Shown here: one piece after another, positions 1 to 35,310 of the stretch | Position numbering within the stretch: the stretch's first letter is position 1 | How the letters are laid out: every line of letters begins with the position of its first letter | Source of the DNA: Gemmatimonadota bacterium | GTDB lineage: Bacteria > GCA-2686955 | Assembly (NCBI GenBank): GCA_002686955.1 | Contig: NYZA01000176.1 | Coordinates: 1-35,310 of the forward strand | DNA: 35,310 bases | Direction of reading: 5' to 3' | Made by a program: the position numbers and the translations under genes | The notes under the pieces: generated by a model | Told to the model about the DNA's origin: nothing | Databases searched by the model: none | Seen by the model: the letters and a program-made list of their open reading frames with translations, nothing else

Positions 1-2
1 AC

Positions 3-845
3 ACCCACATCTACACGGGATTCTGGGAGAACTGGATCCAGCGTTTCTACATCTTCGAGCGTAGCGCCCCACCGGCACTGGTCGACTCGCTGGACGTGGA
101 GTTCAGGCCTGGGACCATCGTGCCCTGGTCGATCGAGCGTGACTTCTTGGTAACGCGGGATCGAGTGCTCGATCTTTCCGATCCCGTCCACCCGGTGCCG
201 ATCGGTCGGCTGCTCAATCCCCTCGACTTCAACAACGGCGTCTACGACCTCGCCACCCGACCGTTTCCGGGCTCCGAGACCGATGTTCTTGTCGGAACGT
301 TCCAGGGCAAGGGTTTCCCAATAGACACTCTGGCCTTCTACCGGGTCTCCCGCGAGCAGGGCGTCGAACGGATCAGCGGAGACCAGGTCGACTACGGATT
401 CCAACTCACCTTCGACGACACCCGAGACCTCCTCTATCGCACGCACTGGCTGCCGCGAGAGGATCCGATCTGGGTGTACGATATCTCCGACCCGTACAAC
501 CCGATGAGACTGCACCGGCACCTCTTCGACGAACCGAACTCCGCCACCAGGGCGATCCGAGACGGGATCGTCTGCCTCGACGGAATCCTGCACGTCTTCG
601 ACAGCAACCTCTACGGCCTCAACTGGAATTTCAGAGCCACCCCCCTCTGGTTCGACGGCGACCGCTTCGTCCCGGTCGGAGCGCCACTGCACTCAAGGGT
701 CCGACCCCTCCGGCCATCGGGTCAGGCGGGCTATCTGCCGACCAGAGGCTGGTACGACGGCTCCGCCCTGCTCACCTACGACCCACCCCCGCTCCCCCGC
801 CGCGAAGAGTGCTGCTTCAGCGATGGGGGGCCGCGGCGCGACTGA
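3..845 (+). CDS. Secreted LVIVD / choice-of-anchor-type beta-propeller protein, 3' part
   Basis: The reading frame is open from the first bases, so the gene starts outside the window; the GTG at 96 is internal. The visible ~280 residues contain several copies of a 'D[ILV]SDP..P' motif (LDLSDPVHPVPIG, YDISDPYNPMRLH). This is the signature of LVIVD-type propeller blades in exported proteins of the FCB group. It aligns over its whole length with the C-terminal half of the protein at 4500-6509, including the tail PPPLPRREECC..SD.GPRRD, so the two are paralogs. A role at the cell surface or outside the cell is inferred; no enzyme motif is visible. It converges on the ATPase gene at 860 with a 14-base gap. 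Signal peptide and start lie outside the window. Confidence 0.75.
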   Translation, partial: THIYTGFWENWIQRFYIFERSAPPALVDSLDVEFRPGTIVPWSIERDFLVTRDRVLDLSDPVHPVPIGRLLNPLDFNNGVYDLATRPFPGSETDVLVGTFQGKGFPIDTLAFYRVSREQGVERISGDQVDYGFQLTFDDTRDLLYRTHWLPREDPIWVYDISDPYNPMRLHRHLFDEPNSATRAIRDGIVCLDGILHVFDSNLYGLNWNFRATPLWFDGDRFVPVGAPLHSRVRPLRPSGQAGYLPTRGWYDGSALLTYDPPPLPRREECCFSDGGPRRD

Positions 846-859
846 GGCGCTGGTCGGCC

Positions 860-2059
860 CTAAACCAACTGCCCAAGAAACGTCAGCGCCGGCACGCGCA
901 CCGGGGTCTCGTGCTCGAACAGATCGGCCTCGACGGCATCGAGATCGAAGACGAGCTGAAACGCGTGGCGGACCTGGAGCTGCCCGGCGAAGTAGTGCAG
1001 ATGCCGACTCAGGCTCCGGCTCGCCGACGACTTGACCTCGACGAGAAACCAGGGCTCGCCGTCACGTGTCACCAGGAAATCGACCTCTCGCCGAAGCTTG
1101 TCCCGCAGATAGAAAAGCCCGTACTCCCCGAGGCCGAGATCGGTCCACCAGTGGACCGCCTTCAGCAGGTGGGAAGCCACGAGGTTCTCGCGGCGCGCTC
1201 CCGCGTCCGCAGCCCCGCTCCAGTCCCATAGGTAGACCTTGGGCTGCTTGCGCAGCGACTTCGGCACATTGCGGAACCACGGCCGAACCGTGTAGCAGAA
1301 GAACAACGACTCGAGCGCGGTGATCCAGCGGCGAATCGTGTCGACGGAGACGTTCACCTCCCCGGCGAGGGAGCTGTAGTTCAAGAGCTGCCCCGCTCGG
1401 TGCGCCAAGAGCTCCGCGAGAACCTGGACCTGCCCCGTCTCCTGAATCCGCGTGAGATCACGAAGGTCCTCGCGAAACAGGAGCTCGGCCCGCAGCCGCC
1501 GCCACCGATTGGTGAAACGTCGAGTCCCCTTCAAGAAGGGCTCCGGAAACCCCCCGAGCTCGAGGAGCGTCTCCAGCGCGGATCGGTCGATCCGCACCGG
1601 CCCGCGGATCTCCGACTCCGAAAGCTCGGCCGAACCCAGCTCGGCCACACTCAACGGGTGCATCCGATAGGGGAAGTAGCGCCCCATCAGGCTGTCGCCA
1701 CCCCGGCGATAGACATTCAATCGGGCACTCCCGGTCACGATGACGGTGGACCGGTCTCCGTACACATCGAAAAACCCCTTCAGGAAAGACCGCCACTTTC
1801 GGTACTTGTGAATCTCGTCGAAGATCACGGATTTACTGGTCGACCTCGCCGTGTGGAGATCCAAGTCGTCGGCCACCGCATCCGGCCCGCGAGTGATCAG
1901 CAGTCGATCGGACTGGCGATCCCAGGTGAAGTAGCGGTGATCGGGGGCGGATGCCCGAGAGCTCGTAGTCTTCCCGACCTGCCGAGGCCCGCTCAGCATG
2001 ACCATCTGTCGGTGTGTAGCGATGTGCTCGCCCAGGGCTGCCTCGTAGACTCTCCGCAT
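860..2059 (-). CDS. AAA-type ATPase with DUF4143 C-terminal domain
   Basis: This 399-residue protein is a typical length for the AAA_14/DUF4143 family of predicted P-loop ATPases. Walker A is GPRQVGKTT at residues 24-32 and Walker B is SVIFDEIHK with D81/E82. A sensor-like strand 'VIVTGSARLNVYRRGGDSL' follows near residue 108. The C-terminal part (about 230-390) has the DUF4143 look and ends in 'REVDFLV...WFLVEVK', an E/D-(E)xK arrangement resembling a PD-(D/E)XK fold. The family is common and scattered in bacteria and its cellular role is unsettled; toxin-like or DNA-repair roles have been suggested. It is intact and isolated, opposite in strand to its neighbours and lying between two paralogous secreted-protein genes, which fits a mobile, self-contained cassette. 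The first ATG, at 2059, gives a P-loop at the usual distance from the N-terminus. Confidence 0.88.
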   Translation of the reverse strand: MRRVYEAALGEHIATHRQMVMLSGPRQVGKTTSSRASAPDHRYFTWDRQSDRLLITRGPDAVADDLDLHTARSTSKSVIFDEIHKYRKWRSFLKGFFDVYGDRSTVIVTGSARLNVYRRGGDSLMGRYFPYRMHPLSVAELGSAELSESEIRGPVRIDRSALETLLELGGFPEPFLKGTRRFTNRWRRLRAELLFREDLRDLTRIQETGQVQVLAELLAHRAGQLLNYSSLAGEVNVSVDTIRRWITALESLFFCYTVRPWFRNVPKSLRKQPKVYLWDWSGAADAGARRENLVASHLLKAVHWWTDLGLGEYGLFYLRDKLRREVDFLVTRDGEPWFLVEVKSSASRSLSRHLHYFAGQLQVRHAFQLVFDLDAVEADLFEHETPVRVPALTFLGQLV

Positions 2060-2760
2060 GACCGCAAGGTAGTGGGGCCCCTCGCCAAGATCAAGACCGA
2101 TCTACGGCTAATCGTAAAATGGTTCGGACCGTATTACGATCAACGCGAAATTGGTCCGGCCGCGTCTTCCGGCATCTTCGATCCGGATCATCGATCGGCA
2201 AGAGGGGAATGAAGAGGGGAAAGAGAAGGGGGATGACCGCGCATTGATTTGCCGGTCGCCGCCATCCGCGGCCAGGCCCGCCCCCCGGCTCCGCATCGCC
2301 GAACGCAACGCCCTCTTTGCGGCCGGGGCGCCGCGGTGCCGCGCGCTGACGTTTCGATCGGCATTGCGTCTTGTTTGGCAAGCTCTTCCCGAGGTTCCGG
2401 ATGAGAATGGTGGCGTCCAGCGCACAGATTTCGCGCCCTGCCCATGCCCGGCGAGCGTCCCCGGCCTCGACTGACCCGCGATCTCTCGTCGGGGATCCGC
2501 GGAGCTTGGGGCTACGTCGAAACGTCAGGAGGACCAGAAAACACTTGACAGCGATTTCGCGGCCGATAGGGACCGGGCTGAGCGTCATGGTTTCGGCGGC
2601 ATCGAGATCGCGCACAGGCCCTCTCTGCCTGGCGATCGCGGCGGCAGCAACGATTTCATGCCCCGCACATGGAGAATTGGCGTCTGGGGCGGCTACGGGA
2701 GGCCGCGAAACTCGATGGTAGAATCGGGTCCAACCCAAGAAAGGAACAGGTTTGAACGCC
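2060..2760. other. Intergenic region without a recognisable gene
   Basis: About 700 bases between the divergent ATPase gene and the frameshifted gene at 2761. Several ORFs cross it but none has a recognisable motif. A purine-rich run lies near 2200-2240. The 3' end holds a promoter-like GGTAGAAT (2717-2724) and a purine-rich AAGAAAGGA ribosome-binding stretch before the ATG at 2761. Confidence 0.6.
2717..2724 (+). promoter_or_regulatory. Possible -10 element (GGTAGAAT)
   Basis: TAGAAT resembles a sigma-70 -10 hexamer and lies 37 bases before the ATG at 2761. It is preceded by G, as in GTTACAAT and GTTACGAT upstream of three other genes here. No convincing -35 box is seen. Confidence 0.25.
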
Positions 2761-4486
2761 ATGAAGACTCGATCGAACACGGAGCTACTGAATGCGCTGC
2801 GGAAACTGGTGGCTCAGGTGCGCGGTGTGACGCGGGAGCTGTTGGTGGAGCAGGGCGATTCACCACTATGGATTCAAGCTCCTCGAGACCAACCCCTCCC
2901 AGCATCCCCGAGCCGTCTTGCCGGTCCTGCAGCTCCGCCCCTTGAATCGAATGCACAGTCCGCCGAACGGCGGCGAGGCCTGGGCGATGGCCGCTCAGGC
3001 AGCGGCGGCGCACGGCGTCGGGCTGATGGCCGTAAGCGTCGGCATCGCCAATCTGGAACCCGGAGCCAATCCGGACGACGACGTGCCCGAGCGCTGGGAT
3101 CTGCTTCATCCGCAGAACCGAGCGAACTGGGATGAGCAGTTCGAGGGAGAGGCCTCGTCGCTGTTCAGCATCGTTCCCGGAGTGAATCGGATGGCTGCGG
3201 CGATCGCGGAGAAACGTCTCGAAGGTGATCCCTCCGTCGAGTGCCTCCCGCCAAAGGTCGTGACCCACGCCTCTCCGAGGCCTGGCTCCGGAACCTGGAC
3301 TGTGGAGGATTCGTGGATCTCCCCTGCCGACGACTGGAGACTGGTACCAACAAACTCGAGCGACGTGCTGCGCACCGGCTACGCCTGCCATGGTGCCGAC
3401 TTCTACTGCTCAGGCTTCGGCCGCATCAAGTTCAATGAGATGAAAGGCGCCTTCGACGCGACGCGCGTCGAGGAAGCGAGGTTGCTGCTCACGCTGCAGC
3501 GACGACAGCTCGCTCCGAGCGGAGATTGCGACGTAAGGACATGCAACGGCAATACCAGCGCCTTCTCGCACGTATCGCGCATACCCTCCGCCGATTCGTT
3601 GAATTGGGGCGATACCGGAACTTGGGAGGACTTCATTGATGAGGACTCGGACCCTCTCAAACATCGCTTCTTCAACCACGTATGGGACGAGGGCACGGAT
3701 GACGAGGAGTGGTACCAGGACTTCGGCCTGCAGTACCTCTCCTCCGCCCGGCGAGACTACATCGCGATCGAGGGGATATGGGATGGCCCGGATCCCTCGC
3801 ACAGAATCGTCGATTTCGATCTGACCAACCTGGTGCGGTACTGGGCATCTGAGCCAGACCTCGCCAACCGCAACAACGGCATCTTCATCCAGCCTTACTC
3901 CCCGACACGGCGCTTCGAGCCGCATCTGTTCTACGTGGCCTCCTTCCACGAGGACCACCCGAACGATCCTCCCAGTATGTACCAGCCGAGTATTCTGGTG
4001 TACGAGCTGTCGACCGGGACCCCGAAGGATCTCGGCGCCCCCTTCAGCCTCTTCTACGAGGCCCCCCCCGGCACCGTCCGGCTCGAGGAGCTGGCCCATC
4101 GGGCGGACGAAGACGAGAGCTGGCTCGTGGCGATCAACTCCACGATGAGCAGCCAGTGTCTTCGGATCTACTCGAACGGCCATCCCGATGAGGAAGGGCT
4201 CGATGTCTACCGGCCGATGAGTGGTGAATACTACGGAACCGTCGAAGCCGCGCAGACCAGAGTGGACTACATAAACTTCGACCCCACGGGGGACGGGCCG
4301 GATTTCTGCCCAGCCCTGGAGGACATGCAGTTCGGCATCGACGAGCCGCCGATCGACGAACCCTGGTTTCCCGACCAGGCGGAGAGCTACCAGCCGATCA
4401 CGCGCTGGGATCTGACTCTGCAGCCCTCGTTCAATGAGCTCTCCGCCGTGCTGATACGGGTCCCCCACCCGCAACCACAATCGTAG
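2761..4486 (+). pseudogene. Frameshifted DNRLRE-like domain protein
   Basis: Translation starting at ATG 2761 gives MKTRSNTELLNALRKL... and stays sensible to about 2860. The sensible frame then switches: HHYGFKLLETNPSQHPRAVL continues in frame with the long ORF that ends at 4486, and that frame has a TGA at 2828-2830. So either a 1-2 base indel (real or a sequencing error) lies near 2855-2870, or translation starts downstream. The C-terminal half (residues ~150-480) has 'FDLTNLVRYWASEPDLANRNNGIFIQ' spread over about 26 positions and 'PSILVYEL', the pattern of DNRLRE-type secreted adhesive domains. No signal peptide is visible. The stop lies 13 bases before the next gene, so the two are probably co-transcribed. 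The N-terminal half is not recognised. Confidence 0.55.
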
Positions 4487-4499
4487 GAGGGCCTGCACC

Positions 4500-6509
4500 A
4501 TGCGCATCGCCCCTCTCCTCTGCCTCGCGATCTCGACGGTCGCAGTAGCCGCTCCGATCGGCGAGACGCGGTACCGCCTCGAAGGGCTGCGTTCGTTCTC
4601 GACCCGCTTCACCTCGACCTTCGCCGACGGCGAGCATCTGATTCGCGCGGGAACGATCTTCCAGCGTGTGGCTCTGCGTCCCTACGAGGCGCAGCCCTTC
4701 GAGCTGCTGGAGTTCGGCTTGCCGATGAGCCAGGCGGTCGATGTCGAGAGGTACGGGGGGGCGCTGCGGGTGATCGAGGAGGAGGGAACGCTCTGGACGC
4801 CGGAGGGCGATGCGCGGGTGCGGCTGACCGAGGATGATCGGGTGCACTGGTTCTCGCTGGCGAAGGCGGGGGACTTTCTCGTCTGCGGCGGGCACGGTGC
4901 GAGATTCGCCACGCTGCGTCCCGAGAGTGGCGGTGATTTGGTACTCATCGAGCTCGAGCGACGGGCGACCAACGCTTGGATGATGGTCGGGGATCGATAC
5001 GGTGGGTTCCACTACACCACGGTGTCGTCAATTCACAGCGCGTCGGTCGATTCGACCGGGCATGTGTTGCCGGGCGACGCGGTCTATGAAGCGAGTGACA
5101 CTCGGGCACTCGGATCCAGTTCCGGGCTCGATCACGTCTACGCAGCCGTCGACGCCGAGATCGTGCTCTTCAGGGTCCAAGGGCCGGGAGAGCTAGCTCG
5201 CGCGGCGACACTTCAGCAGAAGTCAACCTGTTGTGTCCTCGACCTCTCGGTCTGGTTCGACGCCGAGCGACGAGTCGACCGAGTCGCGGCGGTCTACCAC
5301 GATTCCCTTTTCGCCTTCGAGGTGGACGAGGCCGGAGCCACCACCCTGCTCTTCGCCGAAGGGGAATCGTCGTCGGGCACGCGCTGCACATTTCTCGAAT
5401 CGGGCCGCCTCTACTGCGCCGACGGCAACGATCGAGCCTGGCTCAGGGACGGCCCCTCGCTCGAGCAGCGCCGAGAGATCCCTCTTTTTCAGTATAGCGG
5501 GAGGCGCACGGCCGTCGATCCCAACGGCGATGGCTGGGCGGTTATCGGTTCCACCGGCGACAGCCGCATGATCCTCTCGTACGGCGCGAAAACGAGCGCC
5601 TGCTACGCGGGTCCGGGCAAGACACGCGTCGACGATCGAGATCACGGCCAACTGGCGTTGAGCGAAACCCATCTCTACTCCGGCACCCACGCCTATCAGC
5701 ACGGAGAGCTCTGGTACTACGTCTTCGAGCGGGGCGACTCTCTAGTACTGGCCGACTCCGTTTCGACTCGCGCGGGGGTACCCAGGCCGCCTGACTGGGT
5801 GATCGAACGCGATTTCCTGATCACGGCCGTTGACGTATTCGACCTCACCGATCCGGGGCACCCGGAGCCTCTGGGCTCCATCGAGGATCATCTCCCCCAG
5901 TACACGGATGTCTACTTCATGGACACCCGGCCCTTCCCCGGCTCCAACACCGACATGTTGGCCGCCGTCGAGTTGAGCTCCAACGATTCGCTCTCGCTCT
6001 TCCGCATCTCACGAGAAAGCGGTGTAGAGCGGATCTACAGCGAGCTGGTCGGCTGGGGTGGTGGGGGCGCGGTGTTCGATGATCACAGAGACCTGCTCTA
6101 TCGTGGTGCATGGGGATACGAAGCCCATTCCGTCGCGGTCTACGACATTCGCGATCCCTATCATCCCGTGCGATTCTACGAACAGCCTCTCGTGGGAAGA
6201 GGCGAAGAATCGCGATATATCTTGAGGCTCGTAGAGCAGGACGGCATCTTGCACGTAAGTCTCGCCAACGCGCAGCTCTTCTACAACTCGCGCCTCGAGA
6301 TCATCCCGTTCCGGTTCGACGGCGAGCGTTTTCTCCCCGCCGGGGCGTCGCTGCACGCCCCGATGTTCCCGAGAGGGAGCAGCTTCAGCAGGGGCGGGCT
6401 TCTCCGAATCCAGGGGTCGGACGGCTCCGCCCTCCTCACCTACGACCCACCCCCGCTCCCGCGCCGCGAGGAGTGCTGCTGGAGCGATTTGGGGCCTCGG
6501 CGCGACTGA
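4500..6509 (+). CDS. Secreted LVIVD / choice-of-anchor-type beta-propeller protein
   Basis: 669 residues starting with a signal peptide (MRIAPLLCLAISTVAVAAP, cleavage expected after ~18). A TAGGAGGG ribosome-binding site lies 8-10 bases before ATG 4500. The first half has weak repeats with 'DGEHLIRAG' and 'DRVHWFSLAKAGDFLVCGG'. The second half has LVIVD-like blades (FDLTDPGHPEPLGS, YDIRDPYHPVRFYEQ). Exported propeller proteins of this sort are typical of Eisenbacteria-like genomes; molecular function is unknown. The C-terminal ~270 residues are paralogous to the protein at 3-845, and the last ~90 bases are nearly identical in DNA. The shared tail (PPPLPRREECC..SD.GPRRD), with a Cys pair and a charged end, could be an anchoring or sorting signal, but that is inference. 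Confidence 0.8.
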   Translation: MRIAPLLCLAISTVAVAAPIGETRYRLEGLRSFSTRFTSTFADGEHLIRAGTIFQRVALRPYEAQPFELLEFGLPMSQAVDVERYGGALRVIEEEGTLWTPEGDARVRLTEDDRVHWFSLAKAGDFLVCGGHGARFATLRPESGGDLVLIELERRATNAWMMVGDRYGGFHYTTVSSIHSASVDSTGHVLPGDAVYEASDTRALGSSSGLDHVYAAVDAEIVLFRVQGPGELARAATLQQKSTCCVLDLSVWFDAERRVDRVAAVYHDSLFAFEVDEAGATTLLFAEGESSSGTRCTFLESGRLYCADGNDRAWLRDGPSLEQRREIPLFQYSGRRTAVDPNGDGWAVIGSTGDSRMILSYGAKTSACYAGPGKTRVDDRDHGQLALSETHLYSGTHAYQHGELWYYVFERGDSLVLADSVSTRAGVPRPPDWVIERDFLITAVDVFDLTDPGHPEPLGSIEDHLPQYTDVYFMDTRPFPGSNTDMLAAVELSSNDSLSLFRISRESGVERIYSELVGWGGGGAVFDDHRDLLYRGAWGYEAHSVAVYDIRDPYHPVRFYEQPLVGRGEESRYILRLVEQDGILHVSLANAQLFYNSRLEIIPFRFDGERFLPAGASLHAPMFPRGSSFSRGGLLRIQGSDGSALLTYDPPPLPRREECCWSDLGPRRD

Positions 6510-6647
6510 TTTAGACCACCGCCCGAAGCGCTCGCAGTGCATGGCGCCGATCTCGGTGCGATCGAGTTCGGCGAGTGCGCCGGGGTTCCAGTGGCCGGAG
6601 CTCACCGCGCTCCCAATCGCCTCTGTCCCCTCCCCGCCGCGGGGTTG

Positions 6648-6995
6648 CTACCGGGTTTCGCCCGCCCCGTAGAGCGATATCGGCAGACCCTCGCGATAAC
6701 GTTGGAAGTCCTTGTATTTGGTGTAGATCGATGCCTCGACGCGATAGCCGCAGGCGCAGATCAAGACGTCGGGGTGGGATCCCTGAACCCCCGCCTTCCT
6801 GCACGTGTTGTGAAACTCCGCCGCACAGACGTAGTCGCTGTCGAGCATAGGTTCGTTCTCGAAGCAGCTCAGCTTGTCACCAAGACGCTCGAACTTGGCC
6901 TGCTCCGAGCAGCCCGAGAGCACCTCTTGTCTGATCGGGCCGGGAAGGTCACACCTCCGCCATCCGTGGCTTCGGTTTGCTAAGGGTTCGCGCAA
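6648..6995 (-). pseudogene. PIN-domain (VapC-like) toxin remnant lacking its N-terminus
   Basis: From about residue 17 (GPIRQEVLSG) to the end (TKYKDFQRYREGLPISL) the product reads as the C-terminal two thirds of a VapC-type PIN ribonuclease. In this subfamily the second, third and fourth acidic sites fall in 'IRQEVLSG', 'GSHPDVLICA' and 'KDFQRY', and all three are present. The N-terminal 'MIVDTSVW'-type strand with the first catalytic Asp is missing, because the first ~16 residues are unrelated and run up to the palindrome at 6980. It is therefore probably inactive. No cognate antitoxin is adjacent on the same strand; an antitoxin-like fragment lies at 7139 on the other strand. Confidence 0.65.
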
Positions 6996-7027
6996 GAATA
7001 ACTTCCCATTCTTGCGCGAACCCTAAG
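6980..7027. repeat. Small palindromic element with 17-bp arms
   Basis: AGGGTTCGCGCAAGAAT (6983-6999) is repeated as its exact reverse complement at 7008-7024 with an 8-base loop (AACTTCCC). The palindrome is bordered by CTAAG on both sides in direct orientation (6980-6984 and 7023-7027), like a target duplication. It marks the 5' break of the PIN remnant. It is not followed by a T-run, so a simple rho-independent terminator is less likely than a MITE/REP-like element. Confidence 0.7.
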
Positions 7028-7138
7028 TCCTTGAAAGGCAACCAGCCTTCCGGCGGACTCAGCGCTTTGATCGCGGAGCAGGGCCGCATACGGGGCTCGA
7101 AAGCCCATGCGCAACAGGCTCCTAGTGGGGCCGATCCC

Positions 7139-7318
7139 ATGACCAGACACGTATTCACAATTCACGCCATCGGCTCTCTCGCCGCCTTCGACGACTACGC
7201 CGAACTCCTCGCCGAGAGCGCCCGCGGAACACCCGACTTCGAGCTCAGCAGGGCGCAGGGGCGCTACGAGATCGAATTCCCCCGGGAAGCGGCGTCGTTC
7301 GATTCTGCTCGATCGCCT
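7139..7318 (+). pseudogene. Antitoxin-like small protein fragment
   Basis: ATG 7139 opens MTRHVFTIHAIGSLAAFDDY..., followed at about residues 45-60 by 'IEFPREAASFDSA'. This resembles the N-terminal domain of small actinobacterial/FCB proteins with 'DFDREAPSF', which normally continue into a helix-turn-helix. Here the frame loses that resemblance after ~7318 and runs into the 3' end of the hydrolase gene on the other strand. I read it as a truncated gene. Recognition rests on a short stretch only. Confidence 0.35.
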
Positions 7319-7353
7319 GATCCACCTCCCCGCACGCCGGCCATCAGACCGCG

Positions 7354-8580
7354 CTATCGGCCCGGCACCACGGTGGCCGCAAAGGAATCCTCGATCATCA
7401 ACGCCCCCTCCTCGACCATGACCGCGTAGTCCATCTCGATCTCCGGTGCCGTCTCCGGAACCGATTGTGCGGTCGAGACGACCCGTGTTTCTCCTGGTTC
7501 GAGCGGCACCGTGAACGGTCCCAGGGCCGGATCGAGCCGTGTCTGGCCGCCGAATCGGACCAGTGTTCGGACGCTTGGCGCGCTGGCTCCCGCCTCGCGA
7601 TTGGTGATGGTGACGGTGAACTGGAGCTCCTTCCCGCGACTCACTTCGAGTGCCGCGGGCTCGATCAGGAGGTCCAGGGCCTCGCCGGAATCAGCGTCGC
7701 GATCGATACCAGGGTCGGCGCCTCCTCGGTAGCCGTGGAGGTAGCTGCGGTATTCACCGACGCCTTTTAGGTAGTACCCGAAATGCGCCGTCGAGTAGAG
7801 GTTGGTGAGGCGCTGCTGCTCGGTGCGCGAGATCGTGGGGTTGCCGTCGAAGAGATCCTCCCAGAAATATGAGACATCCATGAACTGATTGTGATTTCCC
7901 CCCAGAATCGTCACCATCGAAGAGGGCGGAGTGGCGCCACCATAGCTCGCGCGCAGGTCATCGATCGGAATGAGTTGATCGCGATCGCCGGCCAGGATCA
8001 TCACCGGCACGCTCACTGCGCTCATCTCTTGTGCGGTGGTGCCGGGAGCAAGGGGTGCGCAGGCATCGACCCGAGCATCCTCTCCCGCGACCTGCACCGC
8101 CACCCCTCCGCCCATGGAGTGCCCGGCGACCGCGAAGTGCTCGTCGTCGATCGCTCCGAAAAGCCAAGATCCGGAGTCGCTGTTCTGCTCCTCCAGCCAG
8201 GTGAGGCAAGCGCTGAGCTCGCTGCGTTGGCGCGCGTTGTTCAGGTCGGTGAAGTTGAGCAACACAATTACGTAGCCATGTGTCGCAAGGTGCCGCCCAT
8301 AGAAGTCGTAGCGCTTGCGCGTCATGGTGAAACCGTGGCCGAAGGCGACGCCGGGATAGGGGCCGAGCGAGGGATCGAGCGGCGCCTGCGTTCCTTGCTC
8401 CTCCGCGGGGTAGTAGACAGACACAATGAAGGTCCGCTGCATCATCTGGTCGGTGATCCACACCTGACGGAATCCCCATTCTTGAGCACCGGTCTCACCG
8501 GGCGGCGTCGCGCCGATTGCGGCGCCGTGGATGAGCATCAGGGCCGCGAGAGGGGCCACGAGAAGAGTGGGGCGGGACAT
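7354..8580 (-). CDS. Secreted alpha/beta hydrolase (dienelactone hydrolase / PET-hydrolase-like)
   Basis: Start chosen at ATG 8580, which gives a clean signal peptide (MSRPTLLVAPLAALMLIHGAAIGA) with GGAG about 8 bases upstream; an ATG at 8604 is the alternative. 408 residues. An oxyanion-type 'GHGF' lies at ~81-84, the nucleophile elbow GHSMGG has Ser155, the acid is probably Asp201 in AGDRDQLIP, and His230 in GGNHNQF completes the triad. This order matches the chlorophyllase / dienelactone-hydrolase / polyester-hydrolase group. After ~residue 310 a C-terminal beta-rich domain follows (LEVSRGKELQFTVTITN), an Ig-like module that is unusual for the single-domain enzymes. It probably acts on esters outside the cytoplasm; the substrate cannot be told from sequence. 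Confidence 0.85.
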   Translation of the reverse strand: MSRPTLLVAPLAALMLIHGAAIGATPPGETGAQEWGFRQVWITDQMMQRTFIVSVYYPAEEQGTQAPLDPSLGPYPGVAFGHGFTMTRKRYDFYGRHLATHGYVIVLLNFTDLNNARQRSELSACLTWLEEQNSDSGSWLFGAIDDEHFAVAGHSMGGGVAVQVAGEDARVDACAPLAPGTTAQEMSAVSVPVMILAGDRDQLIPIDDLRASYGGATPPSSMVTILGGNHNQFMDVSYFWEDLFDGNPTISRTEQQRLTNLYSTAHFGYYLKGVGEYRSYLHGYRGGADPGIDRDADSGEALDLLIEPAALEVSRGKELQFTVTITNREAGASAPSVRTLVRFGGQTRLDPALGPFTVPLEPGETRVVSTAQSVPETAPEIEMDYAVMVEEGALMIEDSFAATVVPGR

Positions 8581-8631
8581 TTCGATCTCCAGGCTCGAGT
8601 TCATGGGCACCTCGGTCATGCGCGACGGCCC

Positions 8632-8639
8632 ATTGTAAC
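8632..8639 (-). promoter_or_regulatory. Possible -10 element (GTTACAAT)
   Basis: On the minus strand GTTACAAT lies 28 bases before ATG 8604 and 52 before ATG 8580. The same octamer precedes the glycosidase gene at 11400. No clear -35 partner is seen. Confidence 0.3.
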
Positions 8640-8762
8640 TGGAGCGGCGCGGGGGCGTAAGGTGGCAACAATCTTGATTTCGCCGTGCCACTCCGCCGAC
8701 GGGACAGGGAAGGCCCAAAACCGGTGGGAATCAGGGCGCCCGGCCCCATCATTGTCCGGCTA

Positions 8763-9869
8763 CTACCGCAGCCAACCCCTGTTTCCCGGCCCGCCGTACG
8801 CACCCATGTCCGATCTCACCCCGTTCGGAACCCAGCCTGGCCATCGTGGATGCCGGTCGGAGATACCGTCTTCGATCGAGGGGTCGCCGGCATCGATGCA
8901 GGGGGAGCCGGGGCGCAGTAGATTGGCGAAGCCCGGGAGGGAGATGAAGAGCGGATCGATCTCTATGTTGCCGACGCCGTCCCAGCCCCCTTCGATGTCG
9001 CAATAAGTGATCGTTGGATCGCCGAGATAGTGGTGAGCTCCGGAAACCTCGTTCGGGCTGTTCCCCCAGAAGATGCAGTTGGTAAATTTCGGGTTGGTCG
9101 CTAACGCAAAGATCCAGAGGGCTCCGCCGTCGCCGTGGATGGCTCTGTTGCCGGCGATGGTGCAGTTGGTGATGGCTATTGTCGAAGGATCAACGTCGAA
9201 GATGGCAATTCCGCCGCCGTGGCTGTCGGTGGTCGTATTCGATGCGATCGTGCACCCGGTGATGGTCAGGTCGGATTCGACGGAGCCGACCCCACCGCCG
9301 CCGAAGGTGGCGCGGTTGCCCGTAATTGCACAATTGATGAAGGTCGGGGCGGATTCGAGGCAGCGGACTCCACCTGCATGATCGGCCGCCGTGTTGTCCC
9401 TGATATCGCAGTGGATGAAGGTCGCGCTGGACCGGATGCAACTCACGCCACCGCCGTCGCCGCTGGCAGCGTTGTTGCCCGCGATCGTGCAATCGGTGAA
9501 TGTCGGGTCGGAAAATTCGCAATGGACGCCGCCACTGTAATGCTCCTTTCCACCAGTAACGGTGAACCCACTCACCATCGAAGCCGCCCTTTCGCCACTG
9601 TGGAAGGAGAGTCCCCTACCCCAGCCCTCGCAGTCGATCACAGTGGCTTCCTGCCCCTGCTCCGACTCCAGAACCAGGTTCCGGCCCAGGAAATCAAGGT
9701 TCTTGTTTCCCGCACCCGCATAGGTGCCGGGAGCGACCGATACAGTGTCGCCTTCGCTGGCCGAATCGAGTCCGGCTTGGATCGTCGGCTGGTCTCCCGG
9801 AACACGGATAATCGCCGCATGTACGCTCGCAGCTAACGCGACAGAGAGGATCGACGCTCGGTAATACAT
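8763..9869 (-). CDS. Secreted right-handed beta-helix repeat protein
   Basis: Start at ATG 9869 gives a signal peptide (MYYRASILSVALAASVHAA) and AAAGGG upstream; the open frame extends further but without signal-like sequence. 368 residues. After 'IIRVPGDQPTIQAGLDSA', the usual entry of these proteins, come parallel beta-helix rungs of ~24 residues with 'ITNCTIAGN' / 'FTDCTIAGN' stacks between about 140 and 270. It ends with 'SPCIDAGDPSIEDG' and 'GVRSDMGAYGGPGN', the standard C-terminal block of these exported proteins. Members resemble pectate-lyase folds but no catalytic residues can be assigned; surface or extracellular adhesion or polysaccharide binding is plausible. The related protein at 16437-17516 shares the C-terminal block. 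Confidence 0.88.
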   Translation of the reverse strand: MYYRASILSVALAASVHAAIIRVPGDQPTIQAGLDSASEGDTVSVAPGTYAGAGNKNLDFLGRNLVLESEQGQEATVIDCEGWGRGLSFHSGERAASMVSGFTVTGGKEHYSGGVHCEFSDPTFTDCTIAGNNAASGDGGGVSCIRSSATFIHCDIRDNTAADHAGGVRCLESAPTFINCAITGNRATFGGGGVGSVESDLTITGCTIASNTTTDSHGGGIAIFDVDPSTIAITNCTIAGNRAIHGDGGALWIFALATNPKFTNCIFWGNSPNEVSGAHHYLGDPTITYCDIEGGWDGVGNIEIDPLFISLPGFANLLRPGSPCIDAGDPSIEDGISDRHPRWPGWVPNGVRSDMGAYGGPGNRGWLR

Positions 9870-9904
9870 GACTGCCCTTTCGTGAGAGTGCTTGCCGCAC
9901 TCTG

Positions 9905-9912
9905 ATCGTAAC
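9905..9912 (-). promoter_or_regulatory. Possible -10 element (GTTACGAT)
   Basis: Minus-strand GTTACGAT lies 36 bases before the beta-helix start at 9869 and resembles the GTTACAAT octamers near 8635 and 11318. Confidence 0.3.
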
Positions 9913-10144
9913 GCAATCGGATCGCCTGGCGCGGAGATGTCGCCCCCCCGGCGCACACGTTCAGAAGCACAAGGAATCCAGCTCGTATTCGGCGCGCGGC
10001 GACGGGGCAAGCGTGGCAGAGTCTGACGGAGTGTGAATCCAGTGCGTCCCCCCCTAGAAGGTTCTGCTCGACGCCTCATCGAAATCGGCTCGACTCCGGC
10101 GAGAGCCCTGCTCGGCTTGACCTCGAGTCCCCTTGGAGTAGTTC

Positions 10145-10525
10145 TTGTTGTTCATGGGCACCAACGTCTTGCGCCCAGTGATGGGCTCGATTCTCGCCCC
10201 AGCCGTCGCCGCTCTTCTCGCCGGTTGTGTCTTCGACCCGGCTGAGCAGACCGGTCCCGGCGAGCCTGCGCCCGAGCCGGAGCCCTTCACCATCATCCAA
10301 GACACGATGGAGAACTTCCGGCAGGCACACGAGGAGCAAGATATCGAACTTTATCGCTCCTGCCTGAAGACAGAATACCAGCTCTTTCTCGACCCCGCCG
10401 ACGCCGACGAGGTCGGTCACGACTTCTTCTCGAAGCAGGACGATGTGGCCCAGCTGGAGGCGATCTTCGACTCCCCCGATCTCGTCGATATCCGGTTCCA
10501 GGCCGGGGCGATCATCGGCCTCTAG
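10145..10525 (+). CDS. Lipoprotein, 3' end replaced (truncated)
   Basis: Start is TTG 10145 (GGAG six bases upstream) or ATG 10154. A hydrophobic stretch ends in a lipobox, LLAGC, so Cys would be lipidated after cleavage. The mature part has a Pro/Glu-rich linker and then 'FTIIQDTMENFRQAHEEQDIELYRSCL', read in short pieces as the start of a SnoaL/NTF2-like cone-shaped domain common in Eisenbacteria-type lipoproteins. The frame stops at TAG 10523. Just before it the opposite strand begins to read as IS91 transposase, so the C-terminal ~60-80 residues have probably been lost to that insertion. The protein is probably non-functional or altered. Confidence 0.6.
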   Translation: MLFMGTNVLRPVMGSILAPAVAALLAGCVFDPAEQTGPGEPAPEPEPFTIIQDTMENFRQAHEEQDIELYRSCLKTEYQLFLDPADADEVGHDFFSKQDDVAQLEAIFDSPDLVDIRFQAGAIIGL

Positions 10526-11005
10526 GGCGACGCCAACGTGGACGTTGAACCCGCCCGCGCTGGTGTCGCGTCGAGACGCTCCGGCACCTCCCCACGCAAC
10601 GCGCTCGATCGGCGGAATGTGCTTTCCGGAGCGCGGTCCTTGAGCGATGGTGCCGGCGGCGGAGGCGGAGGCGGCGCCGAGGCGCAAGGGGGTTTCATCC
10701 TCCTGGTCGCCCTCTTCCTCGTCGACGCCCTCCATCGTGAATCCGCGCTCTTTCAGCACCCGTCCCACCCGACGACGGACCCGGCGCGCGATGCGGGTCG
10801 AGTCGTCTTCGTCCGGCGCTGGTGTCGGATGGAAGACCAACTCACCGTCCTCCGCTTCCGCGTAGACGCCGTCCAGAACGAGGGCGTGGAAGTGAACATT
10901 GGGTCGTAGGTCGGACCCAAAACGCTGCACGAAGGTGACGGAGCCACAGTGCGAAAGGCGGATGCCCTGCTTGCGCGCCTGGCGCCGGATACAGGCGTAG
11001 ACGGC
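10510..11005 (-). mobile_element. IS91-family transposase remnant A (central/C-terminal part)
   Basis: Minus-strand reading gives AVYACIRRQARKQG, then CGSVTFVQRFGSDLRPNVHF and HALVLDGVYAEAEDG. This is the heart of IS91 HUH-type rolling-circle transposases, with the HUH motif intact (HFH). Further on 'AASASAAGTIAQGPRSG' and 'GGFNVHVGVALEADDR' match later conserved blocks of the family. The zinc-binding N-terminus and the catalytic tyrosine region are absent. The right edge is exactly the 71-bp repeat shared with remnant B; the left edge truncates a lipoprotein gene. Confidence 0.75.
10935..11005 (+). repeat. 71-bp direct repeat, copy 1
   Basis: Identical over 71 bases to 13401-13471 and in the same orientation. 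It encodes, on the minus strand, AVYACIRRQARKQG through HCGSVT of an IS91 transposase. The bases immediately outside differ on both sides (11006 G versus 13472 C; 10934 G versus 13400 A). Confidence 0.95.
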
Positions 11006-11358
11006 GCGTTGGCGCCCGCAACGACTGCGATTCGCCCGTCGAGGGGCATGCCGTGCTTTGCCATAGGCTCTCAGCTTCTCGGGCAACTCTAGCCCCTCCA
11101 CGAGCCTCAGGGAACGGACCCAAACTGCACCTTTCGCAGCTGACGACCTACGATGCTTCCCCCCACACCGCAGCCGGGATCCAGATCGCCCGGACGGTCC
11201 CACCGGACCTCGAGGATCACGTCACAGCTCGACGGATCGGAACCGTCCGACAACGTTCCGGCGCCGATGACGGCGACGGACCTTCCCCAGATTCTGCACG
11301 CCCCCCAGAGTGGCGTTACAATCCTGGGCAACGAGATTCCGAAGAAACGGCCGGGAAC
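11006..11358. other. Leader region of the glycosidase gene
   Basis: No gene recognised in ~350 bases between the IS91 remnant and the start region of the glycosidase gene. IS91 similarity stops at 11005. Contains the promoter-like GTTACAAT at 11315-11322. Confidence 0.5.
11315..11322 (+). promoter_or_regulatory. Possible -10 element (GTTACAAT)
   Basis: Octamer identical to the one on the minus strand at 8632-8639; it lies 78 bases before the start codon at 11400. No clear -35 box. Confidence 0.3.
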
Positions 11359-11402
11359 CCCAAGAGGAGAGTGTGCGATGCCCAAGAGGAGAGTGTGCGA
11401 TG
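11359..11402 (+). repeat. Tandem duplication of a ribosome-binding site plus start codon (2 x 22 bp)
   Basis: Two perfect, adjacent 22-base copies (11359-11380 and 11381-11402), each containing AAGAGGAG followed by ATG. The first ATG (11378) opens a nine-codon ORF, MPKRRVCDE, whose TAG overlaps the region just after the second ATG (11400). The second ATG opens the glycosidase with its signal peptide. Confidence 0.9.
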
Positions 11403-13241
11403 AGTAGATCGTTCCCCCCCCGTGGTTCCGGCCTCGGCAAGCTGTGGCTGCTTCCACCCCTTCTCGCCGTCGTCTCGGCAGAACCCGCATTTTCCGCGGC
11501 CCCCCTCGATCGCACCGCCCAAGCACGTGACGCCCAACCGCAGGTGCTCGAAGCGGGTGTTCAACCGGACATGGCCGCCTTGGAGCCGATCGGTGCAGTG
11601 AGCATCGTGCACCCCGTGGGTCCACCCCCCAACGCCAAATCCCCCTTGGGAATTCACGTGGACTGGATCAACGACTGGTCCGGCGAATGGCCCTTCGTGG
11701 ATGCATTCAAAACGTCGCGACCGTGGATCCCCCAGTGCACCGACCCGCCTCCCACCTGCGACACTTTCTATTGGGACACGGGCGAAGCCGACCTCATCGA
11801 CGTGGACGCCAACGGGTGGGTTCGATCACTCCCCACGGACGGAGACGGCGTCGTTTTTCGATCAGTGGGAACAATTCTCTTCACGGCTCTGGACGGGCAC
11901 TATCCCGCGGGGGAGTACGTCGTCCTATACGACGGGGAGGGGACGATCCTCTACCATGACGGCTTTCTGAATGCGGACGCATCATCCCCTGGGCGAGACG
12001 TTTTGAACGTGGACCCCGAGGCGGGCAACGTCTACATGGAGATCGTCGAGACCGATCCCAACGAAACCGGGAACTACATACGCAATATTCGATTCATCAT
12101 GCCGGGCCTCGAGTTGGTGCACGAAACGCAGCAGTTTCATCCCGATTATCTGGCGTTTTTCAGCCGCTTCAGCATGATTCGATTCTCCGACTGGATGCAG
12201 GTTCAGGAGACGCAGCTTTCCGACTGGGAGGATCGGGCGCGCCCCGAGCACGCGCGCTACTCCGAACTCATCGGTGCTCCTCTCGAGGTCATGATTGATC
12301 TGTGCAATGAGCTCCATGCGGATCCATGGTTCACCCTTCCCCACATGGCCACCGACGATTTCGTCCGAAACTTCGCCGAGCTCACGCTCGCGCGGCTGGA
12401 TCCGGGGCTCTCCGTGTACGTCGAGTACTCCAACGAGGTGTGGAACCCAGTATTCATGCAGGGCGATTGGGTGGAGGATCGCGGGATGGAGAAGTGGCCA
12501 CAAGCCAGTCCTTACACCGCACGCCTCAATTGGTACGGAATGCGCACCGCCGAAGTATGCGACATCTTCGACGAGGTCTGGGGGGACGAGGGAGACCGTG
12601 TCGTGTGCGTAATGGCCGGACAGTCTGGATTCCCGTGGACCCTCGAGCAGGCGCTCGACTGCCCGCTCTGGGACGACGGCCCTTGCTACCCGAACCGCGT
12701 GGACGCCGTCGCCATCTCTTCCTACCTCGGCTACTACATTTCGACTCTGGAGCATGAGGAGGAAGTGGAGACGTGGACTTCCGATCCCGATGGCGGCCTG
12801 GAGAAGCTCTTCACGGAGCTCGAGTTCGGGGGGGTGCTCTCCGGAGGACCTCCAGGGGGTGCTCTCGCAAATGCGCGTGAGCTCATGTCAGTGTGCCTTC
12901 CCGAGGCAAGCTCCCGCGGCCTGCCACTGGTTGCCTACGAGGGAGGCCAGGGGTTGGTCGGGGAGCGCGGGCCAGAGACCCATCCGCTGGTCACAGAGCT
13001 ATTCAACCAGGCCAACCGCGATCCCCGGATGGGCCATCTGTACGACCTATTCCTCGAGGACTGGCGAGCATTGGGCGGTCTCCGATTCAACCACTACACG
13101 AGCTGTCGCAAGCATTCAGTCTGGGGAAGCTACGGGGCGCTCGAGTTTCTCGACGAGGGCAGCGGCCCGAAGTACGACGCTCTCCTCGAGTTCATCGATG
13201 AGAACCCCTGCTGGTGGCAGAACTGTCCCCAGCTGCCCTGA
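11400..13241 (+). CDS. Secreted clan GH-A-like glycoside hydrolase
   Basis: 613 residues from ATG 11400; the open frame begins at 11310 but only this start places a signal peptide (LWLLPPLLAVVSAEPAFSAA) at the N-terminus. The first ~200 residues form a beta-rich domain (SPLGIHVDWINDWSGEWPFV onward). The rest reads as a TIM barrel: 'YVEYSNEVWNP' carries the clan GH-A acid/base Glu346 after Asn345, and 'LVAYEGGQG' carries the candidate nucleophile Glu514. Proteins of this kind are often annotated only as cellulose-binding or hypothetical. The substrate is probably a beta-linked polysaccharide (inference). The gene is the only one in the 2.4-kb segment bracketed by the split IS91 transposase, so it looks like cargo. 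Several Cys residues and export suggest an extracytoplasmic enzyme. Confidence 0.75.
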   Translation: MSRSFPPRGSGLGKLWLLPPLLAVVSAEPAFSAAPLDRTAQARDAQPQVLEAGVQPDMAALEPIGAVSIVHPVGPPPNAKSPLGIHVDWINDWSGEWPFVDAFKTSRPWIPQCTDPPPTCDTFYWDTGEADLIDVDANGWVRSLPTDGDGVVFRSVGTILFTALDGHYPAGEYVVLYDGEGTILYHDGFLNADASSPGRDVLNVDPEAGNVYMEIVETDPNETGNYIRNIRFIMPGLELVHETQQFHPDYLAFFSRFSMIRFSDWMQVQETQLSDWEDRARPEHARYSELIGAPLEVMIDLCNELHADPWFTLPHMATDDFVRNFAELTLARLDPGLSVYVEYSNEVWNPVFMQGDWVEDRGMEKWPQASPYTARLNWYGMRTAEVCDIFDEVWGDEGDRVVCVMAGQSGFPWTLEQALDCPLWDDGPCYPNRVDAVAISSYLGYYISTLEHEEEVETWTSDPDGGLEKLFTELEFGGVLSGGPPGGALANARELMSVCLPEASSRGLPLVAYEGGQGLVGERGPETHPLVTELFNQANRDPRMGHLYDLFLEDWRALGGLRFNHYTSCRKHSVWGSYGALEFLDEGSGPKYDALLEFIDENPCWWQNCPQLP

Positions 13242-13400
13242 CAACTAGAGACGAGGTTTCGAGCCTGACGAGTCGGTCCGTGTTGGCGGTGAGCTACCCG
13301 GGGCTTTTCGCCCTCGCACTCGGCCCGGCAGCCCCGTCGGCTGCCGGAGTGCTGTTTCGGGATCAGACGATATTTCTGCGCTTTTCGGTGATCGGTGACA

Positions 13401-13471
13401 GTGACGGAGCCACAGTGCGAAAGGCGGATGCCCTGCTTGCGCGCCTGGCGCCGGATACAGGCGTAGACGGC
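13401..13471 (+). repeat. 71-bp direct repeat, copy 2
   Basis: Identical to 10935-11005 over 71 bases, same orientation; forms the left edge of IS91 remnant B. Confidence 0.95.
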
Positions 13472-13560
13472 CCGCAGGAACTCGCGCAGGACGAGTCGGC
13501 GCAGATCCGACTTGAATGCGACCAGCGCCCGGAGGTCGAAGGGGAAGATCCCTCTCGACC
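13401..13560 (-). mobile_element. IS91-family transposase remnant B (part upstream of remnant A)
   Basis: Minus-strand reading gives IFPFDLRALVAFKSDLRRLV, LREFLRAVYACIRRQARKQG and then HCGSVT, where similarity stops exactly at the end of the 71-bp repeat. This is the part of IS91 transposase that directly precedes remnant A. The family's zinc-finger N-terminus is missing, with similarity lost above ~13560. Joining B to A across the shared 71 bp keeps one reading frame. Confidence 0.75.
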
Positions 13561-13593
13561 ACGTACAGGCGCTCTTCGAGCGCGCCGGAGCGC

Positions 13594-13818
13594 GTTCGGA
13601 TCACGCGTCGTCATCATCCGCTCGTCGGTGAGGAGTTGGTAGTCCTGCGGAGCTGCAAAGGGCATTTGGTCGTTCGATTGCCCGACGGCTCGCCGATGAT
13701 GATCCGGCGGGACTGGACCAACGCAGATGGAGAATCAGCCCGCCCTCTGCCGACCCGGGACGCGCTGCTCACGGCAGCCGTGCTGCTGGAACTCGCTGAG
13801 TTACTCGACGCGCCGTGA
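13594..13818 (+). pseudogene. DUF5372-like small transposon-associated protein, 5'-truncated
   Basis: The frame reads '[18 protein letters not shown]', then '[20 protein letters not shown]' and ends '[17 protein letters not shown]'. This matches the short DUF5372 / Y4bD-type proteins, usually found beside recombinase genes of transposons. The sequence before ~13594 belongs to the neighbouring IS91 fragment, so the natural start is lost unless one of the few upstream codons is used. Function of the family is unknown. Confidence 0.45.
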
Positions 13819-14810
13819 GCTCGCTCGTGAGCCAGTGGCCCAGGACGCGGCAAAGAGGCGACGTCCGTCGGGCTCGGTGAGATGAGCTCACCGCCGAGGC
13901 CTTGGTGGTGCCGTTCCCCATGATAATGCTCGGCGTATGTTCCGATCGCGCGTCGCAGGTGGTCCTCTCCCAGAGGGACGATGCGATCGATGCACTCAGA
14001 TTTTGCCGAAAGAACGAAGCGCTCGGCAAAAGCGTTCAGATCGGGACTCATCGCCGGCAGCCGCACCGCGGACACGCCGCTGTCCTTCAGGAACCGGCGG
14101 TACCCCGCCGTGTAGAGTGGATCCCGGTCCAGGATGATGTACCGCATGCTCAGCAGGAATCCCTCCTCGCAGTCGGTGAGGTTCCTGGCGATCTGTTGCA
14201 TCCATGAACCGCACGGGTTGCACGTGATGCCTGCGATCTCTACTCTGCGCGTCCTGATGTCCATCACGAAGAACACGGAATAGCGGACGAGGCCAAGGAG
14301 CTTGAGCACCTCCACGGTGCAGAAGTCGGCGGCGGAGATCTCGCCGAGGTGGGCCTTGATGAACGGCTTCCACGAGGGCTGCCTTTTCCGCTCTGGTGCG
14401 GGTTCCATGCCGTGGTCGAGGAGGATCCGCTTGATTGTGTTCCTGCCGATCTCGTGCCCAAGGTGGCGAAGAGCGTCGCGGAGCCTCGTGTAGCCCCAGC
14501 TCGGATTCTCGTTGGCCACCCTGCGGACCAGCTCGGCGATGTCCGTCCTCGTGCGTGGGCGGCCCGGGCCTCGCTTCCGCGACCCGTCGTACTTCTTGGC
14601 GACGAGCCGCCGGTACCAGCGGAGGATCGTGTCGGGCGTCACGATGCCGGCGACCTTCCCGAGGACCTTGCGGCCCAGGACCTTGGCCCTCACGGCGAGG
14701 CGGCGCCGCTGGTCATCGGTGAGGCGAAGCCGGCGTCCGTTGAGTTGCTGGCGGAGCACGCGGTTCTCCTCCATCAAGTAGTCGATGACGCGCTGCTGAT
14801 GGCGGTTCAC
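13614..14810 (-). CDS. DD35E integrase-core transposase (IS3/IS481-like), altered C-terminus
   Basis: Start taken at GTG 14810 ([20 protein letters not shown]); family members usually have ~25 more N-terminal residues, and the frame here is open to 14975 without resembling them. A helix-turn-helix region ([20 protein letters not shown], ~58-76) precedes an rve/DDE domain with Asp162 (ADFCTVEV), Asp228 ([11 protein letters not shown]) and Glu263 (LNAFAERFV), i.e. a DD(35)E spacing, so the catalytic core is intact. It acts on transposon ends. After '[10 protein letters not shown]' (~residue 310, near 13880) the usual C-terminus is gone and the frame runs through the antisense of the DUF5372 fragment to a stop at 13614. 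Terminal inverted repeats were not found. Probably defective. Confidence 0.75.
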
Positions 14811-14975
14811 TCTAGTCGTCGGCCTATCGTTTCTACGGTAACCCTCCCGACGGTGGCCCTTCCGTTGGCTTCCGGGTAGCTTGTTCGGCGCCACAGGAGT
14901 GGTCTCCACATAGGTTGAGGTTACCCCACGGATATTGGGCTTCATCGCTGGGAGCCGACTTACCCCGCAACGCAC

Positions 14976-15296
14976 GCCTTACGGCGCTTCGTTTTCGTTC
15001 GGCACGGTCTTGCACCTATGGCTTCCATCGGCCCCACCCTCGCGGATGCGGCAGACGAGCGTCCGAGCACGCTTGTAACTGATTCCACCTCGAACCGGTG
15101 GGAAGTGGCGAAGACATGCGAACACGCCGCTGTAGCAGAAATCCGGTAAGAAATCCTGAATGGCCCAAATGCCGGCCTTCGCCGCACTGTCCCCGTTGAG
15201 ACGGTTGCTCTGAGCAGGCACCTAATCTGACTGCGTTCACCGGCGCTGTGAGAAATCCGAAATAGTGCATACTGCTCCTGCGATCCGAATGAAGCG
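14976..15296. other. Intergenic region, nothing recognised
   Basis: About 320 bases between the transposase and a beta-helix gene; overlapping short ORFs have no recognisable motifs and no obvious inverted repeats were seen. Confidence 0.5.
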
Positions 15297-16373
15297 CTAC
15301 TTCAAGAGCAAGGCCACTCTCGTCTGACTCACACCATCCACCTCGAGCCGGATCACATAGGCCCCCGAGGCGACGACTCCGCCGACGTCGTTCTTCCCGT
15401 CCCAGCGAACCCCATGCGAGCCAGACTCACGCACGCCCTCTTCCAGGGTCCGCACTTGAGCACCAGCAAAATCGTAGATCGCCAGACGAATCCGTGCCGG
15501 CTGCGAAAGCTCTAAAGCAATCATCGCGGATGGGTTGAAAGGGTTGGGGCAAACAGCCCCGAGTTTGTGCACAGCCGGCCTCATGAGCGGTGCCGCACCA
15601 GAAATGCTCACCTCCGTGTACTCATCCGCTCCCATATCGTAGCCATGACCCCAGGGCCTTGGATCCCCCTCAAAATCTGTCGCCGGAACACCTTCTGAAC
15701 TCCCTGTGTCGATACATGGAGAACCTCCGGTCAAGTGAAAGTCCGATCTGGCAGGGTTACGGAAGAGAGGGTCTGCGGAAATATTGCCGATGCCCGGGTA
15801 GCCTCCTTTGATGTCACTGTAGTTGACCGATGGCAGGAGGCCTGGGGCGAACACCTCGTCTGGCTCGTCTCCCCACAGAATACAGTTCATCAGGGTTGGC
15901 GACGACGACCCTGAACAGCGCAATCCGCCTCCCTCTGCAACGGAGCTGTTTGTGCTCAGAGAGCAGTTGATAAGTGTCGGAGATGATGCCATAACACAGC
16001 TCATACCACCGCCACCAGCGAAACCAGCCTGATTGCCCGCCACGATGCAATTCGTGAGCGCAGGAGACGAGCGCATGCAGTAGAGACCGGCTCCCTCTCC
16101 GGACTGCCATTCGATAGCCGTATTGTCAGATACGTTGCAGGCCGTCAGGACTGGCGACGAGTCGGAGTAGCAATACATGCCTCCACCGGTCTGGGCGTCG
16201 TTATCCAGAATCTGGCAGCGGAGGAGTGTCGGTGAAGAAGAGAATGAACAGTAAATCCCTCCGCCTTCGGTGGCGGAGTTGTCATTAATCCTGCAGTCCA
16301 CCAGCATCGGTGATGATTGAAGGGATGTTCCCCCGTTTTCGTAGACACTTTTCTTATGCTGCATTTGTTCCAA
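15297..16373 (-). CDS. Right-handed beta-helix protein with FlgD-like C-terminal tail, 5'-truncated
   Basis: About 358 residues. Beta-helix rungs with 'SSPTLINCSLSTNSS', 'SSPALTNCIVAGNQA' and similar repeats fill residues ~20-190. 'GSPCIDTGSSEGV' and a 'GHGYDMGADEY' block follow. The last ~85 residues are an FlgD/T9SS-like Ig module: 'NPFNPSAMIALELSQPARI', 'AIYDFAGAQVRTLEEGV', 'WDGKNDVGGVVASGAYVIRL', typical for surface proteins of FCB-group bacteria. The N-terminus lacks a signal peptide and helix entry motif; similarity begins near 16345 (SVYENGGTSLQSS), so the 5' part has been cut off. The sequence is a little poorer in GC than its neighbours by eye. Expression is doubtful. Confidence 0.75.
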   Translation of the reverse strand: MEQMQHKKSVYENGGTSLQSSPMLVDCRINDNSATEGGGIYCSFSSSPTLLRCQILDNDAQTGGGMYCYSDSSPVLTACNVSDNTAIEWQSGEGAGLYCMRSSPALTNCIVAGNQAGFAGGGGMSCVMASSPTLINCSLSTNSSVAEGGGLRCSGSSSPTLMNCILWGDEPDEVFAPGLLPSVNYSDIKGGYPGIGNISADPLFRNPARSDFHLTGGSPCIDTGSSEGVPATDFEGDPRPWGHGYDMGADEYTEVSISGAAPLMRPAVHKLGAVCPNPFNPSAMIALELSQPARIRLAIYDFAGAQVRTLEEGVRESGSHGVRWDGKNDVGGVVASGAYVIRLEVDGVSQTRVALLLK

Positions 16374-16436
16374 GTGGAGGCGGACTACGTGTTGCGTACG
16401 GAGCCGTTGAGGGAGCTCGAACGATCGAGAATTGTG

Positions 16437-17516
16437 TCATCGTGGGGAACATCCGCGCGGGATTGAGCACGAGCGACTGGATGGCCGCGGATCGTCTGAG
16501 CGAGCAGCGTTCGGGAAGTGATCCGGCCAACGAGGGTGCAAGTCGAAGACGCCGTCTTCGATCGTTGGGTCGCCGGCGTCGATGCAGGGGGAACGGGGCA
16601 CGAAGGTATCACCGACCCAGCGATCGAGCGGCTGGAGCAGATAGTCCAGGTCGCCCCAGGATGTGAATCGAGGAGTCGAGCTGAAGTTGCCGGCGCCGGA
16701 ATGGCCATCTTGCACATCACAGTAGGTGACGACAGAAGCATTCGCGATCTGGTTTGGGAGGTTGCCCCAGAGGATGCAATTCGTCAGCGTTGCCGCGCCG
16801 AAGATGCCGCCGCCCGTAGCACTGGTATCGTTGTCCGCGACATTGTCTACAATTGTGCAGTTTGACAGCTCGACGGGGCCATGGAGCCCGCCTCCCTTGG
16901 TGCCAGGCTCTCCAGTGGCACGGTTGCCGGCAATGATGCAGTTGTTCAGGCTGGCCACACCACCGGTGGCGATGAGTCCGCCGCCCTGCGACTCATTGAA
17001 CGAAGTTGCTCTGTTGTTGCGGATTGTGCAGTGCTCCATGACTAACGATCCACTCGAGAGGTAGATGGCGCCGCCGCTTGCGCCCTGCCTGGCGTCGTAC
17101 AACACAGCCGAGTTGCCGGAGAAGACGCGTCTCTGAATGTAGGCAGAAGGAGAATGGAGGAGCAGTCCACCTCCGTCCCCGCCGGCGTCGTCGCCAGCGG
17201 CTCGATTCCCCTTGAACGAGCATCCGGTCATCTCTAGACGTTCCCCACCGAAGAGGAGTCGTCCGCCTTCGGCGCCATAGAGGCCGCCCGCGGAGTTTCC
17301 GGAAATGACGCAGTCATCGAGTGTGAGTGTCCCACAGGCGCCGGCGCGCAGACCGCCCCCGAAGTCCGAGCTCCAGTTGCCTGTGATCCGACACCGGAGC
17401 AGGCTCATGGTGCACTCTTCCTCGATGATCGGCATCGTCACCAGCTCGAGCGCGGGCACGGTCAGCGCGATCGGGCCGTCGAGAGGCTCCAACTCCTGGG
17501 AAGGAATGATCCCCGC
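16437..17516 (-). pseudogene. Beta-helix repeat protein portion, in frame downstream of the CotH gene's TAG
   Basis: This open frame is in phase with the CotH ORF and separated from it only by TAG 17520-17522. Its beginning, 'TAGIIPSQELEPLDGPIALT', is the natural continuation of an Ig-like module whose usual motif is '[VA]DAWT', so the TAG sits where Trp (TGG) is expected. From ~17430 it is a beta-helix (LLRCRITGNWSSDFGGG, ALTNCILWGN-type rungs) and then the block 'SPCIDAGDPTIEDG', as in the protein at 8763. It breaks off after 'FPNAARSD', where 'MGAYGG' is expected, and continues with unrelated residues to 16437. The first ATG, 17492, gives no signal peptide. Probably a broken 3' portion. 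Confidence 0.6.
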
Positions 17517-17519
17517 CGT

Positions 17520-18308
17520 CTACGCATCTGCGGATCTTGCCACGGAGCTCCGGTTGAACACTGTCGCCTGGAAGGAGAAGCTCCCGCCGGACAGCGGGAG
17601 CTTCACTGTCTCGTCGTGGGAGACGACCACCGCCATGAGGCCGCCGGTGCCGTTGTGCTCATCCGGTGTCGGAGCGGCCGCCGACATCCAGGGACCGAGC
17701 CCATCGAGGCTCCGGATCGCCGACAGATCGGTCTGCTGAGGGCCGAAGCTCAGTGTGTCGAGCGCCACGGCGCCGGTGGGCGCGTAAAGCCCGACAAACT
17801 CCCCGTTCTTGCTCAGCTTGAACGAGGCGTAGAAGCCGACGAATTCACCGTTGAACGTCACATTTGCAAAGCCGGTTAGCGACCCATATCCCAGTTTCCG
17901 GATCAGCTCGTTGCCGATGGTATCTCGTAGCAGGGAAGGGTCTTTGAAACCGTTGTTCAGGACAATGCTGGGGGCGCCTGCAAAACGCAGGTCTTCCCGA
18001 TACTCGCTGAACTTCAGCCGGAGGGGCTTCTTGCGGCCCGGATGACCCCATGTGGAGTTGCCCTTGAAGCGGACTCCCACTGAGTCGATCGCCTCTCCGT
18101 CGATGGTGATCGTCCCCGCCACGTAGGTCTCGGTCTCTCGATTCTCTTCGAGCACAGCGAACCAATCGGCGTAGGACAGCTCGATCTCGATCTTGTGGAC
18201 CGCGCTCGTGCTGAAGAGGGTTTCCCTTTCCATCGCGCGGGCCGCCAGCGGCAAGACGAGTGAGGCGAGCAGAGCGGAGAAGAGCAACAACCTGGAGTGT
18301 GAGGTCAT
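17520..18308 (-). CDS. CotH-like kinase fragment fused to lamin-tail and Ig-like modules
   Basis: Signal peptide MTSHSRLLLFSALLASLVLPLAARA, start at 18308. Residues ~38-160 match the N-terminal lobe of CotH (spore-coat kinase fold): 'VGVRFKGNSTWG', 'LNNGFKDPSLLRDTIGNELI', 'FNGEFVGFY'. The C-terminal lobe with the catalytic residues is missing. At ~161 the sequence switches to the second half of a lamin-tail domain ('FKLSKNGEFVGLY', 'LDTLSFGPQQTDLS'), and at ~235 to an Ig-like module ('GGSFSFQATVFNRSS') that ends at TAG 17520. The repeated NGEFVG(F/L)Y at the first junction suggests recombination through short homology. As a kinase it is unlikely to work; as an exported structural protein it might. 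Confidence 0.7.
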   Translation of the reverse strand: MTSHSRLLLFSALLASLVLPLAARAMERETLFSTSAVHKIEIELSYADWFAVLEENRETETYVAGTITIDGEAIDSVGVRFKGNSTWGHPGRKKPLRLKFSEYREDLRFAGAPSIVLNNGFKDPSLLRDTIGNELIRKLGYGSLTGFANVTFNGEFVGFYASFKLSKNGEFVGLYAPTGAVALDTLSFGPQQTDLSAIRSLDGLGPWMSAAAPTPDEHNGTGGLMAVVVSHDETVKLPLSGGSFSFQATVFNRSSVARSADA

Positions 18309-18470
18309 GGTGATCGGTCCTGATCGGCGAGTGCGTGTGGTCGCTGGCTGGGATGGAGGCCCCGTGCGGCTCGAAAAGGCGGAGATGCCGGCAATTGGAC
18401 GCTCGAGAGCCGGATTCGGGTTATCCGGAAGGTCGTGTGGATGCCCCGTCGCCTCAAGCTGGCGATGCGA

Positions 18471-20636
18471 TCAGGGCGCCGGCCAAGGCAAGATGTGGCT
18501 CCCGCCCGGTTTCCGCAGCAGTTGGAGTTGGCTGTGGTAGTCGGTCATGAAGAGAAGCCCGTCCCGCTCCCTGATGTCGGTGGCACCATAGAAGGGCAGA
18601 TCGCGGTACCCACCTCCTGCGGTGAACTCAGCGACCGGCTCGAGGGTGACGCGATCGAGCGTGATCATACGGCCCTCGTTCTTGCGCAAGACATACAGAT
18701 AGCGCTCGTCCACAGCGATGCGTCCGAAATCGCCGGGATCGTCATTGGATGCCGCCTCGCTGAATTGAAACGTCTCTCCATCGAATCGCGCCTCGTATCG
18801 GTAGACGCCTCTTTTGTCCCAGGGAACCCAGACCTGTCCGTCCCTCCACGCCACCGCGTCGCAGCCCGAGAACCAGTACCATGGTGGCTGTATCGAGCCC
18901 GCCTGGATTGCGGCGTCGTCGCTGAAGATGAAGGCCTGCATCCGGCGGCCGCACGCGGCCATCACCGTGTCGCCGTGGGCGACGACATCCTGGTGATCGG
19001 CGAGGAGCACCGAGCCGGTGCAGCAGACCTGCGGACTGGACGGATCCGAGACGTCGATGCGCGTGACTCCCGCGAGGGGTCGCACCACGTAGATCCGCTC
19101 CCCTACCGGAGCGATGCGCGTCACACCGGTCAGCCTCGGCATGCTCGCGAGCACCACCGGGTCACCGGCACCGCCCACATCGCCGATGTCGAATATCCGC
19201 AGACCGCCGGTGGTCGAGTAACCGCCATAGAGCAGCGATCGATCCTCGGAGAAAGCGATCGAGTGGCAGAAGCCCGAGTTGGCATCGCGGGTCAGCAGCT
19301 CGGGGTTGGAGGGGTTGGCGACATTGAGGATTTCAAACCCATACCCTTCGAGGGCGTTCGCCACCCAGTCACCGTTCACGTCGGTGCCCACGTTCCAGCC
19401 TCCGGTCGGTGTAGGGCCCAGAATCTCCGTGTCGCCCAGATCGCTGATGTCGATGGTGACGACACCGTACCACTCGGAGGCCACGTGGAGGAGATCGCCA
19501 TCGAGGGCGGTATCGAAGTAGAGAAGCCCCTGGGGCACCCAGGCGATCTGAGTGACATCGAAGGGATCGGTGCAGTCGTAAACCCAAACACCGGCTGCGT
19601 CATCCCGGAAGGAGTAGCCGCCGACCGACGTAACGAATAATGTGTCGTTGCGGGCTGCCGCGTTGCTGACCGATACCAGGTCGAAGCCCGGGAAGACGGC
19701 ATCCACGCGGAACTCCTGGCTCAGCTCGGGCGTGGCGCTCCTGAGATCGAGCACGTAGAAGTACCCTTCGGTCATGAAGGTGTTTCCACCACCGAGCACG
19801 AAGACCGCGTCAGCCCCCTCCTCGGGGAATTGCACATCTTCGGGAAAACCGACGCCTTGGTGAAAGAGCGGTGCTGTCTCTTCGCCGGTGAACCGGTCAT
19901 AGAAATGTACACCATTGCGCGGCCCCGACACACCCGAGGCCCGCGAAGAGACGGTGACCGCGCAGATCGCGCCGCGGACGTCGCATCCGGTCACGTAGTC
20001 TTTGCCCTGGGTCCGCGCGAAGGCACCGAGACGGGTGAAGCCATCGCCCTCGAAACGGTAGGCCGTGACGTTGGTGTGATTGGCCACGTAAAGGGTGTCG
20101 TTCATTACAGTGATGTCGTACGCGGCTGCCTCTCCTCCGGCGCCGGCATGCGCCAGAGAGCGGATCGCCGCAGGATCGGAGACATCGAGAGCCCAGAGGC
20201 CGTCCCGGTTGGCGGCGACAAATAGCGTGGTGCCGGAGAGCTTCAGATCGTGGATCAGGGAGTGGACCCGATGGTCGTCGAGCTGCACGAGCGGTGGCGC
20301 CGCCCCCGACTCGAACACCTTCAAGGTGGAGCCGGCGCCCACGTACACAAAACCGTTGCCCGCTTCGATCTCGAAGCTCGCGCCCCCCTTCGTATGGCCG
20401 ACCAGATCGAGCTCTCCGGCCGAGGCGGCGGGTGCGAGGGCGAAGGTGGAGGGTGCAAGGGCGGCGAGGAATGTCGAAGCGAAGCACGCAAGCGCCGCAC
20501 AGTGTCCTCGCCGCGAAGGGCGAGGGAGCGCAAGGCGCGGGGCATCCGAGCCTCCGATCGATCGAGGTCCGGCTGATTCGGAAGGCGGATGAGGAGGAGG
20601 AGACTCCGGCGATTGACGGGTGGATCGATGTTCCAT
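18471..20636 (-). CDS. Large secreted LVIVD-repeat beta-propeller protein
   Basis: 721 residues; GAGGAA lies 7 bases before ATG 20636. A long basic N-terminal region (~45 residues) precedes a signal-like segment (CAALACFASTFLAALAPSTF...ASAG). Many propeller blades follow with the LVIVD signature 'DVSDP': WALDVSDPAAIRSLAHAG, YDCTDPFDVTQIAWVP, TIDISDLGDTEILG, RIFDIGDVGGAGDPVV, TRIDVSDPSSPQVCC. The length allows two seven-bladed propellers. Such proteins are exported and of unknown function, perhaps adhesive. It belongs to the same broad class as the proteins at 3-845 and 4500-6509, but lacks their RREECC tail. Confidence 0.85.
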   Translation of the reverse strand: MEHRSTRQSPESPPPHPPSESAGPRSIGGSDAPRLALPRPSRRGHCAALACFASTFLAALAPSTFALAPAASAGELDLVGHTKGGASFEIEAGNGFVYVGAGSTLKVFESGAAPPLVQLDDHRVHSLIHDLKLSGTTLFVAANRDGLWALDVSDPAAIRSLAHAGAGGEAAAYDITVMNDTLYVANHTNVTAYRFEGDGFTRLGAFARTQGKDYVTGCDVRGAICAVTVSSRASGVSGPRNGVHFYDRFTGEETAPLFHQGVGFPEDVQFPEEGADAVFVLGGGNTFMTEGYFYVLDLRSATPELSQEFRVDAVFPGFDLVSVSNAAARNDTLFVTSVGGYSFRDDAAGVWVYDCTDPFDVTQIAWVPQGLLYFDTALDGDLLHVASEWYGVVTIDISDLGDTEILGPTPTGGWNVGTDVNGDWVANALEGYGFEILNVANPSNPELLTRDANSGFCHSIAFSEDRSLLYGGYSTTGGLRIFDIGDVGGAGDPVVLASMPRLTGVTRIAPVGERIYVVRPLAGVTRIDVSDPSSPQVCCTGSVLLADHQDVVAHGDTVMAACGRRMQAFIFSDDAAIQAGSIQPPWYWFSGCDAVAWRDGQVWVPWDKRGVYRYEARFDGETFQFSEAASNDDPGDFGRIAVDERYLYVLRKNEGRMITLDRVTLEPVAEFTAGGGYRDLPFYGATDIRERDGLLFMTDYHSQLQLLRKPGGSHILPWPAP

Positions 20637-21017
20637 GATGTTTCCTCATCGATGCGAGCCGCGCTCCGATCGAACGCCGCAAGAACTAGGGCTAGAATAA
20701 GCAGATCGCGAACGCTCATCCAGGAATCGTTGAGCCCGCGCCGGCCGCTGGTTGAGACAGCTCGCATCGAATTGTTCTCAGAAACCGTTTGCATCGACGC
20801 AAGGGATCCACGGAGATCGACCGGCATCAAGATGAGGAAGTGGGGCTGAGCATCGATCCGCCGATCTCCGCCCTTCCATCGCCAGGCATGCGCGAGGGCT
20901 CCGCTCCGGACGAACCTCCCGCCCTGTCTGCCGGCGATTGCGGGCCAAACGACCGGGCCAGGCGCGCCCCACCTTGCGGCCGATCCGGAGCCGAACCTCA
21001 AGCTCGGTCTGGCTGGT
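20637..21017. other. Upstream region of the LVIVD gene
   Basis: About 380 bases without a recognisable gene between a 155-bp inverted-repeat element and the LVIVD gene. Overlapping Arg-rich ORFs show no family motif. Confidence 0.5.
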
Positions 21018-21172
21018 GTCCCGTTCGGATAGTCCGTTGCACACCTACCGCGTCTCGACGCCGCACTCGGCGTTGCTTCCTCCGCGACGTAGCGCTGCTA
21101 CGCCTTCGTCGTTGCGCCTTGATTGCGACGCCGATCCATCGAGAATCGTACAACGGACTATCCGAACGGGAC
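21018..21172. repeat. 155-bp MITE-like element with perfect 22-bp terminal inverted repeats
   Basis: GTCCCGTTCGGATAGTCCGTTG-type end (21018-21039, 22 bases; key core CGGATAGTCCG) is repeated as its exact reverse complement at 21151-21172. The interior contains a small palindrome, CGTAGCgctGCTACG, and no coding potential. No convincing target duplication was seen. It lies directly after the stop codon of the fragment at 21174. Confidence 0.8.
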
Positions 21173-21173
21173 G

Positions 21174-21520
21174 TTAGGGAAGCCGCTCGACGCGAAAACC
21201 GTCGCCCCAGGCGTTGCCGGAGCTGGGGTTCCACAGGTAGATCATCGCAGAATCGGCCCTTGCGACGAAGGGGATGCGCAGCTCTTGGAAGTCGGTCCAC
21301 GTCACGACATCGCTGACCGGCGGTCCACCATGGTCCTGGACACCCACAATCAGGCTGTCGGCGCTCCAGACCGCGACCTTCCCGAAGCCCCGCAGCTCGT
21401 ACTGCGCCCCCGCCCCGACCCCAACCCGCTGCTCCATGTACGCGCCGGCCCCTCCAGATCCTCTTACGCGCGAGAGAAAACCCCCAACAACGGCGCGATC
21501 ACCTGTCCCTTCTGACGGCC
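21174..21520 (-). pseudogene. C-terminal fragment of a secreted protein (carbohydrate-binding-like)
   Basis: The minus-strand frame reads sensibly from about 'GGFLSRVRGSGGAGAYMEQ' through 'YELRGFGKVAVWSADSLIVG' and 'LWNPSSGNAWGDGFRVERLP' to the stop at 21174. The alternation of beta strands and the 'NAWGDGFRVE' ending recall CBM-type or discoidin-like C-termini in which a final strand closes a jelly roll. The first ATG (21437) is internal; no signal peptide or N-terminal domain exists upstream, where the next gene's 3' end is. Read as a 3' remnant of a longer gene. Confidence 0.45.
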
Positions 21521-21664
21521 AGGCTCTCGCTTCGATCCGCTGACGGTCGAATCCGGGAGCCTCCCCCTGGCTACCGATGATCGCGACGGGGAGACGTGGG
21601 AATGCGGAGGCGGGATAGCGTGGGAGGCGACAGATTCCCGGGCTAGGACCTCCAGTCGCCCGAT

Positions 21665-23209
21665 TCAGGGGGCAGCCAGAAGATCGAGCACCTGGATGGC
21701 CGAGTTCACCATGATCTCGCCCGTTTCGGGACCGAAGAAGGTGGCGCCCGATTCATAGCCACCTTGCCAATACTCTTCACGGGTTGTCATGTAGCCGAGA
21801 TGCCCGTTGGCAAGGCCGACCACATAGCTGGCGGGCAGGCCGATCGACTCTCCGTACGACTTGATATCGAGTCCGATCTGGGTGATCGCCTCGCCCGGCA
21901 TGCTCACGAACGCCGCGTCGCCGATCCGAACGCCGGTGAAGTTGGTGTTGTTCTCCTCCACGAGGCCGTCGAGGCCCACCTTGGTGTACCCCGGACCCGG
22001 CGGCTCGAGAAAGAACGCGGGGCGCATGTAGGGGTCGGGAAGATCGACGAAGATATGTGCCCCCGACAGGGAGATCTCGCCGCTCGTCACGATCCCGTCG
22101 CGAATCGATTCGACCACATCGGCCATGGCATTGCCCCAGAGCTCCGAATCCTCCCAATCGTCCCTCCCTCCTTGCCCGACGGGGGTGACATCGCCTTCGG
22201 TCCCGTTCAGGAAGATCGCGGTGAGGCCCGGACCCAGCCGATCTTCGAGGGCTCGCTCCGCATAGCCGTGACAGTCGGCGGTCACGCGCATGTTGTCGGA
22301 TCCGACCATGGTGCCGTGGGCCGCGAAGTTCCAGACCACCGCACGGGGAGAGCCGTCGGGATGGTCGATCCGGAGCACCGCGATTTCGGGGTCGACGATC
22401 GTATCGCCCTCGCGGCGGTTCCTCGTCAGTGCGCGTGTGTCGTCGTCGGACGCCACTCCCAGCCGGGCCGGAGAGAGGTCCGCGACGGCGGCCTCGATCG
22501 CCTGCACGACGCGGTCGACCATCGGATCGTAGATCCGTTCATCGAAGATGTCGGCGGTGGCGAACCACCAGAGCATGTAATCGGCGGCATCGCCGGAGCC
22601 GCCATGGGTATGGCTTCCACCGAGGATTAGAGCGTCTCGATCGAGGCCGAGGTGCCGAACACGGGCGACCACATCTTCGAAGATGAGCTGGGTCAAGCCG
22701 ACGGAATCGAGTCCGACGAGACAGACACGGCGGCTGCCGTTGTCGATGACGAGGGCCTTCGCGAAGAGCGGATCGCGGACGCCCCGATTCGGCTTGTAGA
22801 GCTTGGAGTAGTAGGCGGGGTCGGCGAAGGGTTGATACAGGAAGGGCACGGGCTTTAGCCGGTCGCCGTATCCGGCGAGGGGGCAGCCCTTGGGCGGTGA
22901 GATGTCGCGAACCCCGATCCCCACTTGCAGCTCGTCGTCGGCGTCGGCGAACCAAGACGATTCCCGCGTCTCACGCGGAAGGCCCGCAGAGCGCTCCTGG
23001 CGAAAGGCTTCGACCCGGTCGTGCTGTGCGCGCATCGCCTCCTCGGTGGTCGCATCGAGCCCACGGAGGCTCGCCAGGATGGCGATCGGGTCCCCATTCC
23101 ACTCCCGCGGAGCTGCAGCGTCCGAGTGGCCGAGTAGATGTAGTCCCATGTGCGCGCCAGCGGGCGCGGCGAACGAGAGCAGAGCTATGGCGAGCTGGAA
23201 TCGTCGCAA
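21665..23209 (-). CDS. Exported neutral-ceramidase-like amidase/hydrolase
   Basis: 514 residues; start is TTG 23209, preceded by GAGGAG within the end of the upstream gene (6-base gap), giving signal peptide MRRFQLAIALLSFAAPAGA. Residues ~95-450 match the N-terminal domain of neutral/alkaline non-lysosomal ceramidases, zinc amidases: 'VGIGVRDISPPKGCPLAGYG' at entry, 'SHTHGGSGDAADY' with His200/202, 'NFAAHGTMVG' with His298, and 'FVSMPGEAITQIG' with Glu440 as likely metal ligand. The nucleophile motif of classical ceramidases, GDVSPN, reads GDVTPV here with Thr342 in the serine position. The ceramidase C-terminal Ig-like domain seems absent. So a metal-dependent exported hydrolase with a changed active site; the substrate may be another amide or ester. 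Confidence 0.8.
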   Translation of the reverse strand: MRRFQLAIALLSFAAPAGAHMGLHLLGHSDAAAPREWNGDPIAILASLRGLDATTEEAMRAQHDRVEAFRQERSAGLPRETRESSWFADADDELQVGIGVRDISPPKGCPLAGYGDRLKPVPFLYQPFADPAYYSKLYKPNRGVRDPLFAKALVIDNGSRRVCLVGLDSVGLTQLIFEDVVARVRHLGLDRDALILGGSHTHGGSGDAADYMLWWFATADIFDERIYDPMVDRVVQAIEAAVADLSPARLGVASDDDTRALTRNRREGDTIVDPEIAVLRIDHPDGSPRAVVWNFAAHGTMVGSDNMRVTADCHGYAERALEDRLGPGLTAIFLNGTEGDVTPVGQGGRDDWEDSELWGNAMADVVESIRDGIVTSGEISLSGAHIFVDLPDPYMRPAFFLEPPGPGYTKVGLDGLVEENNTNFTGVRIGDAAFVSMPGEAITQIGLDIKSYGESIGLPASYVVGLANGHLGYMTTREEYWQGGYESGATFFGPETGEIMVNSAIQVLDLLAAP

Positions 23210-23215
23210 GGCGAA

Positions 23216-24373
23216 TTACTCCTCGGGGAAGTTGGCGAAGATAGGGTTGGTCATCGATTTCATGTAGTTGGTGCGCGTCCCACGCAGCTCGGCCCGGACG
23301 AAGGCCCGCGCCCCAGCCTCCACGACTCCAGAGGCCCGCAGCTCCCAATTCGCCGAGTCCACGGTCCCCGACCAGACGATGCCCTGGTGGGTGTAGAGGA
23401 AAAGCTTCTCCCCCTCGCCATTCTTGACCGGCACGCGGATGTAGATCCGCGAGGGTGTGGTCACGCTGATGTTCGAGCCCATCGGCAGGTCATAATCGAG
23501 GCCGCCGTCGGCGTCGGCCCAGAGAAAGACCCGTGGGCCGCTCTCGTCGCGGGAGATGCCGAGTCTTCCGGCTTCGATCGCATCCTGTATATCCTCGGCT
23601 TGGTTGCTGGCCGCGTACACGTAGTTGCAGGGATAGAGGGGATTTAGACCGACGTAGTGCTTGTCGGAGCCACCGATCGCGCTCACGCGTCGGCCCTCTT
23701 CCAGGTGGTCCTGCCACCAACGGGCGGCCTGCTGGTTCTTGCTGGCGGCTTCGGTACCCCACCACCACGGCCCATTCCAGACCTCGATGACGTCGATGCC
23801 CGCGGAGAGCCTCTCCTCCGGCCAAGGATCGCCGTCGAAAAAGGGGTGATTCGCGACGATAGTGCCGCCCGCGGCAGTGACTCCGTCGATCATGTCCGGA
23901 ATGGAGTATCCATCCATCGGATCGGTGTCGGCCGGTACGTGGATGATGCCGGCATGCGGGCTCGACCCCCACTCCTGACCGCAGATTGGGACCATGTCGA
24001 GCACCGGCTGGAACTCGTCGTCGGAGCAACCGGCGTATGTACGGTGATCGGTCAGCACCATGGCGTCGGCACCTCGGAGCGCCGTTTCCCAGAGCAGGAG
24101 CTCGAGATCGGTCGAGGAGTCGTGGCTGTACTCGCTGTGGCAGTGGTTTGCCAGGAGGTACCAGTCGAAGCTCTCCGCTGTCGGGCACAGAGGGGAATCG
24201 GCGCGTGTGGCGTCGCCGAAGACCGCATCGATCCGCAGGAAGGGGGTGGCGAGATCTTCAGGCGCGGACTCGATCGACGCGGGGCCGATCGCCGAGGCGG
24301 TAGCTGCAGCGAGAAGCGCGATCGAGGTTGAGATTCGTGGCCCGAGCAAGGGGGCCCTGCTCTTTCGGAGCAT
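23216..24373 (-). CDS. Exported PHP-domain phosphoesterase, CehA/McbA-type
   Basis: 385 residues with a signal peptide (residues ~1-35, MLRKSRAPLL...ALLAAATASA) and a GGGAGGA ribosome-binding site before ATG 24373. The PHP metal motif NHCHSEYSHDS (76-86) is followed by 'ADAMVLTDHRTYAG', 'VPICGQEWGSSPHAGIIHVP', 'IVANHPFFDGD' and 'AIGGSDKHY', the ordered metal-binding motifs of CehA/McbA-like metallohydrolases. These cleave phosphoester or ester bonds. A C-terminal beta domain carries 'SRIYIRVPVKNGEGEKLFLY'. The next gene starts six bases after the stop, so the two exported metallo-hydrolases form an operon and may act on the same lipid or phosphoester-containing substrate. Confidence 0.85.
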   Translation of the reverse strand: MLRKSRAPLLGPRISTSIALLAAATASAIGPASIESAPEDLATPFLRIDAVFGDATRADSPLCPTAESFDWYLLANHCHSEYSHDSSTDLELLLWETALRGADAMVLTDHRTYAGCSDDEFQPVLDMVPICGQEWGSSPHAGIIHVPADTDPMDGYSIPDMIDGVTAAGGTIVANHPFFDGDPWPEERLSAGIDVIEVWNGPWWWGTEAASKNQQAARWWQDHLEEGRRVSAIGGSDKHYVGLNPLYPCNYVYAASNQAEDIQDAIEAGRLGISRDESGPRVFLWADADGGLDYDLPMGSNISVTTPSRIYIRVPVKNGEGEKLFLYTHQGIVWSGTVDSANWELRASGVVEAGARAFVRAELRGTRTNYMKSMTNPIFANFPEE

Positions 24374-24424
24374 CGTGTGTTCCTCCCGAGATGGGGTCCG
24401 GCTCCTCGCCGGCCCGCCTCTTCA

Positions 24425-24432
24425 ACGATACC
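24425..24432 (-). promoter_or_regulatory. Possible -10 element (GGTATCGT)
   Basis: Minus-strand GGTATCGT lies 52 bases before the ATG of the PHP gene; it resembles the other G-preceded TANNAT elements here but is a weak match. Confidence 0.15.
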
Positions 24433-24512
24433 CGAGCGAGTGCGTTCTGGGGCAAGTCGAGATGCCGCTGCCGCGCCGCCCTCGATCCGGCTCCGGTCCC
24501 TCGCGGGATCCT

Positions 24513-24986
24513 CTACCTCTGTGGCTGAGCGCGAGCCGAGGTCGATGCGCGGGTCGCTTCGAGCAGGTTGCCGGTGCGCGCCGGGTCGTGATGGAAGGTC
24601 GGCCAAGGCGCGCTCTCCACGTTCGCCGGTCCGGTCGTGCGCCAGGCCCAGAGCCATCCCTCGCGAGTCACGACCGCAACGTCCAATTGACCGTCACCAT
24701 CGGCCTCGTAGACATAACCGCGGCCCAGAATCGAGCTGGCCACGACCTCGAGCGTGCCGTCGCGGGTCACATAGGCCAGAGCGGGTGAGCCGGGGAACCC
24801 ACGCCCGATCCAGCGCAGAAGATCGGCGTAGAAGATGATGACCTCGTCATCGGGCTCGAGGGGTAGAGGTACCGATGCGGACTCCCCACCACAGAAGTGG
24901 CCGCCACTTCCCACAGTTTCGTAAGACTCCCGTGAGGAGCAGTCCGGAATGGTCGGAGTCGCGGAGGACCGCGTCGCCGCCAGCAT
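24513..24986 (-). pseudogene. 3' fragment of a secreted FG-GAP/VCBS-repeat protein
   Basis: Sensible sequence runs from about 'SVPLPLEPDDEVIIFYADLL' to the stop. It contains an FG-GAP-type calcium-binding loop, 'YEADGDGQLDVAVVTREG', and the common closing block 'APWPTFHHDPARTGN', both typical of the C-terminus of exported FG-GAP proteins. There is no signal peptide and nothing of the N-terminal repeats upstream of 24986. So a remnant, possibly from the same family as the fragment at 30909-31390. Confidence 0.55.
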
Positions 24987-25440
24987 CGACTGGCCGCCTT
25001 GAACATTTTCTCTCTCTTCGCCGACCCAAGAGGCGCATCACCATTTTGACATGATCGGGACACCCTGGTAAGGGGCCGCGCACGATTCGGCCGCGTCCCA
25101 CCGCGGCCGGTCCCCCGGCCCGGAGCCTCGGAATCGGGCGAGCCCATGGACCGCGACCGTCCAACCATTACCAAGGGCCGGACCGGACCCCTGGACCGCG
25201 CCGCGAAGGACACCGATCCATCTCACGGCGGACCCGCAAAACGCAGCGAACGGCCGGGGGAGACGAAGACCACTCGGGTCGCCGAGGATTCGCGATCGCT
25301 CGGGGGCGGTGCGGGAGCGAGCGTCGTCGAAGCGGTGGGACCTCGACGATCGAAGATCGATTATTCTTCCGCTAGGTGTCCCCACGCCCGACGTCGACCC
25401 TCAGGCTCGGTGAAGAAACCCGCCCTCGCCCCAGGAGACC
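24987..25440. other. Upstream region of the radical SAM operon
   Basis: About 450 bases between divergent units. Overlapping Arg-rich ORFs are not recognised. A TTATTCT-type AT-rich spot near 25362-25368 is the only promoter-like sequence before the AGGAGG at 25441. Confidence 0.45.
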
Positions 25441-25446
25441 AGGAGG
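25441..25446 (+). promoter_or_regulatory. Strong Shine-Dalgarno of the ancestral radical SAM gene
   Basis: AGGAGG with a 7-base spacer to ATG 25454. This ATG begins MPQRSN and is now separated from the radical SAM frame by a MITE-like insertion. Excising 180 bases puts it back in frame with the enzyme. Confidence 0.7.
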
Positions 25447-25453
25447 AGAGAAG

Positions 25454-25636
25454 ATGCCCCAGCGCTCTAACCCGCATTCCTCACCAACTTTCTGCTGTGG
25501 CGGCGCATCTCCGCACCCTGGCAGCACTTCCCCCCATTTCGCTTTGTGCGACGTGCAACCAGCACGCCTCAGCGCGAAACGGTGCGAAGCACCGCCGGGG
25601 CACGAATCTGCGCCCCCTCACGACGAAAGTTGGTGA
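25454..25636 (+). CDS. Leader ORF created by MITE insertion
   Basis: 60 residues, starting at the well-spaced AGGAGG/ATG, reading through the inserted element and ending at TGA 25634-25636, three bases before ATG 25640 of the radical SAM gene. Only the first five or six codons are ancestral; the rest (several Cys and His, 'FCCGGASPHPG') is MITE sequence without known function. Its arrangement would allow ribosomes loaded at the strong site to terminate and restart at 25640. The ORF itself is clear, the role is inference. Confidence 0.4.
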   Translation: MPQRSNPHSSPTFCCGGASPHPGSTSPHFALCDVQPARLSAKRCEAPPGHESAPPHDESW

Positions 25637-25646
25637 GAAATGCGGG
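25471..25646. repeat. MITE-like element inserted in the radical SAM gene's 5' end
   Basis: Terminal inverted repeats of 22 bases with one mismatch: CCCGCATTCCTCACCAACTT.. at 25471-25492 and its complement GAAAGTTGGTGAGAAATGCG.. at 25625-25646. They are flanked by direct repeats CTAA (25467-25470 and 25647-25650), as for a 4-bp target duplication, or TA within it. Interior ~130 bases without gene. Removing element plus one CTAA takes out exactly 180 bases, a multiple of three, and restores 'MPQRSNAPPSHTDVLLF' as a continuous start. Confidence 0.75.
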
Positions 25647-27082
25647 CTAACGCTCCCCCCTCCCACACCGACGTCTTGCTTTTCATGCCGCCGTACTGGG
25701 ACGTCTACGGTGATATCGACGTCCGCAAGATCGGATTCATCCTCCCCTCCCTGGGGGTGGCCTACGTCGCGAGCTACCTGAAGGGCAACGGGATCAAGGT
25801 CCGTCTGGTCGACGTGGCCTGCGCCATTCGGTCCGAGGAGGAGGTAGCGAGCACGATCAGGGAGCTCAGGCCGCGCATGGTCGGCATAACCGCGGTCACC
25901 GCCGGCATGCCGACGGTCCACCGAATCGCCCAGATCACGAAGCAGATCGACCCCGAGATCGTGGTGGTCGCGGGTGGCCCCCATCCCTCCGCCCTCCCCG
26001 CCGACACCCTCGAGGAGCCCGCCATCGACCTGGTCGTGGAGGGCGAAGGTGAGGTCCCGCTCTTGGAGCTCGCCCGCGGCACGAGCCCCGAGGCAGTGCC
26101 CGGTGTGACCTTTCGGGGACACGACGGCGGCATCGTCTCCGTGCCCCGGGGCCCACTGCTGGAGGACATGGACGCGCTCCCGGTCCCCCTCTTTGATCAC
26201 CTGCCCGTGCACGACTACGGATATCTGGTCCTGGGCAACGCGCTCCCGGTGCTCAGCGCCCGTGGCTGTCCCTTGCCCTGCACGTTTTGCGCCTCCACGG
26301 TGGTGAACCAGAGACGCTATCGGGCACGAAGTCCGGAGGCGTTCGCGGACGAGATCCGGTGGATTCACAGCCGCTTCGGGATCGATTCCTACGTCTTCTG
26401 CGACGACACGTTCACGCTGGATCAGAAGCGCACCGTCGCACTCTGTGAGGAGCTTCTACGCCTCGACTTTCCGATCCGCTGGTCCTGCATGATTCGAGCC
26501 GCGGGGCTGCGCAGATCCACCCTGGCCATCATGAAGCGGGCGGGGTGTCGCTTGGTCGAAATCGGCGCCGAGTCCGGAGACGAGGAGATCCTCGAGTCCA
26601 TCCAAAAAAAGACGAAGCTGCACGAGATTCGAACCACCGTCGATCGCGCCAAGGGCGTGGGTCTCTTGACCAATGCGTTTTTCATCCTCGGGCTCCCCGG
26701 GGAGACCCCGGAGACAGTAAAGCGAACCATCGACTTTGCGGCCAGCCTCCCCATTGATTTCGCGCAGTTCTCCATGTTCACTCCGCTGCCGGGGACCGCG
26801 TCCTGGGATCAGGTCGAGGAGTCCCCGGACATGGAGTGCATCGCCAATGATTGGAGCGATTTCTCCCGGTACCGAGGGGCCATCGTGAACTCGACCGCCC
26901 TTCCCGCGAGGGAGCTGGAGGCCCTTCATCGATCCGCCATTCGACGGTTCTACTTCCGTCCTGCGACCGCGTGGCGCTCCTTCCGTCGAATGGAGACCCT
27001 GGGGGACGTTCGACGGCTTCTCCACCAGGCCGCATCGGTGGCTAGGATGGCGCGCCTGCGCCGTCCGCAATCCGCCGGCTGA
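25640..27082 (+). CDS. B12-binding-domain radical SAM enzyme
   Basis: 480 residues. Residues 11-150 form a cobalamin-binding Rossmann-like domain ('DVLLFMPPYWDVYG', 'VVVAGGPHPSALP', 'IDLVVEGEGEVP'). The radical SAM centre is C210-x3-C214-x2-C217 (SARGCPLPCTFCAST), with 'EIGAESGDEEILESIQKK' and 'FFILGLPGETPETVKRT' as later SAM-binding motifs. Enzymes of this class do methylations or rearrangements on lipids, hopanoids, glycans and cofactors. ATG 25640 is the only start that keeps the first strand, and it lies inside a MITE repeat (TIR base A then TGCGGG); TGA 25634 blocks any earlier start in this frame. The downstream gene follows after 17 bases. Placement beside membrane and glycosyltransferase genes suggests a surface lipid or glycan substrate. 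Confidence 0.88.
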   Translation: MRANAPPSHTDVLLFMPPYWDVYGDIDVRKIGFILPSLGVAYVASYLKGNGIKVRLVDVACAIRSEEEVASTIRELRPRMVGITAVTAGMPTVHRIAQITKQIDPEIVVVAGGPHPSALPADTLEEPAIDLVVEGEGEVPLLELARGTSPEAVPGVTFRGHDGGIVSVPRGPLLEDMDALPVPLFDHLPVHDYGYLVLGNALPVLSARGCPLPCTFCASTVVNQRRYRARSPEAFADEIRWIHSRFGIDSYVFCDDTFTLDQKRTVALCEELLRLDFPIRWSCMIRAAGLRRSTLAIMKRAGCRLVEIGAESGDEEILESIQKKTKLHEIRTTVDRAKGVGLLTNAFFILGLPGETPETVKRTIDFAASLPIDFAQFSMFTPLPGTASWDQVEESPDMECIANDWSDFSRYRGAIVNSTALPARELEALHRSAIRRFYFRPATAWRSFRRMETLGDVRRLLHQAASVARMARLRRPQSAG

Positions 27083-27099
27083 ACAAGAGCCGCCGATCC

Positions 27100-28536
27100 A
27101 TGGGTGACCGACGGTTGTTCTGGGAGAAACGCAGGATTCTCTTCCTCTGGCTGGCCGTCGCGCTCATTCAGACCTTCTTGATCACCAACGGCACATTCGA
27201 GCTGATCGTGCCGGAGCGGATGGACCAGCTCTTCAACAGCATGCTGGCCCATCTACTGGAAGGCGATCTGGAAGTGGACTCGGGGGCCGTAGGCCCGGAG
27301 TTGATCCGAATCGATGGGCGACACCTCACCCACTTCGGCGTGCTCCCGGCTCTCCTGCGCCTCCCCGCACTGCTCTTCGTCGATCTGAAGGGCGCCCACC
27401 TCGCGAGGCTATCCTGTCTCATCGCTTCGATGGTCGGCTGCCTGGCGCTCCTGCTCTCCGCCACGAAAGTGTTGCGAGCCCGAGGAAAAGCGGGCTCCCT
27501 GACAGCGACGGCGTTTGTCGCCACTCTCTTACTGAGCGGCCCCACCATCTTCATGCTGGCCAGCGCCCCCGTCTACCACGAGCCGATACTGTGGGCGGCA
27601 TCCCTCGCCTTCTGGTTCAACTACATCTTGCTCGGGCGGCATCTCGACGGAAGGGTGGAATGGGGAGCGGAGCTCACGGCCCTGGGAGCGCTTGGATCGG
27701 CGGCGCTGCTGGCCCGCCCCAGCGTCGGCGCACCGCTTTGCCTGGTGGCGGCGCTGCTGGTCGTTCTCGATCTTCGCAGGATCTCCGGGCGCCGGATCGG
27801 AGGGTTTGGGCCGCGCGGGAAAGATCGCCATTTAGACGAGCTCCGGCCCCACGGAATCTGCGCCCTCCTCCTCTTGCTCGGCACCACGACCTTCGCCGCC
27901 GTAAACCACGGCCGTTTCGGCAACTTCTTCTCCGTCGCCGTCTACGACAACTACGAGCCCTTCTTGCTCGACCCGTCCTACCTTGACGTGGTGCGTGACC
28001 ACGGGGTGGTGAATCTGCGACGCTCGTGGTTATCCCTCATCTACTACCTGACCGGCTCGCTACCGCTACTGCACCGCCTGCTGGAGCACGCGGATACGGC
28101 CTACGGCCTGCCCGAGGGACCGCCCATGGGCATCGCCCTGATTGGAGGTTTGACGTTCGTGGCGGCCCTCGTCGGCGTGATTCGCGGCCTCCGGCCCCGT
28201 GCCTGGGCTGGAGCAGCGGACCTGGGAGTAGCGGCCCTCGGCCAGTCACTCTCGACGCTGGTGGTCTTGGGCTATTACTTCCTCGCCCCGCGCTACATCA
28301 TGGATATGTGGCCACTCGTCTGCCTCTGCGCACTGGTGGGCCTCTCCTGGTGTGTGGGATGGATCCAGTCACTGTCGCGGCCAAAGGCGGCGTCGGCCTT
28401 CCTGGTCGTGGTACTCCTGGGCTGCTTCTCCGTATGGCAGTCCATCGCGATCATGGCACGATACAAGACTCACTGGTACGCCATGGATGAGCATGCCCGG
28501 GGGTTCGTGGAGCGGTACTACCCGTGGCTGGAGTAG
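27100..28536 (+). CDS. Polytopic membrane protein, GT-C glycosyltransferase-like
   Basis: 478 residues with about 11 hydrophobic segments, starting 'ILFLWLAVALIQTFLI' (residues ~12-27) and ending 'AFLVVVLLGCFSVWQSIAIM' (~435-460). A large loop after the first helix carries 'PERMDQLFNSMLAHLLEGD' (~39-57), with acidic residues as in GT-C enzymes such as PMT or ArnT-type transferases. That supports a lipid-linked-sugar glycosyltransferase or related membrane protein, but no family motif is decisive. It starts 17 bases after the radical SAM gene, so an operon is likely, and ends two bases from the convergent dehydrogenase gene. Could also be an uncharacterised flippase-like protein. Confidence 0.65.
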   Translation: MGDRRLFWEKRRILFLWLAVALIQTFLITNGTFELIVPERMDQLFNSMLAHLLEGDLEVDSGAVGPELIRIDGRHLTHFGVLPALLRLPALLFVDLKGAHLARLSCLIASMVGCLALLLSATKVLRARGKAGSLTATAFVATLLLSGPTIFMLASAPVYHEPILWAASLAFWFNYILLGRHLDGRVEWGAELTALGALGSAALLARPSVGAPLCLVAALLVVLDLRRISGRRIGGFGPRGKDRHLDELRPHGICALLLLLGTTTFAAVNHGRFGNFFSVAVYDNYEPFLLDPSYLDVVRDHGVVNLRRSWLSLIYYLTGSLPLLHRLLEHADTAYGLPEGPPMGIALIGGLTFVAALVGVIRGLRPRAWAGAADLGVAALGQSLSTLVVLGYYFLAPRYIMDMWPLVCLCALVGLSWCVGWIQSLSRPKAASAFLVVVLLGCFSVWQSIAIMARYKTHWYAMDEHARGFVERYYPWLE

Positions 28537-28538
28537 CG

Positions 28539-29639
28539 TCACTCATCCGCGCCGGGAGTACTCCCCCCACCAAAAACGGTCACCTCTTCTCCGTTGGTCC
28601 GCGCCGATTCGTTGATCGCTTCGATGACCCTGGCGATCCGAACGCTGAGATGTCCACTGGAGAACGGACGCGCCCGGGTCTCCACACAGTCCAGAAAATG
28701 CTCGCACTCGAGGCGCAATGGCTCGGTTCTGGGGAGGGGAGGTGCGGTCAGGACGGACGAGCGGGCGACGGACTGGAACCCGAGAAACGAGGTGGGAAAC
28801 CACTCTTCGCCTCGTCCGAGCTCTTGGGGGCTCTTGAAAATGCGAATGGGCTGGTCGGGGGAGATGTCGTCGAACTCCAACATTCCACGGCTGCCGACGA
28901 TGGTGATCTTGCGGGTCTTGGTGGGGTGCAGCCAGGAGCAGTGCAAGTGGACCAGGGTCTGCCCGGGGTAGGTGGCGGTCGCAAAGAGCGCGTCCTCCCG
29001 GCCGGAGGTCAACCAGGCCCCCCCGTGGGCGGTGACGGAGAGCGGATCTGCCTCTAACCAGTACTGTGCAATCGACAGGTCCTGGGGAAGCAGGTCCCAA
29101 GCAACATTCACGTCGCTTCGGATCGGACCCGGATTGGTGCGGGTCATAGAGACATAATAAATGCGTCCGAGCCCCTCGATGTGTTCCTTGACGGCGCGAA
29201 CCGCCTCGTTGTAGAGGAAGACGTGCCCGACCATCAGGACGATGCCGCATGCTTCGGCGCGCTCGACCAGGAGAGCGCTCTGCCGAGAAGATGTCGTCAG
29301 GGGCTTCTCGATGAAGAGGTCCTTACCGCCGTCCATGGCACGGTGGGCGAGCTCGAAGTGGGTCGTGGCGGGGGTCGCAATGACGAGGGCTCGGGTGAGG
29401 GGGTCCGAGAGCGCCGCTTCGACTCCCGTGCTGATGCCCACACCCGGATAGAGCTCCTCCACCCGCTTCAGGCGGGCGGTGTCCGTGTCCACGACCCAGC
29501 GGAGGGTGGATCGGCCGGAGCCCTCGAAGCTCCGAATCAGGTTGGGGCCCCAGTATCCCGCCCCGACCACCGCCACACCGATGGTACCGGTCCGGGCGCC
29601 ACCCTCTTCATCGCGGACCGGGTCCGGGGATCGTTCCAT
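28539..29639 (-). CDS. Gfo/Idh/MocA-family sugar-nucleotide dehydrogenase
   Basis: 366 residues from ATG 29639; the ORF is open to 29717 but the added residues are not family-like. A Rossmann NAD(P) fold opens with VGAGYWG (25-31). 'ATPATTHFELAHRAMDGGKDLF' (split over ~88-109) leads to EKPL (111-114), the catalytic Lys motif of the family. 'MVGHVFLYNEAVRAVKEHI' and 'WDLLPQDLSIAQYWL' follow as usual for the WlbA-like subgroup that oxidises the 3-OH of UDP-GlcNAc-type uronic acids. It acts in the cytoplasm on sugar nucleotides. Neighbours GT2 and a DegT fragment fit amino-sugar biosynthesis, where a WlbA-type 3-keto product would be transaminated by a DegT enzyme. Exact substrate is inferred. 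Confidence 0.88.
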   Translation of the reverse strand: MERSPDPVRDEEGGARTGTIGVAVVGAGYWGPNLIRSFEGSGRSTLRWVVDTDTARLKRVEELYPGVGISTGVEAALSDPLTRALVIATPATTHFELAHRAMDGGKDLFIEKPLTTSSRQSALLVERAEACGIVLMVGHVFLYNEAVRAVKEHIEGLGRIYYVSMTRTNPGPIRSDVNVAWDLLPQDLSIAQYWLEADPLSVTAHGGAWLTSGREDALFATATYPGQTLVHLHCSWLHPTKTRKITIVGSRGMLEFDDISPDQPIRIFKSPQELGRGEEWFPTSFLGFQSVARSSVLTAPPLPRTEPLRLECEHFLDCVETRARPFSSGHLSVRIARVIEAINESARTNGEEVTVFGGGSTPGADE

Positions 29640-30052
29640 GCCCGAAGTATCGACAGGCGCGGGCCTGGGCGCAACCACCCGTCCCGTGGGTCGGGACGCG
29701 AGCCCTCTCGACGGCAACCGGCCAGAGACCCAGCCTCCGTTTCTCGCGATCTAGCCTGGATATCTGCGCGTGGCCGGCACTTCGCGCCGGTCCAGCCCGT
29801 GCGACACATTTCAATACGCGTACGCCCCACACCGGCACGAAGCACCCGCCGCGGGGGTCTCAGGCGTCTCAGCAGACTGGACACGACCTGACGAGAGAAG
29901 GGGGCTGGAGCTTCCCCGAGCGCGCCCCGCCCGATCGGCGCCGCCGGGCCGGCTCCGCGGCCGAACGAAGGGACGGGCCACCTTCCGCGGTCACCACTCC
30001 TCGGGGAATGCACCGAGCTCGATACGGCCCCCATCCCTCATGGACGGACTCC
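29640..30052. other. Divergent intergenic region
   Basis: About 410 bases between the dehydrogenase and GT2 genes; both promoters are expected here, but no convincing -10/-35 pair, operator or repeat was seen. Confidence 0.45.
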
Positions 30053-30829
30053 ATGCCCTATACTCGACCCGGGGATATTCCGACGGCCGGAGATCAGGTG
30101 TACCGAGACCTCTCCATAGTGGCGATCATTCCTGTGTGGAACGAGAAGGACAAGATCGCCACCGTGCTTCAACGCATTCCATCGGAGGTCGTGGACGAGG
30201 TGCTGGTCATCGACGACGGCAGCACGGACGGATCGGCGGAGATCTGCGGGAGCCTCGGGGCCACGGTCTTGCGCCACGAACGCTGCTCCGGCGTGGGAGC
30301 CAGCCTGCGGGACGGGTATGCGCACGCCACGGCGAAGGGATTCGACGTAGCGGTTGTCATGGCGGGCAACAACAAGGACGCCCCGGAGGAGATACCCAGG
30401 CTCCTGGACCCGATCGCGGAGGGGAGGGCGGACTTCGTGCAGGGCTCGCGCTACCTGGACGGCAAACGGGACATGGGTGCGATGCCTCTCTACCGGAGGC
30501 TGGCCACCCGTTTCCATCCCTGGCTCTTCTCCCGAATCTCAGGGGTCAGGGTCACCGAATCCACCAACGGATTCCGCGCGATACACTCCCGGGTCCTGGC
30601 AGACGAGCGATTGGAGCTAGGCGCGCCGGAGCTGGATGGCTACGGGCTGGAGCCCCATCTCTACCTGCGATCGATCCGACTCGGGTATCGAATCACGGAG
30701 GTTTCAGTGACCAAGCGCTACCCGCCCAGAGAGCTCGGACAGACGAAGATGCGCCCCATCCTGGATTGGTGGGCCATTCTGCGACCCCTTTTCAGTGGAG
30801 ATGGAGATATGGAGAGAGCCGGTGAGTGA
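30053..30829 (+). CDS. Family 2 glycosyltransferase (dolichyl-phosphate-sugar-synthase-like)
   Basis: 258 residues from ATG 30053 (an open frame back to 30008 adds unlike residues). GT-A fold: 'SIVAIIPVWNEKDKIATVL' (21-39), DDGSTDG (54-60) for nucleotide-sugar binding, 'FDVAVVMAGNNKDAPEEI' in place of the DxD region ('AGNNKD'), and a 'TNGFRAI' signature at ~179-185. Closest by style to DPM1/GtrB-type polyprenyl-phosphate glycosyltransferases, although no C-terminal membrane helix is seen, so it is likely a soluble or membrane-peripheral enzyme. It would add a sugar to a lipid carrier or glycan. The start of a DegT aminotransferase overlaps its stop (GTGAGTGA), so the two were translationally coupled. 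Confidence 0.88.
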   Translation: MPYTRPGDIPTAGDQVYRDLSIVAIIPVWNEKDKIATVLQRIPSEVVDEVLVIDDGSTDGSAEICGSLGATVLRHERCSGVGASLRDGYAHATAKGFDVAVVMAGNNKDAPEEIPRLLDPIAEGRADFVQGSRYLDGKRDMGAMPLYRRLATRFHPWLFSRISGVRVTESTNGFRAIHSRVLADERLELGAPELDGYGLEPHLYLRSIRLGYRITEVSVTKRYPPRELGQTKMRPILDWWAILRPLFSGDGDMERAGE

Positions 30830-30908
30830 GCGTCCCGAGAGGATGGAGGGCGAGTCGGTGCCGCTGGTCGACGTGGCCAGGCAGCACCGCCGACTTCGAG
30901 GGGAGTGA
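30822..30908 (+). pseudogene. DegT/DnrJ/EryC1 aminotransferase, only the first ~22-29 codons left
   Basis: From GTG 30822 (or ATG 30843) the frame reads SVPLVDVARQHRRLRGE and hits TGA at 30906. The pattern '[VI]P[FL]VDL.RQ...LR.EI' is the N-terminal signature of PLP-dependent sugar aminotransferases. The overlap with the GT2 stop supports a real operon gene. Right after GGGGAG (30900-30905) the sequence becomes a minus-strand FG-GAP fragment, so the rest of the gene has been displaced or lost. Confidence 0.65.
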
Positions 30909-31390
30909 CCTTCCCGGGTTTTTCGGACACCGAGGTTGAAGAGGGGAAGGGGGTGCCGTCGTGGTTGAAGGCGAAGACGGACGCTTCACCCGGTGCAGCG
31001 CTGACATGCCCGGCGGTAATGATCTCCATAGCACCGTTGAGATCGAGGTCGGCGATCGCGAATCCCGATTCCACGATTTCGTCGATGTCGATCGGCCAAC
31101 CGGGGAGCGGGGCGCCTTGACTATCGAGTAGGGTCAGGCCGCTTGCGTTGTATCCCCAGATCCAGGCGGTCGCGTGGAGAGCTTCGAGATGGCCGTCTCC
31201 GTCGACGTCGAATAGGGTGACCGCCGCGGTGACGACAACAGGTTGCCCAGAAGTCACTGGCCAACCAGGCAGCTCCTGTCCGTCGATGTCGACCGCGTGT
31301 ATCCTCCCAAGAGCCCCTTGCTCGTACTCGGCGAATACCGCTTCGATGACCCGGCCGCGCGTCGGGGTGGGCTCCATCCGTGCGAGTGGG
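30909..31390 (-). pseudogene. Internal fragment of a secreted FG-GAP/VCBS-repeat protein
   Basis: The minus-strand frame has two FG-GAP-like calcium loops, 'LFDVDGDGHLEALHATA' and 'IADLDLNGAMEIITAG', plus 'HAVDIDGQELPGWPVTSGQP' and 'SQGAPLPGWPIDIDEI', repeat linkers of this exported family. Both ends are broken: on the left at the DegT junction (~30906) and on the right at the end of the IS91 remnant (31405). Neither signal peptide nor C-terminus is present. Confidence 0.65.
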
Positions 31391-31404
31391 TCCACCGGAG
31401 GCAC

Positions 31405-32059
31405 TCAGGTACCTCGTCGCTTCCCCTGCGCGATCGGCCCCGCGGCCGATGCAGCGGCAAACTCCAGCTGGAGCTCGGGCTCCTCACCATCGGCACCCGA
31501 GTACACCCCGTCCAGCGCAAGGACGCGGAAGTGGAGGTTTACGCGCGGGTCGGAACCGAACCTCTGCTCGAACGTCACCGACCCGCACGCACTGGGGGTT
31601 GGGCACACCGAGCTGCCTCCCCTTCCGACGAAGCCAGGTGTAGATCGCTCCGTTGAACGTCCGCGGCACCACCCGCCGGAGCTTGGCGTCGAAGGGGAGG
31701 CTAAGCACCCACTGCCGTACGGGGACGTGTGGGAAGACGTGGTCGACGAGATGGGCGGCATGGTCGGCCATGCGGCGACCGGTACACGATGGGCAGAATC
31801 CACGACCCCGGCAAGAGAAAGGGCCAAGCCGATCGTGTCCACAGTCGTGGCAGTGAACACGTGCGATACCGTGACTGAAGATCCCGCAGGTAGGAAAAGA
31901 TCGGAGCTAATCCTTGACGAACCCCGGGAGCTCCCGATCACCGGCTTCGGTCCTTTCGAGGAAGGTCTCGAGGTGGCACTGAAGCACCCGATAGAGCACC
32001 GTGGTCTCGGGGTGCCGGGGACTGTAGAGCGGTCCGCATGAGGGCGCCAGGGACGACAT
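31405..32059 (-). mobile_element. IS91-family transposase remnant C, one nonsense and one frameshift
   Basis: From ATG 32059 the sequence reads 'RHPETTVLYRVLQCHLETFL', 'LPGFVKD', then TAG (31907-31909, where Glu/Gln is expected). It continues in the same frame through a zinc-binding region ('CHDCGHDRL', 'GFCPSCTGRRM') and 'VPVRQWVLSLPFDAKL', the trademark of IS91 transposases. Near 31594-31606 (a G5/GGG run) the good frame shifts by one to 'CGSVTFEQRFGSDPRVNLHF', then '(R)VLALDGVYSG' and 'AAASAAGPIAQGKRRGT'. The HUH motif reads HFR, so a metal-ligand His is lost. The catalytic Tyr region is missing. Inactive; the ends of the element were not found. Confidence 0.8.
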
Positions 32060-32500
32060 GGCGGACGGGTGTGCGCACGACTCGTGCTCGGTGAGCGCCA
32101 CCGGGGGAATGAGCTGCGCCCAGAAGGTCCGCGGACGGTGTACAGCCCTCTCTTGGCGCGTCTGCCGCGGCGCCCCGGCTCTGCCTGCGTTTCGGGCCGA
32201 GGGGCACGGGGAAGATAGCTGCTCGACCCGTGCTGGGTCAGCTCATGACGCTCCGCGGCCAGGGACCGTTTGACGGTGGACGCAGCCCCGGACCGAATTG
32301 GAGGCCACGGGTCCCCCTCTTGGATCAGTGGGGCAAGCTGGATACGGCCCTGGGATCGGAAACGGCGCAGCCCAGCATCGATCTGTGCGAATATGGAAGG
32401 CTGATCCTTTTTCGAGGATGCGACACACTGGATCCAGCATGAAAAGCCGGATCAGGTGAATCAGCATCTATTGGAGTGTTTTCAGGAGTGAATTTGCCCC
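32060..32500. other. Transition zone into the low-GC block
   Basis: About 440 bases with no recognised gene. GC is high up to ~32380 and falls visibly from there; the junction with the foreign block lies somewhere at 32380-32480. No inverted repeat or att-like duplication was spotted by eye. Confidence 0.45.
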
Positions 32501-33045
32501 ATGAAAGGTTTTCCCGCCGTCGTAAACAAAAGTAGCAAGGTGCTGATAGTGGCCACCTTCCCAAGTGCCGAATCGCTCAAAGTGAACTAGTATTACGCCA
32601 ATGTCACAAATCTCTTCTGGCCGCTGGCCTTTGCCGTGCTGGAAGGGACGGCTGATGAATCGGAAGCAGAGCGTTGGAATCCCGTTACACCCTATAAAGA
32701 AAAGACAGCATTTGCCTTAAAGCACGGCGCAGCCCTCTGGGATGTGCTGCGCTCCTGCGAGCGGAAGACCAGTGCCGACAAAGATATTCTGAAACCCAAA
32801 GCAAACAGCTTCAGCAGGCTCTATGCAAAACACCCTGGCCGAAGGCAGTCATGTTCCATGGAGGCGAAAAAAAACAGCCCCCGAAAAGTGTGGCCTGGCA
32901 TTATCAAAAACTGGTGGGCCTGTATGACACCCGCACATTCGGCACGCTGTATTCTTCGAGCGAAGCACATTGCGACCCAAGCGGATATGATTCCCTGTTT
33001 TCAAAGGAATACGACGACTGGAAGGCGATCCGGGCCCATCTTTGA
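32501..33045 (+). pseudogene. Decayed DNA-deoxyinosine (uracil-DNA-glycosylase family) glycosylase
   Basis: From ATG 32501 the frame reads 'KVLIVATFPSAESLKVN', TAG (32588-32590), 'YYANVTNLFWPLAF', and 'PYKEKTAFALKHGAALWDVL'. Intact relatives have 'SL...QYY.HP.N.FW', so the TAG is probably a CAG (Gln) to TAG change. Near 32835-32850 the good frame moves to 'AVMFHGGEKKQ', then ends 'LYSSSEAHCD...YDDWKAIRAHL' at 33045, where the family has a 'LPSTSPA' block followed by 'W..I...L'. So at least one nonsense, one frameshift and a damaged active-site loop. The ancestral enzyme removed hypoxanthine or uracil from DNA. It is probably from the same donor as the adjacent acyl-CoA synthetase gene: both are lower in GC than the rest of the window. 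Confidence 0.65.
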
Positions 33046-33116
33046 GACAGATTGCCAAGAATCCTCCCAGCCTGTAAATTGGGCGCCCAGTTTTCAAAAG
33101 CAACCGGAGACCGCAC

Positions 33117-34946
33117 ATGAAACATCCGCCATTCGAAAATACTGTTACGCATCTATTCAAACAGGCCGAAGAGCAGGGAAGTTCTGCCGCGGTCGCCTAT
33201 AAGCAAGACGGAGCCTGGCATGACATCAGCTGGGAGCAGTATGCCAGCGATGTCCATACCGCCGCGGCGGGTTTGGTAAAACTGGGGCTTGGAAAAGGCG
33301 ATACTGTCTGCATTCTGGGATTCAACTGTTACGAATGGGTGGTTATGGATCTTGCTGCAATCATGATCGGCGCCATTCCTGCAGGGATTTATACCACCAG
33401 CTCACCGGAAGAAGTGGCCTACATCCTGAACCATTCCGAAGCCAGGGTGCTGCTGCTGGAAAGTACGGAACAATGGAACAAGATCATCGCCCAGCAGGCT
33501 AACCTTGAACACCTCAAAGATGTGGTGAGCATGATCCGTTGCGAAGATATTGCGGATGAAATGGCCATGGATTGGGCAACATTCATGGGGATCGGTTCGG
33601 ACAACGATAAGGCTGCTGTGGAAAAGCTCTATGCAGCATCAGCGGAACATGAAGCAGCAACATTTATTTATACGTCTGGCACCACCGGCCCTCCAAAAGC
33701 GGTGATGCTGTCTAACAAAAATCTGGTGTGGACGGCCAGCCAGGCAGCCGATATGATCAAACTGGACGCGACCGATTCATCACTTTCCTATCTGCCGCTT
33801 TCGCACATTGCTGAGCAGATGTTTACAATCCATGCCCCTATCATTGTAGGCTGGAAAGTTTATTTTGCTACGGGTATTCTGGATGTGCTGGAGAACCTAA
33901 AAGAAGTAAAACCGACGGTCTTGTTTGGTGTGCCAAGAATCTGGGAAAAATTCTATACAGGCCTTAAGGAAAAACTTGGTGAAGCCAGCGGCCTTAAGGA
34001 AAAGATTGTCAACTTTTCTCTGAAAGCCGGTTCGGAAAACAGTGCGGATATTTTCAGCGGCGGAGATGGCGGCGGATGGAAATACAGACTTGCGAATAAA
34101 CTGCTATTCGGAAAAGTAAAGGATGCCCTTGGCCTAAGTAATCTTCGGGTCGGTGTTACAGGAGCTGCACCCATTAATGCCGAAATTCTAAAACTCTTTG
34201 CCAGCCTCGATATTCCCATCTTGGAAGTTTATGGGCAGTCCGAAGGTTCGGGGCCGACGTCTTTTAACCGTCCGAGGAATAACAAACCCGGGTCTGTGGG
34301 GCCGGCTTATCCGGGAACGGAAGTCAAGATCGCTGACGACGGCGAAATCATGCTTAAAGGTCCGAATGTTTTTCTTGGTTATTACAAGGATCAGGAAGGA
34401 ACCGACGCCTGTTTAGAAGACGGCTGGCTGTACTCAGGTGATGTCGGAAAATTTGATGAGGACGGCTTCCTTTATGTTACCGGGCGCAAGAAGGAAATAC
34501 TCGTAACATCCGGAGGAAAAAATATTGCGCCGATCCCAATCGAAGAAGACCTTAAGCAAATCCCGGCTGTTGCTCAAGCCGTAATGGTCGGTGATAATCG
34601 TAATTTCTGCACTGCGCTGCTAACGCTGGATGTAGGATATCTGCTCAAGGATAAAATGGGCGTCGACATTACCGATATCAGCCCTTTGGAACTGGTGAAT
34701 GTGCTGGAATCAAAGGGCAAGACCGTGCAGGGATTTGCGGAGAGTGCCGAAATCCTTTCAGAGATTCAGGCTGGTGTGGATAAGGTCAACAGCAAGTATG
34801 CGCAGGTGGAGAACATTCGAAAATTTGCTGTACTTCCGCGGGACTTTACTATGGCCGATGATGAAGTGACGCCGACCTTCAAGATCAAGCGATCGAAGAT
34901 CTACGCGAAGTGGGCCGATACCATCGATTCGCTGTACACCGGCTAA
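33117..34946 (+). CDS. Long-chain fatty acyl-CoA synthetase (AMP-forming)
   Basis: 609 residues, normal length for FAA1/FadD15-type enzymes, which activate fatty acids to acyl-AMP and then acyl-CoA. GGAG lies 10 bases before ATG 33117. The P-loop-like AMP motif 'FIYTSGTTGPPKA' (~183-195), 'GVTGAAPINAEILKLF' (~345-360), 'EVYGQSEGSGPTSF' (~370) and 'GWLYSGDVGKFDEDGFLYVT' (~436) are intact. The hinge 'TGRKKEILVTSGGKN' and the C-terminal Lys region 'TPTFKIKRSKIY' are present. It is about 50% GC by eye, against 60-65% for the neighbours, with codons like AAA, GAA and ATT frequent, so a recent transfer (gamma-proteobacterial or similar donor) or a misjoin. It appears intact and could be expressed from the donor's own signals. 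Confidence 0.9.
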   Translation: MKHPPFENTVTHLFKQAEEQGSSAAVAYKQDGAWHDISWEQYASDVHTAAAGLVKLGLGKGDTVCILGFNCYEWVVMDLAAIMIGAIPAGIYTTSSPEEVAYILNHSEARVLLLESTEQWNKIIAQQANLEHLKDVVSMIRCEDIADEMAMDWATFMGIGSDNDKAAVEKLYAASAEHEAATFIYTSGTTGPPKAVMLSNKNLVWTASQAADMIKLDATDSSLSYLPLSHIAEQMFTIHAPIIVGWKVYFATGILDVLENLKEVKPTVLFGVPRIWEKFYTGLKEKLGEASGLKEKIVNFSLKAGSENSADIFSGGDGGGWKYRLANKLLFGKVKDALGLSNLRVGVTGAAPINAEILKLFASLDIPILEVYGQSEGSGPTSFNRPRNNKPGSVGPAYPGTEVKIADDGEIMLKGPNVFLGYYKDQEGTDACLEDGWLYSGDVGKFDEDGFLYVTGRKKEILVTSGGKNIAPIPIEEDLKQIPAVAQAVMVGDNRNFCTALLTLDVGYLLKDKMGVDITDISPLELVNVLESKGKTVQGFAESAEILSEIQAGVDKVNSKYAQVENIRKFAVLPRDFTMADDEVTPTFKIKRSKIYAKWADTIDSLYTG

Positions 34947-34963
34947 TTTCCCTTGTCACATGA

Positions 34964-35310
34964 TCCACGGAATTCCGCTACTCCGTGATTTCGGGACGGG
35001 AGCCTGTGGAGCTTTCGGTTTACGAGCTCTCCGGAAGACGGGTGAGGCGGCTGGTAGTGGGGAGAGTCAGGGCTGGCACCCATCGGGTTGCGTGGGACGG
35101 CCGCAACGATGCTGGCTCGAGGGTGCCCAGCTGTGTGTATCTCTATCACCTGACACTCGGCAGATTGCTCATGCTGGCAGGGTCCCTTCGATTGGCGTCA
35201 GTGATATGGCATCTGCGTAGCGCGCCAAAGCGTGGCTGGCTGCCGCGCGATCGGCGGCGGAAGGCAAGCGCCGGGTACAGGGAGAGCGGGAGCCAGCTCG
35301 CTTCGTGGCC
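34964..35310 (+). pseudogene. FlgD/T9SS-like C-terminal tail fragment of a host-type secreted protein
   Basis: From 34964 the frame reads 'STEFRYSVISGREPVELSVY', 'ELSGRRVRRLVVGRVRAG', 'HRVAWDGRNDAGSRVPSCVY' and 'LYHL'. This is the FlgD-like Ig tail of FCB surface proteins, beginning exactly within the NPFNPST motif (a TGA at 34961 replaces the Pro). The tail resembles the one at 15297-15560. It stays open to the window end without the normal 'K-stop' finish, so it may be frameshifted. It shows that sequence of host type resumes within ~20 bases of the acyl-CoA synthetase stop. Confidence 0.65.

What the first reader, a model, noticed from the sequence alone, without database searches (positions are those of the whole stretch)
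10510..13560. IS91 transposase split by a 2.4-kb glycosidase segment with an exact 71-bp direct repeat at the break
Seen: 10935-11005 equals 13401-13471. Left of the cargo is the later part of the transposase, right of it the earlier part; both stop at the repeat, and deleting 11006-13471 restores one continuous frame. The cargo holds a complete exported GH-A-like glycosidase gene. A 71-bp duplication is too long for a normal target-site duplication. It suggests replication slippage or rolling-circle capture, or recombination between two IS91 copies that picked up the gene. A 71-bp exact overlap could also come from a de Bruijn assembly error.
Basis: partly seen in the sequence, partly recalled or inferred. 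Interest (0 to 1): 0.72.

Follow-up and report, generated by a model that had tools for sequence, protein, structure and literature searches.

The report
Sugar-cutting enzyme gene splitting transposase remnant
In the draft genome of an uncultured bacterium, an intact gene for a secreted sugar-cutting enzyme sits between two pieces of a dead jumping gene that share an identical 71-letter stretch; the layout is probably real and resembles known genes flanked by partial IS91 copies, so it is mildly interesting rather than a new mechanism.

Summary
Window 10935-11005 equals 13401-13471 exactly. Removing 11006-13471 joins two minus-strand fragments into one open frame that matches the middle (about residues 125-325) of an IS91-family transposase. 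The 2,395-bp segment between the repeats carries one complete transcription-unit-like gene: signal peptide, 613-aa protein, hairpin. The protein's predicted fold is clan GH-A. The transposase is a dead shard: the zinc domain, the catalytic-tyrosine region and both element ends are missing. The breakpoints lie inside the gene, so IS91 rolling-circle transposition did not place the enzyme gene here. A 71-bp de Bruijn artefact is unlikely. Contig termini in this MAG share exactly 99 bp (three pairs), so the final k was about 99-100; repeats of 57-85 bp are carried through contig interiors elsewhere; no competing contig with an uninterrupted remnant or a second copy of the segment was found. The codon usage of the gene is typical of the host. 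Best reading: a gene between direct partial copies of one IS91 remnant, like the hly operon flanked by partial IS91s; the repeat should allow deletion by recombination. How the duplication arose is not settled.

The parts
10145..10525 (+). truncated lipoprotein gene; homology to the intact paralog ends at 10504, where the IS91 remnant begins
   Evidence: 81% identical to residues 1-117 of a 190-aa paralog on contig C141; the tail is absent from the window
10504..10934 (-). left IS91-family transposase fragment, unique part (later part of the protein; HUH motif HFH, ends before the catalytic-tyrosine region)
10935..11005 (-). direct repeat copy 1 (71 bp), coding AVYACIRRQARKQGIRLSHCGSV in the transposase frame
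11006..13400 (+). inserted segment, 2,395 bp, single copy in the genome, no terminal inverted repeats
11359..11402 (+). tandem 22-bp duplication containing the putative ribosome-binding site and start codon of the glycosidase
   Evidence: family D4; sequence
11400..13241 (+). complete exported clan GH-A-like glycosidase, 613 aa, with putative signal peptide
13325..13347 (+). terminator-like hairpin after the glycosidase, inside the segment
   Evidence: consensus match only; 2 found against 1.6 expected
13401..13471 (-). direct repeat copy 2 (71 bp)
13472..13546 (-). right IS91-family transposase fragment, unique part (earlier part of the protein)
13614..14975 (-). neighbouring IS481/IS3-like transposase ORF close to the remnant
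31348..32199 (-). second, independent IS91-family remnant in the same contig (zinc domain and first half, one stop codon)

Best explanation
A native-looking gene for a secreted GH-A-type glycosidase lies between two partial, directly repeated copies of one IS91-family transposase remnant. The remnant is a dead shard. Its duplicated 71 bp come from recombination or duplication within IS91 sequence: two near-identical direct copies eroded to complementary pieces, or entry or exit of the segment by crossover at the shared stretch. They are not a target-site duplication made by IS91 itself. The working consequence is that the two 71-bp copies are a substrate for homologous recombination; a crossover would excise a 2,466-bp circle with the gene and leave one continuous, still non-functional, transposase fragment. 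Shown: the repeat, the frame, the absence of the outer parts of the transposase, the single-copy segment, host-like codon usage, the k of the assembly. Inferred: that the layout is physically real, how it formed, and that excision happens.
For: Exact repeat and restored frame. Continuous match of the joined protein to IS91 elements. The remnant covers only residues about 125-325, so both outer parts are missing and the breakpoints are internal. Several other short IS91 shards occur in this genome, so fragmentation of this family is usual here. Glycosidase codon usage is at the 61st percentile of 842 host ORFs. No IS91-like sequence lies near any of 80 glycosidase relatives, so the gene is not a regular IS91 passenger. 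Contig termini share exactly 99 bp in three pairs and no exact repeat exceeds 99 bp in 1.83 Mb; no branch contigs touch either junction within the bin. Published parallel: incomplete IS91 copies in direct orientation flank hly and recombine to delete it, RecA-facilitated and RecA-independent (PMC3214074).
Against: No reads, no second strain and no close relative with or without the segment. Two independently truncated copies meeting with only 71 bp of overlap is somewhat coincidental. The 100% identity exceeds the 73-91% seen between the other shards, which suits a single recent duplication event as well as two recent copies.
Confidence: 0.55

Rival explanations
1. One IS91 remnant received the segment in a single illegitimate insertion that duplicated 71 bp of target, for example by fill-in of a widely staggered break or by template switching during repair.
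For: One event explains complementary halves, perfect frame restoration and 100% identity of the repeat. Two unrelated shards landing 2.4 kb apart in a 4.3-Mb genome with about ten shards would be rare.
Against: 71 bp is far longer than target duplications of known bacterial transposases (general knowledge). No transposase, integrase or terminal inverted repeats belong to the segment. No donor copy remains in the bin.
Confidence: 0.22
2. Assembly artefact: the assembler joined the glycosidase segment into an uninterrupted transposase remnant through the shared 71 bp.
For: Short-read MAG with 270 contigs and 84.5% completeness; many contigs break in short repeats. No reads could be examined.
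Against: Final k is about 99-100, longer than the repeat. Non-terminal exact repeats of 57-85 bp pass through contigs elsewhere, without a peak at 71. A false join would still need the repeat to touch the segment on both sides in some molecule; no alternative contigs for remnant or segment exist in the bin. Codon usage does not suggest a cross-species join.
Confidence: 0.15
3. The 71 bp are the att-like identity block of a small integrated element or circle that carries the glycosidase (Campbell-type integration at the remnant, by RecA or a recombinase acting in trans).
For: Direct exact repeats at the edges of a compact cargo are what such integration leaves; the segment carries a whole gene and a hairpin.
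Against: No integrase in the segment; the repeat occurs nowhere else in the genome; the repeat lies inside a decayed transposase, not in a tRNA gene (one search found no tRNA) or other usual site.
Confidence: 0.08

Closest known systems
hly operon flanked by partial IS91 copies on pHly152 (PMC3214074)
   Same: gene(s) between incomplete IS91 copies in direct orientation that share direct-repeat stretches; no complete transposase needed for deletion
   Different: hly has five partial copies of the IS91 of E. coli; here there are two pieces of one distant IS91-like remnant sharing only 71 bp, around a glycosidase in an uncultured bacterium; no deletion has been observed
ISCR/IS91-family one-ended transposition units
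   Same: the remnant belongs to the same transposase superfamily (PF04986; ISCR clade model NF052416 at 63.6 bits)
   Different: in ISCR units the cargo lies next to an element end; here the cargo interrupts the transposase gene and its outer parts are missing; the ISCR score is far below its cut-off of 925
Uncharacterised clan GH-A-like secreted proteins in Methylococcaceae, cyanobacteria, Thiotrichaceae, Chloroflexi and others
   Same: the glycosidase is a full-length member at up to about 50% identity
   Different: the examined relatives are not near IS91 sequences

Membership tests
IS91 family (remnant) | Y2_Tnp domain with HUH motif | tested here: met
   PF04986 29.5 bits against 20.9, profile positions 1-70 of 183 only; motif NVHFHALVLDGVY
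IS91 family (remnant) | N-terminal zinc-binding domain (PF14319) | tested here: not met
   found at C61 and at window 31697-31981 but not at this locus
IS91 family (remnant) | catalytic tyrosine region and C-terminal part | tested here: not met
   homology to the C61 transposase stops at residue 325, before LCRYVARPP
IS91 family (remnant) | oriIS and terIS ends | tested here: inconclusive
   not scanned as motifs; both outer parts of the gene are missing, so the ends cannot lie at the breakpoints
Gene flanked by partial IS91 copies (hly type) | direct partial IS91 copies with a shared identical stretch on both sides of a gene | tested here: met
Gene flanked by partial IS91 copies (hly type) | deletion by recombination at the repeat | not testable with these tools
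   no reads or strains
Ordinary transposon with target-site duplication | own transposase and terminal inverted repeats, short duplication | tested here: not met
   none in 11006-13400; duplication is 71 bp
Clan GH-A glycosidase | TIM-barrel fold with acid/base NE and nucleophile E | tested here: met
   listed Foldseek hits are clan GH-A type enzymes (GH51, GH53, GH5, GH1, GH10 and others), best E 1.4e-07, TM modest; N345-E346 and E514 invariant in 28 sequences; activity not tested

The most novel reading that the evidence does not exclude
A trans-mobilised minimal gene cassette: the glycosidase unit moves as a circle that integrates at a 71-bp identity block inside IS91 transposase sequence, so dead IS91 shards would act as docking sites for gene cassettes in this lineage.
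Probability: 0.04. Interest if true: 0.6.

Novelty: new member of a known kind. Interest (0 to 1): 0.2.

Why it matters
If the layout is real, it is a compact natural example of a gene made deletable by dead IS91 fragments, outside the pathogen settings where this was described. It also shows how to separate repeat-bounded insertions in a MAG from de Bruijn artefacts, by reading the k of the assembly from contig-end overlaps.

Tried and rejected
Homology of the left junction beyond 11006 to the IS91 N-terminus: a gapped tblastn alignment runs to 11092, but it does not exceed shuffles, so it was rejected. Missing tail of the truncated lipoprotein in or near the segment: not found. Terminal inverted repeats at the segment ends: none. 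Second copy of the segment or of its edges in this or the same-family genome: none. Close relatives of the remnant in viral contigs and in plasmids by DNA: none. The first genome-contig scan with the single glycosidase protein found nothing; an alignment query found 444 relatives. PDB sequence searches with the glycosidase gave nothing meaningful. Literature searches on assembler behaviour gave nothing specific.

Full report
What is there. The window is the whole of contig C176 of a metagenome-assembled genome of 4.28 Mb in 270 contigs, 84.5% complete. Only one other genome of its family is held. The 71-bp stretches 10935-11005 and 13401-13471 are identical, and their flanks differ at once on both sides. 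Read on the minus strand, the right copy continues upstream as ...PFDLRALVAFKSDLRRLVLREFLR and the left copy continues downstream as FVQRFGSDLRPNVHFHALVLDGVY.... Joined at the repeat they form one open frame. A 110-residue part of that frame matches plasmid IS91 elements without a break; the joined fragment scores above the Pfam cut-off for Y2_Tnp, and the left piece matches an ISCR model weakly.

The transposase is a shard. Against the best-preserved IS91-like transposase of the same genome (contig C61, 465-aa open frame), the left piece aligns with residues 122-325 and the right piece with residues 125-190; only the part of the right piece up to the end of the repeat (about residue 175) is real homology, and the left piece beyond 11006 is not. 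The zinc domain, the catalytic-tyrosine region and hence the ends of the element are missing. On its left side the shard begins at about 10504, where homology of a lipoprotein gene to an intact paralog on contig C141 stops. The repeat lies in the middle of the transposase gene, just before the HUH motif. IS91 rolling-circle transposition starts and ends at the element's ends (general knowledge), so it cannot by itself have put the cargo at this place.

The segment. 11006-13400 contains one complete gene, 11400-13241, with a plausible signal peptide (by eye) and a hairpin downstream. No Pfam or NCBIfam model matches it. A profile built from three relatives found 444 relatives in many phyla, the best at about 50% identity. 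A 28-sequence alignment keeps the NE pair (345-346) and E514 invariant. The AlphaFold model has mean pLDDT 83, and the listed Foldseek hits are clan GH-A type glycosidases, although with modest TM-scores. The substrate is unknown. Codon usage is typical of the host (61st percentile of 842 ORFs). The segment is single copy in this genome and absent from the same-family genome. None of 80 relatives lies near an IS91-like sequence within the 4-kb flanks fetched. There are no terminal inverted repeats.

Could it be an assembly artefact? Because no reads are available, the assembly itself was used. In 140 stretches of other contigs plus the window (1.83 Mb) the longest exact repeat is 99 bp, and it occurs only at contig termini. 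Three independent pairs of contig termini share exactly 99 bp, counting C206/C198. This is the mark of a final k of about 99 or 100. A 71-bp repeat is shorter than that and would not by itself cause a join. Exact repeats of 57-85 bp run through the interiors of other contigs, and repeat lengths show no peak at 71. No contig of the bin holds an uninterrupted version of the remnant or a second context for the segment. An error made at an intermediate k, or one involving sequence that was not binned, cannot be excluded; I give it about 15%.

How it most likely arose. Other short IS91 shards are scattered in this genome, typically 73-91% identical at the DNA level to this one, so two independent shards with a perfect 71-bp overlap 2.4 kb apart are unlikely. 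The two pieces therefore probably come from one copy, or from two nearly identical neighbouring copies. Three routes fit: two direct copies eroded to complementary pieces or recombined; a single insertion with a long staggered duplication; or crossover of a circle carrying the gene and the 71 bp. The first has a direct published parallel, in which five incomplete IS91 copies flank the hly operon, and stretches repeated in direct orientation are the targets of deletions that need no IS91 transposase (PMC3214074). I therefore file the locus as a gene flanked by partial IS91 copies, and mark the formation route as inferred.

Verdict. Real observation, modest interest. Its rolling-circle capture idea is not supported, its artefact worry is lessened but not removed, and its recombination idea remains open.

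Noticed in passing
window 14876-15049 (-): Group II intron domain match (RF02001, 39 bits, cut-off 32) directly 5' of, and overlapping the start of, the IS481/IS3-like transposase ORF 13614-14975, as if a transposase sat in the position of an intron-encoded protein or had inserted into an intron remnant.
   Followed up: partly
window 25462-25664: Dispersed repeat of about 185 bp with more than 20 copies in the sampled contigs, many at contig ends, and matches on both strands (partly palindromic); probably one of the things that break this assembly.
   Followed up: partly
window 7023-7127, 2209-2346 and 2407-2858: Further dispersed repeat families present on many other contigs.
   Followed up: no
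window 32400-35310: GC falls from about 64% to about 49%; the acyl-CoA ligase 33117-34946 has codon usage about 2.4 SD below the host mean. Horizontal transfer or a chimeric contig end, next to the second IS91 remnant.
   Followed up: partly
window 11359-11402: Perfect tandem 22-bp duplication spanning the putative ribosome-binding site and start codon of the glycosidase; the first copy would encode a 9-residue leader overlapping the real start.
   Followed up: no
window 10145-10504 and L175 3037-3606: Lipoprotein gene truncated at the IS91 edge; an intact paralog on contig C141, with 81% DNA identity extending upstream to 9940, and a homolog in the same-family genome.
   Followed up: yes
L109 (contig C72) 1972, 5055, 7166, 12818; L051 (contig C15) 3513, 7256: Six direct copies of a sharply bounded repeat of about 85 bp, 2-6 kb apart, on two contigs; a diverged copy on L133. 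Nature unknown.
   Followed up: partly
L055 (contig C206) 11250-11380: IS91 N-terminal piece joined directly to the same C-terminal piece found at window 10526-10592: an internally deleted IS91 remnant.
   Followed up: partly

Follow-up and report, generated by a model that had tools for sequence, protein, structure and literature searches.

In the window, that is, the whole stretch of 35,310 nucleotides that was analysed, the gene for a B12-binding radical SAM protein appears to begin inside the end of a MITE, and this MITE separates the gene from a strong Shine-Dalgarno (SD) sequence and an older ATG with which it probably used to start.

25441..25446, + strand: old SD sequence AGGAGG, 7 nt ahead of the old ATG (from the sequence)
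25454..25636, + strand: old ATG (25454) and the leader ORF that it now opens, 60 codons, with the stop TGA at 25634-25636 (from the sequence and the ORFs)
25467..25470, + strand: left CTAA of the target duplication (from the sequence and the YTAR repeats at other copies)
25471..25646, + strand: 176-bp element classed as an IS1380-type MITE by its inverted ends, its copies in the genome and its parent family
25471..25492, + strand: left terminal inverted repeat of the MITE, 22 bp (repeat comparison)
25625..25646, - strand: right terminal inverted repeat of the MITE, 22 bp, reading outward GAAAGTTGGTGAGAAATGCGGG (repeat comparison)
25632..25637, + strand: SD-like GGTGAG that overlaps the leader stop, predicted anti-SD duplex -9.4 kcal/mol
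25640..25642, + strand: new ATG within the right inverted repeat, the sole ATG, GTG or TTG that the enzyme frame has ahead of the conserved first strand
25647..25650, + strand: right CTAA of the target duplication (from the sequence and the YTAR repeats at other copies)
25640..27082, + strand: B12-binding radical SAM protein, 480 amino acids (PF02310, 2.1e-29; PF04055, 1.6e-24)

The anti-SD duplex predicted for the old AGGAGG amounts to -11.0 kcal/mol. The two arms of the MITE differ by one mismatch over 22 bp (0 matches expected from shuffled sequences), and at the right junction the leader TGA (25634), GAA and the ATG at 25640 follow each other in one frame. Removal in silico of 180 bp, the MITE plus one CTAA, yields MPQRSNAPPSHTDVLLFMPPYW in frame; because the element and the duplication add up to 180 bp, the reading frame is kept across the insertion, and because the right inverted repeat reads TGA, GAA, ATG in the frame of the gene, a one-piece enzyme starting from the old ATG is impossible. 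The layout described in the earlier note, from AGGAGG and its ATG, through the 176-bp element with 22-bp inverted ends and CTAA flanks, to the in-frame ATG in the right repeat 3 nt behind the leader stop, is present in all its parts, and the fusion of the old ATG with the enzyme upon excision was reproduced computationally.

The open stretch of the enzyme frame begins no earlier than 25637, after the leader TGA, so that ATG 25640 is the only start ahead of the first strand of the protein. This strand, DVLLFMPP, is kept in distant homologs, in which it takes the form K/D-VLLxxPP and lies close behind their own starts, a few residues upstream. With the element removed, the old ATG would give a protein beginning with MPQRSNAPPSHTDVLLF, and the target CTAA spans codons 5 and 6 of the gene. 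From this arrangement, we infer that the ancestral start was the old ATG at 25454. A search of the available collections for an empty site or a close ortholog returned none, the best homolog being 36% identical, and a scan of the genome contigs found no relative.

The MITE belongs to a large family in its own genome. With up to 3 mismatches allowed, its end is present at 77 places of the draft genome (4.28 Mb), compared with a single place for the reversed control pattern, and about a dozen copies are full-length, at 176-177 bp. Most of the intact copies are flanked by YTAR direct repeats (CTAG, CTAA or TTAG), mostly CTAG, and many draft contigs break within a copy. The element thus has the properties of a bacterial MITE, being short, with inverted ends, a target duplication and dispersed copies, and devoid of a transposase gene; the MITE-like identity that had been assigned to it is borne out, and the further copies of the repeat that the earlier note had expected do exist. 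At least 51 of the 80 counted ends in the draft genome read outward GGTGAGAAATG, GGTGAGATATG or GGTGAGACATG. In each orientation of the 176-bp consensus, two of the three frames are open, one ending in TGA-GAA-ATG and the other open throughout, so the openness of the leader is a trait of the element family rather than of the radical SAM site, and, given the combined 180 bp of element and duplication, many insertions inside genes would cause no frameshift. In one examined genome from the same phylum, no copies of the MITE end were detected, and a plasmid search with the MITE end alone produced only chance-level matches. Among the variants of the element, loci L095 and L101 are 54-56 bp versions that consist of barely more than the two inverted ends. 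At locus L012 (1440-1700), the left flank of a MITE copy encodes MRNALVLVSLLAGVGS, a signal-peptide-like ORF of 16 residues that stops at the TAG of the duplication, and on the other side of this copy lies a long, repeat-rich open frame.

The parent family of the element is found in other genomes, where at least 117 stretches contain the exact pattern YTAR-CCCGSATWTCTCACC; the listed matches come from Gammaproteobacteria, Acidobacteria, Planctomycetota, Myxococcales and others. The elements with these ends are often short (about 50-400 bp), and GGTGAGAAATGCGGG is the commonest outward form of the end in other genomes too. A match to PF13701 (IS1380) was obtained in 19 of 26 end-bearing genomes as opposed to 3 of 14 control genomes. 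The element at L237, in another genome, spans 1738 bp, with exact ends, CTAG on both sides and a PF13701 transposase (E = 1.3e-156), and a second element, L236, has the same ends, with one mismatch in each. Given that IS1380 elements possess identical ends, the window element is, as judged from its sequence, a non-autonomous MITE of the IS1380 type. An IS5-type origin, prompted by the YTAR duplication, was dropped because IS1380 elements carry the same ends. The direct repeats of the IS1380 family are in the range of 4-5 bp, which includes the 4-bp repeat of the window MITE. A 5-bp direct repeat is on record for IS1247 (PMC3281130). A PF13701 profile search of the own draft genome, which is rated 84.5% complete, gave no match, two short PF01609 matches were found there, and the ORF lists of end copies with other interiors contained no obvious intact transposase. 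With no PF13701 match in this draft, the helper transposase may have been lost, left unassembled or missed. The parent transposase with the same ends that had been anticipated is thus found in other genomes, but not in the draft genome itself.

The mRNA of the element is predicted to fold into a single long hairpin (-110.6 kcal/mol, z = -5.05), in which the new GGTGAG and the ATG at 25640 have an unpaired probability of 0.00 in the free mRNA. If the left arm is held open, the unpaired probability of this ATG rises to 0.82. A start hidden in the terminal stem but freed when the left arm is occupied favors leader-coupled reinitiation, and the arrangement TGA-GAA-ATG is what a coupled pair would show, the upstream ORF ending just ahead of the downstream start. 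Since a ribosome moving along the leader would unwind the stem and finish 3 nt before the ATG, coupled reinitiation would be the most economical route, and the predicted fold agrees with the earlier suggestion that the leader stop is suitably placed for termination and reinitiation.

We therefore propose, with a probability of roughly 0.6, that a MITE insertion and a leader-coupled restart at ATG 25640 explain the locus. An IS1380-family MITE would have inserted at the CTAA shared by codons 5 and 6; ribosomes would continue to initiate at the old AGGAGG-ATG, which is strong; translation of the 60-codon leader would open the hairpin, and termination at TGA 25634 would be followed by reinitiation 3 nt downstream, assisted by the overlapping GGTGAG, so that the N-terminus of the enzyme would change from MPQRSNAPPSHTDVLLF to MRANAPPSHTDVLLF. 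Both the use of ATG 25640 and its coupling to the leader are what we infer from this model. A search of 24300-25700 for a sigma-70-like promoter gave none, which counts against this reading, as do the openness of the leader throughout the element family and the weak or absent enrichment of in-frame starts described below.

The same fold could mean that the insertion, by virtue of the hairpin and the leader stop, silences the gene, the open frame surviving only because the event is recent. The hairpin of -110 kcal/mol and the complete pairing of the new SD and ATG in the free-mRNA prediction speak for silencing; this reading is nevertheless unlikely, given that all 480 codons are intact although the window MITE differs at 6 of its 176 sites from the consensus built from 45 further copies in its genome, and that the leader has a strong SD, so that its translation would open the hairpin. 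Some of the 6 substitutions may be older than the insertion. Less probable still is independent initiation at ATG 25640, on a transcript that starts within or just before the MITE and involves no coupling to the leader: the spacing between GGTGAG and the ATG is usable (6 nt as aligned, by inspection) and the predicted -9.4 kcal/mol duplex fits such a role, but the site is hidden in any transcript that contains both arms, and the lack of a sigma-70-like promoter in the range given above applies here as well. Slightly behind comes the prospect that the old ATG never was the start of the gene, or that the true start lies downstream (the TTG in the first strand or ATG 25685), the MITE merely residing in a 5' leader. 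That no empty site came up in the ortholog and contig searches is compatible with this, but the downstream starts cut through a strand that is conserved in the homologs, and the AGGAGG-ATG joins the gene in frame upon excision. Readthrough of the UGA to give a fusion protein with a 60-residue insertion is very improbable because readthrough at UGA would be inefficient, even though the leader and the enzyme share one frame with this TGA as the single stop between them.

Donation of starts by the MITE ends is, apparently, not confined to the radical SAM gene. By chance, the new ATG would be placed in frame in one case of three. When the coding frame beside each end was assigned with a small codon model, genes pointing away from the ends were in the frame of the ATG in 8 of 13 cases in the own genome. 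Ordinary YTAR sites gave 28 of 90 (p = 0.058), and the corresponding figure for ends in other genomes, 15 of 38, was not significant. With a weak enrichment here and none elsewhere, start donation appears to be occasional, and start capture as a general rule was dropped for lack of significance. Of the earlier proposal that the repeat itself restores translation, one part stands, the repeat supplying the only start before the first strand, whereas in-frame starts next to the ends are not clearly enriched. By sequence, the clear candidates for start donation in this genome are the radical SAM gene and pyrF (L266, G000:C250), in which no start other than the ATG of the terminal repeat precedes the domain. 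The pyrF product is an OMP decarboxylase that matches PF00215 from profile position 2 (E = 5.5e-56), with the domain beginning at residue 9; the pyrF contig ends inside the repeat, and a contig with the old pyrF start was sought but not identified. A secreted propeller protein (L022) probably also takes its start from a MITE end, its signal peptide beginning at the ATG of the end, and serS and mgtE, which lie beside ends, have internal ATGs of their own.

The association of the MITEs with stop codons is the stronger result. In the own genome, 16 of the 21 genes that point into an end stop at the TAG or TAA of the duplication, compared with 10 of 79 at other YTAR sites (p = 4e-8; L003, L006, L017, L025, L030, L055, L096, L106, L112, L274 and others), and in other genomes the same holds for 38 of 42 cases (within L118-L240), a figure compared only with the background of the window genome. 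At a few of the counted sites, the duplication is changed (for example, to CTAC or TCAG), so that not all of them retain an intact stop. Domains are complete to the C-terminus at such stops in, for example, class II DAHP synthase, RibF and a response regulator. This bias could stem from the choice of target as well as from selection against the disruption of genes.

These patterns point to a wider regularity, namely, that IS1380-type MITEs are positioned precisely at stop codons in many phyla. It is conceivable, although somewhat doubtful, that IS1380-type ends function as a portable translation adaptor across bacterial phyla, giving starts outward and, via YTAR, stops inward: read outward, an end has one frame with TGA-GAA-ATG and another that is open, and genes running into it would regain a stop codon through the duplicated YTAR. 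If so, insertions at gene ends, and some of those near starts, would leave genes usable, which would help explain the high copy number. Together, the start and stop patterns suggest low-cost persistence of a high-copy element in compact genomes. The radical SAM locus offers a concrete, testable case in which a transposon end would take over the translation start of a gene and the former start would persist as that of a leader. As a caution, starts assigned automatically in such genomes may fall within the ends of transposons.

A literature search that covered few subscription journals returned no report of IS1380-type insertion at stop codons or of a leader-coupled restart in a MITE end. The IS1380 elements (PF13701) of other genomes share with the window MITE the terminal repeats and YTAR flanks, which in their case surround a full transposase, whereas the window copy has none and none was detected in its draft genome. 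In integrons, a short leader ORF at attI brings ribosomes to a gene that has no good free site; the coupling works alike, but attI is not a transposon end and has no family relation to the MITE. The BOX repeats of pneumococci, too, are small repeats reported to encode the stop codons of adjacent genes and the start codons of expressed ORFs, but their sequence is unrelated, and the ORFs to which they donate starts have neither good SD sites nor a known function (PMC3049150). A close parallel is MITEAba12 of Acinetobacter, whose terminal repeat is reported to provide the first four residues, MQQS, of neighboring genes (PMC6382973). MITEAba12 differs from the window MITE in its size (113 bp), its relationship to ISAba12 and its mostly 9-bp duplications, and promoter donation is discussed for it, whereas the section considered here makes no mention of a leader that runs from a preserved original start and stops just before the new one (PMC6382973). 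As in the window MITE, however, the end read outward supplies a start codon, in three genomes (PMC6382973), so that start donation by a MITE end is not new in principle, and the novelty that the earlier note had suggested for it is not upheld.
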